From assembly GCF_030656115.1 (NCBI RefSeq), contig NZ_JAUSOO010000044.1, positions 1-64,000 on the forward strand: a stretch of 64,000 bases of DNA, written 5' to 3'. This DNA comes from Hydrogenophaga sp. Its GTDB lineage: Bacteria; Pseudomonadota; Gammaproteobacteria; Burkholderiales; Burkholderiaceae_C. A model generated the notes under the pieces. The model did no database searches. It was given only the letters and a program-made list of their open reading frames with translations, and was not told the origin of the DNA. Below, piece after piece: positions 1-64,000 of this stretch. Positions within the stretch are counted from its first letter, which is position 1. Each line of letters begins with the position of its first letter. The position numbers and the translations under genes were made by a program.

Positions 1-298
1 GGGTGATCGGGACTGCGGGCCAGATCGGCAAAGGCCGGGCTGTGCAGGTGATCAGAGAAATCGGTCAGAAAAGACTGTGCAAAACCACAGTATTGAGGCA
101 GAAGTCATGCCAGCCTCAGATGAAAGTCAAACAAAATCAACAACTTACGGATTATACCGGCTTAAGTTCGGTGGATTGGTGTGAGAGGGAGGGGCCGTGA
201 GGCTTCTTCCTATCTCGATTAGGCTTCAAGCCTGCCGCAGAGTTGAATAAAAAACATTCATGCATCACCTTCAATATCAAAAATACCGAGCATAAAAT
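1..298. other. AT-richer left edge without a convincing gene
   Basis: No convincing gene is visible here. A 65-codon open frame near the left end has no recognisable domain and no clear ribosome binding site. The composition drops toward AT from about position 230 onward, so this may be the edge of acquired DNA, but no attachment site or transposase end was recognised. Confidence 0.4.
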
Positions 299-847
299 AT
301 GTTAAATATAACACTAGAGGACATGGCAGCATACGCAACCATCGCCGCCTTAATAATACCAATTATTTATAAATTATTTTCAAAGAGATCGTCCAGGGCG
401 AAAGAAGCAGATGTAAATAATGCCGATTCTAACGGGTCCGGAAATGCAATAATAGCCACCGATAAGAGTAGTATCACCATAAACTCGCCGACATCGATTC
501 AAACAACACAGAGTTTCAATAGATTTCCGGAGACAACGGTTAGGCCGATATTTCGCATTACTCAATCCGGCATGTTTAATGGAGGTTATCCGCATAAAAC
601 AATATATACTTTTTTAATGCAAAATGTTGGCGGTAAATGCTTTAATATAGAAATTAGATACCTTGAAGTTATTATTAAGTCGATTCCTGAAATTAGAAGA
701 GGTGGGTTTCAGGAGTTCAAGGTTGATTTAACGGATCGCCCTCATCAGATTGAGTTCGTTATTCATTGTCATGATGAAAATGGCGACCCTAGAGAATATA
801 AATTCACTGGAGTCTTAAAAAATTCAAATTACGATTTTCATTTGTAG
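299..847 (+). CDS. hypothetical membrane-anchored protein
   Basis: This encodes 182 residues that I do not recognise. One hydrophobic segment near residues 10-26 is followed by a basic patch (KLFSKRSSRAK), which suggests an N-terminal anchor with the rest in the cytoplasm. Residues 40-75 are rich in Asn, Ser and Thr and look like a linker. The C-terminal ~100 residues alternate hydrophobic and polar residues, as in a beta-rich domain. The DNA is strikingly AT-rich and uses AT-ending codons, unlike the chromosome to the right, which points to recent transfer. The coding call rests on length, the membrane-anchor pattern and composition only. Confidence 0.6.
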   Translation: MLNITLEDMAAYATIAALIIPIIYKLFSKRSSRAKEADVNNADSNGSGNAIIATDKSSITINSPTSIQTTQSFNRFPETTVRPIFRITQSGMFNGGYPHKTIYTFLMQNVGGKCFNIEIRYLEVIIKSIPEIRRGGFQEFKVDLTDRPHQIEFVIHCHDENGDPREYKFTGVLKNSNYDFHL

Positions 848-1228
848 CTCGGATTTGGAAAAATTAGGGCTGGATTCTAATTTCGCAGTTTGTGCTCAAT
901 CCAACGCCAAACCCCATGCAAAGAATGTGGACGACGAAATCACAACCGGTCACGAATATGGGTGCGTTCTGCTCTGCGGACCCTGATGAAAGACGCATGT
1001 GGGTAACCTATTCGTTAGTCGAGGACGCTGAAATCCGCCCCTTCTAAGGTTAAGCAGTCACCACCCGCTCAGGATCCAACCTTTCCTCACTAAAGCTGGC
1101 TTTCACACGGTGAAAGTTGTTCTTTCTCCCTCAGGCTGGCAACCTAAACACCAAGCCTTTGTGCAGCATGGGCCTGAAACAACGGCTAGCTGCGACGGGG
1201 TACATAATCGCACGGAACCTGACAATAT
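848..1228. other. intergenic stretch, no gene seen
   Basis: About 380 bp of mixed composition lies between two AT-rich genes. No frame on either strand gives a plausible protein, and no hairpin, tRNA or repeat pair was found. It may be a scar between separately acquired pieces. Confidence 0.4.
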
Positions 1229-2053
1229 ATGAGTAATCCCGAAGATCATCCTTTATTTGAAATTCCAGAAGATAAGGATATCAAGATATGGCGTTTCATG
1301 GATTTCACAAAGTACGTTTCATTGTTAGAGTCGAAAAATTTATTTTTCTCGCGCGCTGATCGTTTGGGTGATCCCTTTGAAGGCTCTATAAGTAAGCGAT
1401 CAATGGCTGCTCGCAAATTCATCGCTGAAAAATTTGGTCGTGAAATACAGGGCGTGAGTTCTGCATTAGTCGAACTGGCAGGATTTGAAGGGAAGCTATG
1501 GGATTCAGTTGAAGCTGATACTTATCGCCTTCGATGGGATGCCGAGTGGATGTTTATAAGCTGTTGGCACATGAATCCTGTTGAGTCATCCGCCATGTGG
1601 CAGTTATATGCACCTTCAGGGTATGGAGTAGCCCTTCAGTCCACATATCGAAAGCTTCGAAATTCATTGCCGAATGATGTATACATGGGAAAGGTGCAGT
1701 ACATCTGCTACGAGAAAGATCTAGTTGATTTAAAGAATACTTTTAGCCCTTTTTTGTGCAAGCGAAAATCATTTGCCCACGAGGCTGAACTCCGAGCAAT
1801 ACATTATGATAGTCCCATATATACGAGGCGTGACAAGAATACAGGCGAGGAAGTTCGAGCGGCCGCTCATCACGTAAGGAATACCGAAGGTGGTAAACCT
1901 TTTGCTGTGAACCTTGATCACCTAGTGGAAAATCTTTATATCAGTCCAGTCGCAGAATCTTGGTATGCTGAGCTAGTTGCTTCTATTACGAATAGGTATT
2001 CTTGCAAGTTTCCAGTAAACCAATCGTCTTTGGATGAAGTGCCAATATTTTGA
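1229..2053 (+). CDS. DUF2971 family protein
   Basis: The 274-residue product has the features of DUF2971: an N-terminal IWRFMDFTKYVSLLESKNLFF segment in which W and F residues precede LFFSRADRLGDPFEGS (about residues 20-55), and a central S-C-W-H-M...MW-LYA core (about residues 110-135). These proteins are common next to phage, restriction and abortive-infection genes, but their biochemical function is unknown. The gene is AT-rich like the upstream membrane protein, so both probably arrived together. It is complete and of usual length for the family. A role in phage defence is only a guess from the company such genes keep elsewhere. Confidence 0.75.
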   Translation: MSNPEDHPLFEIPEDKDIKIWRFMDFTKYVSLLESKNLFFSRADRLGDPFEGSISKRSMAARKFIAEKFGREIQGVSSALVELAGFEGKLWDSVEADTYRLRWDAEWMFISCWHMNPVESSAMWQLYAPSGYGVALQSTYRKLRNSLPNDVYMGKVQYICYEKDLVDLKNTFSPFLCKRKSFAHEAELRAIHYDSPIYTRRDKNTGEEVRAAAHHVRNTEGGKPFAVNLDHLVENLYISPVAESWYAELVASITNRYSCKFPVNQSSLDEVPIF

Positions 2054-2214
2054 GCTAAATAAGGTATGCAAAACCCTATTTTTAGAAAATTGTGGGTCAG
2101 ATTCCAATCCTGCGTCTCAAAGTCGATGGCCTTGGCGAATTCGGACACTTGGCAGCGTGCCACCTCGGCGGGGTCGGTGGCTGTTAAATTGGCAAGAAAT
2201 CTACACCCCGGCGG

Positions 2215-2412
2215 ATGTGCATCAACCCATTGATTTTCAGCGGCGACAACGGGCGTGTACTGGGTTACGACAACAGCTACGATTACGCGCATCGACACTA
2301 CATGGGTTCCATCGTCGCTGACACTTTCACCAGCTACGAAGCGTTGTATGAGCGGTTCGAGCGGGAATGGCAAGAGATTGCTATCAGATTCGTCAACGGA
2401 GAACAGATATGA
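2215..2412 (+). pseudogene. TumE-like toxin, 5'-truncated remnant
   Basis: The 65-residue frame matches the C-terminal half of the TumE/DUF6516 toxin family: GRVLGYDNSYDYAHRHYMG resembles the conserved R-x-x-x-YDN...H-x-H segment, followed by FTSYEALYERFEREWQEI, the typical closing helix. The family normally has another 40-50 residues before this. Here an in-frame stop sits at about 2185 and the preceding DNA does not restore the missing part, so the toxin looks truncated. It overlaps the antitoxin-like frame by 4 bp (ATGA), the arrangement expected for a tumE-tumA operon. A short functional variant cannot be excluded. Confidence 0.5.
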
Positions 2413-2811
2413 CGAAACCCAAAATTTCACTGGCAGACTTTGCCAACAGTCCTGTCCTGAAGGCACATTCGATCAAGAGCAAAGCGGTTGCGCGAGCCTT
2501 GGACGAGCGGGCCGATTCGCTGCCTTACTCAAAGGTGTTCACCAGTTTTGAGTTTCAAGATTTCCTGAGCCAGCTCACCCCGAAGCGGTTCGAGTTGCTG
2601 CGTATCGCCAGCAAAGGGCAGCGATTCCATCGCTGATCTCGCCACGGCTTCCCATCGCAACCCGAGTGCGGTGTCGCAGGACGTGTCCAAGTTGTCTGAG
2701 CTGGGCCTCGTCAAGGTGGAGTCTGTTTGCAACGAGGGGCATGGTCTAAAGAAAGTGGTGATGCCGGTGGCAAGCACCATCTCGATCAACGTCTCGATGG
2801 CTGCTGGCTAA
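2409..2811 (+). pseudogene. TumA-like (HVO_A0114-type) antitoxin, frameshifted
   Basis: Two frames together make one antitoxin of the HVO_A0114/TumA winged-helix family. Frame one (2409-2636) gives an N-terminal region ending SFEFQDFLSQLTPKRFELLR; the next frame then continues DSIADLATASHRNPSAVSQD and SELGLVKVE to a stop at 2809-2811, supplying the recognition helix and wing. The switch falls at an AAAGGG run near 2616-2621; removing one G restores a continuous protein of about 133 residues. The break removes the DNA-binding half, so the antitoxin is probably dead, matching the truncated toxin before it. A sequencing error in the run would give the same picture. Confidence 0.6.
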
Positions 2812-2928
2812 GGCCGCCGATCACCCACCGGCGCAGCCAAAACGCTGCTGCGTGTCGCCGTGGCGCATCCTGAAGTTTTGCAAGAATTGCGCGCATAGTC
2901 GGCTTGCTAATTTTTTTGGAGTGCTCCC

Positions 2929-3519
2929 ATGACCCTGCTCGTGCTTGGCCTTGTGTTGTTTTTGGGTGTGCATTCGGTGCGCGTGGTGGCTGACCGGTGG
3001 CGTTCGGCCACCATCGCCCGCCTCGGCGAAGGGCCTTGGAAGGGCGCTTACTCGTTGGTGTCGCTGGCTGGGCTGGCCTTGGTGGTGTGGGGATACGGCC
3101 TGGCCCGCCAAGACCCGGTGCTGTTGTGGACACCGCCGGTGGCCATGCGGCATCTGGCCTCGCTGCTGGTGTTGTTGGCGTTTGTGCTGCTGGCGGCGGC
3201 TTATGTGCCGCGCAACCACATCAAAAACCGGCTGCGCCACCCCATGGTGTTGGGCGTGAAGCTGTGGGCATTGGCGCACCTGCTGAGCAACGGCAACCTG
3301 GCCGATGTGGTGCTGTTCGGCAGTTTTCTGGTGTGGGCGGTGCTGAGTTTTCGGGCCGCCCGCCAGCGCGACGATGCCGCCGCCCTGGCCCCGGGGCCGC
3401 TCAGGCACAGTTCGCTGCGCGCCAACGCCATCACCGGAGCGCTGGGCGTGGCCGCGTGGGCAGGCTTTGCCGTGTGGGGTCACAGCGCATGGATAGGGGT
3501 GTCGCCTTGGGGTGTGTGA
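2929..3519 (+). CDS. NnrU family membrane protein
   Basis: This 196-residue integral membrane protein has five to six hydrophobic segments. Its start MTLLVLGLVLFLGVHSVRV, the internal RNHIKNRLRHPMVLGVKLWALAHLLSNG motif (key residues H, R-HPM, WALAHLL-NG, about residues 98-125) and its length match NnrU. NnrU was named from denitrification loci, where it is needed for nitrite and nitric oxide respiration. It is related to isoprenylcysteine methyltransferase-like and MAPEG-like membrane proteins, and its exact activity is unsettled. No denitrification reductase sits beside it here. GC content returns to chromosomal level at this gene, so the left accessory DNA probably ends just before it. Confidence 0.85.
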   Translation: MTLLVLGLVLFLGVHSVRVVADRWRSATIARLGEGPWKGAYSLVSLAGLALVVWGYGLARQDPVLLWTPPVAMRHLASLLVLLAFVLLAAAYVPRNHIKNRLRHPMVLGVKLWALAHLLSNGNLADVVLFGSFLVWAVLSFRAARQRDDAAALAPGPLRHSSLRANAITGALGVAAWAGFAVWGHSAWIGVSPWGV

Positions 3520-3745
3520 ACCGTAGGCTGGCCGGGCATTGGGCTGTGACCGTCAATGGCAACTGGCGCCTGACATGGTTTATTCGCGCAGTGGGGCGTG
3601 ATGGGGTGCGGGTGGTGCTGGGAATGCTCTCCCGTCCACCAGCATGCCCGGCGGGCTCAAGCACATTCGGCACGATGGTTTGTTGGCCAATGGCAAGAGA
3701 TTGGCCTGTGGACTTGGTGTGAGTCTCCCCAGTAGAATGTCGGTC

Positions 3746-3757
3746 TTGTATATACAA
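3746..3757. promoter_or_regulatory. perfect 12 bp palindrome, probable toxin-antitoxin operator with -10 box
   Basis: TTGTATATACAA is a perfect palindrome 33 bp before the toxin start. A good -10 hexamer, TATGAT, lies directly after it at 3761-3766, so a bound repressor would block the promoter. BrnT/BrnA-type operons are autoregulated by their antitoxin at such palindromes. The core TGTATATACA recurs at 3986-3995 inside the toxin gene. Confidence 0.5.
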
Positions 3758-3789
3758 AAATATGATGTTGACTTTTCAGGGGGATTTTC

Positions 3790-4074
3790 TTGAAGAACTT
3801 AAAGATCTCAGTCGATGTGGAGCGGAAGCTTCTGGAAAAGCACCACGTGGTTCGAGCAGAGGTTGAACAGTGCTTTTTTAACAGGGCGGGCCGGTTGCTG
3901 ACAGACAGCAGGGAAGAACACAAAACAACCCCGCCCACGCTTTGGTTTCTTGCTCCGACCAACAAGGGCAGGATGCTGAAAATTGTGTATATACAGATCG
4001 AAGGTTTTATACACCTGCGGTCGGCCTTTGAACCCAACGAAGCAGAAGAGCGCATATACCGCAAACACGGTTAA
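3790..4074 (+). CDS. BrnT-like type II toxin (putative)
   Basis: The product is 94 residues from a TTG start preceded by a strong AGGGGG ribosome binding site. It resembles small RelE-fold toxins of the BrnT type: VEQCFFNRAGRLLTDSREEH near the N-terminus, then TLWFLAPTNKGRMLKIVYI, and a closing AFEPNEAEERIYR. BrnT proteins are ribonucleases neutralised by a ribbon-helix-helix antitoxin encoded just downstream, as here. Homologues of this subgroup are often labelled ADP-ribosyl-(dinitrogen reductase) hydrolase, which I think is a misnomer. The palindrome before it and the partner after it support a toxin-antitoxin role; catalytic residues were not verified. Confidence 0.6.
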   Translation: MKNLKISVDVERKLLEKHHVVRAEVEQCFFNRAGRLLTDSREEHKTTPPTLWFLAPTNKGRMLKIVYIQIEGFIHLRSAFEPNEAEERIYRKHG

Positions 4075-4117
4075 ACCTGCTGAATACTGGATTTTTATAC
4101 ATAGCGGAGAAACTTAT

Positions 4118-4462
4118 ATGGTTAAGCAAAAGGTCAAGGACACCACCCATGAAGCATGGGAATTGCGCGAGCTGGGTGCCGACGAAGACCACGTGCAGGT
4201 GGCTGACCCTGTGCACGAAGACGCCCTGAATGCGGCGCTTGAACTTCAGTCCATCTCGATCCGTCTCCCGAAACAGTTGATCGAGCACTACAAGCTGATC
4301 GCCCACTTTCACGGGGTCGGTTATCAACCTTTGATGCGGGACGTGATGGCCCGTTTTGTGCCGGGCGCTCTCAAGGAAATCTTTGAGGCCGAGCAAGCAA
4401 AAGCCCAAAAGGCCAGTGACAGCGCTGCCTGGGTTGAGGAGCCGACCCGCAAGGTTGCGTGA
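4118..4462 (+). CDS. BrnA-like ribbon-helix-helix antitoxin (putative)
   Basis: This 114-residue acidic protein starts at ATG 4118 after a GCGGAGAAAC ribosome binding site. Upstream in-frame codons overlap the toxin and are unlikely to be used. The core SISIRLPKQLIEHYKLIAHF followed by GVGYQPLMRDVM (about residues 46-78) is the CopG/BrnA ribbon-helix-helix: the beta strand SISIRLP contacts DNA and the GYQ turn is typical of BrnA-type antitoxins. It should bind both the toxin and the palindromic operator before the toxin gene. A long acidic N-terminal arm (about 45 residues) precedes the fold, which is longer than in many antitoxins and may be the toxin-wrapping region. A hairpin terminator closes the operon. 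Confidence 0.65.
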   Translation: MVKQKVKDTTHEAWELRELGADEDHVQVADPVHEDALNAALELQSISIRLPKQLIEHYKLIAHFHGVGYQPLMRDVMARFVPGALKEIFEAEQAKAQKASDSAAWVEEPTRKVA

Positions 4463-4485
4463 GGCCCGGCTGACATCCACGACAG

Positions 4486-4510
4486 AAGCCCGCTCAAAGC
4501 GGGTTTTTTT
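4486..4510 (+). terminator. rho-independent terminator of the BrnT/BrnA-like operon
   Basis: Stem CCCGCT / AGCGGG with a 3-base loop is followed by seven T. It overlaps the last codons of the convergent HutD-like gene, whose stop is at 4494-4496. Confidence 0.75.
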
Positions 4511-5225
4511 CTTCCGCAATCACCGTCACCACCACCCGGCTCCCCACCCGGCAAGGCGCCAGCAATGCCTGCGCCGGCATGTGTTGCAGGTACAAAACTT
4601 GGCCTGCGCTCAGGCCTTGGGTTCGGCAGTGGGGCAGGGCCAGTTCCACCTCGCCGCTCATCACGTAGATGAACAGGTGGCGCGCCGGGGGCAGGTGCAG
4701 CACCGTGTCGCTGTGTACCGACACCTCGGCGCGCACGCGGCCCCGGCGGTGCATCACGTTCCAGAGCGCGGTGGGTTCGGTGGGTGCGTCGCACACCAGA
4801 CGGCGCTCGCCCGCAAAGGCGGCGCGGCTGCCTGCGCCGTTGAAGCAGATGTCGGGTTCGGGTGGGTTGGGTGGTTCAGGCGCTTCGGCGCGCAGGCGCA
4901 GGCGGGCACCTTGCAGCATCACGGCTTGGCGGTCCAGCCCTTCAAACACCGAAAACGGGCCTGCGGCGGTGATGTCGGCCACGCTCACGCGCCAGTCGGT
5001 CTGGCCGTCCGCGCCTTGGGCGCTGGCCACGGTGCGGGTCCAGCCGCCTTGGTTTTTCCAGGGCTCGCGCGGCAGCGCCAGCAAGCTGAAGCACCGCTGC
5101 GAGAAGCGGGCACCGGCCACGCGGTGCAACGGCCAGGGCGAAGTCACTGGCATCGGCGCAGGTGTCGCTATCGGCAAAGTCACCGGTAAGAGCGAAGTCA
5201 CTGGCAACGGCATCGGCGCAAGCAT
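4494..5225 (-). CDS. HutD/Ves family protein
   Basis: The 243-residue product belongs to the HutD/Ves cupin family. The marker is SLLALPREPWKNQGGWTRTVA, where P-W-x-N-x-GG-T is conserved, followed by WRVSVADITAAGPFSVFEGLDR and a late cupin strand LFIYVMSGEVEL. HutD proteins accompany histidine-utilisation operons and are thought to limit or tune that pathway; the molecular role is not settled. The chosen start (ATG at 5225) lies 14 bp after the stop of the FAD oxidoreductase gene, suggesting co-transcription. The first ~25 residues are low-complexity and come from a short imperfect DNA repeat, so later ATG codons are possible starts. An N-formylglutamate deformylase gene nearby supports a histidine link. 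Confidence 0.75.
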   Translation of the reverse strand: MLAPMPLPVTSLLPVTLPIATPAPMPVTSPWPLHRVAGARFSQRCFSLLALPREPWKNQGGWTRTVASAQGADGQTDWRVSVADITAAGPFSVFEGLDRQAVMLQGARLRLRAEAPEPPNPPEPDICFNGAGSRAAFAGERRLVCDAPTEPTALWNVMHRRGRVRAEVSVHSDTVLHLPPARHLFIYVMSGEVELALPHCRTQGLSAGQVLYLQHMPAQALLAPCRVGSRVVVTVIAEEKNPL

Positions 5226-5239
5226 GAAAGCCTTGCCGC

Positions 5240-6424
5240 TCAGGACACCGCGCCCAGGCCGTAGCGCCCGGTGAGCAGTTGGCCGCGCCGAAAACGCTCG
5301 TGCGCGTAGGGCGCCAGCGACACGTCGGTGGGCAGGCCCAGCGCTTCTTGCGCCAGCACCAGGCCCACGCCGGGCGAGAGCTTGAAGCCGTGGCCCGAAA
5401 AGCCGTAGCCCACCACCAGGCCGGGCACGTCGGGCAGGCGGCCCAGCACCGGGTTCCAGTCGGGGGTCACGTCGTACACGCCGGTCCACGACGATGCCAG
5501 CCCGGCCTCGCCGAACGAGGGGAAGCGCTCTGCCACTTGCTCGCCCACTTCCACCACATAGTCCATGGAAATGTCGCCCTGTTCGTTGTCGGGCACGGCC
5601 AGCGTTTCGCCCACCGTGCCCTCGCTCACCAGCATCTGGTTGCCGCCGTAGCTGCGGCAGTACAGCATGCCGGGCGAGCCCAGGTCTTTGAACACCGGCA
5701 TCTGGAAGCTGTAGGCCTCGGGGCCTTCAAGGGCCAGCACGGCGTGGCGTTCGGCCTTCACCGGGGTGGGCACGCCGGTCCAGCGCTCAATGTCGCCGGC
5801 CCAGATGTTCTGGGTGCTGATGACGGTGTGGCTGTGGAACGTGCCCTGGTTGGTTTCAACGCCCACCACGCGCCCGCCTTCCATCAGCAGGCGCTCCACG
5901 TTGACGCCTTCCATGATCTTCACGCCCTGGCGGCGCGCGGCGCGGGCAAAGCCGGTGGCCACCAGGTAGGCGTCGGCAAAACCGGCTTCGGGTTCAAAGC
6001 CAATCAGGGCCGCGTCGTCAAACTGGGCGATGGGCAGCAGGGCGCTGGCCTGGGCCTGGTCGATCAGATCCACGCGGATGCCCATGGCCACCTGCCCTGC
6101 CAGCGCAGCGCGCAGGGGTTCGAGCTTGGGGCCGTCGGGCGAGCTGATCAGGTAGCCGCACTTCACCAGCCCGGCGGACGCTTCTTCGTCGCCCAGGTAG
6201 CCCGCGAAATCGTTGAACACCGACCACGAGCGTTGGGCGAGTTCCACGTTTTCAATGACGGAATAGTGGGTGCGCAAAATGCCCGAAGACTGGGTGCTGG
6301 TGCCCGAGCCGATTTGCGAGCGGTCCAGCACCAGCACCTTGCCAGCCCCCAGGCGGGCCAGGTGGTAGGCGACCGAAGTTCCGATCACACCTGCACCGAT
6401 CACGATGGCGTCATAACTTTGCAT
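5240..6424 (-). CDS. FAD-dependent oxidoreductase (DAO / sarcosine-oxidase-like)
   Basis: This 394-residue flavoprotein starts MQSYDAIVIGAGVIGTSVAY, the Rossmann GxGxxG that binds FAD. It has the DAO-family pattern: SSGILRTHYS near residue 45, a central VVGVETNQG...IWAG segment, and a late GYGFSGHGFKLSPGVG that closes over the flavin. These enzymes oxidise amines or amino acids such as sarcosine, glycine or D-amino acids. The substrate cannot be read from sequence. It sits upstream of the HutD-like gene in the same direction, and the LysR gene diverges from it, so the LysR protein is the likely regulator. No covalent-FAD motif was identified. Confidence 0.8.
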   Translation of the reverse strand: MQSYDAIVIGAGVIGTSVAYHLARLGAGKVLVLDRSQIGSGTSTQSSGILRTHYSVIENVELAQRSWSVFNDFAGYLGDEEASAGLVKCGYLISSPDGPKLEPLRAALAGQVAMGIRVDLIDQAQASALLPIAQFDDAALIGFEPEAGFADAYLVATGFARAARRQGVKIMEGVNVERLLMEGGRVVGVETNQGTFHSHTVISTQNIWAGDIERWTGVPTPVKAERHAVLALEGPEAYSFQMPVFKDLGSPGMLYCRSYGGNQMLVSEGTVGETLAVPDNEQGDISMDYVVEVGEQVAERFPSFGEAGLASSWTGVYDVTPDWNPVLGRLPDVPGLVVGYGFSGHGFKLSPGVGLVLAQEALGLPTDVSLAPYAHERFRRGQLLTGRYGLGAVS

Positions 6425-6610
6425 GGGGAGAGCCTTTCTGGGCAGTCAGTGGGTTGTGGGGGGTCTGAGGGTGACCAATGGGGTTCAGCTTAGAAGCCCC
6501 GGGCCAAGTGCCGCACAACTGAAGCCAAACGAATGCTATGGTTTGGTTTTTCGAATGCTGTGGTCGGTTGCCACGTTGTCCGTCACCATGACTTTCCCTT
6601 CTGGAACACC

Positions 6611-7642
6611 ATGCCCAAACCCTTGCCCACCGCCCTTGGCACCCGCAAAGCCCGCCGCGCCCGCCCGCTGCCCGACCTGCAGTTGCTCGAAGCGTTTGTG
6701 GCGGTGTGCGACGCGGGTTCGATGGCGTTGGCGGCGCAGCAGCTGGGGCTGAGCCAGAGCGCGGTGAGCCAGGCCATCAAGACGCTGGAGGCCGAGCTGG
6801 GCGTTGCGCTGCTGGACCGCGAGGTGCGCCCCGCCGTGCCCACGCACGCTGGGAGCATGCTGCGCGAACGCGCCACGCGCCTGCTGGGCCAGGCGCGCAA
6901 CCTGGTGGAGCAGGTGCGTGCCACCGCGCGCCACGAACATGCGCGCATTCACCTGGGTTGTGTGGATTCGTTCGCCGCCACCGTGGGGCCGCGCCTGATC
7001 CGTGCGCTCTCGGGCTCGGCGCAGCAAATTTTGATGTGGTCGGGCCTCACGCCCACGCTCACCGAGCAGCTGCGCCGGCGCGAGCTGGACTTTGCCATCT
7101 GCACCGATTCGGCCATTGACGACCCGCGCATCGTGCAGCGCCTGCTGTTTTCTGAATCGTGGGTGGCGGTGTTTCCCAAGGCGCATGCGGTGCCGGGGCT
7201 GACCTCGGTGCGCGCCTTGTCGGACCTGCCTGCGGGCCTGCCGCTGATCCGCTACAGCCAGCGTTCGGTGATCGGGCAGCAGATTGAGCGTTTTTTGCGC
7301 CACATCGGCGTTCAGGCGCCGCGCAGCTACGAGTTCGACGCCACCGACCCGCTGCTGAGCCTGGTGGCCTCGGGCCTGGGCTGGGCGCTGTCCACGCCGC
7401 TGTGCCTGTGGCAGTCGCGCCAGTACCTGGACGACGTGGTGGTGCTGCCCATTCCCACCACGCGCCTGGGGCAGCGCCATTTTTTTCTGCTCTCGCGCGA
7501 GGACGAATGGGCCGGTCTGGACGACCACATCGCCCGCATCACGCGCGACGTGATCCGCCAGGACACCGCCCCCGCCATTCGCCGCGCCATGCCCGGTCTG
7601 TCGCCCGACGCCCTGTTTTGCCCCCTGGAGGAAACCCCATGA
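6611..7642 (+). CDS. LysR family transcriptional regulator
   Basis: This is a LysR regulator of about 343 residues from ATG 6611; the earlier in-frame ATG at 6533 adds 26 atypical residues and was not chosen. The helix-turn-helix is DLQLLEAFVAVCDAGSMALA plus AAQQLGLSQSAVSQAIKTLE at about residues 22-62, followed by the periplasmic-binding-like effector domain. It diverges from the FAD oxidoreductase gene and overlaps the N-formylglutamate deformylase gene by 4 bp (ATGA), so it is translated together with that enzyme. Sharing an operon with the deformylase and facing the oxidoreductase suggests that it senses a histidine or amino-acid catabolite. The inducer is unknown. Confidence 0.85.
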   Translation: MPKPLPTALGTRKARRARPLPDLQLLEAFVAVCDAGSMALAAQQLGLSQSAVSQAIKTLEAELGVALLDREVRPAVPTHAGSMLRERATRLLGQARNLVEQVRATARHEHARIHLGCVDSFAATVGPRLIRALSGSAQQILMWSGLTPTLTEQLRRRELDFAICTDSAIDDPRIVQRLLFSESWVAVFPKAHAVPGLTSVRALSDLPAGLPLIRYSQRSVIGQQIERFLRHIGVQAPRSYEFDATDPLLSLVASGLGWALSTPLCLWQSRQYLDDVVVLPIPTTRLGQRHFFLLSREDEWAGLDDHIARITRDVIRQDTAPAIRRAMPGLSPDALFCPLEETP

Positions 7643-8457
7643 CCACCTACGCCAGCACCCCCATCGACACCGAAACCTACACGCTGCGCCCGGGCCGCGT
7701 GCCGCTGCTGATTTCCATTCCGCACCTGGGCACCGACCTGCCGCCCGAGTTCGCCGCCCACATGAGCGACACCGCGCCGCTGAAACAAGACACGGACTGG
7801 CACTTGGACCGGCTTTACGGTTTTGCCGCTGGCCTGGGCGCCTCGGTGTTGCAGGCCAAGGTGTCGCGTTACGTGATCGACCTGAACCGCCCGCCCGGCG
7901 GCGAAAGCCTGTACCCCGGCCAGACCACCACCGGCCTGTGCCCCACCGAAACCTTCCGTGGCGAGCCGCTCTACGGCGAAGCGCAGGCGCCCGACGCAGC
8001 CCAACAAACCGACCGCCTGGCGCGCTACTGGCAGCCTTACCACGGCGCGCTGCGCGCCGAGCTGGACCGCCTGAAGGCGCAACACGGCGCGGTGCTGCTG
8101 TGGGACGCGCACTCCATCGCGGCCGTGTTGCCGCGCCTGTTTGAAGGCCAGTTGCCCGACCTGAACTTCGGCACCGCCGATGGCCGCAGCTGCGCGCCGT
8201 CCATCCTTCAGCGCGTGGTGGCCGAGGTGGCTGCAACCCCCTTCAGCCATGTGGTGAATGGCCGCTTCAAAGGCGGTTACATCACGCGCCATTACGGCGC
8301 GCCCGACGCGGGTGTGCACGCGATCCAGCTGGAAATGGCGCAGCACCTTTACATGCTCGAAGACCCGCCGTTCACCTACCTGGAATACAAAGCCACCTCG
8401 GTGCAGCCGCTGTTGCAAAAAATGCTACAACAGGGTTTGGCCGCGCTGTCCAGCTGA
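7639..8457 (+). CDS. hutG: N-formylglutamate deformylase
   Basis: The 272-residue product is an N-formylglutamate amidohydrolase, which converts N-formyl-L-glutamate to formate and glutamate, the last step of the five-step histidine pathway. Family motifs are ISIPHLGTDLPPEF (metal-binding His) near residue 25, WHLDRLY, SRYVIDLNR, a WDAHSI motif near residue 155, and GRFKGGYITRHYG near residue 210. ATG 7639 overlaps the LysR stop, so the two genes are translationally coupled. The other hut enzymes (HutH, HutU, HutI, HutF) are not in this window. The HutD-like gene 2.4 kb away fits the same pathway. Confidence 0.85.
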   Translation: MTTYASTPIDTETYTLRPGRVPLLISIPHLGTDLPPEFAAHMSDTAPLKQDTDWHLDRLYGFAAGLGASVLQAKVSRYVIDLNRPPGGESLYPGQTTTGLCPTETFRGEPLYGEAQAPDAAQQTDRLARYWQPYHGALRAELDRLKAQHGAVLLWDAHSIAAVLPRLFEGQLPDLNFGTADGRSCAPSILQRVVAEVAATPFSHVVNGRFKGGYITRHYGAPDAGVHAIQLEMAQHLYMLEDPPFTYLEYKATSVQPLLQKMLQQGLAALSS

Positions 8458-8505
8458 AACCAGCCGCCGACATGCCGCAGACCACGCTGTTCGAGACACA
8501 CACCC

Positions 8506-9021
8506 ATGCACACTTTCACGCTCCACCAACCGCTCATCGCCCTGCTCACCGCCTGTGCGCTGACCTTCTCTGGCGCGGCCGTGGCGGCCGATACGCCCGA
8601 ACCGCCCGCCCCAGCCACCGTCAAGCAGCCCGCGCCCCGGGTGGTTCATAAAGAACGCATCACCTTGGCGCGCGAGGCGATCCAGGCCCAAGACTGGAAG
8701 GGGGCCATCGCCGTGCTCACCGAAGCCGTGCAGGTGCACCCGGGCAACCCGGAGCTGCACAATCTGCTGGGCTACGCCTACCGCAAACAGGCCAAGCCAG
8801 ACCTGCCGCGCGCATTCGAGAACTACCGCCTCGCGCTGCGGTTTGACTCCGAGCACCGAGGTGCCAACGAATACATCGGTGAGGCGTACCTGATGGACAA
8901 CAATCCCGCCAAAGCCGAAGAACACCTGGTCAAGCTGTTGAGCATTTGTGGCAACACCACCTGCGAGGAATACCAGGACCTGGCCCGGGCGATTGCGCAG
9001 TACAAGGCCAAGAACAAATAA
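8506..9021 (+). CDS. exported TPR repeat protein
   Basis: This 171-residue protein begins with a Sec signal peptide (hydrophobic ALLTACALTFSGAAVAAD, cleavage near residue 28), then a Pro/Ala-rich linker. Residues 50-150 hold about three tetratricopeptide units, for example AREAIQAQDWKGAIAVLTEA, LHNLLGYAYRKQ and NEYIGEAYLMDNNPAKAEEH. A Cys pair near the C-terminus (CGNTTC) could form a disulfide. TPR units bind other proteins, so this is probably a small periplasmic scaffold of unknown partner. It stands alone and ends at a strong palindromic terminator shared with the convergent hipBA operon. Confidence 0.7.
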   Translation: MHTFTLHQPLIALLTACALTFSGAAVAADTPEPPAPATVKQPAPRVVHKERITLAREAIQAQDWKGAIAVLTEAVQVHPGNPELHNLLGYAYRKQAKPDLPRAFENYRLALRFDSEHRGANEYIGEAYLMDNNPAKAEEHLVKLLSICGNTTCEEYQDLARAIAQYKAKNK

Positions 9022-9032
9022 GCAGGATTTGC

Positions 9033-9056
9033 GCAAAACCGCCATGGCGGTTTTGC
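9033..9056. terminator. bidirectional terminator, 24 bp perfect palindrome
   Basis: Arms GCAAAACCGCCA and TGGCGGTTTTGC are exact complements. The hairpin has A-run and T-run flanks on the two sides, so it can terminate both the TPR gene and the convergent hipBA operon. Confidence 0.75.
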
Positions 9057-9095
9057 CTTGCCCCACGTTCGTGCGACGTTCGACATGGCCCTGAA

Positions 9096-10406
9096 TCAGG
9101 CCTGCGACTGAAACCGCTGAGCGTGGCGATGTGCGCCATCAAACACCGATTTGGCCAGCGCACGCGGGAAGTCCAGTGGCAGTTCTTCAGCGACACGCTC
9201 GAACGCTGCGGGTACCCCAGCGACCAGTTCGCACATGCTTTCCCACATCAACGGGATTCCGCTGCGCAAGGCGGCGGCTTTCCAGTGGCGTGGCTGGATT
9301 TCGCCCAGCTTGTAGTGAGCGGACTTGCTGCGAACCGCCATGGCCTGCTTGGTCTTTCGGTATTGGAGCGAGTGGGGCCCCGAGTCCATGATGGGCCATG
9401 CCGACATCACGTCGTAGAGGGGCGTGAGGTGGTAGCTCCCACCTGGCAGCAGGAATACCGAGAAGTTCTTCGCGTGACCGTCAATAGCCGCCAGCAGCCA
9501 GAAGGCCAACTGGGCCAGCAAGAAGGTGCGGCCGTCTTCTTCGTAGCGTGCGCCCCCCTTGAGCACACGCAAGCAAGCGTCCATGCCGGGTCCCCCTTTG
9601 TCCTCGTATTTGTTCGCGCTGGAGCAGCCCAGCGCTTGGCAAAAGTCTTCTTGCGGGAGGCGCACCAGCCAGACGGGGTCGGTCAACCAGCGGCGGTCAA
9701 ACCGGTCGACCACCAAAGCCTTGCGTGCACCAAAAAGCTCCACGTGGCAATTCGCCACTGGCAGCCCGAAAGCGTTCAGGATGCGTGAGCACAGCCACTC
9801 GTTTTCGGGCGATAGCGTCAGGTCCAGATGGCGACCCGGTGTCACGCCGATAGGGGGTTTCAAGATGTGGGTGGTGGGGGTCGCATGGTGGGGGCGGCAC
9901 CACTGCGTGCCCACTTTGAGCAGGGCTGTCTTCTCTTGCGCGCCCGCCATCGAGATGCGAAAGTCATCGTCACCATCCATGGCGCCCAACCCCTCGTTGG
10001 CCCCCAGACCCGCCAGCATGGCCTCAATTTCCCCGGGCATCACAGGGGTGTATTCCACCCTGTGCACGTCGGGTGCGGGCGCATCCACCGGCAACAGCTG
10101 AACCGCTCCGACGCAGTCGCGGCCAATGGCTTCCAGCAGCGAGAACGCGCCGATGTCTCGGGTTCTGAACCGGCCGCTCAGGCGTTTTCGAATCGACTCG
10201 CTGTCGGGCAGCAGGTTGTCGAAGTAGTTTTCGACCGCTTTGCCAGTGAGTTGGCCATCCGCCGTTAACGGCAGAGACAGCGACAGCGGGCGACTTTTGG
10301 GATTCGCGCGCCAGCCCTCGTCGTATTTGAAGGCGTGCTGCCCCGTGCGGCCAACCGACCACAGGCCCACCAGCTCGCCATTCATCCAGACGTTCAGCCG
10401 CCCCAT
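9096..10406 (-). CDS. hipA: HipA-type serine/threonine kinase toxin
   Basis: This HipA-family toxin of about 436 residues has an N-terminal subdomain starting MGRLNVWMNGELVGLW and a kinase fold. FRISMAGAQEKTALL is the glycine-rich loop (about residues 155-170), HILKPP carries the ATP-binding Lys, and LLAAIDGHAKNFSVFL with LTPLYDVMS provide the catalytic and Mg-binding Asp residues. HipA kinases phosphorylate aminoacyl-tRNA synthetases (GltX in E. coli) and cause dormancy. The chosen ATG shares a base with the hipB stop (TGATG), giving translational coupling; a GTG six bases upstream is an alternative. All catalytic motifs look intact, so this pair should be functional, unlike the TumE/TumA remnant. 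Confidence 0.9.
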   Translation of the reverse strand: MGRLNVWMNGELVGLWSVGRTGQHAFKYDEGWRANPKSRPLSLSLPLTADGQLTGKAVENYFDNLLPDSESIRKRLSGRFRTRDIGAFSLLEAIGRDCVGAVQLLPVDAPAPDVHRVEYTPVMPGEIEAMLAGLGANEGLGAMDGDDDFRISMAGAQEKTALLKVGTQWCRPHHATPTTHILKPPIGVTPGRHLDLTLSPENEWLCSRILNAFGLPVANCHVELFGARKALVVDRFDRRWLTDPVWLVRLPQEDFCQALGCSSANKYEDKGGPGMDACLRVLKGGARYEEDGRTFLLAQLAFWLLAAIDGHAKNFSVFLLPGGSYHLTPLYDVMSAWPIMDSGPHSLQYRKTKQAMAVRSKSAHYKLGEIQPRHWKAAALRSGIPLMWESMCELVAGVPAAFERVAEELPLDFPRALAKSVFDGAHRHAQRFQSQA

Positions 10407-10693
10407 CACCACAGGCCGCCTGTACCGCCCTCAAGAGGCTTGGGCCGAGTGTGAGAGGTGGCGGCCTGTGGTTCAAGGTCTTGCGTTCGAAGCACAAGAC
10501 CCGTACCCAGGCTCGACAGCACCCGAAAGAGTTGCTCGGTGGTGAGTTTGGTGGCATCCGATTCCATAGCGGAAATGCGCGATTGCGTGACCCCCATGCG
10601 AGCGGCCAGTTGCGCCTGGGTCAAGCCCTGGGCTTTGCGCAGAGACCGCAGGTGCTGCGACAGTTGTTCCGGGAAGGCGAGGGTCAAGTCCAT
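10406..10693 (-). CDS. hipB: HipB-type antitoxin, XRE family
   Basis: This 95-residue helix-turn-helix protein is the antitoxin and autorepressor for HipA. The XRE domain spans about residues 10-62, with AQGLTQAQLAARMGVTQSRI as helices two and three and MESDATKLTTEQLFRVLSSL after it. The last ~30 residues are Pro/Gly-rich and probably flexible, like the degradable HipB tail. It precedes hipA and is coupled to it by a TGATG overlap. Just before its start lie a long inverted repeat and further related half-sites, the expected operators. It should repress the operon as a HipA-HipB-DNA complex. Confidence 0.9.
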   Translation of the reverse strand: MDLTLAFPEQLSQHLRSLRKAQGLTQAQLAARMGVTQSRISAMESDATKLTTEQLFRVLSSLGTGLVLRTQDLEPQAATSHTRPKPLEGGTGGLW

Positions 10694-10694
10694 G

Positions 10695-10722
10695 AAAAAT
10701 ATCTAATTTGTTAGATATTTTT
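10695..10722. promoter_or_regulatory. hipB operator, 12+12 bp inverted repeat
   Basis: Arms AAAAATATCTAA and TTAGATATTTTT are perfect complements around TTTG. The repeat begins one base before the hipB start codon, so a bound HipB dimer would cover the ribosome binding site and the promoter side. Confidence 0.7.
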
Positions 10723-10735
10723 ACTTTATCTGGCT

Positions 10736-10773
10736 TGAATGATATTGTCAACATATCTGATATGAATGATATT
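10736..10773. promoter_or_regulatory. second hipBA operator region, paired TGAATGATATT repeats
   Basis: TGAATGATATT occurs at 10736-10746 and 10763-10773, 27 bp apart, with GATAT/ATATC inverted half-sites between them. They share the ATATC core of the nearer operator, so HipB probably binds several sites cooperatively upstream of its gene. Confidence 0.5.
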
Positions 10774-10853
10774 TCTACGCCATCCCGCCTGGCGTGATTT
10801 TCTGGGCCCGAGCGCAAGGTGGCGGCATATCCAGCCGGTGTTGCCCAGCCACC

Positions 10854-10944
10854 TGCGCCAAAAAGGTGAGTCCACACAGGGTGTGGGGTGCGATGGCGGT
10901 GCATGGGGGCGGGTGGTTTGAGGTGCATGCACCAGTTTCTTGCA
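10854..10944 (+). promoter_or_regulatory. NtrC-like enhancer element, copy 1 (upstream of amtB)
   Basis: Three boxes stand in a fixed layout. Box 1 (10854-10870) is TGCGCCAAAAAGGTGAG, close to the NtrC consensus TGCACC-N5-GGTGCA. A central GCGATGGCGGTGCA half-site is at 10890-10903. Box 3 (10928-10944) is TGCACCAGTTTCTTGCA, matching 10 of 12 consensus positions. The element ends 29 bp before the -24 box of the amtB sigma-54 promoter. A copy with the same three boxes and almost identical spacing lies upstream of tmm at 20855-20944. Confidence 0.7.
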
Positions 10945-10973
10945 GTGAAATCAATATTACTGATAAGAAACTT

Positions 10974-10989
10974 TGGCACACTCCTTGCA
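10974..10989 (+). promoter_or_regulatory. sigma-54 promoter of amtB-glnK-tdm
   Basis: TGGCAC-N5-TTGCA matches the -24/-12 consensus exactly, with ten bases between the GG and GC dinucleotides. Transcription would start near 11000, about 16 nt before the amtB ATG. Sigma-54 promoters need an activator such as NtrC, whose likely sites lie just upstream. Confidence 0.88.
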
Positions 10990-11015
10990 CAGCTCTGGAG
11001 GTCCACAACCGCCAC

Positions 11016-12719
<1,704 letters not shown>

Positions 12720-12720
<1 letters not shown>

Positions 12721-15095
12721 TGGGCTGGCCTGGCGATGTCCCGTTGAGCGCCGCCCGACCCCCGGTGGCCACGCGGGTGCGCGAGCCCGCGCTGACCCTG
12801 CGCACGCCCACGCTGGAGCGCTACCGCGTGTCCGGCGGCGGCCTGACGGTGGTGGCGCTGGCTGCGGGCGACGCGCTGGAGGTGATCGACCCCGAGGGCC
12901 AGCAAGCCTGCGAGTTGATGGCCTGGGACAGCGCGGGCCGCGACGCCCTGGCCGCGCTGGGCCTGCGCGCTTCGCCCGGCGCCACCGGCGCAGCCCACCT
13001 GTTGCAGCGCCCGCACCCCGCGCTGAGCCCGGTGCACGCCGGGCTGCGCCGCCGGGGCGTGGATCTGAACCAGTTGCCCACGCCCTGCCAACTCTGGCCC
13101 GCAGGCGGCCTGGCGGGTCAGCGACAACGTTGCACCGCCACCGACGCGGTGCTGGTGCTGGTGTGTGCCCCCGGTGCCGACAGCAGCGTGCACACCCAGA
13201 ACGCGCCCACGCCGCTGGCCCTGCATGTGCACCGCAGCGGCAGCCGCATCCTCACCGCCGTGCCCCTGCCCGAGCCGCTGGGCGAGGTGGTGGACGAGTT
13301 CACCATCGCCCCCGGCACGGCACGCAGCTACACCGTGGCCAAGGGCCAATACATTCAGGTGATCGACGTTGCCGGGCGCCAGTGCTCCGACTTCGTGGCC
13401 TTCAACCGCCGCGCGCTGGACCGGGGCACCGAACAAGAACTGGACCCCACGGTCACCCGCACGCTCGGCGGCCGCGCCTACCCCGGGCCGGGCCTGCACT
13501 CGCGCTTTTTTGACCGCGAGATGCAGCCGGTGCTGGAGCTGGTGCAAGACACTGTGGGCCGACACGACACCTTCGGCCTGGCCTGCGCGGCGCGTTATTA
13601 CGAGAGCATGGGCTACTTCGGCCACGCCAACTGCAGCGACAACCTGTCGCACGTGCTGGCCCCCTACGGCGTGCGCGCCCGCCCGGGTTGGCCCGCCATC
13701 AATTTCTTCTACAACACCGGCGTCGATGCCCACAACCAACTGACCATGGACGAACCCTGGTCGCGCCCGGGCGACCATGTGCTGATGCGTGCGCTCGACG
13801 ACATGGTCTGCGCCAACACCTCGTGCCCGGACGACATCGACCCCGCCAACGGCTGGATGCCGACCGACATCCACGTTCGCATCTACGCCGCCCAGGAGCG
13901 CTTCAGCATGGCCATCGCCCACCGACCCACCCCCGACGCCGTGCCCGAGATGACCCGCGAAAGCGGCTTCCACGCCGCCACCTCGGCACTCACCCGCCAG
14001 TTCACCGACTACCGGGGCTGGTGGACGCCCACGCGCTACGACGGCTTTGGTGCGGTGGCCGAGTACCACGCCTGCCGCGAGCAGGTGGTGGTGATGGACC
14101 TGTCGGCGCTGCGCAAGTTCGAGATCATCGGCCCCGACGCCGAAGCCCTGATGCAGTACGCCCTGACGCGCGACATCAAGAAGCTGGCCGTGGGCCAGGT
14201 GGTGTATTCGGCCCTGTGTTACCCGCACGGCGGCATGCTCGACGACGGCACGCTGCTGCGCCTGGGACCCGACAACTTTCGCTGGATCTGCGGCGAGGAC
14301 TACAGCGGCATCTGGCTGCGCGAGCAGGCCGAAAAACTCGGCATGAAGGTGTGGGTCAAGTCGGCCAGCGACCACATCCACAACGTCGCCGTGCAGGGCC
14401 CACGCTCGCGCGAGTTGCTCAAGCAGATGGTGTGGTCACCCGGCACGCAACCCGCGCTGGAGAACCTGGGCTGGTTCCGCTTTCTGGTCGGCCGGCTCGA
14501 CGACCACAACGGTTGCCCCATCATGGTTTCGCGCACCGGCTACACCGGCGAGCTGGGCTACGAGGTCTGGTGCCACCCGAGCGACGCGCCGCGCGTGTGG
14601 GCGCGCCTGTGGGAACTGGGTGCGCCGCTGGGCCTGGCGCCGCTGGGGCTGGACGCGCTCGACACCCTGCGCATCGAGGCCGGGCTGGTGTTTGCCGGCC
14701 ACGAGTTTTGCGACCAGACCGATCCGTTCGAGGCGGGCATTGGCTTTTGCGTGCCGCTCAAGAGCAAGGCCGACGACTTCATCGGCCGCGACGCCCTGAT
14801 CGAGCGCAGCGCGCACCCGCAGCGCAAGCTGGTGGGTCTGCAGCTCGACGGCAACGAGATGGCCGCACACGGCGACGGCGTGTTTGTGGGCCACGCGCAG
14901 GTGGGTGTGGTCACCAGCGGCACACGCTCGCCGCTGACGGGGCAGAACATCGCGCTGTGCCGCATGAGCGTGCCGCATGCGGCAGCGGGAACCCGGGTGG
15001 AAGTCGGCAAGCTCGACGGGCACCAGAAGCGCCTGCCGGCCACCGTGTGTGCGCCGATCTTCTACGACCCCGACAAGAGCCGCGTGCGCGCCTGA
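12720..15095 (+). CDS. tdm: trimethylamine N-oxide demethylase (Tdm)
   Basis: This 791-residue protein has the domain order of TMAO demethylase/aldolase. It has an N-terminal DUF1989-type metal-binding region (about residues 40-410; note VIDVAGRQCSDFVAF, YFGHANCSDNLSH and FYNTGVDAHNQLT), then a GcvT-like tetrahydrofolate-binding region (about 420-790; VVVMDLSALRKFEIIGPDAE, SRTGYTGELGYEVW, LGLAPLGLDALDTLRIEAGL). Tdm splits TMAO into dimethylamine and formaldehyde, and the folate domain can catch the formaldehyde. The length agrees with known Tdm (about 800 residues). It is coupled to glnK by TGATG and driven by the amtB sigma-54 promoter. Its partner tmm lies 4.3 kb downstream. Its 3' end overlaps the convergent amidotransferase gene by 34 bp. 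A close homologue acting on another betaine-like compound is the main alternative. Confidence 0.85.
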
Positions 15096-15850
15096 ACCTC
15101 CGGTGTCTGGTGGATGGAGGCCCCATGGGCTTCCACCCGATCCATCCAGCGTCCCACCAGCGCACGGGCAAAGCGGGTCTGAGCCTCCTGGTACCGGCCG
15201 AAATCCTCGTGCACCTGCCGCAGACGCTGATGCACCTGGGGCTGGTCGTGAGCCGGGTTTCCAATCAGCTCTCGGGTGGTCCACGTGTCGACAATGCTCG
15301 GCGTGACCTCGAAGTGACACTGAAAACCCCAGGTGCTGTCTGCCAGCCGGAACCCCTGGTTTCGCACCGTTTCCCCTTCCAGCAAGGGCACGGCCCCGTC
15401 GGGCAGGTCGAAGGTGTCGGCGTGCATCTCGAACAGCGTCTGAACCGGTGCGATGCCGTGCAGCAAGGGGTCGGCCTGCGCCTGGGCGCTCAGCGTCAGG
15501 GGCGTGAAACCGTATTCCAGCACCCCGGCGGGATACACCCGGGCGCCGAAGGCAAAGGCGATGGACTGACAGCCCAGACAGGAGCCCAGCACCGGCTTGC
15601 CCTCATCGTGGAAAAGCCGGATCAGCGCCGCCAGGGCCTCGAAGTAATCCCGCAAGGCCGGGTCGTACACGCTGGGCTCACCGCCGAACACGATCAGTGC
15701 TGCATAGCCGGTGGTGGTTTCGGGCAGCGGCTGTCCCAGCCTGCGGTAGCACCAGTGCAGGGTGGCGCCGCGCTCGGCCACCACCTCGCCGATGCACCCG
15801 GACTCCACCGGCCCGTCCATACCGCCCGCCATGATGGCCAGAATGCGCAT
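15062..15850 (-). CDS. class I glutamine amidotransferase-like protein, possible gamma-glutamyl hydrolase
   Basis: This 262-residue stand-alone GATase class I domain has the nucleophile elbow GSCLGCQ (Cys91) and the distal WGFQCHFE (His179, Glu181), so the Cys-His-Glu triad is complete. No synthetase domain is attached. Related stand-alone proteins can hydrolyse gamma-glutamyl bonds; plant GGP1 is a precedent. It follows the dioxygenase gene with a TGATG overlap and lies downstream of a gamma-glutamyl-amide synthetase-like gene. The simplest inference is that it removes the gamma-glutamyl group after the amine part has been oxidised, as PuuD (a different amidotransferase subfamily) does in putrescine breakdown. 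The substrate is unproven. Confidence 0.8.
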   Translation of the reverse strand: MRILAIMAGGMDGPVESGCIGEVVAERGATLHWCYRRLGQPLPETTTGYAALIVFGGEPSVYDPALRDYFEALAALIRLFHDEGKPVLGSCLGCQSIAFAFGARVYPAGVLEYGFTPLTLSAQAQADPLLHGIAPVQTLFEMHADTFDLPDGAVPLLEGETVRNQGFRLADSTWGFQCHFEVTPSIVDTWTTRELIGNPAHDQPQVHQRLRQVHEDFGRYQEAQTRFARALVGRWMDRVEAHGASIHQTPEVQARTRLLSGS

Positions 15851-16713
15851 CAGACGATCCCCTTGTCCAGATACGCATCCAGACCCGGGGTGCGGTAGCC
15901 GTCCTCGCGCCAGGTGATGGGGAAGTAGCCCTCATCCACTTCGTTGCTGCCCAGCTTGCGGTAGCGGCCATACATGGGGCCGTTGCCCATGTTCATTTTT
16001 TCGGGGTTGAAGCGGATGTCGTCCTGGAAGAAGTGGGCGGCCAGCGCCCGACGCGGCACATCGGCCTTGTTGATGCGCGAGCCATGCCACAGCCAGCCGT
16101 CGTGGAAGGCGCCACCGCCCGGCGGCACCACCACAGGCACCAGTTCCAGTTCGAGGCCGTGGGTCTCGGCCCATTCACGCACTTCCTTCAGGTCGTCTTC
16201 CGGGCCATGAAACTGCATGATCGGGCGGGCTTCGCCCCAGGTGTGGGAGCCCTTGATGTACACCAGCGTGCCGCCGTCGGCTGAGGTCTGGTCCAGCGCC
16301 ACCCAGCAGCTCACCAGGGCCGGCTTGTCGATCCACAGCGAGTACATGCTGTCCTGGTGGAACCCGATGGCGCGGCCTTCGACCGGTTTCCACAGCAGGT
16401 TGTCGATCATCAGGCGCGTACCGGTCCAGCCGCCCAATTGGGCGCAGGCCTGGCCCAGGTTTTCCGACAGGACGTGGCGAGCGACGGTGAGGTCCGACTT
16501 CCACGCATTGCAGATCTGCAGGGTGAAGGGCGGGGTTCCCACCGGCTTGTTCACTTCATCGGGGCGAATGCCGGTTTCGTATTCGCCCTTGTCGAACAGG
16601 GGGACGAAGCGATCGCGAATGGCTTCAGCGGCTTCCGGTTCGATGATCTTGTCGACGATCAGAAAACCGTCGCGGCGGAACTGGGCAATCTGGTCGGGGG
16701 TCAGGTGAATCAT
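15850..16713 (-). CDS. PhyH-family Fe(II)/2-oxoglutarate dioxygenase
   Basis: This 287-residue phytanoyl-CoA-dioxygenase-family enzyme has the facial triad at His119 and Asp121 (GFHQDS) and His210 (LWHGSRIN), with Arg221/222 for 2-oxoglutarate. The residues between (ALVSCWVALDQTSADGGTLV) are typical of the jelly-roll core. Such enzymes hydroxylate small molecules, and N-methyl hydroxylation leads to demethylation with formaldehyde release. It lies between a gamma-glutamyl-amide synthetase-like gene (24 bp upstream) and a GATase gene (overlapping stop), all on the minus strand. The operon order suggests that the substrate is a gamma-glutamylated amine. This is inference; family members also act on ectoine, phosphonates and quaternary amines. 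Confidence 0.85.
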   Translation of the reverse strand: MIHLTPDQIAQFRRDGFLIVDKIIEPEAAEAIRDRFVPLFDKGEYETGIRPDEVNKPVGTPPFTLQICNAWKSDLTVARHVLSENLGQACAQLGGWTGTRLMIDNLLWKPVEGRAIGFHQDSMYSLWIDKPALVSCWVALDQTSADGGTLVYIKGSHTWGEARPIMQFHGPEDDLKEVREWAETHGLELELVPVVVPPGGGAFHDGWLWHGSRINKADVPRRALAAHFFQDDIRFNPEKMNMGNGPMYGRYRKLGSNEVDEGYFPITWREDGYRTPGLDAYLDKGIV

Positions 16714-16737
16714 GGTGACAGTCCTTGGTTGCTGAGG

Positions 16738-18111
16738 TCAGAAGAAGCTGAGGTAACGGTTGATTTCCCACTCGGACACCGAGCGGTGGTATTCCTGCCA
16801 TTCCTGGCGTTTGAGGCTCAGGTAGCTGCCCATCAAGCGCTCGCCCAGTGCCTCGGCCATGAAGCGATCGGCCTCCAGGGCGTCAAGGGCCTCCTTGAGG
16901 TTTTCTGGCAGGCGCTCGATGCCGAGGGCTTTCAGCTCGGTGTCGCTCATGGCGTAGAAGTTGCGCGCGTGCGGCGGTGGCGGCTCCAGTTCGCGGTCGA
17001 TGCCGTCCAGCCCGGCGGCGATGAGCGCGGCGGTGGCCAGATAGGGGTTCATGGCGCTGTCGCCGATGCGCACCTCGATGCGCCCGTAGGGAATGCGCAC
17101 CATGGCGGAGCGGTTGTTGTCGCCCCAGGCCATGAACACCGGCGCCCAGCTGGGTTGTTCGAGGGTGCCGGTGACCAGGCGCTTGTAGGAGTTCACCGAG
17201 GGGCACAGCAGCGCACAAAGTGCCGGCGCATGGGCGATCACTCCGGCGATGAACTGGTGCGCCAGCTTCGACAGGCCCATGCCGCTGGGGTCGCTGGCAT
17301 CGTGGAACAGGTTCTTGTTGCTCTGATCCACGAGGGATGCATGGACGTGCATGCCGTTGCCCGTGGTGGTGGCGCTGAGTTTGGGCAGGAAGCTGACGAT
17401 GCCGCCCAGGCGGTGGGCGATCTCTTTCGCTGCCATGCGGAAGAACAGGATGTGGTCGGCCGAGCGCAGGCACTCGTCGTACTTGAAGTTCAGCTCGAAC
17501 TGGCCGTTGGCGTCTTCGTGGTCGATCTGGTAGACCTCCAGCCCCACGGTTTGCAACGACTCGCACAGCCCTTCCAGAAAGGCGGCGTTGCGGGTCAGGC
17601 CCTGGTAGTCGTAGGTCGGGCGCGCCAGCGTGTCGGTGCTGTCGAACGGCACCACGGCGCCGTTGGCGTCGCGCTTGACCAGATAGAACTCCGGCTCCAG
17701 CCCGGTCATGAGACGCCAGCCACGGCGGGCCAGACGGGCCGTCTGGGCGGCAAGCAGGTTGCGGGTGTCCATTTCGTACGCCTGTTCGGCGACGACGCCC
17801 GTGCCGCGAATGCAGGCGTAGCCGGGCATCCAGGGCATCAGGGTGAGGGTGGACAGGTCGGCCCGCAGGAGGTATTCCGGGTCCTGCGGTTTCATGTCGA
17901 AGCCGAGAATGGCGCCACCGGCAAAACCGGCGCCGGTTTCCACCAGATCGGCCAGGCAGCCGACCGGCACCGACTTGCTTTTCAGGCTGCCGTGCATGTC
18001 GACAAACTGCGCCAGCAGGTAGCGCACCTGGTGCTGTTTCAGAAAGGCCTGGGCGGCCTCCAGGGGCTTGTCTGCCGGGCAATCCCAGCGGGTTTCAGAG
18101 ACTTGGGTCAT
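16738..18111 (-). CDS. gmaS: glutamine-synthetase-family ligase, probable gamma-glutamylmethylamide synthetase
   Basis: The 457-residue protein has a short GS beta-grasp domain (about residues 15-110, LLAQFVDMHGSLKSKSVP) and a full catalytic domain. GLEPEFYLV and DHEDANGQFELNF supply metal-binding Glu, GNGMHVHASL the catalytic His, NNRSAMVRIPYGRIEVRI the substrate Arg. It lacks the adenylylation-site Tyr region of canonical GlnA and matches GmaS/GlnT-type ligases, which join an amine (classically methylamine) to glutamate with ATP. ATG 18111 follows GGAGAAAG. The surrounding tmm and tdm genes point to methylamine or dimethylamine-derived substrates; isopropylamine or ethanolamine ligases of the same family are alternatives. 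No mgs or mgd genes follow. Confidence 0.75.
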   Translation of the reverse strand: MTQVSETRWDCPADKPLEAAQAFLKQHQVRYLLAQFVDMHGSLKSKSVPVGCLADLVETGAGFAGGAILGFDMKPQDPEYLLRADLSTLTLMPWMPGYACIRGTGVVAEQAYEMDTRNLLAAQTARLARRGWRLMTGLEPEFYLVKRDANGAVVPFDSTDTLARPTYDYQGLTRNAAFLEGLCESLQTVGLEVYQIDHEDANGQFELNFKYDECLRSADHILFFRMAAKEIAHRLGGIVSFLPKLSATTTGNGMHVHASLVDQSNKNLFHDASDPSGMGLSKLAHQFIAGVIAHAPALCALLCPSVNSYKRLVTGTLEQPSWAPVFMAWGDNNRSAMVRIPYGRIEVRIGDSAMNPYLATAALIAAGLDGIDRELEPPPPHARNFYAMSDTELKALGIERLPENLKEALDALEADRFMAEALGERLMGSYLSLKRQEWQEYHRSVSEWEINRYLSFF

Positions 18112-18168
18112 CGGGCTTTCTCCGTGTTCGGGTGAAGCCCAGTCTCTCGCGGGAGGGGTCAAAAGCCC

Positions 18169-18195
18169 TTGACAGCGGATGCCGCCGTTTTGACA
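18169..18195 (-). promoter_or_regulatory. putative AraC-protein half-sites before gmaS
   Basis: Read on the minus strand, TGTCAA occurs twice exactly 21 bp apart (plus-strand TTGACA at 18190-18195 and 18169-18174), followed by a third partial TTTTGACC. Direct repeats spaced two helical turns apart are typical AraC-family sites. They lie 58-85 bp before the gmaS start, and the araC gene is immediately upstream. Confidence 0.5.
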
Positions 18196-18252
18196 TCCGG
18201 CGCCAAACTGCGGTCGCGGCCGCCGCAGGCGCAACGGATGAACGCCGCGCGC

Positions 18253-19293
18253 CTACGGATGCGCGGCCTGCTGCGCCCAGGCGGACGGGCTGAGGTCTTT
18301 CCAGCGCACGAAGGCGCGGGAAAACGCGCTCACTTCCGAGTAGCCGAGCCGCCAGGCCACGTCCGAGACGCTCAGACGCTCGTGGCGCAGGTAGTGTTCG
18401 GCCAGTGTCTGCCGCACGTCCTCGACCAGCACCGCGAACGAGGTGCCCTCGTCCGCGAGCTGGCGCTGCAGGCTGCGCCGCGACAGCGCCAGCGCCCGGG
18501 CGACCTCGTCCAGACCGGCTTCCCCTTGCGGCAAACGCTCCATGACGGCGTTGCGCGCGCGCTGGGTCAGGCTCAGGGGCCGTGCGGCCTGGCCCAGCAG
18601 GTCTTGCAAGGTGCCCAGGGCCACGTTGTGCAGCATGGCGTCGGCATCGGGCATGGGCCGGTCGAGACAGGATTCGCGCAGCACGATGCGGTTGCTGGGC
18701 TGGTTGAAGCGCACCTCGCACCGGAAGGCGTCGCGGTGCGGGCCATGCTGAACCAGCGCCGGGTGCTGGAAATGCACCGCTTCGGGTGCACAACCCGGGC
18801 CCAGGGCCCGCTTCAGCACGTTGTTGATCATGCCGATGGTCAGTTCCGCGTCTTGCCGGCGATCCGGAATGTCGCCGTCCAGCAGCTGGTACTCCAGGGC
18901 ACAGAGGCCATCCTGGCGGCTGAATCTCAGCACGCTGTTGTCCTGGAACACCGGGAAGAACCGCTCCATGTGCCCGATGGCGGTGCGAAGGTCCGGTGCG
19001 GTGATGGCGCCGTAGCCGTAGAGCCCCAGTCCCTCGGGAGCGAACTGTTCGCCAAAACTCAGCCCGAAGTGCTCGTTGCCGGTGGAACGCGCTGCTTCGT
19101 GCATGGAGCGGCAGTAGTTGCGCAGGGCAATGGGGCGATTGGGCTGGCGGTACAGACCGGGTTGCAGCCCGGCCCTGGCCAGCACCTCGCCGCTGCGGCC
19201 GCCTTGTCTCTCGATGAATTCTTCAAGACCTACGGTGACCGACGCCACCACGCGGGACGGCGTCAGCCCGGTTCGCTGACCTGTTCTGACCAT
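18253..19293 (-). CDS. AraC family transcriptional regulator
   Basis: The 346-residue regulator has an N-terminal arabinose-binding-like sensor (PF12625 type: LEEFIERQGGRSGEVLARAG, about residues 22-205) and a C-terminal double helix-turn-helix: LDEVARALALSRRSLQRQLA (about residues 255-275) and LSVSDVAWRLGYSEVSAFSR (about 305-325). The gene lies on the same strand as gmaS, 141 bp upstream of it. Paired direct repeats in that gap fit an activator of the gmaS-dioxygenase-amidotransferase operon. The inducer is probably the amine or its gamma-glutamyl product, by analogy with other AraC regulators of amine catabolism. It could also act on tmm further upstream. Confidence 0.85.
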   Translation of the reverse strand: MVRTGQRTGLTPSRVVASVTVGLEEFIERQGGRSGEVLARAGLQPGLYRQPNRPIALRNYCRSMHEAARSTGNEHFGLSFGEQFAPEGLGLYGYGAITAPDLRTAIGHMERFFPVFQDNSVLRFSRQDGLCALEYQLLDGDIPDRRQDAELTIGMINNVLKRALGPGCAPEAVHFQHPALVQHGPHRDAFRCEVRFNQPSNRIVLRESCLDRPMPDADAMLHNVALGTLQDLLGQAARPLSLTQRARNAVMERLPQGEAGLDEVARALALSRRSLQRQLADEGTSFAVLVEDVRQTLAEHYLRHERLSVSDVAWRLGYSEVSAFSRAFVRWKDLSPSAWAQQAAHP

Positions 19294-19386
19294 GGACGTG
19301 CTCCGGGTTGGCCTATGTTCTCGACGGATCCTGCAAGAAAAGTGCCAAAACCCGCCAACCCATGGCCGTCTGGGAGCGCTCCTTCC

Positions 19387-20730
19387 TCAGGGTTTGGCCA
19401 AGTAGCTGGCCAGCGAATCGTCCAGCGCCTCCAGCCACGGCGTGTGGTGCGGCGTGGCCATGGTGCCGGTCATGAGCGAGGGGTAGCACTTGTTGCGGTA
19501 GCCCATGATGTCCTCGTATTTGTCGTGCTTCCAGTCGAGGAAGGTCTTGTTCACCGCCGCAATGTCAAAGCTCGGGTAGTCGGTGGCATCAATGAGCTGC
19601 GCAATGTATTTGCCCTGGAATTCGAACATCTGCTGCGCGTCTTCCAGCGCCAGCTCTTCCTCGCGCCACTGCTGGTTCTCGGCGTGCATCGCCTCTTTCG
19701 AGGGCAGCGGGATGCGGCCCAGGATCACATCGCGCGCGTACCAGGCCTGGGCGTCGAACATGTTGAAGCTGTACCACTGGTCTTGCATGCCCAGGTAGAT
19801 CAGCTGCGGGTTGTCTTCCCAGAACACGCCCTTGTACAGGTTCAGCGGCCACAGCCGGTTGGCGGTTTTCAGGCGCAGGTCTTCGGGCAAAAACGGGAAG
19901 TGGTGCTTGTAGCCGGTGCACAACACGATGGCGTCGATGTGCTTGCTGCTGCCGTCGGCAAAGTGGGCGGTGTTGCCCTCCACCTTCAGCAGCTGCGGCT
20001 TTTCTTCCCAGTTGGCCGGCCACTGGTAGCCCATGGGGCTGGTGCGGTAGCAGCTGGTGATGGAGCGCGCGCCGTACTTGTAGCACTGCGAACCAATGTC
20101 TTCCGCCGAGTAGCTGGCGCCCACGATCAGCACGTCTTTGCCCTTGAACTCCAGCGCATCGCGGAAATCGTGCGCGTGCAGCACCCGGCCACCGAAGGTT
20201 TCAAAACCCGGGAAGTAGGGCACATTCGGCGTCGAAAAATGCCCGCTGGCCACCACCACGTAGTCAAACACCTCCGCGTAGGTCCGGTCCTGTTCGTAGC
20301 TGTGCACGGTGACGGTGAACAGGCGGGTGTTCTCGTCAAAACTCACATCGCGCACGGCGGTGTTGAAGCGGATGTAGGGGCGCACACCGGCCTTTTCGAC
20401 CCGGCCCTTGATGTAGTCCCACAGCACCTCGCGCGGCGGGTAGGAGCCCATGGGGCGGCCGAAGTGTTCGTCGAAGGTGTAGTCGGCGAACTCCAGACAT
20501 TCCTTGGGGCCGTTGGACCAGAGATAGCGGTACATGCTGCCGTGCACCGGCTCGCCGTGCTCGTCCAGGCCGGTGCGCCAGGTGTAGTTCCACATACCGC
20601 CCCAGTCCGACTGCTTCTCGAAGCACACCAGTTCTGGAATCTCGGCGCCCGCGGCTTGGGCGGACTGGAAAGCCCTCAACTGCGCCAGGCCGCTGGGGCC
20701 GGCGCCAATGATGGCAACGCGCTGGTTCAT
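19387..20730 (-). CDS. tmm: trimethylamine monooxygenase (bacterial FMO)
   Basis: This 447-residue flavin monooxygenase carries the FAD motif G9-x-G11-x-x-G14, the NADPH motif [12 protein letters not shown] near residue 205, and the FMO signature F-x-G-x3-H-x3-F in [11 protein letters not shown] near residue 180. Stretches such as [37 protein letters not shown] and [13 protein letters not shown]-type wording (here [13 protein letters not shown]) agree, from memory, with Methylophaga and roseobacter Tmm. Tmm oxidises trimethylamine to its N-oxide with NADPH and O2. ATG 20730 gives the usual length. A sigma-54-like promoter and an NtrC-like element lie upstream, as for amtB-glnK-tdm, whose Tdm uses the product. 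Related FMOs acting on other amines or indole are the alternative. Confidence 0.88.
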
Positions 20731-20787
20731 GCAAGTACTCCTATCGGTGAAATGGTTAAACACGGTGAAACTTTGATTCCTGATATG

Positions 20788-20805
20788 AAGCACGAGGCAT
20801 GCCAG
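20788..20805 (-). promoter_or_regulatory. sigma-54-like promoter of tmm
   Basis: On the minus strand CTGGCATGCCTCGTGCTT has GG and GC ten bases apart and differs from TGGCAC-N5-TTGCA at three positions. Transcription would start near 20778, about 48 nt before the tmm ATG. The NtrC-like element lies 50-140 bp further upstream, suitable for DNA looping. Confidence 0.6.
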
Positions 20806-20854
20806 CAGCCGCAGGCCGCATGGGCGCGTTCCGGCCTGCGAAACGGCGTCGGCC

Positions 20855-20944
20855 TGCGCCAAAACGGTGAGTCGATGCCCGCTGCGCAGCGCGATGGCGG
20901 TGCACGGCGGCGGTGTGGGCGGTTTTGTGCACTGGTTTCTGGCA
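20855..20944. promoter_or_regulatory. NtrC-like enhancer element, copy 2 (upstream of tmm)
   Basis: Box 1 TGCGCCAAAACGGTGAG (20855-20871), central GCGATGGCGGTGCA (20891-20904) and box 3 TGCACTGGTTTCTGGCA (20928-20944) repeat the layout found before amtB. Box 1 to box 3 start distances are 73 bp here and 74 bp there. The intervening bases differ more than the boxes, which suggests selection on the boxes rather than a recent duplication. Confidence 0.68.
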
Positions 20945-21068
20945 GCGGGGTGTGGCGCACACGGAACCTGCGGGTGTTCGGCTGGTCTACTATGGACACC
21001 GGGTGCGGTTTCATTGACGCACCCTGTTTCCCCGGCCACCGCGCCGGACACCCTCAGAAAGGCACTGC

Positions 21069-21425
21069 ATGCAAGTTCAAGTCAACACCGACGACCACAT
21101 CCAGGGTGGCGATTCCCTGGCCCAATGGATCAACGACGAGGCCACCAGCCGCCTGAGCCGGTTCCGTGACCACATCACCCGCGTGGAGGTGTTTCTGACC
21201 GATCTCGACGGCAGCAAATCGGGCGTCAAAGACAAACGCTGCCGCCTTGAAGCCCGCGTGGCCAACCGACAACCGGTCAGCGTCACGGCCGACGGCGACA
21301 AGATGGCCACCGCCTTCATCGACGCGGTGGACAAGCTCATCCGCGCTCTGGACACCGATCTGGGCCGCGTGAAGGACCGCAACGGTCGCGACACCATCCG
21401 CAACGCGGCCGAACAGGGCGAGTAA
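21069..21425 (+). CDS. HPF/RaiA-type ribosome-associated protein
   Basis: The 118-residue product is of the S30AE (HPF/RaiA) family: [20 protein letters not shown], then [20 protein letters not shown] and [20 protein letters not shown], matching the beta-alpha-beta-beta-beta-alpha fold. Family members bind the 30S decoding region and stabilise idle ribosomes. It is longer and less basic than E. coli HPF, and in betaproteobacteria such variants occur as free-standing genes, so the exact paralogue is unclear. It faces away from tmm, across the NtrC-like element, so it might share nitrogen control, but no promoter was identified for it. Confidence 0.8.
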
Positions 21426-21488
21426 GAACCCGCCGCCGAGCCCGGCCCGCCTGGGCCCCCGCCAGCACGGGGGCCATCTGTCGGCACA

Positions 21489-22841
21489 ATGCTGCCCATG
21501 GACACATCCCCAACCCCTCAGCCCAGCCTGCTGCCCGACAGCGACCCCCAGCGCGAACTGCTGCACAACGAGGTGCACGCGCGCCCATCGGCCCGCATCC
21601 GGCTGCCGGCACTGATCGTGTTCGTGGCCGTGCTCAACGAGGGCGTGACGCGCGAGCAAGAGGGCGACCACCTGCGCCGTCTGCCCGGCCTGGCGCAGCT
21701 GCCGCAAGAGCGCTTGCAGGGCAATTTTTTGCGCCTGCGCTTTGAAGAGCACACGCTCAAGTGGGAGCGCCACACCGAATTCACCCGTTATTCCATCGTG
21801 CAGGAGCTGCCCGAGGGCGCTGGCCTGGGCAGCACCGACCCGGCGCTGCTGGACGGTCTGGTCACGCCGCCGGGCTGGCTGCGCGACATTCCCGGGCGCA
21901 CCGTGGCCGCCATCAAGCTGGTGATGCTGCACGCCGTCCTGCCCGAACCAACGCCTGAGGCCCAGGCCGCGCTCATGGGTCCGGCACAGCACTGGTTTGG
22001 CGACCGTGCGGTGGTGGCCTCGCAGCTGGGGGGTGGGCATTCGTGGGCGCTGACCGACTTTGCCCTGCGCCCCTCGGGTTTTGAACGCATGTTGGTGCTG
22101 GCGCCGCCGGGCACCACCGAAACCCGCGCCGGGCGCATTTCACAGCGCTTGCTGGAGCTGGAAACCTACCGCCTCATGGCGCTGCGCGGCCTGCCGGTGG
22201 CCAAGGCGCTGTCGCCCATGCTGGCCGCCGCCGAAGCCCAGCTGGCCACCATCACCGCGCAGCTGGAAAACAAGTCCACGTCCGAACAGGCGCTGCTGGA
22301 CCAACTGGTCTCGCTGGCCGCCAAGGTGGAGCGCGCCACCGCCGAAAACAACTACCGCTTTGCGGCCACGCGGGCGTACGACACGCTGGTCAGCCAGCGC
22401 ATCGGTGAACTGCGCGAAAAGCCCATTCCGGGCACGCAGACCATTGGCGAGTTCATGCAGCGCCGGCTCTCGCCCGCCATGGCCACCGTGGCGGCCACGG
22501 CGCAGCGCCTGGCCTCGCTGTCTGAGCGTGTGTCGCGCACCAGCGCCTTGCTGCGCACGCGGGTGGACATCGTCACCGAAGCGCAAAACCAGCAGCTGCT
22601 GGAAAAACTCACCAAAGGCCAAGAGCTGCAGCTGCGCCTGCAAAGCACGGTGGAAGGCCTGTCGATCGCGGCCATCTCGTACTACGTGGTGAGCCTGGTG
22701 CTGTACCTGGGCAAGGCGGGCAAGGCGGCGGGCTTGCCGCTGAACCCCGAAATGCTGGCCGGCGCCATGATTCCGCTGGTGCTGTTGGGCGTGTGGCGCA
22801 CCACCAAGAAGATCCACGCGAAGCTGCACGCGGGGCATTGA
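21489..22841 (+). CDS. DUF3422 family membrane protein
   Basis: The protein is about 450 residues (a second ATG three codons in is possible). The N-terminal part has the DUF3422 signature RELLHNEVHARPSARIRLPA near residues 20-40, then WERHTEFTRYSIVQE. The middle (about residues 230-390) is a long coiled-coil-like region rich in Ala, Leu, Glu and Lys. Two hydrophobic segments near the C-terminus (ISYYVVSLVLYLGKAGKAAG and AGAMIPLVLLGVW) suggest membrane insertion with most of the protein in the cytoplasm. The family is widespread in alpha- and betaproteobacteria and has no established function. It is complete. Confidence 0.85.
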   Translation: MLPMDTSPTPQPSLLPDSDPQRELLHNEVHARPSARIRLPALIVFVAVLNEGVTREQEGDHLRRLPGLAQLPQERLQGNFLRLRFEEHTLKWERHTEFTRYSIVQELPEGAGLGSTDPALLDGLVTPPGWLRDIPGRTVAAIKLVMLHAVLPEPTPEAQAALMGPAQHWFGDRAVVASQLGGGHSWALTDFALRPSGFERMLVLAPPGTTETRAGRISQRLLELETYRLMALRGLPVAKALSPMLAAAEAQLATITAQLENKSTSEQALLDQLVSLAAKVERATAENNYRFAATRAYDTLVSQRIGELREKPIPGTQTIGEFMQRRLSPAMATVAATAQRLASLSERVSRTSALLRTRVDIVTEAQNQQLLEKLTKGQELQLRLQSTVEGLSIAAISYYVVSLVLYLGKAGKAAGLPLNPEMLAGAMIPLVLLGVWRTTKKIHAKLHAGH

Positions 22842-22945
22842 AGGGGCTGAAAAATGCCCTGCCCGTGGCCGCGGGGCTTGCCGGCGCATGGCCGGGCCTG
22901 TGTCAGCGCTCGATCGGCCCGTTTTCGTCGCATGGGGTGGGGGCA

Positions 22946-22973
22946 CATGATTGAGTTAATTTGCTCAATCATG
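22946..22973. terminator. inverted repeat between convergent genes
   Basis: CATGATTGAG and CTCAATCATG are perfect 10 bp arms around an 8-base AT-rich loop, 7 bp after the stop of the DUF4395 gene. Position suggests a shared terminator, but it lacks a clear T-run; a protein-binding palindrome is possible. Confidence 0.45.
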
Positions 22974-22980
22974 GAAATGC

Positions 22981-23748
22981 TCAGCTGCAGCCGTTGTGCT
23001 GCTTCCACATCTCCTCATGGCCAATCGCCTTGGCGAAGGCAGGCACCTTGCAGCGCTCTGCGTCGGCGGCCGACGGTGCGCCGGCCACGGGCTTCAGGCC
23101 CATCTCTTCCAGCGTCGCCATGTCGTCAAAGCCGCCGAGCGGGCCGGTTGCATCGACCCAGCCTTTGGCCAGGGTGAGGGCGCCCACGAACAGCACCAGC
23201 ACGGCCACCTGCGGCAGGGCGATGCCCCAGCCTGGCTTGTGCGTCGGCACTTCGCACACGCCGCCGGGGCAGAGCTGGGCTTTCTCGCGGTTGAACACGT
23301 TGTAGAGCTTGCAGCCCAGGCAGATGCCGAAGGCGGTCTCGAAGAACATCAGCGTGAGGCAGCTTGCGCAGACCAGCATGTTCAGCGGACCCATGTAGCG
23401 GTTGAACACCATCAGGTACAGCATGGCCGCGCCCAGCAGCAGGCCCAGGCCCCAGGCAAAGCGCTTTTGCGGCGCACCCACCCATTCCGGTGTCTGTTTG
23501 CGCACGATCCAGCCGCCCACGATCATGCTCGGTGCCCAGCGCGGGTTGAGCATGCGCAACGCCATGTCGATCAGGAACACGATCACAAACAGGCGCGTGG
23601 GCTGGTAGTTGGCCGTCAGCAGCGCGTTCATGAACGACACGAGCGCCGGGAAAAACAGCAGGCCGGCGGCAGCGCGCACGGTGCGTTCGTTGAGCACCCG
23701 CACCGGGTAGCCGTCCACGGTTTCACCAAACTGGAAGGGATTTTTCAT
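22981..23748 (-). CDS. DUF4395 family membrane protein
   Basis: This 255-residue membrane protein starts MKNPFQFGETVDGYPVRVLN, the usual DUF4395 opening. The DUF4395 domain (about residues 10-150) holds four hydrophobic segments and a CASC...CLGCKLYN cluster of cysteines (about residues 130-150) that could bind a metal or form a redox site. The C-terminal ~90 residues have one more membrane segment and a small soluble tail (DDMATLEEMGLKP...CKVPAF). Relatives are often near thiosulfate or sulfur-handling and thioredoxin-like proteins, but function is unknown. ATG 23748 was chosen because the domain begins there and the upstream extension is atypical. Confidence 0.78.
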   Translation of the reverse strand: MKNPFQFGETVDGYPVRVLNERTVRAAAGLLFFPALVSFMNALLTANYQPTRLFVIVFLIDMALRMLNPRWAPSMIVGGWIVRKQTPEWVGAPQKRFAWGLGLLLGAAMLYLMVFNRYMGPLNMLVCASCLTLMFFETAFGICLGCKLYNVFNREKAQLCPGGVCEVPTHKPGWGIALPQVAVLVLFVGALTLAKGWVDATGPLGGFDDMATLEEMGLKPVAGAPSAADAERCKVPAFAKAIGHEEMWKQHNGCS

Positions 23749-24034
23749 GCTTGTCTCCGAATATTTGGATGTTATATGCGAATGTTGGCGATTGAAACCC
23801 GCGGAGAAGATTCCCCGGACGTGCGGCACGTTCAAAAAACGCCAAAAAAGGGGCGTGAACGCTGCCAACTTCTGCCAGTGAATGACGGCAACTGTCAAAA
23901 ATGGCAGTTTTCACCCGGAAAAACCGCTTTCCCATCACGGCGTGAAACGCACAGGTGCTTGATTCAAAAGCACTTTCTGGCACGGATCGGTATGGCACGT
24001 TTCTTGGAAAGACTGTTCCAAACCCTGCCATCCC

Positions 24035-24214
24035 ATGGACCTCCGAGACCGTTTTCTGCTGCGCAAGCTGGCCGTCGTGCTGGTGATCAAGCTCGCCGTT
24101 TTGATGGGGCTGTGGTGGGGTTTTGTGCGCGATCAGCGCGTGCCGGTGGACACCGACGCCGCCGCCATGCAAATGCTGGGCAGCCGCCCAGTGCCCACAG
24201 TTCCTGAGGAGTGA
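24035..24214 (+). CDS. cydP: CydP, small cytochrome bd oxidase accessory protein
   Basis: This 59-residue single-span protein is [20 protein letters not shown] at the start, continuing into [14 protein letters not shown], the pattern of the CydP small subunit that precedes cydAB in many proteobacteria. It is basic on the cytoplasmic side, then has a membrane helix (about residues 12-30) and a short outside tail. It ends 4 bp before the TTG start of cydA, so the two are co-translated. Its exact function is not known; proposals include oxidase assembly or stability. Confidence 0.8.
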
Positions 24215-24218
24215 CGCC

Positions 24219-25775
24219 TTGATTTCCGAACAACTGGTTGACCTTTCCCGCCTGCAGTTTGCGGCGACGGCCATGTACCACTTCCTCTTCGTGCCGCTGA
24301 CGCTGGGCATGGTCTGGCTGCTGGTGATCATGGAAAGCGTGTATGTGATGACGGGCAACGTGATCTGGAAGGACATGACCCGCTTCTGGGGCAAGCTCTT
24401 CGGCATCAACTTCGCCCTGGGCGTGACCACCGGCATCACGCTCGAATTCCAGTTCGGCACCAACTGGGCCTACTACTCGCACTACGTGGGCGACATCTTT
24501 GGCGCGCCGCTGGCCATCGAGGGGCTGATGGCCTTCTTCCTCGAATCGACCATGATCGGCCTGTTCTTCTTCGGTTGGGACCGGCTGTCGAAAACGCAGC
24601 ATTTGATGGTGACCATCCTGATGGCGGTGGGCACCAACCTCTCGGCCCTGTGGATCCTGATCGCCAACGGTTGGATGCAGAACCCGGTGGGCGCCGAGTT
24701 CAGCTACGTGACCATGCGCATGGAAATGACGGACTTCTGGGCCGTGCTGTTCAACCCGGACGCGCAGGCCAAGTTCGTGCACACCGTCTCGGCCGGCTAC
24801 GTGACCGGCGCGATGTTCGTGCTGTCGATCTCCAGTTGGTACCTGCTCAAGGGCCGTGACATCGAATTCGCCAAACGCAGCTTCCGGGTGGCGGCCGCTT
24901 TCGGCCTGGCTTCCGTGCTGAGCGTGATCGTGCTGGGCGACGAGTCGGGCTACACCGTCGGTGAGGCGCAGCAGACCAAGATGGCCGCGCTCGAAGCCAT
25001 GTGGGAGACCGAGCCCGCGCCCGCCGGCCTGAAGCTGATCGCCGGCATCAACGAGGCCGAGCAGAAGAACGACTGGGAGATCGAGATTCCCTGGGTCATG
25101 GGCCTGATCGGCACGCGCTCGTTGGACAAACAGATTCCCGGTATCCACGAGATCAAGGCGAAGAACCGGGAGCGCATCGAGAGCGGCATTCACGCCGTGG
25201 CCGCGCTTGAGGCCCTGCGCGCCAACCGCGAGGACGCCGCCGCCAAGGCGCTGTTTGAGCAGCACCAGGCCGATCTGGGCTTCGGTCTGCTGCTCAAGAA
25301 ATACGTGGTCGACGTGCGCCAGGCCACGCCCGAGATGATTCAGAAAGCGGTGGACAGCACCGTGCCCAAGGTCACGCCGATGTTCTGGGCCTTCCGCATC
25401 ATGGTGGGCCTGGGCTTTGCCATGCTGCTGCTGTTTGGCATGGCCTTTTGGTGCACGCTCAAGCTCGAATGCGGCAAGCGCCCCTGGCTGCTCAAGTGGG
25501 CGCTGTGGATGCTGCCCGCGCCCTGGATCGCCTGCGAGCTGGGCTGGTTCGTCGCCGAATACGGCCGCCAGCCCTGGACCATCTACGGCGTGCTGCCCAC
25601 GCACCTGTCGGTCTCCACGCTCAGCGTGAACAGCCTCTACGGCTCGCTGGCCGGCTTCATCGGGTTCTACACCGTGCTGCTGATCGTCGAGATGTATTTG
25701 ATGGTGAAGTTCGCGCGCATCGGTCCCGGCAGCCTGGGCACGGGCCGTTACGAACAAGAGCCTACCCACGCATAA
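24219..25775 (+). CDS. cydA: cytochrome bd ubiquinol oxidase subunit I
   Basis: The 518-residue CydA starts at TTG 24219, which gives the canonical [20 protein letters not shown] followed by the heme-b595 ligand His21. It has nine predicted membrane segments. The GRQPW motif ([13 protein letters not shown], near residues 445-457) marks the quinol-binding side, and total length fits the long Q-loop class. CydAB reduces O2 to water with ubiquinol at high affinity, without pumping protons, and tolerates cyanide, NO and sulfide. It lies between cydP and cydB. A multiheme cytochrome and a cytochrome b have been inserted between cydB and cydX. Confidence 0.95.
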
Positions 25776-25785
25776 GGAGCACCCC

Positions 25786-26922
25786 ATGTTCGACTATGAA
25801 ACCCTCAAACTGATCTGGTGGCTGCTCGTGGGCGTGCTGCTCATCGGCTTCGCCGTCATGGATGGCCACGACATGGGCGTGGGCACGCTGTTGCCCTTCG
25901 TCGGCCGCAGCGACATCGAGCGCCGCGTGGTGATCAACACCGTCGGTCCGCACTGGGACGGCAACCAGGTCTGGTTCATCACCGGCGGCGGCGCCATCTT
26001 CGCGGCCTGGCCGCTGGTCTACGCCACCGCGTTCAGCGGCTTCTACTGGGCCATGCTGGCCGTGTTGTGGGCGCTGTTCTTCCGCCCGGTGGGCTTCGAC
26101 TACCGCAGCAAGATCCACAACGCCACCTGGCGCAGCACCTGGGACTGGGGTCTCTTCATCGGGGGTTTCATCCCGCCGGTGATCTTCGGCGTGGCCTTTG
26201 GCAACCTGCTGCAGGGCGTGCCGTTTCAGTTCGACGCCTATCTGATCTCCACCTACACCGGCACGTTCTGGCAGTTGCTCAATCCGTTCGCCTTGCTGGC
26301 GGGCGTGGTCAGCAGCGCCATGATCACGCTGCAGGGCGCCACCTACCTGGCGCACCGCACCGAAGGCGTGGTGCAGGCGCGCACCATCACCGCCGGCACG
26401 GGCGCTGCGCTGGTGATGGTGCTCGGTTTCATCGCCGCCGGGGTCTGGCTGCAAGGCATCGACGGCTACCGCATCAGCTCCGTCATCGACCCCGCCGCGC
26501 TGCCCAACCCCATGGGCAAGACCGTGGTGCGCGAGGCCGGCGCCTGGATGGCCAACTACGCCGCCCAGCCCCTGCTGTGGCTTTTGCCCACCATTGGTGT
26601 GCTCGGTGCGCTGGCTGCCGCCGCCCTCATGCGTTGGGGCCGCACGCTCACCGCCTTCGTTGCCTCGTCGCTCGCCACCACCGGCGTGATCGGCACCGCA
26701 GGGGCCAGCATGTTCCCCTTCATCATGCCGTCGAGCACCCTGCCGGCGGCCAGCCTCACCGTGTGGGACAGCGTCTCCAGCCACCTCACGCTGGGCATCA
26801 TGTTCTGGGCCACGGTGCTCTTCATGCCGCTGATCGTGCTCTACACCTCGTGGGCGTACCGCGTGATGCGTGGCAAGGTGACCGCCGCGTACATCAGGGA
26901 AAACGAGCACGGCGCCTATTGA
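25786..26922 (+). CDS. cydB: cytochrome bd ubiquinol oxidase subunit II
   Basis: The 378-residue CydB opens with MFDYETLKLIWWLLVGVLLI and VMDGHDMGVGTLLPF, the conserved first helix and loop. NTVGPHWDGNQVWFITGGG follows at about residues 45-65. It pairs with CydA and binds no heme in many bd oxidases, or a structural quinone. It starts 10 bp after cydA. The usual neighbour cydX is 2.7 kb further on. Eight to nine membrane segments are visible and the length is normal. Confidence 0.95.
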   Translation: MFDYETLKLIWWLLVGVLLIGFAVMDGHDMGVGTLLPFVGRSDIERRVVINTVGPHWDGNQVWFITGGGAIFAAWPLVYATAFSGFYWAMLAVLWALFFRPVGFDYRSKIHNATWRSTWDWGLFIGGFIPPVIFGVAFGNLLQGVPFQFDAYLISTYTGTFWQLLNPFALLAGVVSSAMITLQGATYLAHRTEGVVQARTITAGTGAALVMVLGFIAAGVWLQGIDGYRISSVIDPAALPNPMGKTVVREAGAWMANYAAQPLLWLLPTIGVLGALAAAALMRWGRTLTAFVASSLATTGVIGTAGASMFPFIMPSSTLPAASLTVWDSVSSHLTLGIMFWATVLFMPLIVLYTSWAYRVMRGKVTAAYIRENEHGAY

Positions 26923-27053
26923 GCTTTTTGAGCCAGCGCAAGGGAGCTTTCATACCCCTACCGGTGTTGATGGAACGCAAAGACAGGCCGCAGACACGCC
27001 CGTGAGACTGGCTCTCCGTTCGATTCCATTCCCCCACGCGCTGGAGACAAAGC

Positions 27054-28775
27054 ATGACCCACAACAAGCATCCACAGCCCCCGCCGCGGCCGCGTCTGAG
27101 CCGATGGCGCGCGCTGGTCGCCGGGCTGGCGCTGGCATGGGCCGCCCCGCTGGCGGGCGCCAACGCGGCCGCGGCTACCGCCCCGCCCAGCGCCGCTGCG
27201 GTGCTGGCGACCGCGCCGAGCCCAAGCAAATCCACTGCCGACCACAGCAAGTTCAAGGAGCTGCAGGGCCCGTTCAAAAGCGGCTCGGAAGTCACCAAAG
27301 CCTGCCTGGGCTGCCACACCGAAGCGGGCAAGCAGGTCATGGGCACGCGCCACTGGACCTGGGAATACACCAACCCTGACACCGGGCAGAAGCTGGGCAA
27401 GAAGACCATGCTCAACAGCTTCTGCATCGGCGACCGCTCCAACGAGGCCTTCTGCCAGAGCTGCCACGTGGGCTACGGCTGGAAAGACGACAAGTTCAAC
27501 TTTTTCGACGAGAGCAAGGTGGACTGCCTGGTCTGCCACCACACCGGCGGCTACAAGAAGCCCGCGGGCATGGCCGGCGAGGTGCCGGTCGAGCGCACCG
27601 AGTTGCCACCGGGCTCGGGCAAGTTCATCGACCCGGTGGACCTGGCCATGGTGGCCCAGCACATCGGAAAAACCAGCGTCGCCACCTGCGGCAGCTGTCA
27701 CTACGCTGGCGGCGGCGGTGACGGCGTGAAGCACGGTGACCTGGATTCCTCGCTCAACAAGGCCGCCCCGGCGCTGGACGTGCACATGGCCAGCAAGGCC
27801 CGGGGCGGTGCCGGCTTCACCTGCGCCACCTGCCACCAGGCCGACGGCCACGAAATTGCGGGCAGCCGCATCAGCATGTCGGGCTCCGATCCGCACGGCC
27901 CGATGCTGCGCGGCGGCACGGTGCACGCCGGACGCAACGCCGCCACCTGCCAGAGCTGCCACGGCGACAAGCCCCACAGGCAGGGTCTGCTGCAGGTTGA
28001 GCTGCTGAACAACCACACCAACAAGCTGGCCTGCCAGAGCTGCCACATCCCCGAGTTCGCGCGCGGCGGCGTGGCCACCAAGATGGCCTGGGACTGGTCC
28101 ACCGCCGGCCGGCTCACGGCCGAAGGCAAGCCCTTCCAGAAGAAGGACGGGCACGGCCACGTCATCTACGACAGCAAGAAGGGCGACTTCAAGCTGGGCG
28201 AGAACGTGGTGCCCGACTACGTCTGGTTCAACGGCCAGGTCCACTTCACCACGCAGGACATGAAGATCGACCCGACCCAGGTGCTCCAGGTCAACCGCTT
28301 CATGGGCGTCCCGGACGACCCCACCGCACGCATCTGGCCGGTCAAACGCTTTGAGGGCAAGCAGCCCTACGACAAGGTGCACCTGCAACTGCTGGTGCCG
28401 CACACCGCCACGCCCGATGACACCGCGTTCTGGTTCAACTTCGACTGGCCCAAGGCCTTGCAGGCTGGCGCCACCGCCACCGGCCAGCCCTACAGCGGTC
28501 AACACGATTTCGTGAAGACCGAAATGCTCTGGCCCATCACCCACATGGTCGCGCCCGCCAAGGACGCGGTGGCCTGCGCCTCGTGTCACACCGGTGCCGC
28601 GAAAAGCCGCCTGGGCGATCTGCCCGGCGTCTACCTGCCCGGGCGCGACAGCCAGCCCTGGATCGACCGCCTCGGCTGGCTCGCCGTGGCCGGCTCAACC
28701 GCTGGCGTGCTGCTGCACGCCGCCGCCCGCCTGCTGACCCGCCGCCGCACCCAACGGGAGAACCGCCATGTCTGA
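27054..28775 (+). CDS. octaheme c-type cytochrome (octaheme tetrathionate-reductase-like)
   Basis: This 573-residue exported protein has a signal sequence (about residues 17-38) and eight CxxCH heme sites, at about residues 84, 134, 158, 212, 257, 299, 327 and 508. A hydrophobic segment (about residues 540-560) followed by RRRTQRE suggests a C-terminal anchor. Heme number and spacing resemble the octaheme tetrathionate reductase (OTR) family, which can reduce tetrathionate, nitrite or hydroxylamine in vitro; the physiological substrate is debated. The following cytochrome b overlaps its 3' end by 8 bp and could pass quinol electrons to it. The two genes sit inside the cyd operon, which is unusual. 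The Lys-ligated active-site heme known from Shewanella OTR was not verified. Confidence 0.85.
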   Translation: MTHNKHPQPPPRPRLSRWRALVAGLALAWAAPLAGANAAAATAPPSAAAVLATAPSPSKSTADHSKFKELQGPFKSGSEVTKACLGCHTEAGKQVMGTRHWTWEYTNPDTGQKLGKKTMLNSFCIGDRSNEAFCQSCHVGYGWKDDKFNFFDESKVDCLVCHHTGGYKKPAGMAGEVPVERTELPPGSGKFIDPVDLAMVAQHIGKTSVATCGSCHYAGGGGDGVKHGDLDSSLNKAAPALDVHMASKARGGAGFTCATCHQADGHEIAGSRISMSGSDPHGPMLRGGTVHAGRNAATCQSCHGDKPHRQGLLQVELLNNHTNKLACQSCHIPEFARGGVATKMAWDWSTAGRLTAEGKPFQKKDGHGHVIYDSKKGDFKLGENVVPDYVWFNGQVHFTTQDMKIDPTQVLQVNRFMGVPDDPTARIWPVKRFEGKQPYDKVHLQLLVPHTATPDDTAFWFNFDWPKALQAGATATGQPYSGQHDFVKTEMLWPITHMVAPAKDAVACASCHTGAAKSRLGDLPGVYLPGRDSQPWIDRLGWLAVAGSTAGVLLHAAARLLTRRRTQRENRHV

Positions 28776-29469
28776 GACCACCACCACCGTGGCCGGCGTT
28801 GCGGAAGCCGCCAGCCCCATCCCCGCGCGCATCTACATCTACAAGCGCTACGAGCGTTTCTGGCACTGGTCGCAGGCCGCGCTGGTCATCACCATGCTCA
28901 TCAGCGGTTTCGAGGTGCACGGCAGTTACACGCTGCTCGGCTTCGAGCCCGCCGTGCGCCTGCACACGCTGGCCGCCTGGCTGCTGCTCACGCTCTGGGC
29001 CTTCACCATCTTCTGGCAGTTCACCACCGGCGAATGGCGCCAGTACCTGCCGACCCACAAGAAGGTCGTGGCGATGGCGATGTACTACAGCTGGGGCATG
29101 TTCCGTGGCGCGCCGCACCCCTTCACGAAGACGGTGCAGAAGAAGCACAACCCGCTGCAGCGCCTGGCCTATCTCGGTCTGCTGGCCCTGATCTCGCCGC
29201 TGATCTGGGGCTCGGGCCTGCTCTACCTGTTCCGCGCCTTCTGGCCCTCGCTGGGCCTTGACCAGTGGCTCACGCTGGAGTGGGTGGCCTGGGCGCACAC
29301 GGTGGGCGCCTTCCTGATGCTCACTTTCTTCATCGTTCACGTGTACCTGACCACCACCGGCCACACGCCCACGGCACACATCAAGTCCATGGTGACCGGC
29401 TGGGAAGAACTGCACGGCGACGAGACCCATTCCGCGGACACACCGTCCGCTCCGCCGCAAGGCCATTGA
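28768..29469 (+). CDS. membrane cytochrome b (b561 / formate-dehydrogenase-gamma-like)
   Basis: The 233-residue protein has four to five membrane segments and heme-ligand histidines in ERFWHWSQAALVITMLISGF, LHTLAAWLLLTLW, and AHTVGAFLMLTFFIVHVYLT. This is the pattern of cytochrome b subunits that oxidise quinol and feed periplasmic reductases. Its start overlaps the octaheme cytochrome stop by 8 bp, so the pair is probably one quinol-dependent reductase or a quinone-reducing dehydrogenase. The His- and Asp-rich C-terminal tail (DETHSADTPS) is cytoplasmic by the charge rule. The direction of electron flow cannot be read from sequence. Confidence 0.85.
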   Translation: MSETTTTVAGVAEAASPIPARIYIYKRYERFWHWSQAALVITMLISGFEVHGSYTLLGFEPAVRLHTLAAWLLLTLWAFTIFWQFTTGEWRQYLPTHKKVVAMAMYYSWGMFRGAPHPFTKTVQKKHNPLQRLAYLGLLALISPLIWGSGLLYLFRAFWPSLGLDQWLTLEWVAWAHTVGAFLMLTFFIVHVYLTTTGHTPTAHIKSMVTGWEELHGDETHSADTPSAPPQGH

Positions 29470-29646
29470 GGCGTTCTCCATGTCACACGCCCCTGCACGT
29501 CTCCTGCCGCCCGAGTCCGGCTGCGCCACCAACACCCACCCCGCGGGCCGTGTGGGCGCAAACAGGCCTGCGCCGACCAGGCGGGTGAGCGGGCATGGGC
29601 GAAAGACTCTCAGCCTCTCAGTTCATTTTTTTGAAAGGAAAACAAC

Positions 29647-29763
29647 ATGTGGTACTTCGCCTGGATGCTCGGTGTCGGTTTTGCGGTGTTGCTCGCCATC
29701 CTCAACGCCATGTGGGGTGAACACGAGCAGGACCGTGCGCTGTCCAAAGGCGGCGACGCATGA
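29647..29763 (+). CDS. cydX: CydX, cytochrome bd small subunit
   Basis: This 38-residue protein starts MWYFAWMLGVGFAVLLAILN followed by AMWGEHEQ, the CydX/YbgT consensus: W-Y-F-x-W-x-L-G, a single membrane helix, then an acidic tail. CydX stabilises the heme b595/d site of CydAB. A strong AAAGGAAAACAAC ribosome binding site precedes it. It is separated from cydB by the octaheme cytochrome and cytochrome b genes. Its TGA overlaps the next ATG (ATGA). Confidence 0.92.
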   Translation: MWYFAWMLGVGFAVLLAILNAMWGEHEQDRALSKGGDA

Positions 29764-30074
29764 CGCCCGCCCCCTCTGCTGAGGGCCCGCAGAGCGTGGG
29801 GCCCGACCCGGTGGCCAGCCGGGTGCACATTCCCAGCCTGCTGGCCGCACTGACCATCATGCTCGTTGGCAGCATCTACCCGCTGCTGTTTGCCGATGCC
29901 AGCGGCAAAGCCGATCACGGCCTGGCCATGGCCCTGTTCTGGGCCATGAGTGCAGGGCTGGTGCGCGGCGTCGGTTTTGTGCCGCGCTGGTTCGGTTGGC
30001 GCTGGCTGCTGTCGGGCTGGGCCTGCGCCGTCGGCCTGTTGTTGGCCGCGTGGCTGCGCTGGGGCGTGCTGTGA
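29760..30074 (+). CDS. YbgE-like cyd operon membrane protein
   Basis: The 104-residue protein has a soluble N-terminus and two to three membrane helices (about residues 25-43, 53-68 and 78-100). YbgE-type proteins follow cydX in many cyd operons and have no defined function. Position, length and topology support the call, but residue-level similarity is weak. It overlaps cydX by 4 bp and the methyltransferase GTG start by 4 bp (GTGA), so all three are one translational unit. Confidence 0.65.
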   Translation: MTPAPSAEGPQSVGPDPVASRVHIPSLLAALTIMLVGSIYPLLFADASGKADHGLAMALFWAMSAGLVRGVGFVPRWFGWRWLLSGWACAVGLLLAAWLRWGVL

Positions 30075-30865
30075 ACGGCCGCCAGGCGGGCGAAGTGCAC
30101 CCCACGCCCGGTTTTGAATGGGCGCGGGGATTGGAGACCACCCCGATGAACCGCACCAGCACCGATCCCGATCAACTGCCCCTCGTGCGAGACGAACTCG
30201 ACGTGTTGGGTGAGCGGGTGCCGCTGGACGGGCAGCGCATCATCGAACTGGGCTGCGGCAATGCCCGGCTGGCGCGTGCGCTGCTGCTGCGCCATGCGGG
30301 CAGCCGGGTGGTGGGGCTGGAGGTGGACGCGGAACAACACGCGAAGAACGTTGCGCACCCGCAGGAGCGGCTGCTATTTGTGGCCGGCAGCGCCGAAGCC
30401 GTGCCGTGCCCCGACGCCGGCTTTGACGTCGCGATCATGCTCAAGAGCCTGCACCATGTGCCGCTCGCCGCCATGGACCGCGCGTTGGCCGAGGTGGCCC
30501 GTGTGCTCCGGCCCGGTGGCTGGTTTTACGTGAGCGAGCCGATCTACGGCGGCGCGCTCAACGACGTGGTGCGCCTGTTCAACGACGAGGGTGTGGTGCG
30601 TCCGGCAGCACAGGCCGCGCTGGACCGCGCGCTGGCCGCCGCCGCCCACTGGGAGGCGGCGGGCGAACACCGCTTTGCGCAGCCGGTGCACTTCAAAAAC
30701 TGGGACGCGTTTGCGCAACGCATGCTCTGCCCCAGCTTCGCCGACCACGGCATCACGCCCGCCATCGTGGCGCGTGTGCGCGCCTCGTTCGAACCGCACT
30801 GCGGCCCCGACGGCGCCAGCTTCGTGCGGCCCATGCATGTGCGGCTGCTGCGCCGGAGAGCCTGA
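30071..30865 (+). CDS. class I SAM-dependent methyltransferase
   Basis: The product is 264 residues from GTG 30071, which overlaps the previous stop; ATG 30146 is an alternative start. The upstream residues (GRQAGEVHPTPGFEWARG) look coding, so I prefer the GTG. Motif I is IIELGCGNARLARALL, motif II/III VVGLEVDAEQ and FDVAIMLKSLHHVP, then VLRPGGWFYVSEP. This is the UbiE/COQ5-like class I fold. The substrate is unknown. Being last in the cyd operon, it might methylate a quinone or an electron-chain component, but a general small-molecule methyltransferase is equally possible. Confidence 0.8.
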   Translation: MNGRQAGEVHPTPGFEWARGLETTPMNRTSTDPDQLPLVRDELDVLGERVPLDGQRIIELGCGNARLARALLLRHAGSRVVGLEVDAEQHAKNVAHPQERLLFVAGSAEAVPCPDAGFDVAIMLKSLHHVPLAAMDRALAEVARVLRPGGWFYVSEPIYGGALNDVVRLFNDEGVVRPAAQAALDRALAAAAHWEAAGEHRFAQPVHFKNWDAFAQRMLCPSFADHGITPAIVARVRASFEPHCGPDGASFVRPMHVRLLRRRA

Positions 30866-30886
30866 GGCGCAGCAGCGTTCAACCGG

Positions 30887-31525
30887 TCACAGCGACTTGG
30901 TCGAGTAGTACCAGTCGGTGGTCTTGTAGCCTTCGGCCATGCGCGCCTTGATGGCGTCCGGCGTCTTGGGCGGCGGCACGATCACGTCGCAACCGGGCGT
31001 CCAGCCCTCGGGCGTGGCGACCTTGTTGGCGTCGCTGGTCTGCATGGCCTGCAGCAGGCGCACGAACTCGTCGATGCTGCGGCCGTTGCTCATGGGGTAA
31101 TAAACCATGGCGCGCAGGATGCCGTTCGGGTCGATGAAGAAGGTGGCGCGCACGGCCTGCGTGTCGGCGGCACCGGGGTGCACCATGCCGTAGGCCTTGG
31201 CCACGTCCATCTTGATGTCTTCGATGATCGGGAAGCTGATCTCGACACCGAACTTCTCCTGGATGTTCTGCGTCCAGGCCAGGTGCGAATACAGGCTGTC
31301 GATCGACAGGCCGAGCAGTTCGCAGTTCATGCCGCGGAAGGTCTCGGCGTGTTTCTGGAAGCCGATGAACTCGGTGGTGCAGACGGGCGTGAAGTCGGCC
31401 GGGTGCGAGAACAGGATCAGCCACTTGCCTTTGTAGTCGGCGAGCGTGCGGTCACCGTGGGTGGTCTTGGCGTTGAAGGCGGGGGCGGCTTCGTTGAGGC
31501 GGGGGAAGGTGGCAGCGTTTTCCAT
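30887..31525 (-). CDS. 1-Cys peroxiredoxin (Prx6 family)
   Basis: This 212-residue peroxiredoxin has a peroxidatic Cys49 in HPADFTPVCTTEF, an FIDPNGILRAMVYYP strand and a C-terminal WTPGCDVIVPPPKTPD extension characteristic of Prx6. It reduces hydrogen peroxide and organic peroxides using thiol donors. The second ATG (31525) was chosen because GGAG lies seven bases before it; an ATG four codons earlier is possible. A second Cys in the extension is present, so a 2-Cys mechanism is not excluded. It converges with the methyltransferase gene with only a 21 bp gap. Confidence 0.9.
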   Translation of the reverse strand: MENAATFPRLNEAAPAFNAKTTHGDRTLADYKGKWLILFSHPADFTPVCTTEFIGFQKHAETFRGMNCELLGLSIDSLYSHLAWTQNIQEKFGVEISFPIIEDIKMDVAKAYGMVHPGAADTQAVRATFFIDPNGILRAMVYYPMSNGRSIDEFVRLLQAMQTSDANKVATPEGWTPGCDVIVPPPKTPDAIKARMAEGYKTTDWYYSTKSL

Positions 31526-31725
31526 GGGGTACTCCATTCAGGGCGGGTTTCGGAAGAACCGGGAAAGCAGAATTGCTTGGCCGATGAATGAAGTCTATGG
31601 ATACGTGGATTTGAATAGCTTGCGTTTTGTCAAGCGTGCCATTGGCAGTTCCAACCGCCTCGATAGCCTGGCTTTTCCCCTGAACCCTTGGAGGAACAAG
31701 GGTTTGGGCGAACCTGCGCTGTGGC

Positions 31726-32853
31726 TCAGGCCGGCGCGTTCGCCGCCTCGGTGGTGATCACCCCGCCGCCCAGGCAGATATCGCCGTCGTACACCACCGC
31801 GCTTTGGCCCGGCGTCACGGCCCATTGCGCGTCGGTGAAGCGCAGCGCAAAGCCGGCTTCGCCCTCGGCTGCAAACTGGCACGGTGCGTCGGCCTGGCGG
31901 TAGCGCGTCTTGGCGGCCAACGCGCCCGCTGCGGGCGGGTGCCCTGCCACCCAGCTCGCGTCTTGCGCGCGCAGGGCGGGCGACAGCAGCCACGGGTGGT
32001 CGTGGCCCTGCACCACCCACAGGGTGTTCTTTTCCATGTCTTTGCGGGCCACAAACCAGGGCGCGTGTTCGTTGCCGCCTTTTTGCGCGCCTTTTTCGCG
32101 CACACCGCCAATGCCCAGGCCCTGGCGCTGGCCCAGCGTGTAAAAACTCAGGCCCACGTGCCGCCCCAGCACCCGGCCTTTTTCATCCTTGATGGGGCCA
32201 GGTTCCTTGGCGATGTAGCGGTTCAGAAAGTCGCGGAACGGCCGCTCGCCAATGAAGCAAATGCCGGTGCTGTCTTTCTTTTTCGCGTTGGGCAAACCGA
32301 TTTCGGCGGCGATGCGGCGCACCTCGGTCTTGGGCAGCTCACCCACCGGAAACAGCGTTTTGCTCAGCTGCGCCTGGTTCAGGCGGTGCAAAAAGTAGCT
32401 CTGGTCCTTCAGCGGGTCCAGGCCCTTGAGCAGTTCGTGTTTTCCGGTGGCGGCATTCAGTCGCACCCGCGCGTAATGCCCGGTCGCAATCTTCTCGGCG
32501 CCCAGACGCATGGCGTGGTCCAGGAACGCTTTGAACTTGATCTCGGCGTTGCACAAAATATCCGGGTTGGGCGTGCGCCCGGCGGCGTATTCGCGCAAAA
32601 ACTCGGCAAACACGCGGTCTTTGTATTCGGCGGCAAAGTTGACGTGCTCAATTTCAATGCCCAGCACATCGGCCACCGAGGCCGCGTCCACGAAGTCGAT
32701 GTTGGACGAGCAAAACTCGCTGTTGTCATCGTCTTCCCAGTTCTTCATGAAGATGCCGATGACCTCGTAACCCTGCTGCTTGAGCAGGTACGCGCTCACC
32801 GCAGAGTCCACACCGCCGCTCAAACCCACCACCACACGTTGCTTGTTTGTCAT
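31726..32853 (-). CDS. mnmA: tRNA-specific 2-thiouridylase MnmA
   Basis: The 375-residue MnmA has the PP-loop GLSGGVDS near residues 10-17, the catalytic Cys in [10 protein letters not shown] (about residue 103) and the second Cys in [12 protein letters not shown] (about residue 200). It thiolates U34 of tRNA-Lys, tRNA-Glu and tRNA-Gln with sulfur from the Tus relay or IscS. Length and motifs are normal. It stands alone here, with no obvious operon partner. Confidence 0.96.
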
Positions 32854-33489
32854 GGGCGGGATTATCCCAGCGGGGGGCTGCGTTCGCCCGCTGGCAAACG
32901 CCCAACGGGGACACCTGGGCCGCCGAAATTGTCACGCTGCTGTTCCTTCCAGCCCGAAGCCAGCGGCTGCTGCACCACCTAGCCGCCATCGATCACGCTC
33001 GCTGGCGGAATGCCCTTGATGGAGGGAGGCATCGGCAGCGGGGCGCGGTCCGTGCGCAGGGGCTGGGCCAGGCATGGCCGCTGATCGCTGATCGCCGCGC
33101 TGCCTGAAGAGGTGTTGTGCTGGGTGACGACGCCAGCAAGGTGCGCCATGAATCGGGACGCGTTGGAAGGCGCCAGCAGAGCAGAAAGCGGGGTGCTTCG
33201 ATTGGCTGGTTGGGGCTTTGATGAGGTGTGGAGTCGGCCATAAAGGCCACTGGATGCTGGTTGCACAATGGTGGTTCTAGGCCGGTTGCTGCCGGTGATC
33301 CTGCAGGCCTGAATGTCGGTCGCCATGGTCACACGACATTCGAGGGCGAAAGGGTCGAGTTACCGCTGTCCCTACGTCACCGACCACTCAACACAGGCGG
33401 GCCAATTCAACAGACAGACTCCTAGACTGTTTCTGGTGAAGGGCGATAAAGCAGCCAGCAAGCTGAATCGTCACGCTCTTGATTCTGAA
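32854..33489. other. intergenic stretch before the peptide-modification cluster, no gene seen
   Basis: About 640 bp lies between the mnmA start and a clear promoter. Short frames on both strands give Arg/Ala-rich or Ser-rich peptides without similarity. The right half becomes AT-richer, so this is a likely left border of acquired DNA. No transposase, integrase or tRNA end was recognised. Confidence 0.4.
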
Positions 33490-33520
33490 TTGACAGAGGG
33501 TATGCGTGCTAGCTTATTAT
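33490..33520 (+). promoter_or_regulatory. sigma-70-type promoter of the peptide/radical-SAM operon
   Basis: A perfect -35 TTGACA (33490-33495) is followed by TATTAT (33515-33520, 19 bp spacing) or TTATTA with 18 bp. It lies about 200 bp before the small peptide gene and is the strongest promoter-like sequence ahead of the cluster. Confidence 0.5.
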
Positions 33521-33720
33521 CTCAACCAGCGTCGTTACTTCTCTTCATGCCTTGGTTCGGGTCCGGGGCGGCGGTTTGTCCGTTGAGTCCGTACCTTCGT
33601 TGAACGTGACCCGGCCTTCATTGACCACATCTGCGTTATCTCGCATGCCTTGCTCCAGGCAGCCTCTCCGACCCGAAGAGGCGTTGTTGGTCCATGTCGG
33701 CTCTTATCTGGAGCAAACGC

Positions 33721-33924
33721 ATGAGCAAATCCCTACTCAAAGCCGCGTTGGACAATCGATCCAACCAACTGAACCCGCAACACCCCGTGTACTACCTTAG
33801 TCGGGGACTAGATACGGAGCAGGCAATGCGGGAATCACGCGCACTGATCTCCCCCGTACCAGCGCAGCCAGTGAACAGTCTGCCTGTGAATGCAAAACGT
33901 TCTGCCAAGCCAACTTCCGAATAA
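33721..33924 (+). CDS. 67-residue peptide, candidate precursor for the downstream enzymes
   Basis: ATG 33721 has GGAG nine bases upstream and opens a 67-residue peptide. Its first half is distinctive: LLKAALDNRSNQLNP, then a Pro-Val-Tyr-Tyr and LSRGLDTEQ. The second half is rich in Pro, Ser, Val and Lys. It has no signal peptide or membrane segment. The following genes encode a glycosyltransferase/radical-SAM fusion, a methyltransferase, an epimerase and a phosphatase, all peptide- or sugar-modification types. A small ordered peptide at the head of such an operon is what a RiPP-like precursor would look like. A gap of 75 bp with a small hairpin (ACGACA/TGTCGT) separates it from the epimerase gene. 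Coding status rests on context and motif only. Confidence 0.55.
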   Translation: MSKSLLKAALDNRSNQLNPQHPVYYLSRGLDTEQAMRESRALISPVPAQPVNSLPVNAKRSAKPTSE

Positions 33925-33999
33925 GACACGACACAGCCCTGTCGTTCCGCCACCGTGGCTTTTGAGGCCTAGGTGGCTCACGTCTCATGGAGCAAAAAA

Positions 34000-34926
34000 T
34001 TGACTCAACGAATACTGATCACTGGATCAGAAGGACTGATTGGTCGTGTCGTTCGAGAGGACTTGACCACACACGGCTATCAGGTCAACGGCCTTGACCT
34101 GCGGGGCTTAGATGATGAAAGAGGCGATGTTTGTAACGCTGCTCAAGTGGTTGACGCTATTGCCTCTTGCGATGGCGTGTTGCACCTCGCAGCCGTATCG
34201 CGTGTTGTTTGGGGGGAGCTTGATCCGGAGCATTGCTGGGCGACCAACGTTGGTGGTCTTTGCAATGTTCTTGAGGCAGCGCAGGCGAATGTGCGCATGC
34301 CTTGGGTCATCTTTGCAAGCAGTAGGGAGGTCTACGGTCAGCCAAAGTTACTCCCGGCAACTGAGGACACGCCATTGGCCCCTGTCAATGTCTACGCGCG
34401 ATCCAAAGTAGAAGGGGAGCGTCTGGTGGAACTGGCACGCCAACGCGGCCTACAGACGGCAGTGATTCGACTGTCAAACGTCTTTGGACGATCTCACGAT
34501 CATGCTGACCGCGTTGTCCCGGCATTCGCGAGGGCTGCAGTTACAGGTCAGCCTTTGCGCGTGGATGGCCCGAGCCATACCTTTGACTTCACTCATGTGG
34601 AAGACGTCAGTCGTGGCATCGTTTCGTTGATTCAGCGTTTGACTGCCGGTGAGGACTGTTCACGCCCGATTCACTTTGTCTCCGGCCAGGCAACCACGTT
34701 AGGAGAACTGGCTGCGTTGGCTATCAAAATTGCGAGCAGCTCATCATCCGTTGTAACTGCACTTCCGCGCAACTTCGATGTGGCCAGATTTTATGGAACG
34801 CATCAACGCGCCACGACCACTTTGAACTGGACCCCCAGGGTGCCACTGCGAAATGGGCTGGCCACGCTCATTGCAGATTTTCAACTTGAGGCGTCCTTGC
34901 CCACCTCCACCTTGAGTGCCGCATGA
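34000..34926 (+). CDS. NAD-dependent epimerase/dehydratase (extended SDR)
   Basis: The product is about 308 residues from TTG 34000, which has GGAG seven bases upstream; a GTG nine codons earlier is possible. QRILITGSEGLIGRVV is the glycine-rich NAD motif, and the catalytic YxxxK is in VNVYARSKVEGERL (about residues 137-141), with Ser in FASSREVYG. Extended SDRs of this kind epimerise, dehydrate or reduce nucleotide-activated sugars. The gene overlaps the glycosyltransferase fusion by 4 bp (ATGA). It probably makes or edits the sugar donor used by that glycosyltransferase. Base composition is clearly more AT-rich than in mnmA or the LigB-type dioxygenase gene that flank the cluster. Confidence 0.82.
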   Translation: MTQRILITGSEGLIGRVVREDLTTHGYQVNGLDLRGLDDERGDVCNAAQVVDAIASCDGVLHLAAVSRVVWGELDPEHCWATNVGGLCNVLEAAQANVRMPWVIFASSREVYGQPKLLPATEDTPLAPVNVYARSKVEGERLVELARQRGLQTAVIRLSNVFGRSHDHADRVVPAFARAAVTGQPLRVDGPSHTFDFTHVEDVSRGIVSLIQRLTAGEDCSRPIHFVSGQATTLGELAALAIKIASSSSSVVTALPRNFDVARFYGTHQRATTTLNWTPRVPLRNGLATLIADFQLEASLPTSTLSAA

Positions 34927-37274
34927 AAATTTTGAAAGTCATCCATGGCTACCCGATGCGATACAACGCAGGTTCGGAGGTCTACAGCCAAACGCTTTGC
35001 CACGGGCTAGCAGATCGACATGAGGTTCACGTCTTCACCCGAGAAGAAGACTCCTTCGCTCCCGACTACCGTCTCAGAACGGAACTGGATCCTGACGATG
35101 CGCGGATCACTCTGCATCTGGTGAACAACCCACGCAATAAGGATCGCTACCGCGTTACGGGAATAGATCAGCGCTTTGCCGAACTGCTGGATCGCCTCCA
35201 GCCTGACATCGTTCATGTCGGCCATCTCAACCACTTGTCAACATCCTTGTTGAGTGAAGCGGCCAGCCGAGAGATACCCATCGTGTACACACTTCACGAC
35301 TACTGGGTCATGTGTCCACGTGGTCAGTTCATGCAGACCTTCCCGGAGGATCCAGCCAATCTTTGGGCTGCCTGTGATGGTCAGGATGACAGGAAGTGTG
35401 CCGAGCGCTGTTACTCACGCTATTTCAGTGGCGCTCCCGATGAACATGCTCTTGACATCTCTTTCTGGACCCAATGGGTGGGCCGGCGAATGAGTCACAT
35501 GCGGGAGATGACAGAGTTGGTCGATGTGTTTGTGGCGCCAGCTAGGTACCTCCTTGAGCGATACCGGAATGACTTTGGCCTGCCCGCCGCGAAATTGAAA
35601 TACCTGGACTACGGCTTTGACCAAAAGCGATCTGAGGGTCGTTCACGGGCTGCGGGCGAGCCAGTGACCTTCGGCTACATCGGCACTCATATCCCCGCTA
35701 AAGGCATACACGATTTGATCCGTGCCTTTGGTCAACTGCGCGGCGATGCGGTCTTGCGGATCTGGGGGCGTCATCGTGGGCAGGACACGGAGTCGCTTAA
35801 AGCGCTGGCTCGGGACCTTCCCGTAAACCTTGTGGATCGTGTCGAATGGATGCCTGAATATCGAAATCAGGACATTGTTTGCGACGTCTTTGACAAGGTG
35901 GATGCGATAGTCGTGCCGTCGATCTGGGTTGAAAACTCACCCTTGGTAATTCATGAGGCTCAGCAAGCCAGAGTGCCGGTCATCACAGCTAACGCGGGCG
36001 GGATGAGCGAGTATGTTGAACACGAGGTCAATGGCCTTCTGTTCGAGCATCGATCACACCATGCACTTGCGCAGCAAATGCAACGATTGATAGATGAACC
36101 CGGTTTGCTGGTGCGTCTGGGGCAACGTGGCTATCTCTTTAGCGAGAGTGGGCAGATCCCTCCCATTGATGAACACGTTCGAGACATCGAGGCCTTGTAC
36201 GAGTCACTGATTCGGCGTCGAGATCGCACATATATTCCGTCTACAGACGGTCCTTGGCGCATCACGTTTGACACCAATCCTGACACCTGCAACTTGAACT
36301 GCGTCATGTGCGAGGAGCACTCGCCTCACAGCACCTTGCAAGAACAGCGCAAGGCTCGTGGTCAGGCTCGTCGAATCATGCCTGTTCGCTTGATCGAGCA
36401 GGTGATTGAGCAGGCAGTACCTCATGGCTTGCGCGAAATCATTCCCTCCACCATGGGCGAGCCGCTGGTCTACGATGATTTCGATCGCATCCTAGAGTTG
36501 TGCGAACAGCATGGCATCAAGTTGAATCTCACGACCAACGGTACGTTCCCAAGGCTGGGTGCCAAGGCATGGGCCGAGCGCATCGTGCCAGTGACATCTG
36601 ATGTCAAGATCTCCTGGAATGGAGCGACCCAGGCGACCCAGGAAGCACTCATGATTGGCACACGCTGGGACGCGATGCTTCGGAACGTCCGAGACTTCAT
36701 CGCCGTTCGGGATGCTCACGCAGTTGGTGGTGGTCATCGTTGTCGAGTGACTTTTCAGATGACTTTTCTGGAGTCCAACGTTGGCGAGTTGGCTGACATC
36801 GTGCGGCTTGCCGTCGAACTGGGTGTGGATCGCCTGAAGGGCCATCACCTTTGGGCGCATTTCAAGCAGATTGAGAGCATGTCGATGCGTCGCAGTCCTG
36901 CGTCGATTCAACGGTGGAATAAGGCAGTGTTGGAGGCTCGTCGGGCAGTCTCTGAGCGGATGTTGCCCAATGGCAAGCCGCTCTTGCTAGAGAACATCTT
37001 TCTTCTGGACGAGGGCGCTTTGACCGATCTCGCACCAGAGGGGGGCTGCCCCTTCCTAGGGCAAGAGTCCTGGGTGAGTGCCGAGGGGCGCTTTGACCCT
37101 TGTTGCGCCCCAGACGCTCAGCGCCGTTCTTTGGGCGAGTTCGGCAATCTCCATGAGCAAGGCATCATCGAGATTTGGAAGGGCAAGGGCTATCAAGACT
37201 TGAAATCGACCTATAGGAACAAGACGCTCTGCTTAGGCTGCAATATGCGCAAGCCTGTGGAAGGCACCTCATGA
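34923..37274 (+). CDS. glycosyltransferase (GT4) / radical SAM-SPASM fusion protein
   Basis: This 783-residue protein is built from two enzymes. Residues 1 to about 425 are a GT-B glycosyltransferase of family 4: N-terminal MKILKVIHGYPMRYNAGSEVY, central FGYIGTHIPAKGIHDLIRAF, and the donor-binding ENSPLVIHEAQQARVPVITA followed by GGMSEYV. Residues about 440-780 are a radical SAM domain with the CxxxCxxC cluster motif at Cys456, Cys460 and Cys463 (CNLNCVMC) and a SPASM-like C-terminal cysteine set (GGCPFLG near 709, FDPCCAPD, CLGC). SPASM enzymes typically modify ribosomal peptides. A glycosyltransferase fused to one is unusual. It overlaps both neighbours by 4 bp. Sugar donor and acceptor are unknown; a peptide acceptor is inferred from the SPASM domain and the upstream peptide. 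Confidence 0.85.
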   Translation: MKILKVIHGYPMRYNAGSEVYSQTLCHGLADRHEVHVFTREEDSFAPDYRLRTELDPDDARITLHLVNNPRNKDRYRVTGIDQRFAELLDRLQPDIVHVGHLNHLSTSLLSEAASREIPIVYTLHDYWVMCPRGQFMQTFPEDPANLWAACDGQDDRKCAERCYSRYFSGAPDEHALDISFWTQWVGRRMSHMREMTELVDVFVAPARYLLERYRNDFGLPAAKLKYLDYGFDQKRSEGRSRAAGEPVTFGYIGTHIPAKGIHDLIRAFGQLRGDAVLRIWGRHRGQDTESLKALARDLPVNLVDRVEWMPEYRNQDIVCDVFDKVDAIVVPSIWVENSPLVIHEAQQARVPVITANAGGMSEYVEHEVNGLLFEHRSHHALAQQMQRLIDEPGLLVRLGQRGYLFSESGQIPPIDEHVRDIEALYESLIRRRDRTYIPSTDGPWRITFDTNPDTCNLNCVMCEEHSPHSTLQEQRKARGQARRIMPVRLIEQVIEQAVPHGLREIIPSTMGEPLVYDDFDRILELCEQHGIKLNLTTNGTFPRLGAKAWAERIVPVTSDVKISWNGATQATQEALMIGTRWDAMLRNVRDFIAVRDAHAVGGGHRCRVTFQMTFLESNVGELADIVRLAVELGVDRLKGHHLWAHFKQIESMSMRRSPASIQRWNKAVLEARRAVSERMLPNGKPLLLENIFLLDEGALTDLAPEGGCPFLGQESWVSAEGRFDPCCAPDAQRRSLGEFGNLHEQGIIEIWKGKGYQDLKSTYRNKTLCLGCNMRKPVEGTS

Positions 37275-38941
37275 ACTGGGCAGATATGGTCGTATCACCT
37301 AGCGGCACCCACCACCTTTGGAGCAATACGCCTGCGTACTCAGAGCGCTTTGATGAGGTTCTGAAGTTTCACTCACCAGGTTTGGCTCCGGTGCGCTGCG
37401 CTGGTCTCGCGTGGCATATCCAACCTGATGGCACACCGGCCTATGTCAGCCGGTTCAAGCGGACGTTCGGCTTCTATGAAGGATTAGCCGCAGTCGTTAC
37501 GAAGGACAGGGCTTTTCACATCACGCCCGATGGAGAGGCCGCCTATTCCGAGCGATACAACTGGTGTGGCAATTTTCAAGAGGGCCGTTGTCCTGTACGT
37601 ACCTCTGATGGCACCTACCTGCACATTACCCAAGATGGTCGGCCAGCCTACACCGAGCACTGGAGGTATGTCGGCGACTTCCGCGATGGCGTTGCAGTCG
37701 TTCAGTCTGATGATGGCCTCTCCACTCACATCAACATGCATGGCGTGAAGCTCCATGACGTTTGGTTCGAAGATCTGGATGTCTTTCACAAAGGATTTGC
37801 GAGAGCCAAAGATTCACGCGGCTGGATGCACATCAATACAAATGGGCGATCGAACTATGAGCGGCGTTTTGCCTCCGTCGAGCCCTTTTACAACGGACAG
37901 TCGCGTGTCGAAACGCTTTGCAGTGGCTTGGAGGTCATTGATGAGCTGGGTTTTACCGTAGCGGTTCTGCGTGCACCAAGTCGGTCTGAATTCGCGGCGT
38001 TGTCAGCTGACATGGTCGGCTTCTGGCGCACTCAAACCATTGCTTCTGCAGTGGAGCTAGGTGTGTTTGATGTCTTGCCAACCACTACAACCGCCATTGT
38101 CCAAAAGTTGCAGGTGCACTCCGATCGTTTGGTTCGCTTGCTTTGTGCCTTGAGTGAGTTGAACCTTATTCAGGAGGTTTCGGGGGAGTGGCGAGCAACC
38201 GAGCGTGGAGCATATTTGCGCCAAGATCATCCTATGTCTTTGTCGCACGCAGCCCTAGAGTTTGGCCATCACTTTCCAGTGATGTGGATGCAGCTGCCAA
38301 CAGCTTTGAGAAGGGAGGGGGAGTGGTCACCTCCCGACATCTTCGGAATGCTGGCGTCAGACCCCAAGAGAGGTGCCCTGCATCATCAGATGCTTCGCAG
38401 TTATGCACGTCATGACTATTCCTGCGTTCCCGCTGCTTTGAGTTTGGTCGGCACTGAGCGTGTGATTGACGCCGGTGGCGGGTTGGGTGAGTTGGCCGAT
38501 GTGTTGCTGAAACGGTATCCTTCTCTTCATTTGACCGTACTGGACCGTCCAGAAGTCATTCAGCAAGCCAGTACGGCACACCCACGGCGCGAGCAGATCA
38601 CGTGGCTCTCAGGAGACTTTTTTGGTGACTGGGGCATCTCCGCCGATGTCGTGGTGATGGCACGCATCCTTCACGACTGGGATGATCCGGACGCGCTTCG
38701 CATCTTGGTCCGTGCTCGCGACAGTCTGCCAAGAGGTGGACGCTTGCATATTGTCGAAATGGTTTTGCCCGATGGCGATCCCAGCGGTGCCCTTTGCGAT
38801 CTTCATTTACTGATGGTCACGGGTGGGCGCGAGCGTACCTTGGCCCAGTACGCGGACTTGTTGACTCGTAGCGGCTTCAACCTCAAGGAGGCGAAACGCT
38901 TGAACGCTTTGTCCTCGATTTTGATCGGTGAAGCGACGTGA
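37271..38941 (+). CDS. WG-repeat / O-methyltransferase fusion protein
   Basis: The 556-residue protein has an N-terminal array (about residues 10-230) of roughly six WG-like repeats of 37-40 residues, with consensus H-I-x-x-DG-x-x-AY-x-x-R/W plus F-x-x-G-x-A-x-V. The C-terminal half is a plant-COMT-type O-methyltransferase: a dimerisation helix region (about 240-340), VIDAGGGLGELADVLL (SAM site), LTVLDRPEVI, and ARILHDWDDPDALRIL with the catalytic His. WG repeats are protein-binding modules, so this may dock a peptide and methylate it. It overlaps the glycosyltransferase/radical SAM gene and the phosphatase gene by 4 bp each. Methylation of a hydroxyl on a modified peptide is my inference. 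Confidence 0.82.
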   Translation: MNWADMVVSPSGTHHLWSNTPAYSERFDEVLKFHSPGLAPVRCAGLAWHIQPDGTPAYVSRFKRTFGFYEGLAAVVTKDRAFHITPDGEAAYSERYNWCGNFQEGRCPVRTSDGTYLHITQDGRPAYTEHWRYVGDFRDGVAVVQSDDGLSTHINMHGVKLHDVWFEDLDVFHKGFARAKDSRGWMHINTNGRSNYERRFASVEPFYNGQSRVETLCSGLEVIDELGFTVAVLRAPSRSEFAALSADMVGFWRTQTIASAVELGVFDVLPTTTTAIVQKLQVHSDRLVRLLCALSELNLIQEVSGEWRATERGAYLRQDHPMSLSHAALEFGHHFPVMWMQLPTALRREGEWSPPDIFGMLASDPKRGALHHQMLRSYARHDYSCVPAALSLVGTERVIDAGGGLGELADVLLKRYPSLHLTVLDRPEVIQQASTAHPRREQITWLSGDFFGDWGISADVVVMARILHDWDDPDALRILVRARDSLPRGGRLHIVEMVLPDGDPSGALCDLHLLMVTGGRERTLAQYADLLTRSGFNLKEAKRLNALSSILIGEAT

Positions 38942-39597
38942 CTGTGTTGATGAACTCAGCTGTGAAGCGCACCTTGCGCTTGATTCAGTCTGTCCCGGAA
39001 GGCTCGCCTGTTGCGCTGCTCGTCAGGCACTCCGCTCGGGATGACATTCCGGATGGAGGCACGGGCATTGAGTTGCCACTCAATGATCTGGGCATTCGCC
39101 TGTGCCAAGAGTTAGGTCGTGAGTTAGTGGGGCGGGTTAGGTCTGCTCGGTCAAGCCCCGTTCTCCGGTGTGTGCAGACCGCCAAGTTGTTGGGTCAAGC
39201 TGCGGATGCGGATGGAGAAGTCATATTGGACAAGCGCCTCGGCGCACCTGGTGCCTATGTTCTGGACGAACAAGTGGCTTGGGGCAACTGGTTGGCGCAT
39301 GGTAATGAAGGTGTGATCCAGCATCTGGTTTCAGGAACAGGGGCGTTGCCCGGCATGGCTTATCCAGCAGAGGCCGCGAATGACCTCATTGAGCATTTGC
39401 TTGAGTGCGCTGGGGTTGAACCTGGCCTGCATCTGTTCATTTCACATGATTCGATCATGACGCCCACAGTGGCTCGCGCGTTTGGCCAAGACATGCCCAA
39501 AAGTCACTGGCCGGAGTACATGGACGCTTCTGCATTCTGGCGACAACAGAATGGTTGGGTGGTGGCCTATCGAGATATCGTCCAAGGTGTTTTGTAG
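38938..39597 (+). CDS. histidine phosphatase family protein
   Basis: This 219-residue protein has the phosphatase signature LLVRHSARDDI near residue 30 (catalytic RHS instead of RHG), the second catalytic His in HLFISHDSIM near residue 165 and VLRCVQTAKLL for the phosphate pocket. Histidine phosphatases hydrolyse phosphomonoesters, from sugar phosphates to proteins. GTG 38938 overlaps the methyltransferase stop (GTGA), making it the last gene of the operon. It could dephosphorylate a sugar or peptide intermediate. RHS replacing RHG occurs in some family branches, so loss of activity is not implied. Confidence 0.8.
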   Translation: MTVLMNSAVKRTLRLIQSVPEGSPVALLVRHSARDDIPDGGTGIELPLNDLGIRLCQELGRELVGRVRSARSSPVLRCVQTAKLLGQAADADGEVILDKRLGAPGAYVLDEQVAWGNWLAHGNEGVIQHLVSGTGALPGMAYPAEAANDLIEHLLECAGVEPGLHLFISHDSIMTPTVARAFGQDMPKSHWPEYMDASAFWRQQNGWVVAYRDIVQGVL

Positions 39598-39911
39598 GCG
39601 CTGGTACGACCGCAGTACCTCGCACATCGCCACTCGGGTCAGCGCCAGTCGTAGTGCCCAACAGCCGCTACATGGCAATGATTGTGAGTACGCTAGGCTG
39701 AACCTACTGGCGGCAACTGCTGCTTAACAGACCATCATTCCCCCGCATCCAATCACAATTCAGGGTCCCGAACCACCCACGGTCCCCAACCCCCGCCATC
39801 CATCAAAAGGTTTGACGTCAACCTCCAAACCCCTCGAACCCTCGCGGTGGGTCAGTTCCTTACAGTCGTCTTCATCGCCGCCACAGCGCGGCACTGCCCA
39901 GAAAGACCACC
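39598..39911. other. intergenic stretch after the peptide cluster, no gene seen
   Basis: About 314 bp separate the last cluster gene from the LigB dioxygenase gene. No plausible frame, hairpin terminator or repeat was seen. GC composition returns to chromosomal level within it, so the right border of the acquired segment probably lies here. Confidence 0.4.
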
Positions 39912-40718
39912 ATGCCCCGCCTGCCCATCCTCTTCATCTCCCACGGTTCGCCCACTTTCGCCATCGACCCGGGCAAGGCCGGCCCGGCGCTTACTGCGCT
40001 GGGCCAAACCTTGCCGCGCCCGAAGGCCATCCTGGTGGTGTCGCCGCACTGGATGACGCGCGAGCCGCGCGTGGCCGTCACGCCGCGCCCGGAAACGATT
40101 CACGACTTTGGCGGTTTTCCGCCCGCGCTGTACCAGTTGCAGTACCCCGCGCCCGGCGCCCCCGAGGTGGCGGCGCGGGCCATCAATCTGCTGCGGACAG
40201 CGGGTTACGCCGCAGAGGCCGATGCGCAGTGGGGCCTGGACCACGGTGCCTGGGTGCCGCTGATGTACCTGTTCCCGGCGGCCGATGTGCCGGTGTTTCA
40301 GGTGTCGCTGCCTGCGCGGCTGGACGGCGAGCGGGCCTACGCCTACGGCCAGGCGCTGGCGCCGCTGGCGGACGAGGGCGTGCTCATCGTGGGCTCGGGC
40401 AGCTTGACGCACAACCTGTACGAGGTGCGTTTTGAGGCACCCGGCGCAGCGGCCGAGACCTATGCGATCGAGTTCGCCGCCTGGGTGAACGCTGCGGTGA
40501 CCGACCGCGACCACGCGCGCCTGCAGCAGACCATGGCGGTGGCGCCGCACGCGCAGCGCGCCCACCCCACGGCCGAGCATTTGTGGCCGCTGATGGTGGC
40601 GGCGGGAGCGGCGGGCGCCGAGGTGGCGGCCCGGCGCATCGACGGCGGCATGACGCATGGGGTGTTGTCGATGGATGCGTTTGTGTTTGGTGGCGTTAGC
40701 GACTTTTCACCGAGCTGA
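39912..40718 (+). CDS. LigB-type extradiol dioxygenase (DODA family, YgiD-like)
   Basis: The 268-residue enzyme has metal-ligand histidines in LFISHGSPTFAID, VVSPHWMT and GLDHGAWVPL, and HDFGGFP near residue 58. This is the LigB/DODA family, which opens aromatic rings such as DOPA or protocatechuate with Fe(II) or Zn(II); E. coli YgiD has weak DOPA dioxygenase activity. The C-terminus DGGMTHGVLSMDAFVFG is conserved. Length is normal. A fragment of a second such gene lies 1.4 kb downstream. No other aromatic catabolism genes are near, so the natural substrate is unknown. Confidence 0.88.
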   Translation: MPRLPILFISHGSPTFAIDPGKAGPALTALGQTLPRPKAILVVSPHWMTREPRVAVTPRPETIHDFGGFPPALYQLQYPAPGAPEVAARAINLLRTAGYAAEADAQWGLDHGAWVPLMYLFPAADVPVFQVSLPARLDGERAYAYGQALAPLADEGVLIVGSGSLTHNLYEVRFEAPGAAAETYAIEFAAWVNAAVTDRDHARLQQTMAVAPHAQRAHPTAEHLWPLMVAAGAAGAEVAARRIDGGMTHGVLSMDAFVFGGVSDFSPS

Positions 40719-40766
40719 CCTACATGCCGATGCAGGCCAGGGCCTGCATGGAAAGCGCTGCACCGC

Positions 40767-42023
40767 TCAGCCCAGCATGGCCTTCCACATACCGGTGCCC
40801 CAACTCATGGCTGCTGCACCAGAGCGTGCGTTGTGCTCGGGGTCTACCGTGAACTTGAGTTTGGGTGGCTCGCCTGGCGATACGGTTGAAGACACGTTGA
40901 TGTTGATCGCCTCACTGTGCGTGACGTTGGCCCAGCAGATGCCCAGCGGCAAATCGACCGCGCCCGTGGCGACGACCGGGGTTTTGCCTGCGATGCGTTC
41001 GGCAATGGCCTCGGCCACTTGCTGGCCGCTGCCGAAAGCCACGTGTCCGCTCTTGGGCAGTGGCGTGCCCTGCGCATCACCAATCACGTAAATGCGGTCG
41101 TCGGCCTGGGTTTGAAAGCTGGGCAGCTTCACCGCAGCCCAGCGTTCGCCCAACCCGGCTTGGCGGATCAGCGCAGGCGCACGCATGGGCAGCACCAAGT
41201 TGGCGTGGGCAAAGGGAATGTCGCCGTCGGAGGTGTTGAGCTGGCGCTTGCCCATGTCCACTGCGCGGATGTCTACGTTGGGCATGTATTCAATTTGTGC
41301 CGAATACAGGCTCTTCATACCGTTCAAGATCGGCTTGGAGATGGGCATGGGCATCGGGTTGGGGTTGGCATCCACGATGATGATCTTGCCTTTGGTGCCG
41401 CGCTGTTTCATCTGCTCGGCAATCAAGAAGGCGCGCTCGTAGGGCGCGGGCGGGCAGCGGTAAGGCGGCTTGGGCGCGCTGATGACGAAGTTGCCGCCTT
41501 TGACAAGGAATTCGTCCACCTGCTGGCGCACCGCCATTTGCTCAAACGCCCGAAAACCCACAGGCAGTTGCGCACGGGCTTCGGCGTAGCCCTGGATGCT
41601 TTCTTCCATGTAGTCCACACCGAGCGAAAGCACCAGAAAGTCGTAGGGCAGGCGTTGCGTGCCCGTGACCACTTCGCGTTTGGTGCGGTCAATTTCCAGC
41701 ACCCGTTCGCGCACACGGCGGGCACCGAGTTGGTCCACCCGGGCGTAGCTGCGCTGAAAGTCGCTGGCGGGCTGGAACCCCGCAATGAAATGTGCGCTCA
41801 GTGGGCACGACATAAAGGATTCGTTGGGCTCGACCAAGGTGACATCGGCTGCGCCAGCGGCCAACAAGCCGCGAACCGCACCCAGGCCACCCCAGCCGCC
41901 ACCGACCACCACCACACGCGGTTTGGTGTTGCCACCGATCGCGGCACAGCCGGTGGCGAGGGCGGCCACGCCAAGGGCGGTGGCCTGTAGGACATGGCGG
42001 CGGGAAGTGACCGGTACGGACAT
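40767..42023 (-). CDS. flavocytochrome-c sulfide-dehydrogenase-like flavoprotein (FccB/SoxF type)
   Basis: The 418-residue protein starts with a Tat-type signal (TSRRHVLQATALGVAALATG), then the FAD motif VVVVGGGWGGLGAV at residues 37-50. Redox cysteines are Cys73 in SFMSCPLSAHF and a late one in LPLGICWANVTH, matching the disulfide pair of the sulfide:cytochrome c dehydrogenase flavoprotein. The C-terminal FCSD-binding domain is visible. These oxidise sulfide or polysulfide in the periplasm with a cytochrome c partner. No fccA or soxE gene is adjacent here, so a partner would have to be elsewhere, or the role is general sulfide detoxification. It lies between a dioxygenase gene and its relic. 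Confidence 0.85.
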   Translation of the reverse strand: MSVPVTSRRHVLQATALGVAALATGCAAIGGNTKPRVVVVGGGWGGLGAVRGLLAAGAADVTLVEPNESFMSCPLSAHFIAGFQPASDFQRSYARVDQLGARRVRERVLEIDRTKREVVTGTQRLPYDFLVLSLGVDYMEESIQGYAEARAQLPVGFRAFEQMAVRQQVDEFLVKGGNFVISAPKPPYRCPPAPYERAFLIAEQMKQRGTKGKIIIVDANPNPMPMPISKPILNGMKSLYSAQIEYMPNVDIRAVDMGKRQLNTSDGDIPFAHANLVLPMRAPALIRQAGLGERWAAVKLPSFQTQADDRIYVIGDAQGTPLPKSGHVAFGSGQQVAEAIAERIAGKTPVVATGAVDLPLGICWANVTHSEAININVSSTVSPGEPPKLKFTVDPEHNARSGAAAMSWGTGMWKAMLG

Positions 42024-42127
42024 AGCGAATTCCTCATAAAAATACTGAACGGGGTATGGTTAATGTTATGGGTGCGAAAAATGGGAGGACAGCGGACAAA
42101 CCCGTAGGCGCTTGTGCGTCCGATAGG

Positions 42128-42234
42128 CGCAGCGCGCCATTGATCTGTTTCTCGCCGCTGGGTACAGCGCCGAGGCGGACGCAAAACTTGGACGAGGTGC
42201 GTTTCGACGGTGGGATGACGCATGGCGTGCTGTC
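42128..42234 (+). pseudogene. relic of a second LigB-type dioxygenase gene
   Basis: About 107 bp match two separate parts of a dioxygenase gene of the 39912-40718 type. The first encodes AQRAIDLFLAAGYSAEADA, corresponding to AARAINLLRTAGYAAEADA there. The second, after a frame change, encodes FDGGMTHGVLS, corresponding to IDGGMTHGVLS near that gene's end. The middle (over 100 codons) is missing. This is a decayed, internally deleted paralogue. The rest of 42024-42373 holds no gene and no cobalamin riboswitch before the transporter operon. Confidence 0.7.
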
Positions 42235-42373
42235 ACCGTTGTTTCACACGCTTGAAATACGCTGGTCTGTGTCGGACGTTGACGCTTGCAACCCAGGCGC
42301 TGGCGCGCTCCTGAGAACGTCTTGGGGCGGATCACTGTCACACACTTCAATGCACCACCGAAAGCGAGTTCCC

Positions 42374-43438
42374 ATGAAAAGTCCCCTGTCCAAGATCGTT
42401 CTGGCCACGCTGTTGCTGGCCGCTGGCGCCGCACAGGCGCAAGACAAGACCCTGCGCCTGCTGACCTGGGGCGGCTACGCGCCCAAGGACGTGATCGAGC
42501 AGTTCACCAAGGAGACCGGTTTCAAGGTCGAGGTGACCACCTCCAACAACGAAGAGATGATCTCCAAGCTGCGCGCCACCGCGGGCGCCGGCTTTGACCT
42601 CGCCCAGCCCAGCCAGGACCGCATCGCCGGCCCGCAGACCGAGTTCAAGATCTACAAGCCGCTGGACCTGTCCAAGATCAAGGCCGATCTGTTCATCCCG
42701 TCCATGCTCGACGCGACGAAGAAAAACACCACCGTCAGCGGCAAGGTCTACGGCCTGCCGCACATCTGGGGCACCGACGGCCTGGTGGTCAACACCAAGA
42801 CCTCCAAGGCCACCGATTACGCCGACCTGTGCGCGGCCGAAAACGCCGGCAAGGTCAGCATGCGCCTGAAGCGCCCGACGCTGATCGCCATGGCCTTCGC
42901 CTCCGGCAAGGACCCGTTCGCCCTCTACGGCGACGCCAAGGCCTACAGCGCCCTGATGGACGACATGGGCAAGAAGCTCACCGAGTGCAAGAAGAACGTG
43001 AAGTTCTACTGGGACGGCAAGGACCAGCTGCTCGCCGGCATCCGCTCGGGTGAACTGACCACGGCCATGATGTGGGACACCGGCGGCTGGGAGCTGAACA
43101 AGGCCAACGCCGACGTGAAATTCGTGGCACCGAAGTCGGGCGCGCTGGGCTGGGTGGACACCTTTGCCATCCCCGCCAAGGGCCGCAACGACGCCGCCGC
43201 CTACGCCTGGATCAACTTCAACATGCGCCCCGAGATCGCCGCCAAGGTCGCTTCGTCGGCCGGCAACTTCACCGCCAGCCAGGGCGCCGACCAGATGATG
43301 GACCCGGTGCTCAAGAAGCAGTTCGCCGACAGCTTCCCCGAAGCCGCGCTGAAGAACATCAAGTGGTACCCGGCCGTGCCGGCCGGCATTGAAGACATCG
43401 AAGGCCGCGTGCTCGACCGCGTCAAGGCCGCCCAGTAA
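42374..43438 (+). CDS. PotD/PotF-type ABC transporter substrate-binding protein
   Basis: This 354-residue periplasmic binding protein has a signal peptide of about 22 residues (cleavage after AAQAQ). TLRLLTWGGYAPKDVIEQFT, GFKVEVTTSNNEEMISKL and YGLPHIWGTDGLVVNT fit the PotD/PotF family, which binds spermidine, putrescine or related cations. It heads a five-to-six gene operon with PotABC-like components followed directly by eutBC. The ligand is therefore more likely ethanolamine or a related small amine than a polyamine. ATG 42374 was chosen because the signal peptide begins there; the upstream frame extension covers the dioxygenase relic. Confidence 0.88.
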   Translation: MKSPLSKIVLATLLLAAGAAQAQDKTLRLLTWGGYAPKDVIEQFTKETGFKVEVTTSNNEEMISKLRATAGAGFDLAQPSQDRIAGPQTEFKIYKPLDLSKIKADLFIPSMLDATKKNTTVSGKVYGLPHIWGTDGLVVNTKTSKATDYADLCAAENAGKVSMRLKRPTLIAMAFASGKDPFALYGDAKAYSALMDDMGKKLTECKKNVKFYWDGKDQLLAGIRSGELTTAMMWDTGGWELNKANADVKFVAPKSGALGWVDTFAIPAKGRNDAAAYAWINFNMRPEIAAKVASSAGNFTASQGADQMMDPVLKKQFADSFPEAALKNIKWYPAVPAGIEDIEGRVLDRVKAAQ

Positions 43439-43441
43439 GCC

Positions 43442-44563
43442 GTGGCGTTGCCCACGCCGGCCGCGGGCGGCTCCGCCACGCACGATCTCGACATCCGGTC
43501 CGCGCGCAAACGCTATGGCGCGTTTGCCGCGGTGGATGACCTGAGCTTTTCCGTGCGGCGGGGTTCGTTCTTCTCCATCCTTGGCCCCTCGGGCTGCGGC
43601 AAGACCACGCTGCTGCGCATGATCGCGGGTTTCATCGAACCCGACGCCGGCGACATCGTGATCAAGGGCGCGTCCATGCGCGGCGTGGCGCCCAACAGGC
43701 GCCCGGTCAACATGGTGTTCCAGCACCTGGCGCTGTTCCCGATGATGAGCGTGGGCGAAAACATCGCCTACGGCCTGGAGCGCCGTGGCGTGAAGGGCGC
43801 CACCGCCAAGGCCAAGGTGACCGACATGCTCAAACGCGTCGGCCTGCCCGGCAGCGAAGGCAAGCGCATTGACCAGCTTTCGGGCGGGCAGAAGCAGCGC
43901 GTGGCCATCGCGCGCTCGCTGGTGCTGGAGCCCGCGCTGCTGCTGCTCGATGAACCGCTGGGTGCGCTCGACCTCAAGCTGCGCGAGCACATGAAGGTAG
44001 AGCTCAAACAACTGCAGGCCGAGGTGGGCACCACCTTCGTCTACATCACGCACGACCAGTCGGAAGCGCTGGTCATGTCGGACCAGGTCGCGGTCATGAA
44101 CCATGGCCGCTTTGAACAGCTGGGTACGCCGCAGCAGCTGTATTACCAGCCGCAGACCGCCTTCGTGGCGGGGTTTGTGGGCAACAACAACCGCTTCGAA
44201 GGCGCGATCGAATCGCGCAACGGCGAACAGGTGCTGCTGCGCACCGCCAGTGGCCTGGGCCTGTGGTCACAGCGCCAGGGTGGGCTGGACGTGGGCCAGT
44301 CGGCGAGCCTGTTCATCCGCCCCGAGGCCATCGAGATCGGGCTCAGCCCGCGCGAGTTGCCCGCCGGTGAACCGGCCTGGAGCGCCACGGTGCAGAGCGT
44401 GCTGTTCGATGGCGGCAACTCCACCGTGCTGGTGCTCGAAGACAAGAGCCAGACGCCACTGCACATCGCGCTGCCGCTCACCGGCCGCCTCGCGGATCTG
44501 AAAGCCGGCGAAACCGTGCACTTCGGCTACCAGCCTTCCCAGGCCTGGTGTTTTACGGCCTGA
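43442..44563 (+). CDS. PotA-type ABC transporter ATP-binding protein
   Basis: The 373-residue ATPase starts at GTG 43442, three bases after the binding-protein stop. It has Walker A GPSGCGKTT (about residues 47-55), Q-loop FQHLALFP, signature LSGGQKQRVAIARSL, Walker B LLLLDEPLGALD and switch H in YITHDQSEAL. The C-terminal TOBE domain (about 285-370) is normal for PotA. It powers uptake of the ligand delivered by the upstream binding protein. It is complete and tightly spaced with its neighbours. Confidence 0.93.
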   Translation: MALPTPAAGGSATHDLDIRSARKRYGAFAAVDDLSFSVRRGSFFSILGPSGCGKTTLLRMIAGFIEPDAGDIVIKGASMRGVAPNRRPVNMVFQHLALFPMMSVGENIAYGLERRGVKGATAKAKVTDMLKRVGLPGSEGKRIDQLSGGQKQRVAIARSLVLEPALLLLDEPLGALDLKLREHMKVELKQLQAEVGTTFVYITHDQSEALVMSDQVAVMNHGRFEQLGTPQQLYYQPQTAFVAGFVGNNNRFEGAIESRNGEQVLLRTASGLGLWSQRQGGLDVGQSASLFIRPEAIEIGLSPRELPAGEPAWSATVQSVLFDGGNSTVLVLEDKSQTPLHIALPLTGRLADLKAGETVHFGYQPSQAWCFTA

Positions 44564-44567
44564 CGCC

Positions 44568-45434
44568 ATGGGCCCGTCCTCACACCGTCGCTGGATGTTG
44601 GGCTTGCTGCTGGCACCGGCCGGGCTGTGGCTGGTCGGGCTGGTGATCCTGCCGCATGTGGAGCTGCTGCTGCTCTCGCTGCAGGCGCGCGTGGGGCCGG
44701 GCGAATACGCGCCCAGCCTGGACCAGTACCGCACCTTTGTCGACGAGCCGCTGTACTGGAACACGTTTGTGCGCACCGCGGTCATCTCGGTGTTGGCGAC
44801 TGGGCTCACGCTGCTGCTGGCGTTCCCCGCCGCCTGGTACATCGCCAAGGTGGCGCGCGGGCGCCTCAAGATGGTGCTGCTGGTGTTGTGCCTGTTGCCG
44901 TTCTGGGTGAGCGAAATGGTGCGCACGCTGGGCTGGCTGATCCTGCTGCGCGAAACCGGCGTGGTCTCGGGCCTGCTGCAGGCCGTGGGTCTGGCGAACC
45001 AGCCGGTGGAACTGCTGTACCACGACGCCACCATCCTGGTGGGCCTGGTTTATGCATCGCTGCTCTTCATGGTGATCCCCCTTGTCAACAGCCTGGAGAG
45101 TCTCGACGACAGCCTGATCGAAGCCGCCTACGATCTCGGCGGCTCGACGGCCAACATCGTGCGCCGCATCGTGATTCCGCACGCGGCGCCCGGCATCGCG
45201 GCCGGCAGCATCGTGGTCTTCATGCTGTGCCTGGGCAACTACCTCACACCCACGCTGCTGGGCGGCAAGAACTCGCTCTGGTTCACCGAGCAGATCTACA
45301 CCCAGTTCATCACCCGCTTCAACTGGAACCAGGGCGCGGCCTTTGGCTTCCTGCTGCTGTTCCTCTCCAGCCTGCTGGTGTGGGCGGGTCTGAAACTCAC
45401 TGGCCAGCGCTTCGGCGCTGTCATGAAGACATGA
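44568..45434 (+). CDS. PotB-type ABC transporter permease
   Basis: This 288-residue inner-membrane permease has six helices. The EAA loop is EAAYDLGGSTANIVRRIVIP (about residues 185-205), which contacts the ATPase. The N-terminal LLLAPAGLWLVGLVILPHVE and the MVIPLVNSLESLDDSL region are typical of PotB/PotH. Its stop overlaps the next permease ATG by 4 bp, so the two permeases should be made in equal amounts. Confidence 0.92.
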   Translation: MGPSSHRRWMLGLLLAPAGLWLVGLVILPHVELLLLSLQARVGPGEYAPSLDQYRTFVDEPLYWNTFVRTAVISVLATGLTLLLAFPAAWYIAKVARGRLKMVLLVLCLLPFWVSEMVRTLGWLILLRETGVVSGLLQAVGLANQPVELLYHDATILVGLVYASLLFMVIPLVNSLESLDDSLIEAAYDLGGSTANIVRRIVIPHAAPGIAAGSIVVFMLCLGNYLTPTLLGGKNSLWFTEQIYTQFITRFNWNQGAAFGFLLLFLSSLLVWAGLKLTGQRFGAVMKT

Positions 45435-46288
45435 TCCCCAGCCTGCCCCGTCCCGCCTTGCAGCGCTTCGGCCTCGGTGCCTTCGTCACCGGGTTCTTCG
45501 TGTTCCTGTTCGTGCCGCTGCTGGTGGTGGCGGTGTTTGCGTTCAACAACGCCGACTACCCGACGCCGCCCTGGATGGGCTTCACGCTCGACTGGTTCAC
45601 CGCCAACAACGACGCGCGCACGGGGCTGCTGGCCGATGGCGAGCTGCTGCGGAGCATGGGCGTGAGCGCCTGGGTGGCGCTGTGGGTGACGCTGCTGTCG
45701 GTCGGTGTGGGCACCTGCAACGCCTTCCTGCTGGAGCGCTTCGAGTTCCCGGGCAAGAACGCCATCGCGCTGCTGGCCATGTTGCCGCTGGTGATTCCCG
45801 GCGTGATCCTGGGCATCTCCATCCTCGCCTTCGCCAGCCGCATCGCCAACTTCGCCGACGAGACCTGGGGCCTGGAGCTGGACTTTTTGCGGCCCGGCCT
45901 GCCGCTGGTGATCCTCGGCCAGTTCTGCTACATCGTGACCATCGCCACGCTCACCATCTCGGCCAGCCTGCGCCGGTTTGACCGCACGCTCGAAGAGGCC
46001 GCCTACAACCTGGGCGCGAGCCGCCTCGCCGTGCTCTGGACCATCACCTTGCCCTACCTGCGGCCGAGCATGATCGGCGCCGCGGCCATGGCGTTCCTGA
46101 TGTCGTTCGAGAACTTCAACACCACGCTGATGCTGGTGGGCTCGGACTCACCGCTCACCGTGCTGATGTACAGCCGCATGCGCGAGGGCGCCACGCCGGT
46201 GCTCAACGCGATCAGCCTGTTTCTCATGGTGGCCTCGGCCCTGCTGGCGCTGATGCTGCTGTGGCGCAAGCCGCAGAGCCCGGGGTGA
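45431..46288 (+). CDS. PotC-type ABC transporter permease
   Basis: The 285-residue second permease has six helices and the EAA loop EEAAYNLGASRLAVLWTITL (about residues 195-215). MLPLVIPGVILGISILAF is typical of PotC/PotI. ATG 45431 gives the normal N-terminus; the long upstream frame is a shadow of the PotB-like gene. It pairs with that permease. The eutB start follows 3 bp after its stop, which is the strongest sign that the transporter supplies the eutBC enzyme. Confidence 0.92.
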   Translation: MIPSLPRPALQRFGLGAFVTGFFVFLFVPLLVVAVFAFNNADYPTPPWMGFTLDWFTANNDARTGLLADGELLRSMGVSAWVALWVTLLSVGVGTCNAFLLERFEFPGKNAIALLAMLPLVIPGVILGISILAFASRIANFADETWGLELDFLRPGLPLVILGQFCYIVTIATLTISASLRRFDRTLEEAAYNLGASRLAVLWTITLPYLRPSMIGAAAMAFLMSFENFNTTLMLVGSDSPLTVLMYSRMREGATPVLNAISLFLMVASALLALMLLWRKPQSPG

Positions 46289-46291
46289 CGC

Positions 46292-47734
46292 ATGCGCTTC
46301 AGTCACACCGTCGGCCAGCACCGCTACGTCTTTGACGACCTGCGCACGCTGATGGCGCGCGCTTCGCCCGCGCGCTCGGGCGACCGCCTCGCGGGGGTTG
46401 CCGCCGCCAACAGCCAGGAGCGCGTGGCCGCGCAGATGGCGTTGGCCGAGCTGCCGCTGGCGCACTTTCTCAGCGAGTCGGTGGTGCCCTACGAAAGCGA
46501 CGAGGTGACGCGCCTGATCGTCGACACGCACGACGCCGCGGCCTTCGCGCCGGTGGCGCATCTGACGGTGGGCGACTTCCGCAACTGGCTGCTGGGCGAC
46601 GCCGCCAACACCGCCACACTGAGCGCGCTGGCGCCCGGCCTCACGCCCGAGATGGTGGCCGCGGTGAGCAAGCTCTGCCGCGTGCAAGACCTGGCGCTGA
46701 TCGCGCGCAAGTGCCGTGTAGTCACGCGCTTTCGCGACACCATCGGCCTGCCCGGCAGGCTGGCCACACGCCTGCAGCCCAACCACCCGACCGACGACCT
46801 CGCCGGCATCGCCGCCAGCCTGATCGACGGGCTGCTCATGGGCAGCGGCGACGCGGTGATCGGCATCAACCCCGCCACCGACAACGTGCCGCAGGTGGTG
46901 CGCCTGCTCGGCATGCTCGACGAGGTGATCGGCCACTACGGCATGCCCACGCAGAGCTGCGTGCTCACGCACGTGACCAACACCTTGCAGGCTATTGAAC
47001 GCGGCGCGCCGGTGGACCTGGTGTTCCAGTCAATCGCCGGCACCGAAGCCGCCAACCGCAGCTTCGGCATCGACCTGGCGCTGCTGGCCGAGGCGCATGC
47101 GGCGGCGCTGTCGCTGCAGCGCGGCGCGCTGTTCGACGACGCGCACGGTGTCGGCGGCGCCGATGCGGCGCCGGTGCGCGGCCAGCACGTGATGTATTTC
47201 GAGACCGGCCAGGGCAGCGCGCTCTCGGCCAACGCGCACCACGGCTGCGACCAGCAGACCATCGAGGCGCGCGCCTACGCGGTGGCGCGCCGCTTCCAGC
47301 CGCTGCTGGTGAACACCGTGGTGGGCTTCATCGGCCCCGAGTATTTGTTCGACGGCAAGCAGATCCTGCGCGCGGGCCTCGAAGACCATTTCTGCGGCAA
47401 GCTGCTGGGCCTGCCCATGGGCTGCGACGTCTGCTACACCAACCACGCCGAGGCCGACAGCGACGACATGGACGCGCTGCTCACGCTGCTGTGCACGGCG
47501 GGTGTCAACTTCATCATGGGCGTGCCGGGCGCGGACGACATCATGCTCAACTACCAGAGCACCTCGTTTCACGACGCGCTGGCCATGCGCCAGCTGCTGG
47601 GCCTGCGCGCGGCGCCCGAGTTTGAAGACTGGCTGCTGCGCATGGGCATCCGTGAAGCGGGCGGCGCCCTGCAACTCGCGCCCGCGCTGCCCGCGGCTTT
47701 TGTGCCGGCGATCCGGCGGCTGGAGGGCTCATGA
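46292..47734 (+). CDS. eutB: ethanolamine ammonia-lyase large subunit
   Basis: The 480-residue EutB is the TIM-barrel subunit of adenosylcobalamin-dependent ethanolamine ammonia-lyase, which makes acetaldehyde and ammonia. Conserved stretches are GDAVIGINPATDNVPQVVRL, HYGMPTQSCVLTHVTNTLQA, VDLVFQSIAGTEAANRSFGI, FETGQGSALSANAHHGCDQQ and LPMGCDVCYTNHAEADSDDM. It is slightly longer than the E. coli protein (453). It starts 3 bp after the transporter permease and overlaps eutC by 4 bp. No shell-protein or eutA reactivase genes are seen, so the pathway works without a microcompartment here. Confidence 0.96.
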   Translation: MRFSHTVGQHRYVFDDLRTLMARASPARSGDRLAGVAAANSQERVAAQMALAELPLAHFLSESVVPYESDEVTRLIVDTHDAAAFAPVAHLTVGDFRNWLLGDAANTATLSALAPGLTPEMVAAVSKLCRVQDLALIARKCRVVTRFRDTIGLPGRLATRLQPNHPTDDLAGIAASLIDGLLMGSGDAVIGINPATDNVPQVVRLLGMLDEVIGHYGMPTQSCVLTHVTNTLQAIERGAPVDLVFQSIAGTEAANRSFGIDLALLAEAHAAALSLQRGALFDDAHGVGGADAAPVRGQHVMYFETGQGSALSANAHHGCDQQTIEARAYAVARRFQPLLVNTVVGFIGPEYLFDGKQILRAGLEDHFCGKLLGLPMGCDVCYTNHAEADSDDMDALLTLLCTAGVNFIMGVPGADDIMLNYQSTSFHDALAMRQLLGLRAAPEFEDWLLRMGIREAGGALQLAPALPAAFVPAIRRLEGS

Positions 47735-48552
47735 ACCATCTGCCCACAACGCCCGTCACGCCCGCGCCGTGGGACGGGCTGAAGCGCTTCACCGACGCGC
47801 GCATCGCGCTGGGCCGCGCCGGCCACAGCCAGACCACCGCCGCGCACCTGGCGTTCCAGCTGGCGCATGCACAGGCGCGCGACGCCGTGCACCTGCCGCT
47901 GGACGTGGCCACCTTGTCCCCTGAATTGCAGGCGCTGGGGCTGGACGTGCTGCCGCTGCACAGCGCAGCACCCGACCGCGCGGCCTACCTGCAACGACCC
48001 GACTGGGGCCGCCGCCTCGACGCTACGTCGCGCGAGCGGCTGCTGCTCGGGCGCCAGGCGCACCCGGGTGCCGAACCAGCGGACCTGGCGTTTGTCGTGG
48101 CCGATGGCCTGTCGGCGCTGGGCGTGATGCAAAACGCCGTGCCTTTGCTGGCGCAGCTGCTGCAGCGCCTGCGCGCGGATGCGCAGCAGCGCTGGACCTT
48201 CGCGCCCCTGGCCCTGGTGGAGCAGGGCCGTGTGGCTGTTGGCGACGAGATCGGGCAACTGCTGAATGCGCGCTGTGTGGTGGTGCTGATCGGCGAGCGC
48301 CCGGGCCTGAGTTCGCCCGACAGCCTGGGCATCTACTTCAGCTGGGCGCCGCGCGTGGGTCTGACCGATGCGCAGCGCAACTGCATTTCCAACGTGCGCA
48401 ATGCGGGTCTGCCGCCCGAGCGTGCGGCGGGGAAACTGCTGGCCTTGTTGCAGCAGGCGCGTCTGCGCCAGGTCACGGGCATTGCCCTCAAGGACGATGT
48501 GGACGAGCAGTTGCCCGCCCCGCCGTCAGGGCCGCAGAGCCTGCGACCCTGA
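47731..48552 (+). CDS. eutC: ethanolamine ammonia-lyase small subunit
   Basis: The 273-residue EutC completes the B12-binding site. Markers are TDARIALGRAGHSQTTAAHL at the start, ADLAFVVADGLSALGVMQNA in the middle, and LIGERPGLSSPDSLGIYFSW with YFSWAPRVGLTDAQRNCISN near the C-terminus. It overlaps eutB by 4 bp. It lies at the end of the transporter-lyase operon; the acetaldehyde would be oxidised by a dehydrogenase encoded elsewhere. Ethanolamine supplies both carbon and nitrogen. Confidence 0.95.
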   Translation: MNHLPTTPVTPAPWDGLKRFTDARIALGRAGHSQTTAAHLAFQLAHAQARDAVHLPLDVATLSPELQALGLDVLPLHSAAPDRAAYLQRPDWGRRLDATSRERLLLGRQAHPGAEPADLAFVVADGLSALGVMQNAVPLLAQLLQRLRADAQQRWTFAPLALVEQGRVAVGDEIGQLLNARCVVVLIGERPGLSSPDSLGIYFSWAPRVGLTDAQRNCISNVRNAGLPPERAAGKLLALLQQARLRQVTGIALKDDVDEQLPAPPSGPQSLRP

Positions 48553-48601
48553 ATGCCCCGGGGGCTGGCCCGGCCCAGGCTTCTGCGTTCCCCTGCGGCG
48601 C

Positions 48602-49150
48602 TCAGGCCGTCTTGCGGTTCAGGAACGCCATGACCAGCAGCAGCAGCGAAATCACACCCAAGGCGATCAGCGTGGTGTTGGGCACGTAGTAGGTGGTGTA
48701 CACCTCCCAGCCCAGCAGGCGCAGCAGGTCAGACACCTCGGTGTAGATGCCCACGAGGTGGCCACCCAGCGTGCCGGTGATGCCCAGCAGGGCGCTGCCG
48801 AGGAAGGCCAGACCGGCCATGACCCAGCGCGATGTGCCTTGCCACACGCTCTCGCCACGGCGCCAGCGCACGAACAGGATCTCGGCCCAGTAGGCCACGG
48901 TCCAGCTGGCAAGCAGCACGTGGTTGCGGCCCAGGGCCGACGCGGAGATCGTTTCCCAGGGCCACACCATCAGGCCGATGGCAAACGCGATGATGCCGAA
49001 CACCAGGCTGGCGCTGAGCAGCGGCACCAGCGCGTGGTCCACCGACTTGGCGAGCGGGCCGTCGGAGAACACGCGCAGGAAGATCGCCAGCGTGGCGGTC
49101 ATCCACAGCGCGATGGGAAAGTGAACCATCAAGACGTGATAGGCATCCAT
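48602..49150 (-). CDS. DUF2231-like membrane protein, possible cytochrome b partner
   Basis: This 182-residue protein has five hydrophobic segments and starts MDAYHVLMVHFPIALWMTAT, with a His-containing HVLMVHFP opening typical of DUF2231-like membrane proteins. His and Trp residues inside helices (for example WPWETISASALGRNHVLLAS) could bind heme, but this is not established. The start is 2 bp after the stop of the ethylbenzene-dehydrogenase-like gene, so the two form one operon and probably one membrane complex. The common FNR-type box lies upstream of the first gene. Confidence 0.7.
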   Translation of the reverse strand: MDAYHVLMVHFPIALWMTATLAIFLRVFSDGPLAKSVDHALVPLLSASLVFGIIAFAIGLMVWPWETISASALGRNHVLLASWTVAYWAEILFVRWRRGESVWQGTSRWVMAGLAFLGSALLGITGTLGGHLVGIYTEVSDLLRLLGWEVYTTYYVPNTTLIALGVISLLLLVMAFLNRKTA

Positions 49151-49152
49151 GA

Positions 49153-50586
49153 TCAAACTCCTGTATTGCGCTTGAGCAACTGGTTGAGGGCCAAACCGAA
49201 TGCCGTGATCAGCGCGAGGCCGGCGAGCAGTGTCCAGCGCCATTGGTTGTAGATTTCGCTGGCGAACTCGGCTTCGATCCCGTAGTGCTTGAGCTGGTCC
49301 ACACTGTGGTGTGTGGTCACGGGCTGACCCTGTTTGATGAACCTCGCGCCCGCGTGCTGGGTGCTGTTGAGGTGCGGCCAGCTCACCTGGCCGGGGTAGA
49401 AGAGTTCCACCGCGGTCCACTGGTCTTTCCAGACGGGCGCGGCGCCGTCGAACTTCTGCGCCACGATATTGGCGTCACGACCCAGGCCCAGCGTGGCGGG
49501 CAGTGACACGTAGTGCCAGCGCCCACCGGTGGCGTTGCGGTGGATGGAGAACGCCACCGCGTAGGCGCCCTGGTCTTTCAGGATCTTGTCGTCCAGCGGA
49601 TGACCGGTGTCGAGTTTGCGCGTGAGCGTCACGTCCCAGAAACCATCGGCCCAGCGCCCTGTGCCTTGCACGGCAATGTCGGCCATCGATTCCGCTGGCG
49701 TGCGCAGGATGCGCCGTGGCAGGGTGTCGCCGTTCTGCCAACCGGCTGCAGGATCGAAAGGCACCGCCTCGCCATCGCGCAGAAAGTAGGTGCTGTCCTG
49801 CGACAGCTTGCCGCCCACCACATCGTCCCACTTCAGGGCTTTGTAGCCAGTGGTGGCGCTGTTGAACATCAGCTTGGGTTGTTTGAGTTCACCGTCCCAG
49901 TTGGACGCCGCGCTGCTCTTGCCGGCATCGCCCATCCGCGCCTCGGCCACCACCTGGTCGTCGGACATGTTGATCGGGTTGGAGCGATGACCGCGCCAGT
50001 GCCACAGGTCCAGAAAGTAGCCAGCGGCCCGTTGCGCCTTCAAGGTGTCTTCGGGCTGCACGCTGGCCCAGTCCGTGATGTCGGTGCGGGTCTGCGGCAG
50101 GTGCTTGCTGACCTCTTCCTGCTTGAGCTTCTTGCCCAGGTAGGGGTGTGCCTTGACATCGTCGCCCCCCGCATGCTGCGTGAAGGTGGCTATGCCGGGG
50201 CCGATGGCCAGGTAACCACCGTAGCGCGCGAACTCGGGCACGCTGCCGTCGTCCAGCATCATGGCCACGCGGTCCTCGTGCAGGCCATCGGGCTCAGAGC
50301 CCGCGACCGCCTTGCCTTTGGTGACCCACTTGCCGTCCTCGTACATGACGACGTCGTGAAAGATGCCCGGCTTCCCGGCGGGCCAGCGGTAGCGGAAGAA
50401 CATGTCGCTGCCGTTGTAGGCGGCCTGCACCTGCAGGGGCACGGTCAACTGCTTGGGCACGCTGATGTTTCGCTTCGGGTCGTCGCGGACGACGCCGGTG
50501 CCGTGGGTGATCCAGGAGAGCAGCAAGGCTCCTCCGAACAACGCCACGGCGACCAGCAGGCCGCCTTGCGTATGGGGCTTTTTCAT
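49153..50586 (-). CDS. ethylbenzene-dehydrogenase-related heme-binding membrane protein
   Basis: The 477-residue protein has an N-terminal membrane anchor (about residues 10-28), a large soluble domain, and a C-terminal helix (about 452-470) followed by LLKRNTGV. The soluble part has the EB_dh (ethylbenzene dehydrogenase heme-binding, DMSO-reductase-family gamma subunit) pattern: VPLQVQAAYNGSDMFFRYRW, YFLDLWHWRGHRSNPINMSD, and WDVTLTRKLDTGH. Such proteins bind heme b and pass electrons between the membrane and periplasmic enzymes. No molybdoenzyme is adjacent. ATG 50586 was chosen because MKKPHTQGG leads into the anchor. The FNR-type site 55 bp upstream indicates expression under low oxygen or NO. 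Confidence 0.8.
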   Translation of the reverse strand: MKKPHTQGGLLVAVALFGGALLLSWITHGTGVVRDDPKRNISVPKQLTVPLQVQAAYNGSDMFFRYRWPAGKPGIFHDVVMYEDGKWVTKGKAVAGSEPDGLHEDRVAMMLDDGSVPEFARYGGYLAIGPGIATFTQHAGGDDVKAHPYLGKKLKQEEVSKHLPQTRTDITDWASVQPEDTLKAQRAAGYFLDLWHWRGHRSNPINMSDDQVVAEARMGDAGKSSAASNWDGELKQPKLMFNSATTGYKALKWDDVVGGKLSQDSTYFLRDGEAVPFDPAAGWQNGDTLPRRILRTPAESMADIAVQGTGRWADGFWDVTLTRKLDTGHPLDDKILKDQGAYAVAFSIHRNATGGRWHYVSLPATLGLGRDANIVAQKFDGAAPVWKDQWTAVELFYPGQVSWPHLNSTQHAGARFIKQGQPVTTHHSVDQLKHYGIEAEFASEIYNQWRWTLLAGLALITAFGLALNQLLKRNTGV

Positions 50587-50640
50587 GGGTGGATCCTGTG
50601 AAGATGAGCGCACAGCCTAAGCCTCACGGACAGGGTTTTG

Positions 50641-50654
50641 TTGATATTTGTCAA
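50641..50654 (-). promoter_or_regulatory. FNR/Anr/Dnr-type box
   Basis: TTGATATTTGTCAA matches the FNR/Dnr consensus TTGAT-N4-(A/G)TCAA, and the palindrome extends to TTGTTGA/TCAACAA. It is centred about 61 bp before the start of the heme-protein gene, suitable for activation from -41.5 with transcription starting near 50606. Confidence 0.65.
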
Positions 50655-50853
50655 CAATTGCCCTGTGTGACCGCACAGCATCAATCACAGGCAACAGTCC
50701 CGAAAAAAAGGTCCATCCTTTAAGGTTGAAATAACAATTGAACGGGGAAAAGAGGGGAGAAAGAGGGGGGATTTGGGCATCAAAGGCCCGACATAAGCCC
50801 AATGACCCGGGCGCCGATGCCGGGTTCGCTGTGCCCATGGCACACTGCCGCAC

Positions 50854-51255
50854 ATGCCCCGCGTCAACCCCTCTGAAGTGGAATTCACCGCCATCCGCGC
50901 GCAAGGCGCGGGCGGGCAGAACGTGAACAAGGTGTCCAACGCGGTGCATCTGCGGTTTGCCATCCACGCCTCATCGCTGCCCGAGGCCATCAAGGAACGC
51001 CTGCTGGGCTTGAGCGACCAGCGCATCACCACCGAAGGCGTGGTGGTGATCAAGGCCCAGACCAGCCGCAGCCTGGAGCACAACAAGGCCGAGGCGCTGG
51101 AGCGTTTGCAGGCCCTCATCGACCGCGTGGCCCATGTGCCCAAGGCGCGCAAGGCGACCCAACCCACGTTCGGATCGAAACAGCGCCGCCTGGCCGGCAA
51201 GGCCACGCGTTCGCAGGTGAAACAGCTGCGCGGCCGCGTGTCGGGGGCCGACTGA
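50854..51255 (+). CDS. arfB: peptidyl-tRNA hydrolase ArfB (YaeJ)
   Basis: The 133-residue ribosome-rescue factor has the catalytic G20-G21-Q22 loop (AQGAGGQNVNKVSNAVHLRF) and a basic C-terminal tail (FGSKQRRLAGKATRSQVKQL) that enters the empty mRNA channel. ArfB releases peptides from ribosomes stalled on broken messages without a stop codon. Length fits ArfB rather than full release factors. It stands alone, next to a convergent Nudix gene. Confidence 0.93.
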   Translation: MPRVNPSEVEFTAIRAQGAGGQNVNKVSNAVHLRFAIHASSLPEAIKERLLGLSDQRITTEGVVVIKAQTSRSLEHNKAEALERLQALIDRVAHVPKARKATQPTFGSKQRRLAGKATRSQVKQLRGRVSGAD

Positions 51256-51276
51256 TCGCCTGGGCAGCGGTGGGTT

Positions 51277-51762
51277 TTAAGCCGGCCCGCTCAGCACCGA
51301 GGCGTGGGTGGTCACCACATCCAGCGGGTAGCGTCGGCCGGCCAGGTGGTCTTCCATGCACTGCAACACCAGCGGGCTGCGGTGGCGCTCGGCGCTGGCG
51401 CGCAGCTCGTCGGGCGTCATCCACAGGGTGCGCACGATGCCGGTGTCCAGCGAGCGCTCGGGCTCCAAGGCACCCAGTTCGCCGCAGAAGGCGAAGCGCA
51501 GGTAGGTGATGTCTTCCCCGGTGGCCTCGCGCTGGAAGCGCGACAGGTAGACCCCCACCAGCGCGGTCGGGGTGAAGCGGTGCGCGGTTTCCTCCAGCGC
51601 TTCGCGTGCCACGCCTTGCGCGGGGCTTTCGCCGGGGTCCAGGTGGCCGGCCGGGTTGTTCAGCCGCAGGCCTTCGGGGGTGTGTTCTTCAACCAACAGG
51701 TAGCGGCCGTCGCGTTCAATGATGGCCGCCACGGTGGCGCTGGGTTTCCAACGGGTGTTCAT
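51277..51762 (-). CDS. Nudix hydrolase (NudJ-like)
   Basis: The 161-residue protein has the full Nudix box G-x5-E-x7-REUxEE-x-GU in GHLDPGESPAQGVAREALEE (about residues 38-57). N-terminal SATVAAIIERDGRYLLVEEH is typical of NudJ-type phosphatases, which remove phosphates from HMP-pyrophosphate and nucleoside di/triphosphates. ATG 51762 gives the usual N-terminus; the upstream 21-codon extension is atypical. The substrate is not defined by sequence. Confidence 0.87.
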   Translation of the reverse strand: MNTRWKPSATVAAIIERDGRYLLVEEHTPEGLRLNNPAGHLDPGESPAQGVAREALEETAHRFTPTALVGVYLSRFQREATGEDITYLRFAFCGELGALEPERSLDTGIVRTLWMTPDELRASAERHRSPLVLQCMEDHLAGRRYPLDVVTTHASVLSGPA

Positions 51763-51992
51763 GGGCGCATTATCAACGGCCCGCAGCGGGGTGACCGGTG
51801 GGGAAACGGGTTGCGGGCTTTCCAAAATATCAGCAATGACTTATAAACAGAAGTGCTTTGTTTCAAAATGAGATTTCATGCCCGCCCGCCGAAGATTTCA
51901 GGCGGCGGCGGGGATGAACCCTGATCGGTTTCGGGCGGCTTTCAGTTAAGCTGCGCCAGAAATCATTTCAACCGCGCGAGTGAGGAGACCTT

Positions 51993-52127
51993 ATGCAGAT
52001 TGGCGTACCCGCCGAAACCCCGGTGGGCCATACCCAGAGCGCCGTCGCACCCCAGACGGCCCACAAGCATCTGACTCCGGGCCACACCACCCAGGTGCAG
52101 GCCCACGCTGGCGTGGCCACCCGCTGA
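51993..52127 (+). pseudogene. truncated second copy of the PntA N-terminus
   Basis: A 44-residue frame with a GAGGAG ribosome binding site begins MQIGVPAETPVGHTQ and continues GHTTQVQAHAGVATR before a stop. This matches the usual first ~45 residues of PntA (typically beginning MxIGVPxE...). The intact pntA 125 bp downstream starts differently ([20 protein letters not shown]). Beyond the stop no PntA similarity continues in any frame, so this is a 5' fragment of a former copy, or a leader peptide for pntA. Confidence 0.55.
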
Positions 52128-52251
52128 AGCTTTGTGTGGACCGGCGAGTCGGTGGTGGCGCATGCCACCGCCCACCGGCTTGCCGTGTGGGATCACCGCA
52201 CCGCCTGGCTCCATTTCCAACACCTGACATTCCTGCATTGAGGACATTCCC

Positions 52252-53883
52252 ATGACTTCTGGCGCATCGACCGAAACAGCCGCAGCCAGCGCGGCCGCAC
52301 CCACTCCGCAGCGCATTGGCGTGCCGCGCGAGATTTTCCCTGGCGAAAAACGCGTGGCCACCGTGCCCGAGGCCGTGGTCAAGCTGGTCAAACTGGGCTT
52401 TGTCGTGGTGGTGGAAAGCGGTGCGGGCGAGCTGGCCAACTGCAGCGATGCCGACTACGTTGAAGCCGGTGCCCGCATCGCGCCGACCGCGGCCGAGCTG
52501 TGGAGCGGCTGCGACATCGTCTTCAAGGTGCGCGCGCCCACGGCCGACGAAGTGGCGCTGATGCACGCAGGCCAGACGCTGATCGGCTTCTTGTGGCCCG
52601 CCCAAAACCCCGATTTGATGCAGCAACTGGCGGCCAAGCAGGTCACGGCGCTGTCGATCGACGCGCTGCCGCGCACGCTGAGCCGCGCGCAAAAGATGGA
52701 CGCGCTGACCTCCATGGCCGGTGTCAGTGGCTACCGCGCGGTGGTCGAAGCTGCCAACGCCTTCGGCCGCTTCTTCAACGGCCAGATCACGGCGGCGGGC
52801 AAGGTGCCCCCAGCCAAGGTGTTCATTGCCGGTGCGGGCGTGGCCGGTCTGGCCGCCATTGGCGCAGCGGCCAGCCTGGGCGCCATCGTGCGCGCCAACG
52901 ACACGCGGGCCGAAGTGGCCGACCAGGTGGTTTCGCTCGGCGGCGAGTTCGTCAAGGTGGACTATGAAGAGGAAGGCTCGGGCGGTGGCGGTTACGCCAA
53001 GGTCATGAGCGAGGGTTTTCAGGCCGCGCAGCGCGAGATGTACGCCAAGCAGGCGCGCGAGGTCGACATCATCATCACCACCGCACTCATTCCCGGCAAA
53101 CCCGCGCCCAAGCTGATCACCGCCGAGCTGGTCCAGAGCATGAAGCCCGGCAGTGTGATCGTGGACATGGCGGCCGAGCAGGGCGGCAATTGCGAGCTGA
53201 CCGTGCCCGGCGAGGCGGTGGTGCGCCATGGCGTGACCATCGTCGGCTACACCGACCTGGCTTCGCGCATGGCCCGCCAGTCGTCCACGCTGTACGGCAC
53301 CAACCTGTTCCGTCTGACGGAAGAGCTGTGCAAGACCAAAGACGGCGTCATCAACGTCAACATGCAGGACGACGCCATTCGCGGCCTGACCGTGATCAAG
53401 AACGGCGAAATCACCTGGCCCGCACCGCCGCTGGTGGTGGCCCCCAAACCCGCGCCCAAGCCCGCTGCTGCTGTGGCGGCCAAGAAGGGCCACGGTCATG
53501 GCGAGCCGTCCGGGCCCATGCCGGCGGGCAAGTTGGCCATCGTGGCCGGCGTTACCGCCGTGTTGTTCGCGCTGGTGGGTGCCTACGCGCCGGCCGCGTT
53601 CCTGTCGCACTTCACGGTGTTCGTGCTGGCCTGTTTCGTGGGCTACATGGTGGTGTGGAACGTCAAGCCCGCGCTGCACACGCCGCTCATGAGCGTGACC
53701 AACGCCATCAGCTCCATCATCGCCATTGGTGCGCTGGTGCAGATCTCGCCCCTGGCCCACGCCACCGAGCGGCCCAACACACTGATCATCGGCCTGGCTG
53801 CGCTGGCGCTGGTGCTCACTGCCATCAACATGTTCGGCGGCTTTGCCGTCACCCAGCGCATGCTGGCGATGTTCCGCAAATAA
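52252..53883 (+). CDS. pntA: NAD(P) transhydrogenase subunit alpha
   Basis: The 543-residue PntA has an NAD-binding domain I (about residues 20-400; [20 protein letters not shown] and [20 protein letters not shown]) and three to four membrane helices at the C-terminus (about 425-540). The usual separate small pntA2 is fused. The enzyme uses the proton gradient to reduce NADP with NADH. The first ~20 residues (Ala/Ser-rich, [16 protein letters not shown]) are an extra N-terminal extension. A broken copy of the PntA start lies just upstream. pntB follows 16 bp after the stop. Confidence 0.94.
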
Positions 53884-53899
53884 GAATAGGAGACCCTGA

Positions 53900-55321
53900 A
53901 TGTCTGCAAGTCTGGCCACGGTCGCCTACATTGGCGCGACCATTCTTTTCATTCTCAGCCTGGGCGGCCTGTCCAACCAGGAAACCGCGCGCCGGGGCAA
54001 CCTGTTCGGCATGGTCGGCATGGCGCTGGCCGTGGTGGCCACGGTGTTTGGCCCGCAGGTCACCGCCGCCGGTATTCCCTGGATCATCGGCGCCATGGTG
54101 ATCGGCGGCTCCATCGGCCTGTACGCCGCGCGCACCGTGCAAATGACGCAAATGCCCGAACTGGTGGCGCTCATGCACAGCATGGTCGGCATGGCCGCGG
54201 TGCTGGTCGGCTACGCCACCTATGTCGATCCGGAGGCCACCAAGGGCTTTGAAGGTGCGGCGCATGCCATCCATTCGATGGAAATTTACATCGGCATCTT
54301 CATCGGCGCGGTCACCTTCTCGGGCTCGGTCGTCGCCTTCGGCAAACTCTCGGGCCGTGTCGGCGGCAAGCCCATGCTGCTGCCCGGGCGCCACTGGATG
54401 AATCTGGCCGGTCTGCTGGCGGTGGTCTATTTCGGCCGCCTGTTCCTGCAGGCCGAGACGCTGCAGGACGGCATGGTGCCGCTGTTCATCATGAGCGCCA
54501 TCGCGCTGCTGTTCGGCATCCACATGGTGATGGCCATTGGCGGCGCCGACATGCCGGTGGTGGTGTCCATGCTCAACAGCTACTCGGGCTGGGCCGCCGC
54601 GGCCACGGGCTTCATGCTGAGCAACGACCTGCTGATCGTGACCGGTGCGCTGGTGGGTTCCAGCGGCGCCATCCTGTCCTACATCATGTGCAACGCGATG
54701 AACCGCAGCTTCATCAGCGTGATCGCTGGCGGCTTCGGCACCACCGCCGCCGCACCCAAGGCCGCGGGCAGTGCCGCCGCCGAGCCGGTGGGCGAGGTGA
54801 ATCCCATCCTTGCCGGCGAGACCGCCGAACTGCTGCGCGACGCCAAAAATGTGATCATCGTGCCCGGCTACGGCATGGCGGTGGCGCAGGCGCAGCACAC
54901 GGTGTTCGAGATCACCCGCACCCTGCGCGAGAAGGGCGTGAACGTGCGCTTTGGCATCCACCCGGTGGCCGGCCGCATGCCCGGCCACATGAACGTGCTG
55001 CTGGCCGAGGCCAAGGTGCCGTACGACATCGTGTTCGAGATGGACGAACTCAACGACGACTTCCCCGACACCGACGTGGCCATCGTCATCGGCGCCAACG
55101 ACATCGTGAACCCGGCCGCGCAGGACGACCCGACCAGCCCCATCGCCGGCATGCCGGTGCTGGAGGTCTGGAAGGCCCGCACCTCCATCGTGATGAAGCG
55201 CAGCATGGCCAGCGGCTATGCCGGCGTGGACAACCCGCTGTTCTACAAGGACAACAACCGCATGCTGTTCGGCGACGCCAAGAAAATGCTGGACGAGGTG
55301 TTGGTGGCGTTGAAGAGCTGA
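53900..55321 (+). CDS. pntB: NAD(P) transhydrogenase subunit beta
   Basis: The 473-residue PntB has eight to nine N-terminal membrane helices (about residues 5-265), then NADP-binding domain III (about 285-470) with [39 protein letters not shown] and [16 protein letters not shown]. It completes the proton-translocating transhydrogenase with PntA. Its last codons are followed by two strong hairpins. Length is normal. Confidence 0.95.
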
Positions 55322-55462
55322 GCGGTTGAGGGCCCCTCGCTCATGCCCGCTCACCCCCCTCAAACGCACCCGCGCTGCGTGTTGCAAATGCGCTTCACTG
55401 GCCCGAGCGAGGGCCGTGCTTGGCGCCTTGACCAGGCACGTTTTGAGGTGTTGCTCGGACAC

Positions 55463-55499
55463 GCCCCAAATACGCTCAGCCTTTGAGCGTATTTGGGGC
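55463..55499. terminator. strong hairpin, 16 bp perfect stem
   Basis: GCCCCAAATACGCTCA and TGAGCGTATTTGGGGC pair perfectly around a five-base loop, 142 bp after pntB. It lacks a classic T-run, so it may act as an RNA-stabilising stem or a protein-binding site as well as a terminator. Confidence 0.55.
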
Positions 55500-55533
55500 C
55501 ACGTGAGTGGCGGAGACCTTCGAATATGGAGCA

Positions 55534-55565
55534 AAGACAAAGGGGCCAGCTGGCCCCTTTGTCTT
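55534..55565. terminator. perfect 32 bp palindrome after pntB
   Basis: Arms AAGACAAAGGGGCCAG and CTGGCCCCTTTGTCTT form a continuous palindrome with no loop, 35 bp after the previous hairpin. The rest of 55322-55934 contains no convincing gene; long open frames there are composition artefacts. The two hairpins probably end the pntAB message. Confidence 0.6.
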
Positions 55566-55934
55566 GGGACGTGGATCAATCCGCCTTCTGCGGTGGCCAG
55601 CACGCGGCGCTCTCAAGGTGCTGGTTGAGGCGCGGGCGCATGGAACGCTGGGCGAACTCGGTGGGGCAGGCTGCCTCGGGCGGGTTCGGATCCAGGACAA
55701 CCCGACGTGCTCGATGCGAACCGAGCCATGGGCTGCAAAGACGTGGCGGATCCCGATGTTGTGGTCGTCCGTGCGGCCAAACCCGGCGGCCAAAGGCGAA
55801 AAAACTGCGCCTGTGCTCGCGCGCCGGGTGGTCCGCCGCACCAGCCTTGAAACGGCCGTTTCGTGGATCATTTCAAGCGAGCGTGAAGTCGTGGCGCAGC
55901 GGCTGCGTGCAGAAAGCAGGCGATGGGGCTGGTT

Positions 55935-56486
55935 TCAATACCGCCAGAGTGCGATCACCAGCAGCGTACAGCCGGCGGCGGCAAAATCGTCCAGCAAAAT
56001 GCCAAAGCCCCCGCGCGGGCCGAAGCCTTTGAAGGTCTGGTCGGCCCAGGCCATGGGGCCGAACTTCACCGCGTCAAAAAATCGGAACAGCGCAAACGCG
56101 ACCAGCTGGCCCCAGAAGCTGGCGGGTGTGACCAGCCACAGCACCAGCCAGAAGGCCACCACTTCGTCCCACACAATGTGGCCCGAATCGGCCACGCGCA
56201 TGTGTTGCGCGGTGACGGTGCAGGCCCACCAGCCCACCAGCGTGCCCAGACCGATCAGGGTGGCCCAGCCCAGGTCTGACAGGAAAGGTTGCAGCAGCAC
56301 AAACGCGGCCCAGGCCCACAGCGTGCCGGCCGTGCCGGGGGCAAAACGCGACAGGCCCGAGCCCGCGCCCAGGGCGATGAAGTGCGCGGGGTGGGCCAGC
56401 ACAAACGCCCCGGTGGGCCGCACCGTGGGCGGTGCTTCTGTGGCGGGCGCTGCCGGGTCGCGGCTGGGGGGTGTGGGGTCAAACAT
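55935..56486 (-). CDS. pgpA: phosphatidylglycerophosphatase A
   Basis: The 183-residue PgpA removes phosphate from phosphatidylglycerol phosphate. LGAGSGLSRFAPGTAGTLWA is the conserved N-terminal motif, with DSGHIVWDEVVAFWLVLWL (metal-binding Asp/Glu) and FRFFDAVKFGPMAWADQTFK, followed by GGFGILLDDFAAAG. Four membrane helices are visible. ATG 56486 starts MFDPTPPS; the 28 upstream codons are Arg-rich and were excluded. It lies 80 bp downstream of thiL on the same strand, the common thiL-pgpA order. Confidence 0.92.
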   Translation of the reverse strand: MFDPTPPSRDPAAPATEAPPTVRPTGAFVLAHPAHFIALGAGSGLSRFAPGTAGTLWAWAAFVLLQPFLSDLGWATLIGLGTLVGWWACTVTAQHMRVADSGHIVWDEVVAFWLVLWLVTPASFWGQLVAFALFRFFDAVKFGPMAWADQTFKGFGPRGGFGILLDDFAAAGCTLLVIALWRY

Positions 56487-56566
56487 ACCCAGATTATGGC
56501 CAAGCGCCTGGGTGCGGCGCTGGCGCAGACCCCGTGCCAGCCACGGGGTCGTGCGCGTTGACGCGA

Positions 56567-57541
56567 TCAAGCAAAGTGGTCAAAACCCCGCGGGGTGAGT
56601 GCCACCGGTTCACCCGCCGCATTCAGCAGCCGCAGGCCCTGCGTGGCGCTGATCTGCCCGATGCGCTGCACCGGCGTCTGGCTGGCTTGTGCGGCGGCAG
56701 CCACCGCAGCGCGTTGGGCGGGTGCGGCGGTGAACAGCAGTTCGTAGTCGTCGCCGCCGTTGAGCAGGCAGTCCAGCCGCTGCGCCTCGGGCAGGGCTTG
56801 CAGGTCGGGGGCCACGGGCAGCAGGGCTGGGTGGATGTCGGCGCCCACGCCGCTGGCTTGCAGGATGTGGCCCAGGTCGCCGGCCAGGCCGTCGCTCAGG
56901 TCCAGCGCGGCGTGGGCCAGACCGGCCAGCGCCTGGCCCAGGGCGAGGCGCGGTGCCGGGCGTTCCAGCCGTTCGCGCAGCCGGGGCAGGGCGCCGGGCA
57001 GGGCGTGTTGCCGTGCCCAGCCGGTGCCTTGGATGAGTTCCAGGGCCAGCCGGGCCTCACCGGTGCGCCCGCTCAGGTACAGGTCGTCACCCGGCTGCGC
57101 CGCGCCGCGCCGCAGGGCTTGGCCGGGCCGCAGTTCGCCGAACACGGTGATGCAGATGTTGAGTGGGCCGCGCGTGGTGTCGCCGCCCACCAGCGGGCAA
57201 GCATGCGCGTCGGCCAGGGCAAACAGGCCTTGGGCGAAGGCGCTGAGCCAGGCGTTGTCGGCCTGGGGCAGGGCCAGGGCCAGCGCAAAGCCCAGCGGGC
57301 GCGCGCCCATGGCGGCCAGGTCGCTCAGGTTGACGGCCAGCGCTTTGTGGCCGAGTGCGGCGGGGTCGACATCGGCAAAAAAATGGCGGCCTTGCACCAG
57401 CATGTCGCTGGAGATGGCGAGCTGGTGGCCGGGCGTGGGTTGCAGCAGGGCACAGTCGTCGCCAATGCCCAGCACCACCTGAGGCGGTTGTGGCGGGCCG
57501 TTGCGCAGAAAGTGGCGCCGAATGAGCTCGAATTCACCCAT
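56567..57541 (-). CDS. thiL: thiamine-monophosphate kinase
   Basis: The 324-residue ThiL phosphorylates thiamine phosphate to thiamine diphosphate. Motifs are [11 protein letters not shown] at the start, GIGDDCALL, SDMLVQGRHF, KALAVNLSDLAAMGARPLGF, LVGGDTTRGPLNICITVFGE and DLSDGLAGDLGHIL. It overlaps the SpecificRecomb gene by 8 bp and precedes pgpA. Length and Mg-binding Asp residues are normal. Confidence 0.94.
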   Translation of the reverse strand: MGEFELIRRHFLRNGPPQPPQVVLGIGDDCALLQPTPGHQLAISSDMLVQGRHFFADVDPAALGHKALAVNLSDLAAMGARPLGFALALALPQADNAWLSAFAQGLFALADAHACPLVGGDTTRGPLNICITVFGELRPGQALRRGAAQPGDDLYLSGRTGEARLALELIQGTGWARQHALPGALPRLRERLERPAPRLALGQALAGLAHAALDLSDGLAGDLGHILQASGVGADIHPALLPVAPDLQALPEAQRLDCLLNGGDDYELLFTAAPAQRAAVAAAAQASQTPVQRIGQISATQGLRLLNAAGEPVALTPRGFDHFA

Positions 57542-59597
57542 GCGGTGGGGGCGAGGCCGGCGGCGATCCGCTGTCGGGCACGCCTTCAGGTTGCAGATCG
57601 GCTTCGGCGTCGGCTTCTTCGGGCAGCGAGCGCGGGGGCAGCAAGAAGCTCAGCGGCGTGATGCGGATGCGCCGCCAGATGGCCGCCCGGATGCGCTGGC
57701 GGTTCACTTCGCTGATGCTTTGTGCACGCAACGCCAGGCGAAACGCCAGGTAAAAACTCACCGCCAGGTTGATCGGGCCCACCAGCGCGATGCCGGCGGC
57801 CGCCCACCAGAAGGCGGGTTCCATCAACACGCCCAGGCCCAGCGAAGCGGCGGCGGCCGCGGCCTGCCCGGCCGCGAGGGTGACGTGGCGCACGTCCAGC
57901 CCCAGGCCAAAGAAGGCGGCAAAGGCCGGCACCAGGCCGAGCATGAAGCCCAGTGAAATATTGGCTGCCAGGCCCGATACGTTGCTGCGCAAAAAAGTGG
58001 CCCAGCGCGCGGCGCGCTCGGGCCCGAGCACGCGGGTGAAACGCGGGTTGTGCCGCACGGCCGAGTCCAGCTTGTGAAACACAAACCAGTTTTCAACCCA
58101 GCCCGCCACGATGCTGGACGCAAACAGCAGCACCCCGGTGAGCGCGGCAAACAGCAGCGTGGGGCCCAGCAGGTGCAGGTCGTGCAGCACATGCTGTGCT
58201 TTGTCGGCGGTGATCATGGGGGCACCGGTGGTGAACTGCAGCACCAGGCTGAGCACCACCACCACCGGCACCACCAGGCCCACGTTGCCCACAATGGACG
58301 CGATTTGCGAGCGAAACAGGTTGGCCACTTCGTCCACGAAACGGCGCACCGCGCCCGGCTGGCGAATGTGCTTGAGTTTGGCCACCATGGCCGGAGCGGT
58401 CACGGCGGGCTGCTTGGTGGCCACGGTCAGGTGCAGCAGCTGGATCAGCACGAAAAAGAAGGCGTAGTTCAGGCCGGCGGCAAAGCCGGCCCAGAACGCC
58501 GAGAGGCCCAGCGCGTAGAGCGAGAACTTGACCCAGGTGGTGAAGCCAATCACGGCGCCGCCACCGGCCGCCTTGCCCAGCATCTGGCGGTATTCGGCGG
58601 CGTCGCGGGTGATGTAGTGCTCGCCGTTTTCTGCACTGCGTTCGGCCACCTTGGCGGCGGTGAGGTGTGAGCTGCTGGCGATCAGGGCACGGATGCTGCG
58701 GTTGTCTTGCCCCACTTGGGCCAGGTCGGCCAACAGGGCGGCGGTGGCGCGTTCGGGCTGGTCGGATTGCAGGCAGTCCAGCAGCTCCTTGATGCGCACA
58801 ATGCGCTCGCGCAACTGGTGCAGGCGAAACACAATGCCCACCGACACGCCGTGTGCTTCCAGGTGCGAATACACGGTGTAAGCCGCGTGGCGGCAGGCAT
58901 CAAGCTGTTCGCGCAACTGCGCGGCGGCCTGCAGCGCCTGCGGGCTGTGGGGGCCGTGTTGTTGCACCGCCAGGCGCAGCACCTCAAACGACGATGGCAG
59001 TTCGTGAAACGGCCGTCCGGCCTGCGCCTGGGCCGACATGCGCACCCGGATTTCAGACGCAAAGCCCGTCGCACTGACCTGGCTCACACAGAAGATGAGG
59101 GCGTCCATGAGCGCGCTTTGCCAGAAGCTGGCAGGCGGCCGGTCGGGCGCCGTGTGCGGGGGAGTCAGCAACAGGCTGCGCAGCCGCTCCAGCGTGGCGG
59201 TGTCCAGCGCTTTGAGCCAGAGCACATCAAACCGCGTGGGCAGCAGCAGGCCAAACAGCTCGGCCAAGTCGGTGGTTTCCGGGGTGCCGGGCAGCACCTT
59301 GCGGCGCAGGCGGTGACCCAGTTCGCTCAGAAATGCGGTGCGTGGGGCGAAGCCGTAGTCGGCCAGCAGGGGCGTGGCGTCCACGCTGCCCACAAAGGTT
59401 TGCCACCAGTCGTGCCAGCGGGTTTGCCATTCGGGGCGGGCCTGTACCGCATCCAGAAACAGGCGCACGCGTGCCACGCTGGCCTCTGGGTCCTTGGCCT
59501 CGCCGCGCACCCAGCGCAGCAGCTCAACCAACCACAGGTGCCGTTGCGCCAGGGGGGCTTGGGCGTCAAGCGCGTCAATCAGCTGGGGGAGTTCCAT
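57534..59597 (-). CDS. SpecificRecomb family membrane protein
   Basis: This 687-residue protein belongs to the family called site-specific recombinase (PF10136; Neisseria Gcr). The N-terminal ~350 residues are helical and soluble. The C-terminal half has about seven membrane helices, including [57 protein letters not shown] and [20 protein letters not shown]. Despite the name, no recombinase catalytic motif is visible and the membrane topology argues against DNA recombination. Function is unknown. It overlaps thiL by 8 bp, suggesting an operon. Confidence 0.85.
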
Positions 59598-59621
59598 GCG
59601 GGTCCGGTGGGGGTGCGCTGC

Positions 59622-60023
59622 TCAGTGCAGCACGCGGGCCGGGCCGGTACCTGTGCCCGAAGCTCCGGCATGCAACGCAAATTCGGGCACCGGGGCGTCA
59701 AAACGTGCGCCGTCTTCGGCCACGCAGAAAAAACTGCCGCGCATGCTGCCGTTGGGGGTGTGCAGGCGCGTGCCGCTGGTGTACTGAAACGACTCGCCCG
59801 GGCGCAGCAGCGGCTGGTTGCCCACCACGCCCAGGCCCTTGACCTCGTCGGTGTGGCCGCGCGCGTCGTCAATGATCCAGTGGCGCGATATCAATTGCGC
59901 CGCCACGTCACCGGTGTTGGTGATCGTGATGGTGTAGGCAAAGGCGTACACGTCTTGCTCGGGCGAGGATTGCTCGCTGAGGTACTGGGGCTCTACGTCA
60001 CAGGTGAACTGGTATTTCGACAT
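59622..60023 (-). CDS. apaG: ApaG family protein (Co2+/Mg2+ efflux protein ApaG)
   Basis: The 133-residue ApaG starts [15 protein letters not shown], with the fibronectin-like strands [30 protein letters not shown] and [20 protein letters not shown], then [14 protein letters not shown]. ApaG is a beta-sandwich protein linked to Co2+ resistance and Mg2+ efflux in Salmonella; its direct activity is unclear. ATG 60023 was chosen over upstream Met codons. It diverges from rpe. Confidence 0.92.
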
Positions 60024-60107
60024 GAACGGCATGTTACCGCGCTGCAGCAAGACCCTGCCATGCCTGCGAAAATGCGGGTTTTCGCTCCTTCAACGCCCGC
60101 CCCAGCC

Positions 60108-60788
60108 ATGTCCCACACCTACCGCATCGCCCCGTCCATCCTGTCTGCCGACTTTGCCCGACTGGGGGAAGAGGTGAGAAACGTCATCGCTGCGGGCGCC
60201 GACTGGATTCACTTCGACGTGATGGACAACCACTACGTGCCCAACCTCACCTTCGGCCCCATGGTCTGCCAGGCGCTCAAGCCGCACGCCAAGAAGCCCG
60301 ACGGCACGCCGGTGCCGATCGACGTGCACCTGATGATCCAGCCGGTGGACGCGCTGGCCGGCGCCTTCATCGACGCCGGCGCCGATCTGGTGAGCTTTCA
60401 CCCGGACGCATCGGCACATGTGCACCGCAGCGTGCAGGCGATCAAGGCCAGGGGCATCAAGGCCGGTCTCACGTTCAACCCGGCGCAGCCGCTGGACGTG
60501 CTGGATTATTTGATCGACGACATCGACCTGATTTTGATCATGAGCGTGAACCCCGGCTTTGGTGGCCAGAGCTTCATCGACTCGGCGCTGCGCAAGATCG
60601 AAGCGGCCCGCAAGCGCATCGAAGCCAGCGGCAAGGACATCCGCCTGGAGGTGGACGGTGGCATCAAGGCCGACAACATTCGCCGCGTGGCCGACGCCGG
60701 GGCCGACACCTTCGTGGCCGGCAGTGCCATTTTTGGCAAGCCCGATTACAAAAGCGTGATCGATGACATGCGCAAGGCGCTGGCCTGA
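60108..60788 (+). CDS. rpe: ribulose-phosphate 3-epimerase
   Basis: The 226-residue TIM-barrel enzyme interconverts ribulose-5-phosphate and xylulose-5-phosphate. Motifs are [36 protein letters not shown] (metal His and Asp), [24 protein letters not shown] and [14 protein letters not shown] 60108 gives the usual N-terminus; a very long in-frame upstream extension is a shadow of the opposite-strand genes. The stop shares its A with the gph ATG (TGATG). Confidence 0.96.
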
Positions 60789-61522
60789 TGTTGCCCGGTA
60801 CAGAACAGCGACCCGCGCAGCGGTGGAGCGTGGGGGCTGTGATCATCGACCTCGACGGCACGATGGTGGACACCCTGGGTGACTTTGAAGTGGCGCTCAA
60901 CCGCACCATGGCCGACCTGGGCCTGCCCGGGGTGGACCGCGCTGCCGTCGAGCGCACCGTGGGCAAGGGCTCCGAGCACCTGATCCGCAGCCTGTTGGCC
61001 GAGCAGCTGCGCCGTCCCGAGGTGATCGGCTGCGGCGAGGCCTGCCCGGCCATGAGCGTGGACGCGCTCTTTGACCGTGCCTGGCGTCAGTACCAGCACC
61101 ATTACCTGAGCATCAACGGCCAGTTTGCCGAGGTGTATCCGGGTGTGGAGGCGGGTTTGCGCGCCCTGCAAGCGGCGGGTGTGCCGCTCGCATGCCTGAC
61201 CAACAAGCCCCTGGCGTTCGCGCTAGGCCTGCTCCAGTCCAAGGGGCTGGACGGTTTTTTCAGCCATGTGTTTGGCGGCGACAGTTTTGAGCGCAAGAAG
61301 CCCGATCCGCTGCCCCTGCTGAAAACCTGCGAAGCGCTGGGCACCTTGCCCGCGCAGACCGTGATGGTGGGCGACTCGCAAAACGACGCGCTGGCGGCCC
61401 GCGCCGCCGGTTGTCCGGTGGTGCTGGTGACCTACGGCTACAACCACGGCCAGCCGATTGCCGAGGCGCCGCACGACCTGCTGCTGGATTCCCTGGCCGA
61501 TTGGCGGGTTCAGCGCGGCTGA
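60788..61522 (+). CDS. gph: phosphoglycolate phosphatase
   Basis: The 244-residue HAD-family phosphatase has motif I DLDGTMVDTLGDF (nucleophile Asp), motif II PLACLTNKP, Lys in SFERKKPDPLPLL and motif IV MVGDSQNDALAARAAG. It dephosphorylates 2-phosphoglycolate from oxidative DNA damage or photorespiration-like side reactions. It is coupled to rpe by TGATG, the common rpe-gph-trpE order in betaproteobacteria. It is complete. Confidence 0.93.
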   Translation: MLPGTEQRPAQRWSVGAVIIDLDGTMVDTLGDFEVALNRTMADLGLPGVDRAAVERTVGKGSEHLIRSLLAEQLRRPEVIGCGEACPAMSVDALFDRAWRQYQHHYLSINGQFAEVYPGVEAGLRALQAAGVPLACLTNKPLAFALGLLQSKGLDGFFSHVFGGDSFERKKPDPLPLLKTCEALGTLPAQTVMVGDSQNDALAARAAGCPVVLVTYGYNHGQPIAEAPHDLLLDSLADWRVQRG

Positions 61523-61579
61523 CTCTCGGGGCAGGCGCTCAGCAGCGCTTGACCCGTCTGACCGAGCGGTTCCAGCGGT

Positions 61580-62188
61580 TCACTTTTTCCCACCCAACAA
61601 GGCGTCTTTGAGCTGCCAGTCGGCCGGCTTGGGGCCCAGCCAGATGCGCATCAGGGCGTTGAAAAACTCGGGTTCCTTGAACGGTTCGCCCTCGACTTTC
61701 CCTTTGATGGTGATCACCGTGCCGGTGCCCGGCACCCAGTCCACCATGAACGTTTCGCCTTCTTTGAGCCGCTTGTGGTCGGAGAACACCTGACTCATGC
61801 GCAGCACGCCGGGAATCAGCTTGGAGAACGCGCTGCGCTCCATGTTGTCTTCCATGCCGCGCGAAAACAGCTTACCGAGTTCGGTGGAATCGATGTCGCG
61901 CAGCATGGTTATGGTCAGGCGCTTGGGGCCCGGTGCGGCCAGCACCGCTTCGGTGGTGGTGGCTTTCTGGCTTAGGTACAGGCCCGCGGTGTACACCTTG
62001 AACACCGCCTTGTAGCGCACCCCGGCACCATTGAGCTGCAGCGTGCTGCCGTGGGCGGTGATGCTGTCTTCCAGCCGAACGCCGCTGACATCCACCGTGG
62101 CTGCCATCGCAGCAGCAGGCAAAAAGCCCAGGCCAAGCGCCAACAACAGGCCCGACAGGGCACCACTGAATCGTTGTGGGTGTTTCAT
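61580..62188 (-). CDS. exported chalcone-isomerase-like protein
   Basis: This 202-residue protein has a signal peptide of about 29 residues (LLLALGLGFLPAAAMAATV). The mature part matches chalcone-isomerase-like domain proteins: VSGVRLEDSITAHGSTLQLN, YKAVFKVYTAGLYLSQKATT, and LTITMLRDIDSTELGKLFSR. Bacterial members are periplasmic, lack known flavonoid activity and may bind fatty-acid-like ligands. It lies between gph and the trpE region on the opposite strand, with no linked genes. Confidence 0.85.
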   Translation of the reverse strand: MKHPQRFSGALSGLLLALGLGFLPAAAMAATVDVSGVRLEDSITAHGSTLQLNGAGVRYKAVFKVYTAGLYLSQKATTTEAVLAAPGPKRLTITMLRDIDSTELGKLFSRGMEDNMERSAFSKLIPGVLRMSQVFSDHKRLKEGETFMVDWVPGTGTVITIKGKVEGEPFKEPEFFNALMRIWLGPKPADWQLKDALLGGKK

Positions 62189-62362
62189 ATTGGGTGTGGC
62201 TGCGGCGATACAGCTTAAAAATGGGTTGAAAAAGAACGACCGTTCGAAAAATTCATTTTGACCAGTTGGGTCAACGAAATCAACAGGGTTTTGCCGGATG
62301 GCGCCGTTGTTTCGCGAGCATGTTCAGACACCCCTGCGGCAGCTTTGCTACACTTTCGACCC

Positions 62363-62446
62363 ATGTTCAACACACGCACAACCCTGATGGGCCATCTGCC
62401 GAGCCATCCTGGCCGGGGAGCCTGGCCCTGGCGCAAGCCAGCGTAA
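62363..62446 (+). other. possible trp leader peptide
   Basis: A 27-codon frame upstream of trpE encodes a peptide ending GAWPWRKPA with two Trp codons separated by one codon. A CTGGC-GCAA-GCCAG hairpin overlaps the second Trp codon and the end of the frame. This resembles a trp attenuator leader, where Trp-tRNA shortage stalls the ribosome at the Trp codons. No clear ribosome binding site or strong alternative terminator with a T-run was found in the remaining 160 bp before trpE, so the call is tentative. No other gene is seen in 62189-62607. Confidence 0.35.
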
Positions 62447-62607
62447 ACGTGCACTCCCCCCACGGCGGTGCGCAGGTTCAGGTCCGACCACGTTGACCCC
62501 AGCCCGCGCCACCCCACTCCCCGAACCCGGCAGCGCGCCTGACCGGGCACCCCAAAAAACGGTTTCATCCGCTGCAACGCAGCAAGGGACCGACGGAGCG
62601 TCTGAAC

Positions 62608-64000
62608 ATGATCACCGAACTCGAATTCAAAAGCCTGGCCAGCCAGGGCTACAACCGCATTCCGCTGATGGCCGAGGCCTTTGCGGACCTCGAAACCCCG
62701 CTCTCGCTGTACCTCAAGCTCGCCCACGGGCGCGGCGACGGCAAATACAGCTTCCTGCTCGAATCCGTCGTCGGCGGCGAGCGTTTTGGCCGCTACAGCT
62801 TCATCGGCCTGCCCGCGCGCACGCTGCTGCGCGCCAGCGGCTTCGGTGCGGAGGCCAAGACCGAAGTCGTGCGCGACGGCGCCGTGGTGGAGACCAACCA
62901 CGGCAACCCGCTGGACTTCATCGCTGCCTACCAGCAGCGCTTCAAGGTCGCGCTGCGTCCGGGCCTGCCGCGCTTCTGTGGCGGTCTGGCCGGTTACTTC
63001 GGCTACGACGCGGTGCGCTACATCGAGAAGAAGCTCGAAAAATCCTGCCCGCCCGACACCCTGGGCACGCCCGACATCCTGCTGCTGCAGTGCGAAGAGC
63101 TGGCCGTCATCGACAACCTCTCGGGCAAGCTCTACCTGATCGTTTACGCCGACCCGGCGCAGCCCGAGGCCTTCGCCAACGCCAAGAAGCGCGTGCGTGA
63201 GCTGAAGGAAGCGCTGAAGTATTCGGTCAGCGCGCCGGTGGTCAAGCCCAGCCAGAGTTACCCGGCCGAGCGCGACTTTGCCAAGGCCGACTACCTGGCC
63301 GCGGTGGAGCGCGCGAAGGAGCTGATCGCCGGTGGCGACTTCATGCAGGTGCAGGTGGGCCAGCGCATCAAGAAGCGCTACACCGAGTCGCCGCTGAGCC
63401 TGTACCGCGCGCTGCGTTCGCTGAACCCGTCGCCCTACATGTATTACTACCACTTCGGCGACTTCCACGTGGTGGGCGCGTCGCCCGAGATCCTGGTGCG
63501 CCAGGAGCAGGTGGACGAAGGGCAGAAAGTGATCATCCGGCCGCTCGCCGGCACGCGCCCACGCGGCGCCACGCCCGAGAAGGACAAGGCGACCGAGATT
63601 GAGCTGGTGAACGACCCGAAGGAGCGCGCCGAACACGTGATGCTGATCGACCTGGCGCGCAACGACATCGGCCGCATCGCCAAGATCGGCAGCGTCAAGG
63701 TCACCGAGGCCTTCGCGGTCGAGCGCTACAGCCATGTGATGCACATCGTGAGCAACGTGGAAGGCACGCTGCTGGACGGCATGAGCAACATGGACGTGCT
63801 GAAAGCGACTTTCCCCGCCGGCACGCTGACCGGCGCACCCAAGGTGCACGCGATGGAGATCATTGACCAGCTGGAGCCCACCAAGCGTGGCCTGTACGGC
63901 GGCGCCTGCGGTTACCTGAGCTATGCCGGCGACATGGACGTCGCCATCGCCATCCGCACCGGCATCATCAAGGACCAGATGCTCTACGTGCAGGCGGCGG
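62608..64000 (+). CDS. trpE: anthranilate synthase component I (3' end beyond window)
   Basis: ATG 62608 opens a frame with no stop before the window end, giving 464 residues of the expected ~500. It starts MITELEFKSLASQGYNRIPL, then has the Trp-binding LLES (SFLLESVVGGERFGRYSF), and the catalytic core RPLAGTRPRGATPEKD, LIDLARNDIGRIAKIGSVKV, FPAGTLTGAPKVHAMEIID and GGACGYLSYAGDMD. TrpE makes anthranilate from chorismate, with TrpG supplying ammonia; trpG is expected just to the right. The rpe-gph-trpE order is common in this group. Confidence 0.95.
   Translation, partial: MITELEFKSLASQGYNRIPLMAEAFADLETPLSLYLKLAHGRGDGKYSFLLESVVGGERFGRYSFIGLPARTLLRASGFGAEAKTEVVRDGAVVETNHGNPLDFIAAYQQRFKVALRPGLPRFCGGLAGYFGYDAVRYIEKKLEKSCPPDTLGTPDILLLQCEELAVIDNLSGKLYLIVYADPAQPEAFANAKKRVRELKEALKYSVSAPVVKPSQSYPAERDFAKADYLAAVERAKELIAGGDFMQVQVGQRIKKRYTESPLSLYRALRSLNPSPYMYYYHFGDFHVVGASPEILVRQEQVDEGQKVIIRPLAGTRPRGATPEKDKATEIELVNDPKERAEHVMLIDLARNDIGRIAKIGSVKVTEAFAVERYSHVMHIVSNVEGTLLDGMSNMDVLKATFPAGTLTGAPKVHAMEIIDQLEPTKRGLYGGACGYLSYAGDMDVAIAIRTGIIKDQMLYVQAA

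Follow-up and report, generated by a model that had tools for sequence, protein, structure and literature searches.

The 64,000-nucleotide stretch of a Hydrogenophaga sp. contig that was analysed here (the window) carries a structured 5' leader RNA in front of a small peptide gene and four enzyme genes. This leader most likely acts as a translational switch of a new kind, which may be a riboswitch, over a pathway to a glycosylated and methylated product, perhaps formed on the peptide. We give about an even chance to the fuller reading, in which the biosynthetic operon was horizontally acquired, the leader represents a new class of structured RNAs that control translation, and the peptide, where present, is likely the acceptor or carrier. 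Three things are found together: an enzyme set that crosses phyla, a peptide motif without a family entry, and a covarying leader that is not in Rfam.

Structure of the Leader RNA

The leader lies on the forward strand at 33535-33716, between the promoter and the peptide gene, and is a structured RNA of approximately 160-190 nt with a pseudoknot, a candidate translational switch. The covariance model R1 matches it at 33545-33704 with 131 bits (E 6.6e-28); the window sequence is part of the R1 training set. In the structure completed by hand on alignment A9, a sequence-only alignment of 21 sequences, there are 45 pairs; 91.1% of the cells are paired and 34 of the 45 pairs are changed on both sides. 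None of 500 shuffles of A9 reached any of five measures, and slid controls were 34-43% paired. Alifold on 23 leader sequences gave 24 pairs, 19 of them with compensatory changes. The GGGUC segment has two competing GACCC partners (in 20 and 18 of the 21 sequences), and these rival pairings are compatible with a switch. Folded alone, the window leader is only moderately stable (z -2.0) and its MFE structure differs from the consensus.

Rfam was searched at the leader with 4227 families. No match was detected in the window up to E 10, nor at the gathering threshold in seven loci. In a search of eight loci (E<=1), no family reached the threshold; the one sub-threshold hit roughly at the leader was to mir-Ro6-3, which scored 34.7 bits (E 0.029) in L119, where its gathering score is 79. 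This hit occurs in one of the eight loci and was taken as chance, and the leader was rejected as a member of a known RNA family. The RNA between the promoter and the peptide gene is absent from an earlier note on this DNA and is the strongest feature of the locus.

Predicted Pairing of the Leader with the Shine-Dalgarno Sequence

In the leader, a conserved loop containing CUCC is the complement of the first gene's Shine-Dalgarno sequence; this gene is usually the motif peptide and in one locus the epimerase. In the window, the peptide gene has the Shine-Dalgarno stretch CTGGAGCAA (33708-33716, forward strand; GGAG at 33710-33713), to which the anti-Shine-Dalgarno loop TTGCTCCAG (33650-33658, forward strand) is complementary; the loop covaries across loci. 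Loops and Shine-Dalgarno segments, cut by hand, were swapped among related loci. The own pairs scored 356, versus 310.8 (sd 11.0) for the swapped ones, and the own score was reached in 0 of 20000 swaps. The base before CUCC pairs with the base after GGAG in all 25 scored loci (of 27), with four pair types and G-U in 3 of the 25. CUCC:GGAG was not the top-scoring pairing at three loci: L029, whose loop reads GGUCC, and L031 and L056, the last two by best stretch. At the sequence level, the leader can sequester the Shine-Dalgarno sequence, with L029, L031 and L056 remaining ambiguous.

Distribution of the Leader and Its Putative Promoter

In the window and 83 loci, R1 gave 27 matches at E<1e-3. 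All 27 share the strand of the enzyme genes and precede the first gene, in L077 at 464 nt before the SDR gene; six are outside the training set (E 3.8e-10 to 2.8e-4). The leader was found at 26 of 80 cluster loci and in all 25 peptide-bearing places. Of the 27 RNA-bearing places, 25 have the motif peptide as the first gene behind the RNA; in the other two, L034 and L077, the RNA occurs without it, and in one of these it directly precedes the epimerase gene. In 23 motif-only or weak-match loci, the sole match up to E 1 was at chance level (10.5 bits, E 0.65). Among the scored candidates from the whole genomes of 147 relatives, only the own genome had a match, whereas 38 cluster genomes gave at least 12 matches in at least 11 genomes, all at cluster copies.

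A putative promoter was read from the sequence at 33490-33520 on the forward strand (TTGACA at 33490-33495 and TATTAT at 33515-33520, with a 19-nt spacer). The strong sigma-70-like promoter of the earlier note is borne out in its perfect TTGACA; however, TATTAT lies 19 nt away, and a simple scan with a spacing of 16-18 nt, outside which this spacer falls, found no promoter. TTGAC occurs at -49 to -58 from the start of the RNA model in 17 of the 27 places, versus 5% of random stretches from the same loci. This box and the upstream position of all 27 matches place the RNA putatively in the transcript leader behind a promoter.

Organization of the Cluster

The peptide gene (33721-33924; ORF list, ATG start) encodes 67 amino acids with the DNRSNQLNPQHPVYYLSRG motif. 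It is followed on the same strand by genes for an extended SDR, an NAD-dependent epimerase/dehydratase (33973-34926; PF01370); a family-4 glycosyltransferase fused to a radical SAM/SPASM domain (34923-37274; assigned by Pfam, relatives at 80 loci and the fold of the radical SAM part); a WG-repeat domain (approximately residues 1-237) fused to an O-methyltransferase (37271-38941; PF00891); and a branch 1 member of the histidine phosphatase superfamily (38938-39597; PF00300). The last three junctions (SDR/GT-radical SAM, GT-radical SAM/WG-methyltransferase and WG-methyltransferase/phosphatase) overlap by 4 bp. The ORFs agree with the layout in the earlier note, a small peptide followed by four enzymes, and every enzyme domain that it named is backed by Pfam. 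Its statement that the segment is AT-richer than the flanks was likewise confirmed (GC approximately 0.55 versus 0.60-0.70), as was the lack of a protease or transporter among the five genes in Pfam. No RRE or PqqD-like domain was matched by Pfam in the five proteins, a search that remote RREs can escape. In 3 of the 19 other genomes that were searched, mnmA and the dioxygenase gene are 155-163 bp apart; here the gap is 7058 bp, which supports an insertion at this site.

Enzymes of the Cluster

Relatives of the GT/radical SAM fusion were kept at 80 loci in many phyla. Carriers of the cluster enzymes include myxobacteria, planctomycetes, Chloroflexota, marine symbionts and insect symbionts, and relatives of the fusion also occur on plasmids of insect symbionts. 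In Arsenophonus, the glycosyltransferase and the radical SAM protein are two separate frames. In many of the 80 loci, a histidine phosphatase homologue lies downstream of the WG gene; in the three Arsenophonus plasmids, none was found. Some variant loci carry carbamoyltransferase, class II aldolase, PhyH or SHMT-like genes. The earlier note took the cluster as a candidate undescribed one; it recurs in many genomes, and we found no described pathway for it in the open-licence PMC literature, which is weak evidence of absence. A phage origin was rejected: no GT-radical SAM relative was confirmed in viral contigs, which gave motif matches only.

The radical SAM domain has 74% mean column identity over 33 sequences, and the CX3CX2C motif (C17, C21 and C24) is invariant in all 33. 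PF04055 and PF13186, the C-terminal auxiliary-cluster domain, are above the cut-off in this part, and PF00534 and PF13439 in the glycosyltransferase part. The latter also contains the stretch ENSPLVIHE, which we take to be the EX7E motif of GT4. By these features, the fusion is predicted to be both a radical SAM/SPASM enzyme and a GT4 glycosyltransferase.

In the fold comparison of the radical SAM part, the Z values were 23.2 for SuiB, 22.0 for BlsE, 21.9 for DesII, 21.8 for SkfB, 21.7 for CteB (presumably structure 5why) and 17.4 for BtrN. BlsE and DesII act on sugar substrates. Of the solved radical SAM structures, SuiB, which is a RiPP enzyme, comes nearest in sequence as well as in fold, with a small Z lead. 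The attempt to assign the substrate class, peptide or sugar, from the fold was abandoned because the Z values are too close to decide. In the fold search of the WG/methyltransferase protein, the listed matches were all to the methyltransferase part.

The Small Peptide

Among the 69 loci with at least 700 nt of upstream sequence, peptide homologues were detected upstream of the same enzymes at 24, on the same strand and within approximately 0.7 kb of the first enzyme gene. Twenty-two were found by profile (seeds from 11 and 11 further) and two by eye (L074 and L081); the latter are shortened relatives. The search for the motif next to the same enzymes, proposed in the earlier note, thus showed a frame conserved in other genomes, which argues that the peptide is more than chance. 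The motif and the frame are conserved over phyla. Differences between the genes at the three codon positions number 1635/1414/2864, with an excess at the third. By this codon pattern, the small ORF encodes a real peptide that is selected at the protein level. The idea that the peptide is a stray relative from a stand-alone family with no tie to the cluster, raised by its absence from Arsenophonus and by plasmid copies that stand alone, was overturned by the homologues beside clusters.

At the other 45 loci no peptide was found beside the cluster, and the rows for Chloroflexota, Cyanobacteria, Planctomycetota and Arsenophonus gave none either. Since the peptide is limited to one branch of the tree, it is not obligatory for the cluster. 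The earlier note had made its reading depend on a frame conserved at homologous clusters; the frame is kept in one branch but absent in others. Aside from the L074 and L081 relatives, reading small frames by eye revealed no alternative conserved precursor upstream of the peptide-less clusters. Of the 41 cluster genomes that were classed as having no peptide nearby, four have a motif match elsewhere, of which that in L127, inside a long frame, is probably chance; 37 have none anywhere. The DNRxNQxNP...SRG motif also occurs outside the cluster, in stand-alone proteins and as N- or C-terminal tags of larger frames. Neither Pfam nor NCBIfam gave anything above the cut-off for the peptide and its stand-alone relatives.

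The RiPP-type pathway of the earlier note is supported in part, in that the cluster recurs and the frame is conserved at 24 of 69 loci. However, the peptide was not found beside 45 of these loci and the motif also occurs without the enzymes, and therefore the peptide is only possibly the substrate of a RiPP pathway.

Alternative Roles of the Peptide and the Leader

A real contender, although we place it below an even chance, is that one branch recruited the peptide as a small accessory or regulatory protein. The enzymes would then make a glycan, a nucleoside-like compound or another small molecule with no peptide as substrate, and the leader would still control translation. The peptide-less clusters and the 37 genomes without any match agree with this, as do the stand-alone and terminal-tag forms of the motif, since the GT/radical SAM fusion is found in none of eight genomes with such enzyme-free matches. 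The additional genes of the variant loci and a radical SAM fold about as near to BlsE and DesII as to SkfB and CteB point the same way. On the other hand, four peptides carry two motif copies, and multi-core precursors carry repeated motif copies. The first place of the peptide under the RNA and the small lead of SuiB also argue against an accessory role.

Ribosomal-protein operons are autoregulated by a protein that binds its own leader. A similar arrangement, with the peptide or another cluster protein binding this leader and repressing its own translation, would fit the RNA at every peptide-bearing place and a loop that can mask the Shine-Dalgarno sequence. We consider it quite unlikely, because at L034 and L077 the RNA is present although the motif peptide is missing, and no such RNA accompanies motif peptides elsewhere (nothing better than E 0.65 in 23 loci). 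Finally, that the small ORF arises incidentally from a conserved non-coding region, or is an attenuator leader peptide, and has no protein function is already disfavoured and hardly credible: it is short, without a family match and located after a structured leader, but its differences accumulate at third codon positions, its homologues occur both as genes of their own and as tags on larger frames, and motif and frame are kept over phyla.

Proposed Mechanism

We return to the leader as a translational switch over the pathway. When the pairing between the loop and the Shine-Dalgarno sequence is formed, translation of the first gene would be low and, via the 4-bp overlaps, that of the whole operon as well. 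The leader structure would be opened by a signal, in the simplest case a metabolite that the pathway produces or requires. The SDR and GT4 would supply and attach a sugar, and the radical SAM domain may oxidise or rearrange this sugar or its acceptor. The methyltransferase would O-methylate and the phosphatase would take off a phosphate. In the peptide-bearing branch, the peptide would most likely be the acceptor or carrier for the enzyme steps.

A further proposal, tentative and in our judgement rather improbable, is a new class of riboswitch that responds to a phylum-crossing natural product or one of its precursors; the product would be built on the peptide by the GT/radical SAM protein, with DNRxNQxNPxxxxYxxSRG as a portable acceptor or recognition tag that is used outside the pathway too. 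Should the RNA prove to be a riboswitch, the ligand would give a lead to the pathway product. If the peptide is the acceptor, the cluster would represent a new peptide-modification class that combines radical chemistry and glycosylation.

Comparison with Known Systems

As in the SPASM RiPP clusters of SuiB, SkfB and CteB, of which SuiB is the closest, a small conserved gene lies beside a SPASM-type radical SAM gene. Unlike in those clusters, the radical SAM protein is fused to GT4 and a structured RNA lies in front; there is no Pfam RRE/PqqD-like match, protease or transporter, and the peptide is missing at most clusters. Mycofactocin-type cofactors involve a peptide, a SPASM enzyme, a glycosyltransferase and an SDR. 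The list of enzyme types is similar here, but with the maturase model TIGR03962, whose cut-off is 265 bits, the radical SAM protein reaches 30.8, and the peptide has no family match above the cut-off.

The cluster also resembles the sugar and nucleoside antibiotic systems of BlsE, DesII and BtrN: the fold matches to BlsE and DesII approximately equal those to the peptide enzymes, and the context contains an SDR, a glycosyltransferase, a phosphatase and a methyltransferase. It differs from them in the GT4 fusion and the WG partner, and the sequence identity is low (13-18%). Translational riboswitches and other leaders that sequester the Shine-Dalgarno sequence differ in that the candidate matches no Rfam family at threshold. 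With them it shares the 5' leader position, covarying helices, a pseudoknot and a loop complementary to the Shine-Dalgarno sequence.

Gene organization and insertion of the block

The five open frames described in the earlier note were recovered on the forward strand, each of the last three junctions (SDR/GT, GT-radical SAM/WG and WG/phosphatase) overlapping by 4 bp. They encode a peptide of 67 residues (33721-33924), an extended SDR (33973-34926), a fusion of a GT4 glycosyltransferase with a radical SAM/SPASM domain (34923-37274; hereafter the fusion), a WG-repeat domain joined to an O-methyltransferase (37271-38941) and a histidine phosphatase of branch 1 (38938-39597). Every enzyme domain was backed by Pfam, and the peptide had no Pfam match. 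As had also been noticed, the block is AT-richer than its surroundings (GC about 0.55 vs. 0.60-0.70). The flanking genes, which we take from their sequences to be mnmA and a dioxygenase gene, were looked for in 19 other genomes; they are separated by 155-163 bp in three of these (G005, G006 and G007), by 1.5 kb in G008, by 4.2 kb in G002 and by 7058 bp in the window; in the remaining genomes, they were apart or one was not found. The block is thus an insertion between these genes. At E<=1e-60, the fusion was found in one of 67 genomes of the genus, namely the window's own.

Distribution and variants of the enzyme set

With one genome per species, 191 loci were confirmed by the radical SAM domain scan, a lower bound because only two short patterns were used. 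The best 80 (L027-L106) are 58-74% identical and span Pseudomonadota, Myxococcota, Planctomycetota, Chloroflexota, Cyanobacteria, Nitrospinota, Verrucomicrobiota and others. The domain is remarkably conserved, with a mean column identity of 74% across 33 sequences. The WG domain was present but the methyltransferase part unmatched in 20 of the 69 loci with enough upstream sequence.

The SDR, GT, radical SAM and WG-methyltransferase genes also occur on three Arsenophonus plasmids from louse flies, in which no phosphatase match was found. Their methyltransferase part has lost the glycine-rich stretch (VIDAGGGLGE in the window), and the WG part is well preserved. Arsenophonus and most Chloroflexota loci encode GT and radical SAM in two distinct frames, and this locates the fusion point. 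On the louse-fly symbiont plasmids L023, L024 and L025, the cluster adjoins panBCE.

In a sample of variant loci, L067 has genes for a carbamoyltransferase and for a fusion of WG with a class II aldolase; L031 has an additional radical SAM gene, and PhyH- and SHMT-like genes occur in Arsenophonus L025. In the extended clusters L031, L052, L062, L065, L067, L068, L069 and L100, another radical SAM match follows 4-5 kb downstream. By clustering, several hold a carbamoyltransferase-like gene, L067 being the only one scanned.

A structured leader RNA upstream of the peptide

The best-supported new element is a structured leader RNA at 33535-33716, where a conserved non-coding block was visible on inspection of the DNA upstream of the peptide. 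From 23 sequences, RNAalifold predicted 24 pairs, of which 19 show one or more compensatory changes. The completed structure, including a pseudoknot, has 45 pairs in seven helices; in a sequence-only alignment of 21 sequences, 91.1% of cells were paired, both sides had changed in 34 pairs and the covariation score was 0.405. None of 500 shuffles reached any of these measures. Slid versions were 34-43% paired; the structure was completed on L029, itself in the set, and this biases the comparison with slid versions in its favour but does not explain the covariation. By itself, the window leader has only a moderate folding advantage over shuffles (z -2.0), and its optimal single-sequence fold differs from the consensus fold, which counts against the following mechanism.

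In the 3' domain, a loop containing CUCC shows complementarity to the GGAG Shine-Dalgarno sequence that immediately precedes the first start codon; the pairing covers nine bases in the window (33650-33658 with 33708-33716). Own loop/Shine-Dalgarno pairs scored 356 against 310.8 (sd 11.0) for swapped loci (0/20000). The position preceding CUCC and the one following GGAG hold G-C in 16, U-A in five, G-U in three and A-U in one of 25 loci, L029 and L034 not being scorable in this way. In L034, the RNA lies directly before the epimerase gene, and its loop UCCUC stands opposite GAGGA. In the 5' domain, GGGUC has two possible GACCC partners, present in 20 and 18 of 21 sequences, and L049 keeps only the second, with a matching change (AGGUC/GACCU). 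This choice of partners suggests two alternative states of the leader. A metabolite may control the RNA. In 17 of 27 places, a TTGAC box precedes the start of the leader model R1 by 49-58 nt (background 5%).

At E<1e-3, R1 matched the window and 26 of the 80 loci, six of the matched loci being outside the training set. The matches cover all 25 peptide-bearing places, and also L034 and L077, both without the motif peptide. Weaker matches, left out of this count, were in L068 (1484-1648; E 0.09, 18.4 bits), immediately before the SDR gene and possibly a diverged copy, and elsewhere in L062 (E 0.59). The 23 motif-only or weak-match loci gave a single chance-level match (E 0.65), and an R1 search with stricter filters found none in 146 other relatives. 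In 38 cluster genomes, the RNA occurred at cluster copies only. A Paludibacterium genome holds a second, decayed copy of RNA and cluster (L153, G504:C1:2850-2996). At the leader, no Rfam family matched at threshold; in one of eight loci, mir-Ro6-3 matched below it approximately at the leader position (34.7 vs. 79 bits, E 0.029).

The peptide and its possible roles

Of the 80 loci, 22 were matched by a peptide-motif profile built from 12 seeds (11 loci and the window); in each, the motif lies on the enzyme strand, no more than about 0.7 kb ahead of the first enzyme gene, and these loci gave no further match at E<=1. Shortened relatives in L074 and L081 were recognized by eye. The peptides of four loci (L027, L029, L047 and L066) each contain two motif copies. 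The motif Q, N, R and G are invariant in 19 aligned members; in the L078 peptide, outside these, A replaces G. Differences among 22 peptides concentrate at codon position 3 (1635/1414/2864 for positions 1/2/3), and the peptide is thus a protein under selection. All 25 peptide rows of the radical SAM tree belong to one 50-row branch (support 93/77), and the peptide label needs 15 changes vs. 22.0 in shuffles; the peptide is therefore gained and lost along the tree.

The observation of the earlier note holds, and its proposal of a RiPP-type pathway is partly supported. Our leading inference, for the branch with the peptide, is that it would be a substrate or carrier. It is conserved beside the enzymes in 24 of the 69 loci that have 700 nt or more of upstream sequence, namely in 15 of 19 with SDR, full WG-methyltransferase and phosphatase genes and in nine of 50 otherwise, kinship being ignored. 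An accessory role, only somewhat behind, is favoured by the other 45 loci, where no peptide was found, and by motif copies outside the cluster, as stand-alone proteins on plasmids and chromosomes and as tags, N-terminal on larger frames (L108:841-1581(-), L109:997-1587(-)) or at the very C-terminal end of frames in viral contigs (L137:5001-5069, L139:5001-5066). The fusion was absent at E<=1e-30 from all eight genomes with such matches, at least two of which are weak. DNRxNQxNPxxxxYxxSRG is a short, portable motif that has no family entry. Among 49 cluster genomes searched over their whole length, 41 were taken as having no adjacent peptide, some with little upstream sequence and one being L081, whose adjoining shortened relative this search missed; four had a match elsewhere, namely two Myxococcus double-motif proteins, one stand-alone frame (L123) and L127, the last, inside a long frame, probably by chance. 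An early reading as an unrelated stand-alone protein, based on cluster-free plasmid copies and on the peptide not being found in the Arsenophonus cluster plasmids, was overturned when a wider locus set placed the motif upstream of the enzymes.

L110, L111, L125 and L126 are small stand-alone proteins with two related half-motifs (NDDRSDSMNPNN... DNHANQLNPNN; NDQRANSKNPNN... DNRSNQMNPN). On both Pseudomonas plasmids, L021 and L133, the stand-alone peptide is flanked on one side by a helicase/AAA ATPase gene and on the other by a convergent 398-aa gene that has no Pfam match; the flanking genes are related, at 45% and 23% identity.

Comparison with known enzymes

The methyltransferase part resembles LaPhzM (Z 36.4), DtpM (36.0), ASMT (34.2) and MmcR (33.8). 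The genes of L067, L031 and L025 fit tailoring of a sugar-containing small molecule; we infer the order of the enzymatic steps. The predicted radical SAM domain structure (pLDDT 89.1) is closest to SuiB (Z 23.2, rmsd 3.6, 288 aligned), also its only solved sequence relative at E<=0.01 (24 bits). BlsE (22.0), DesII (21.9), SkfB (21.8) and CteB (21.7) follow, and these scores are too similar for the fold to separate peptide from sugar substrates.
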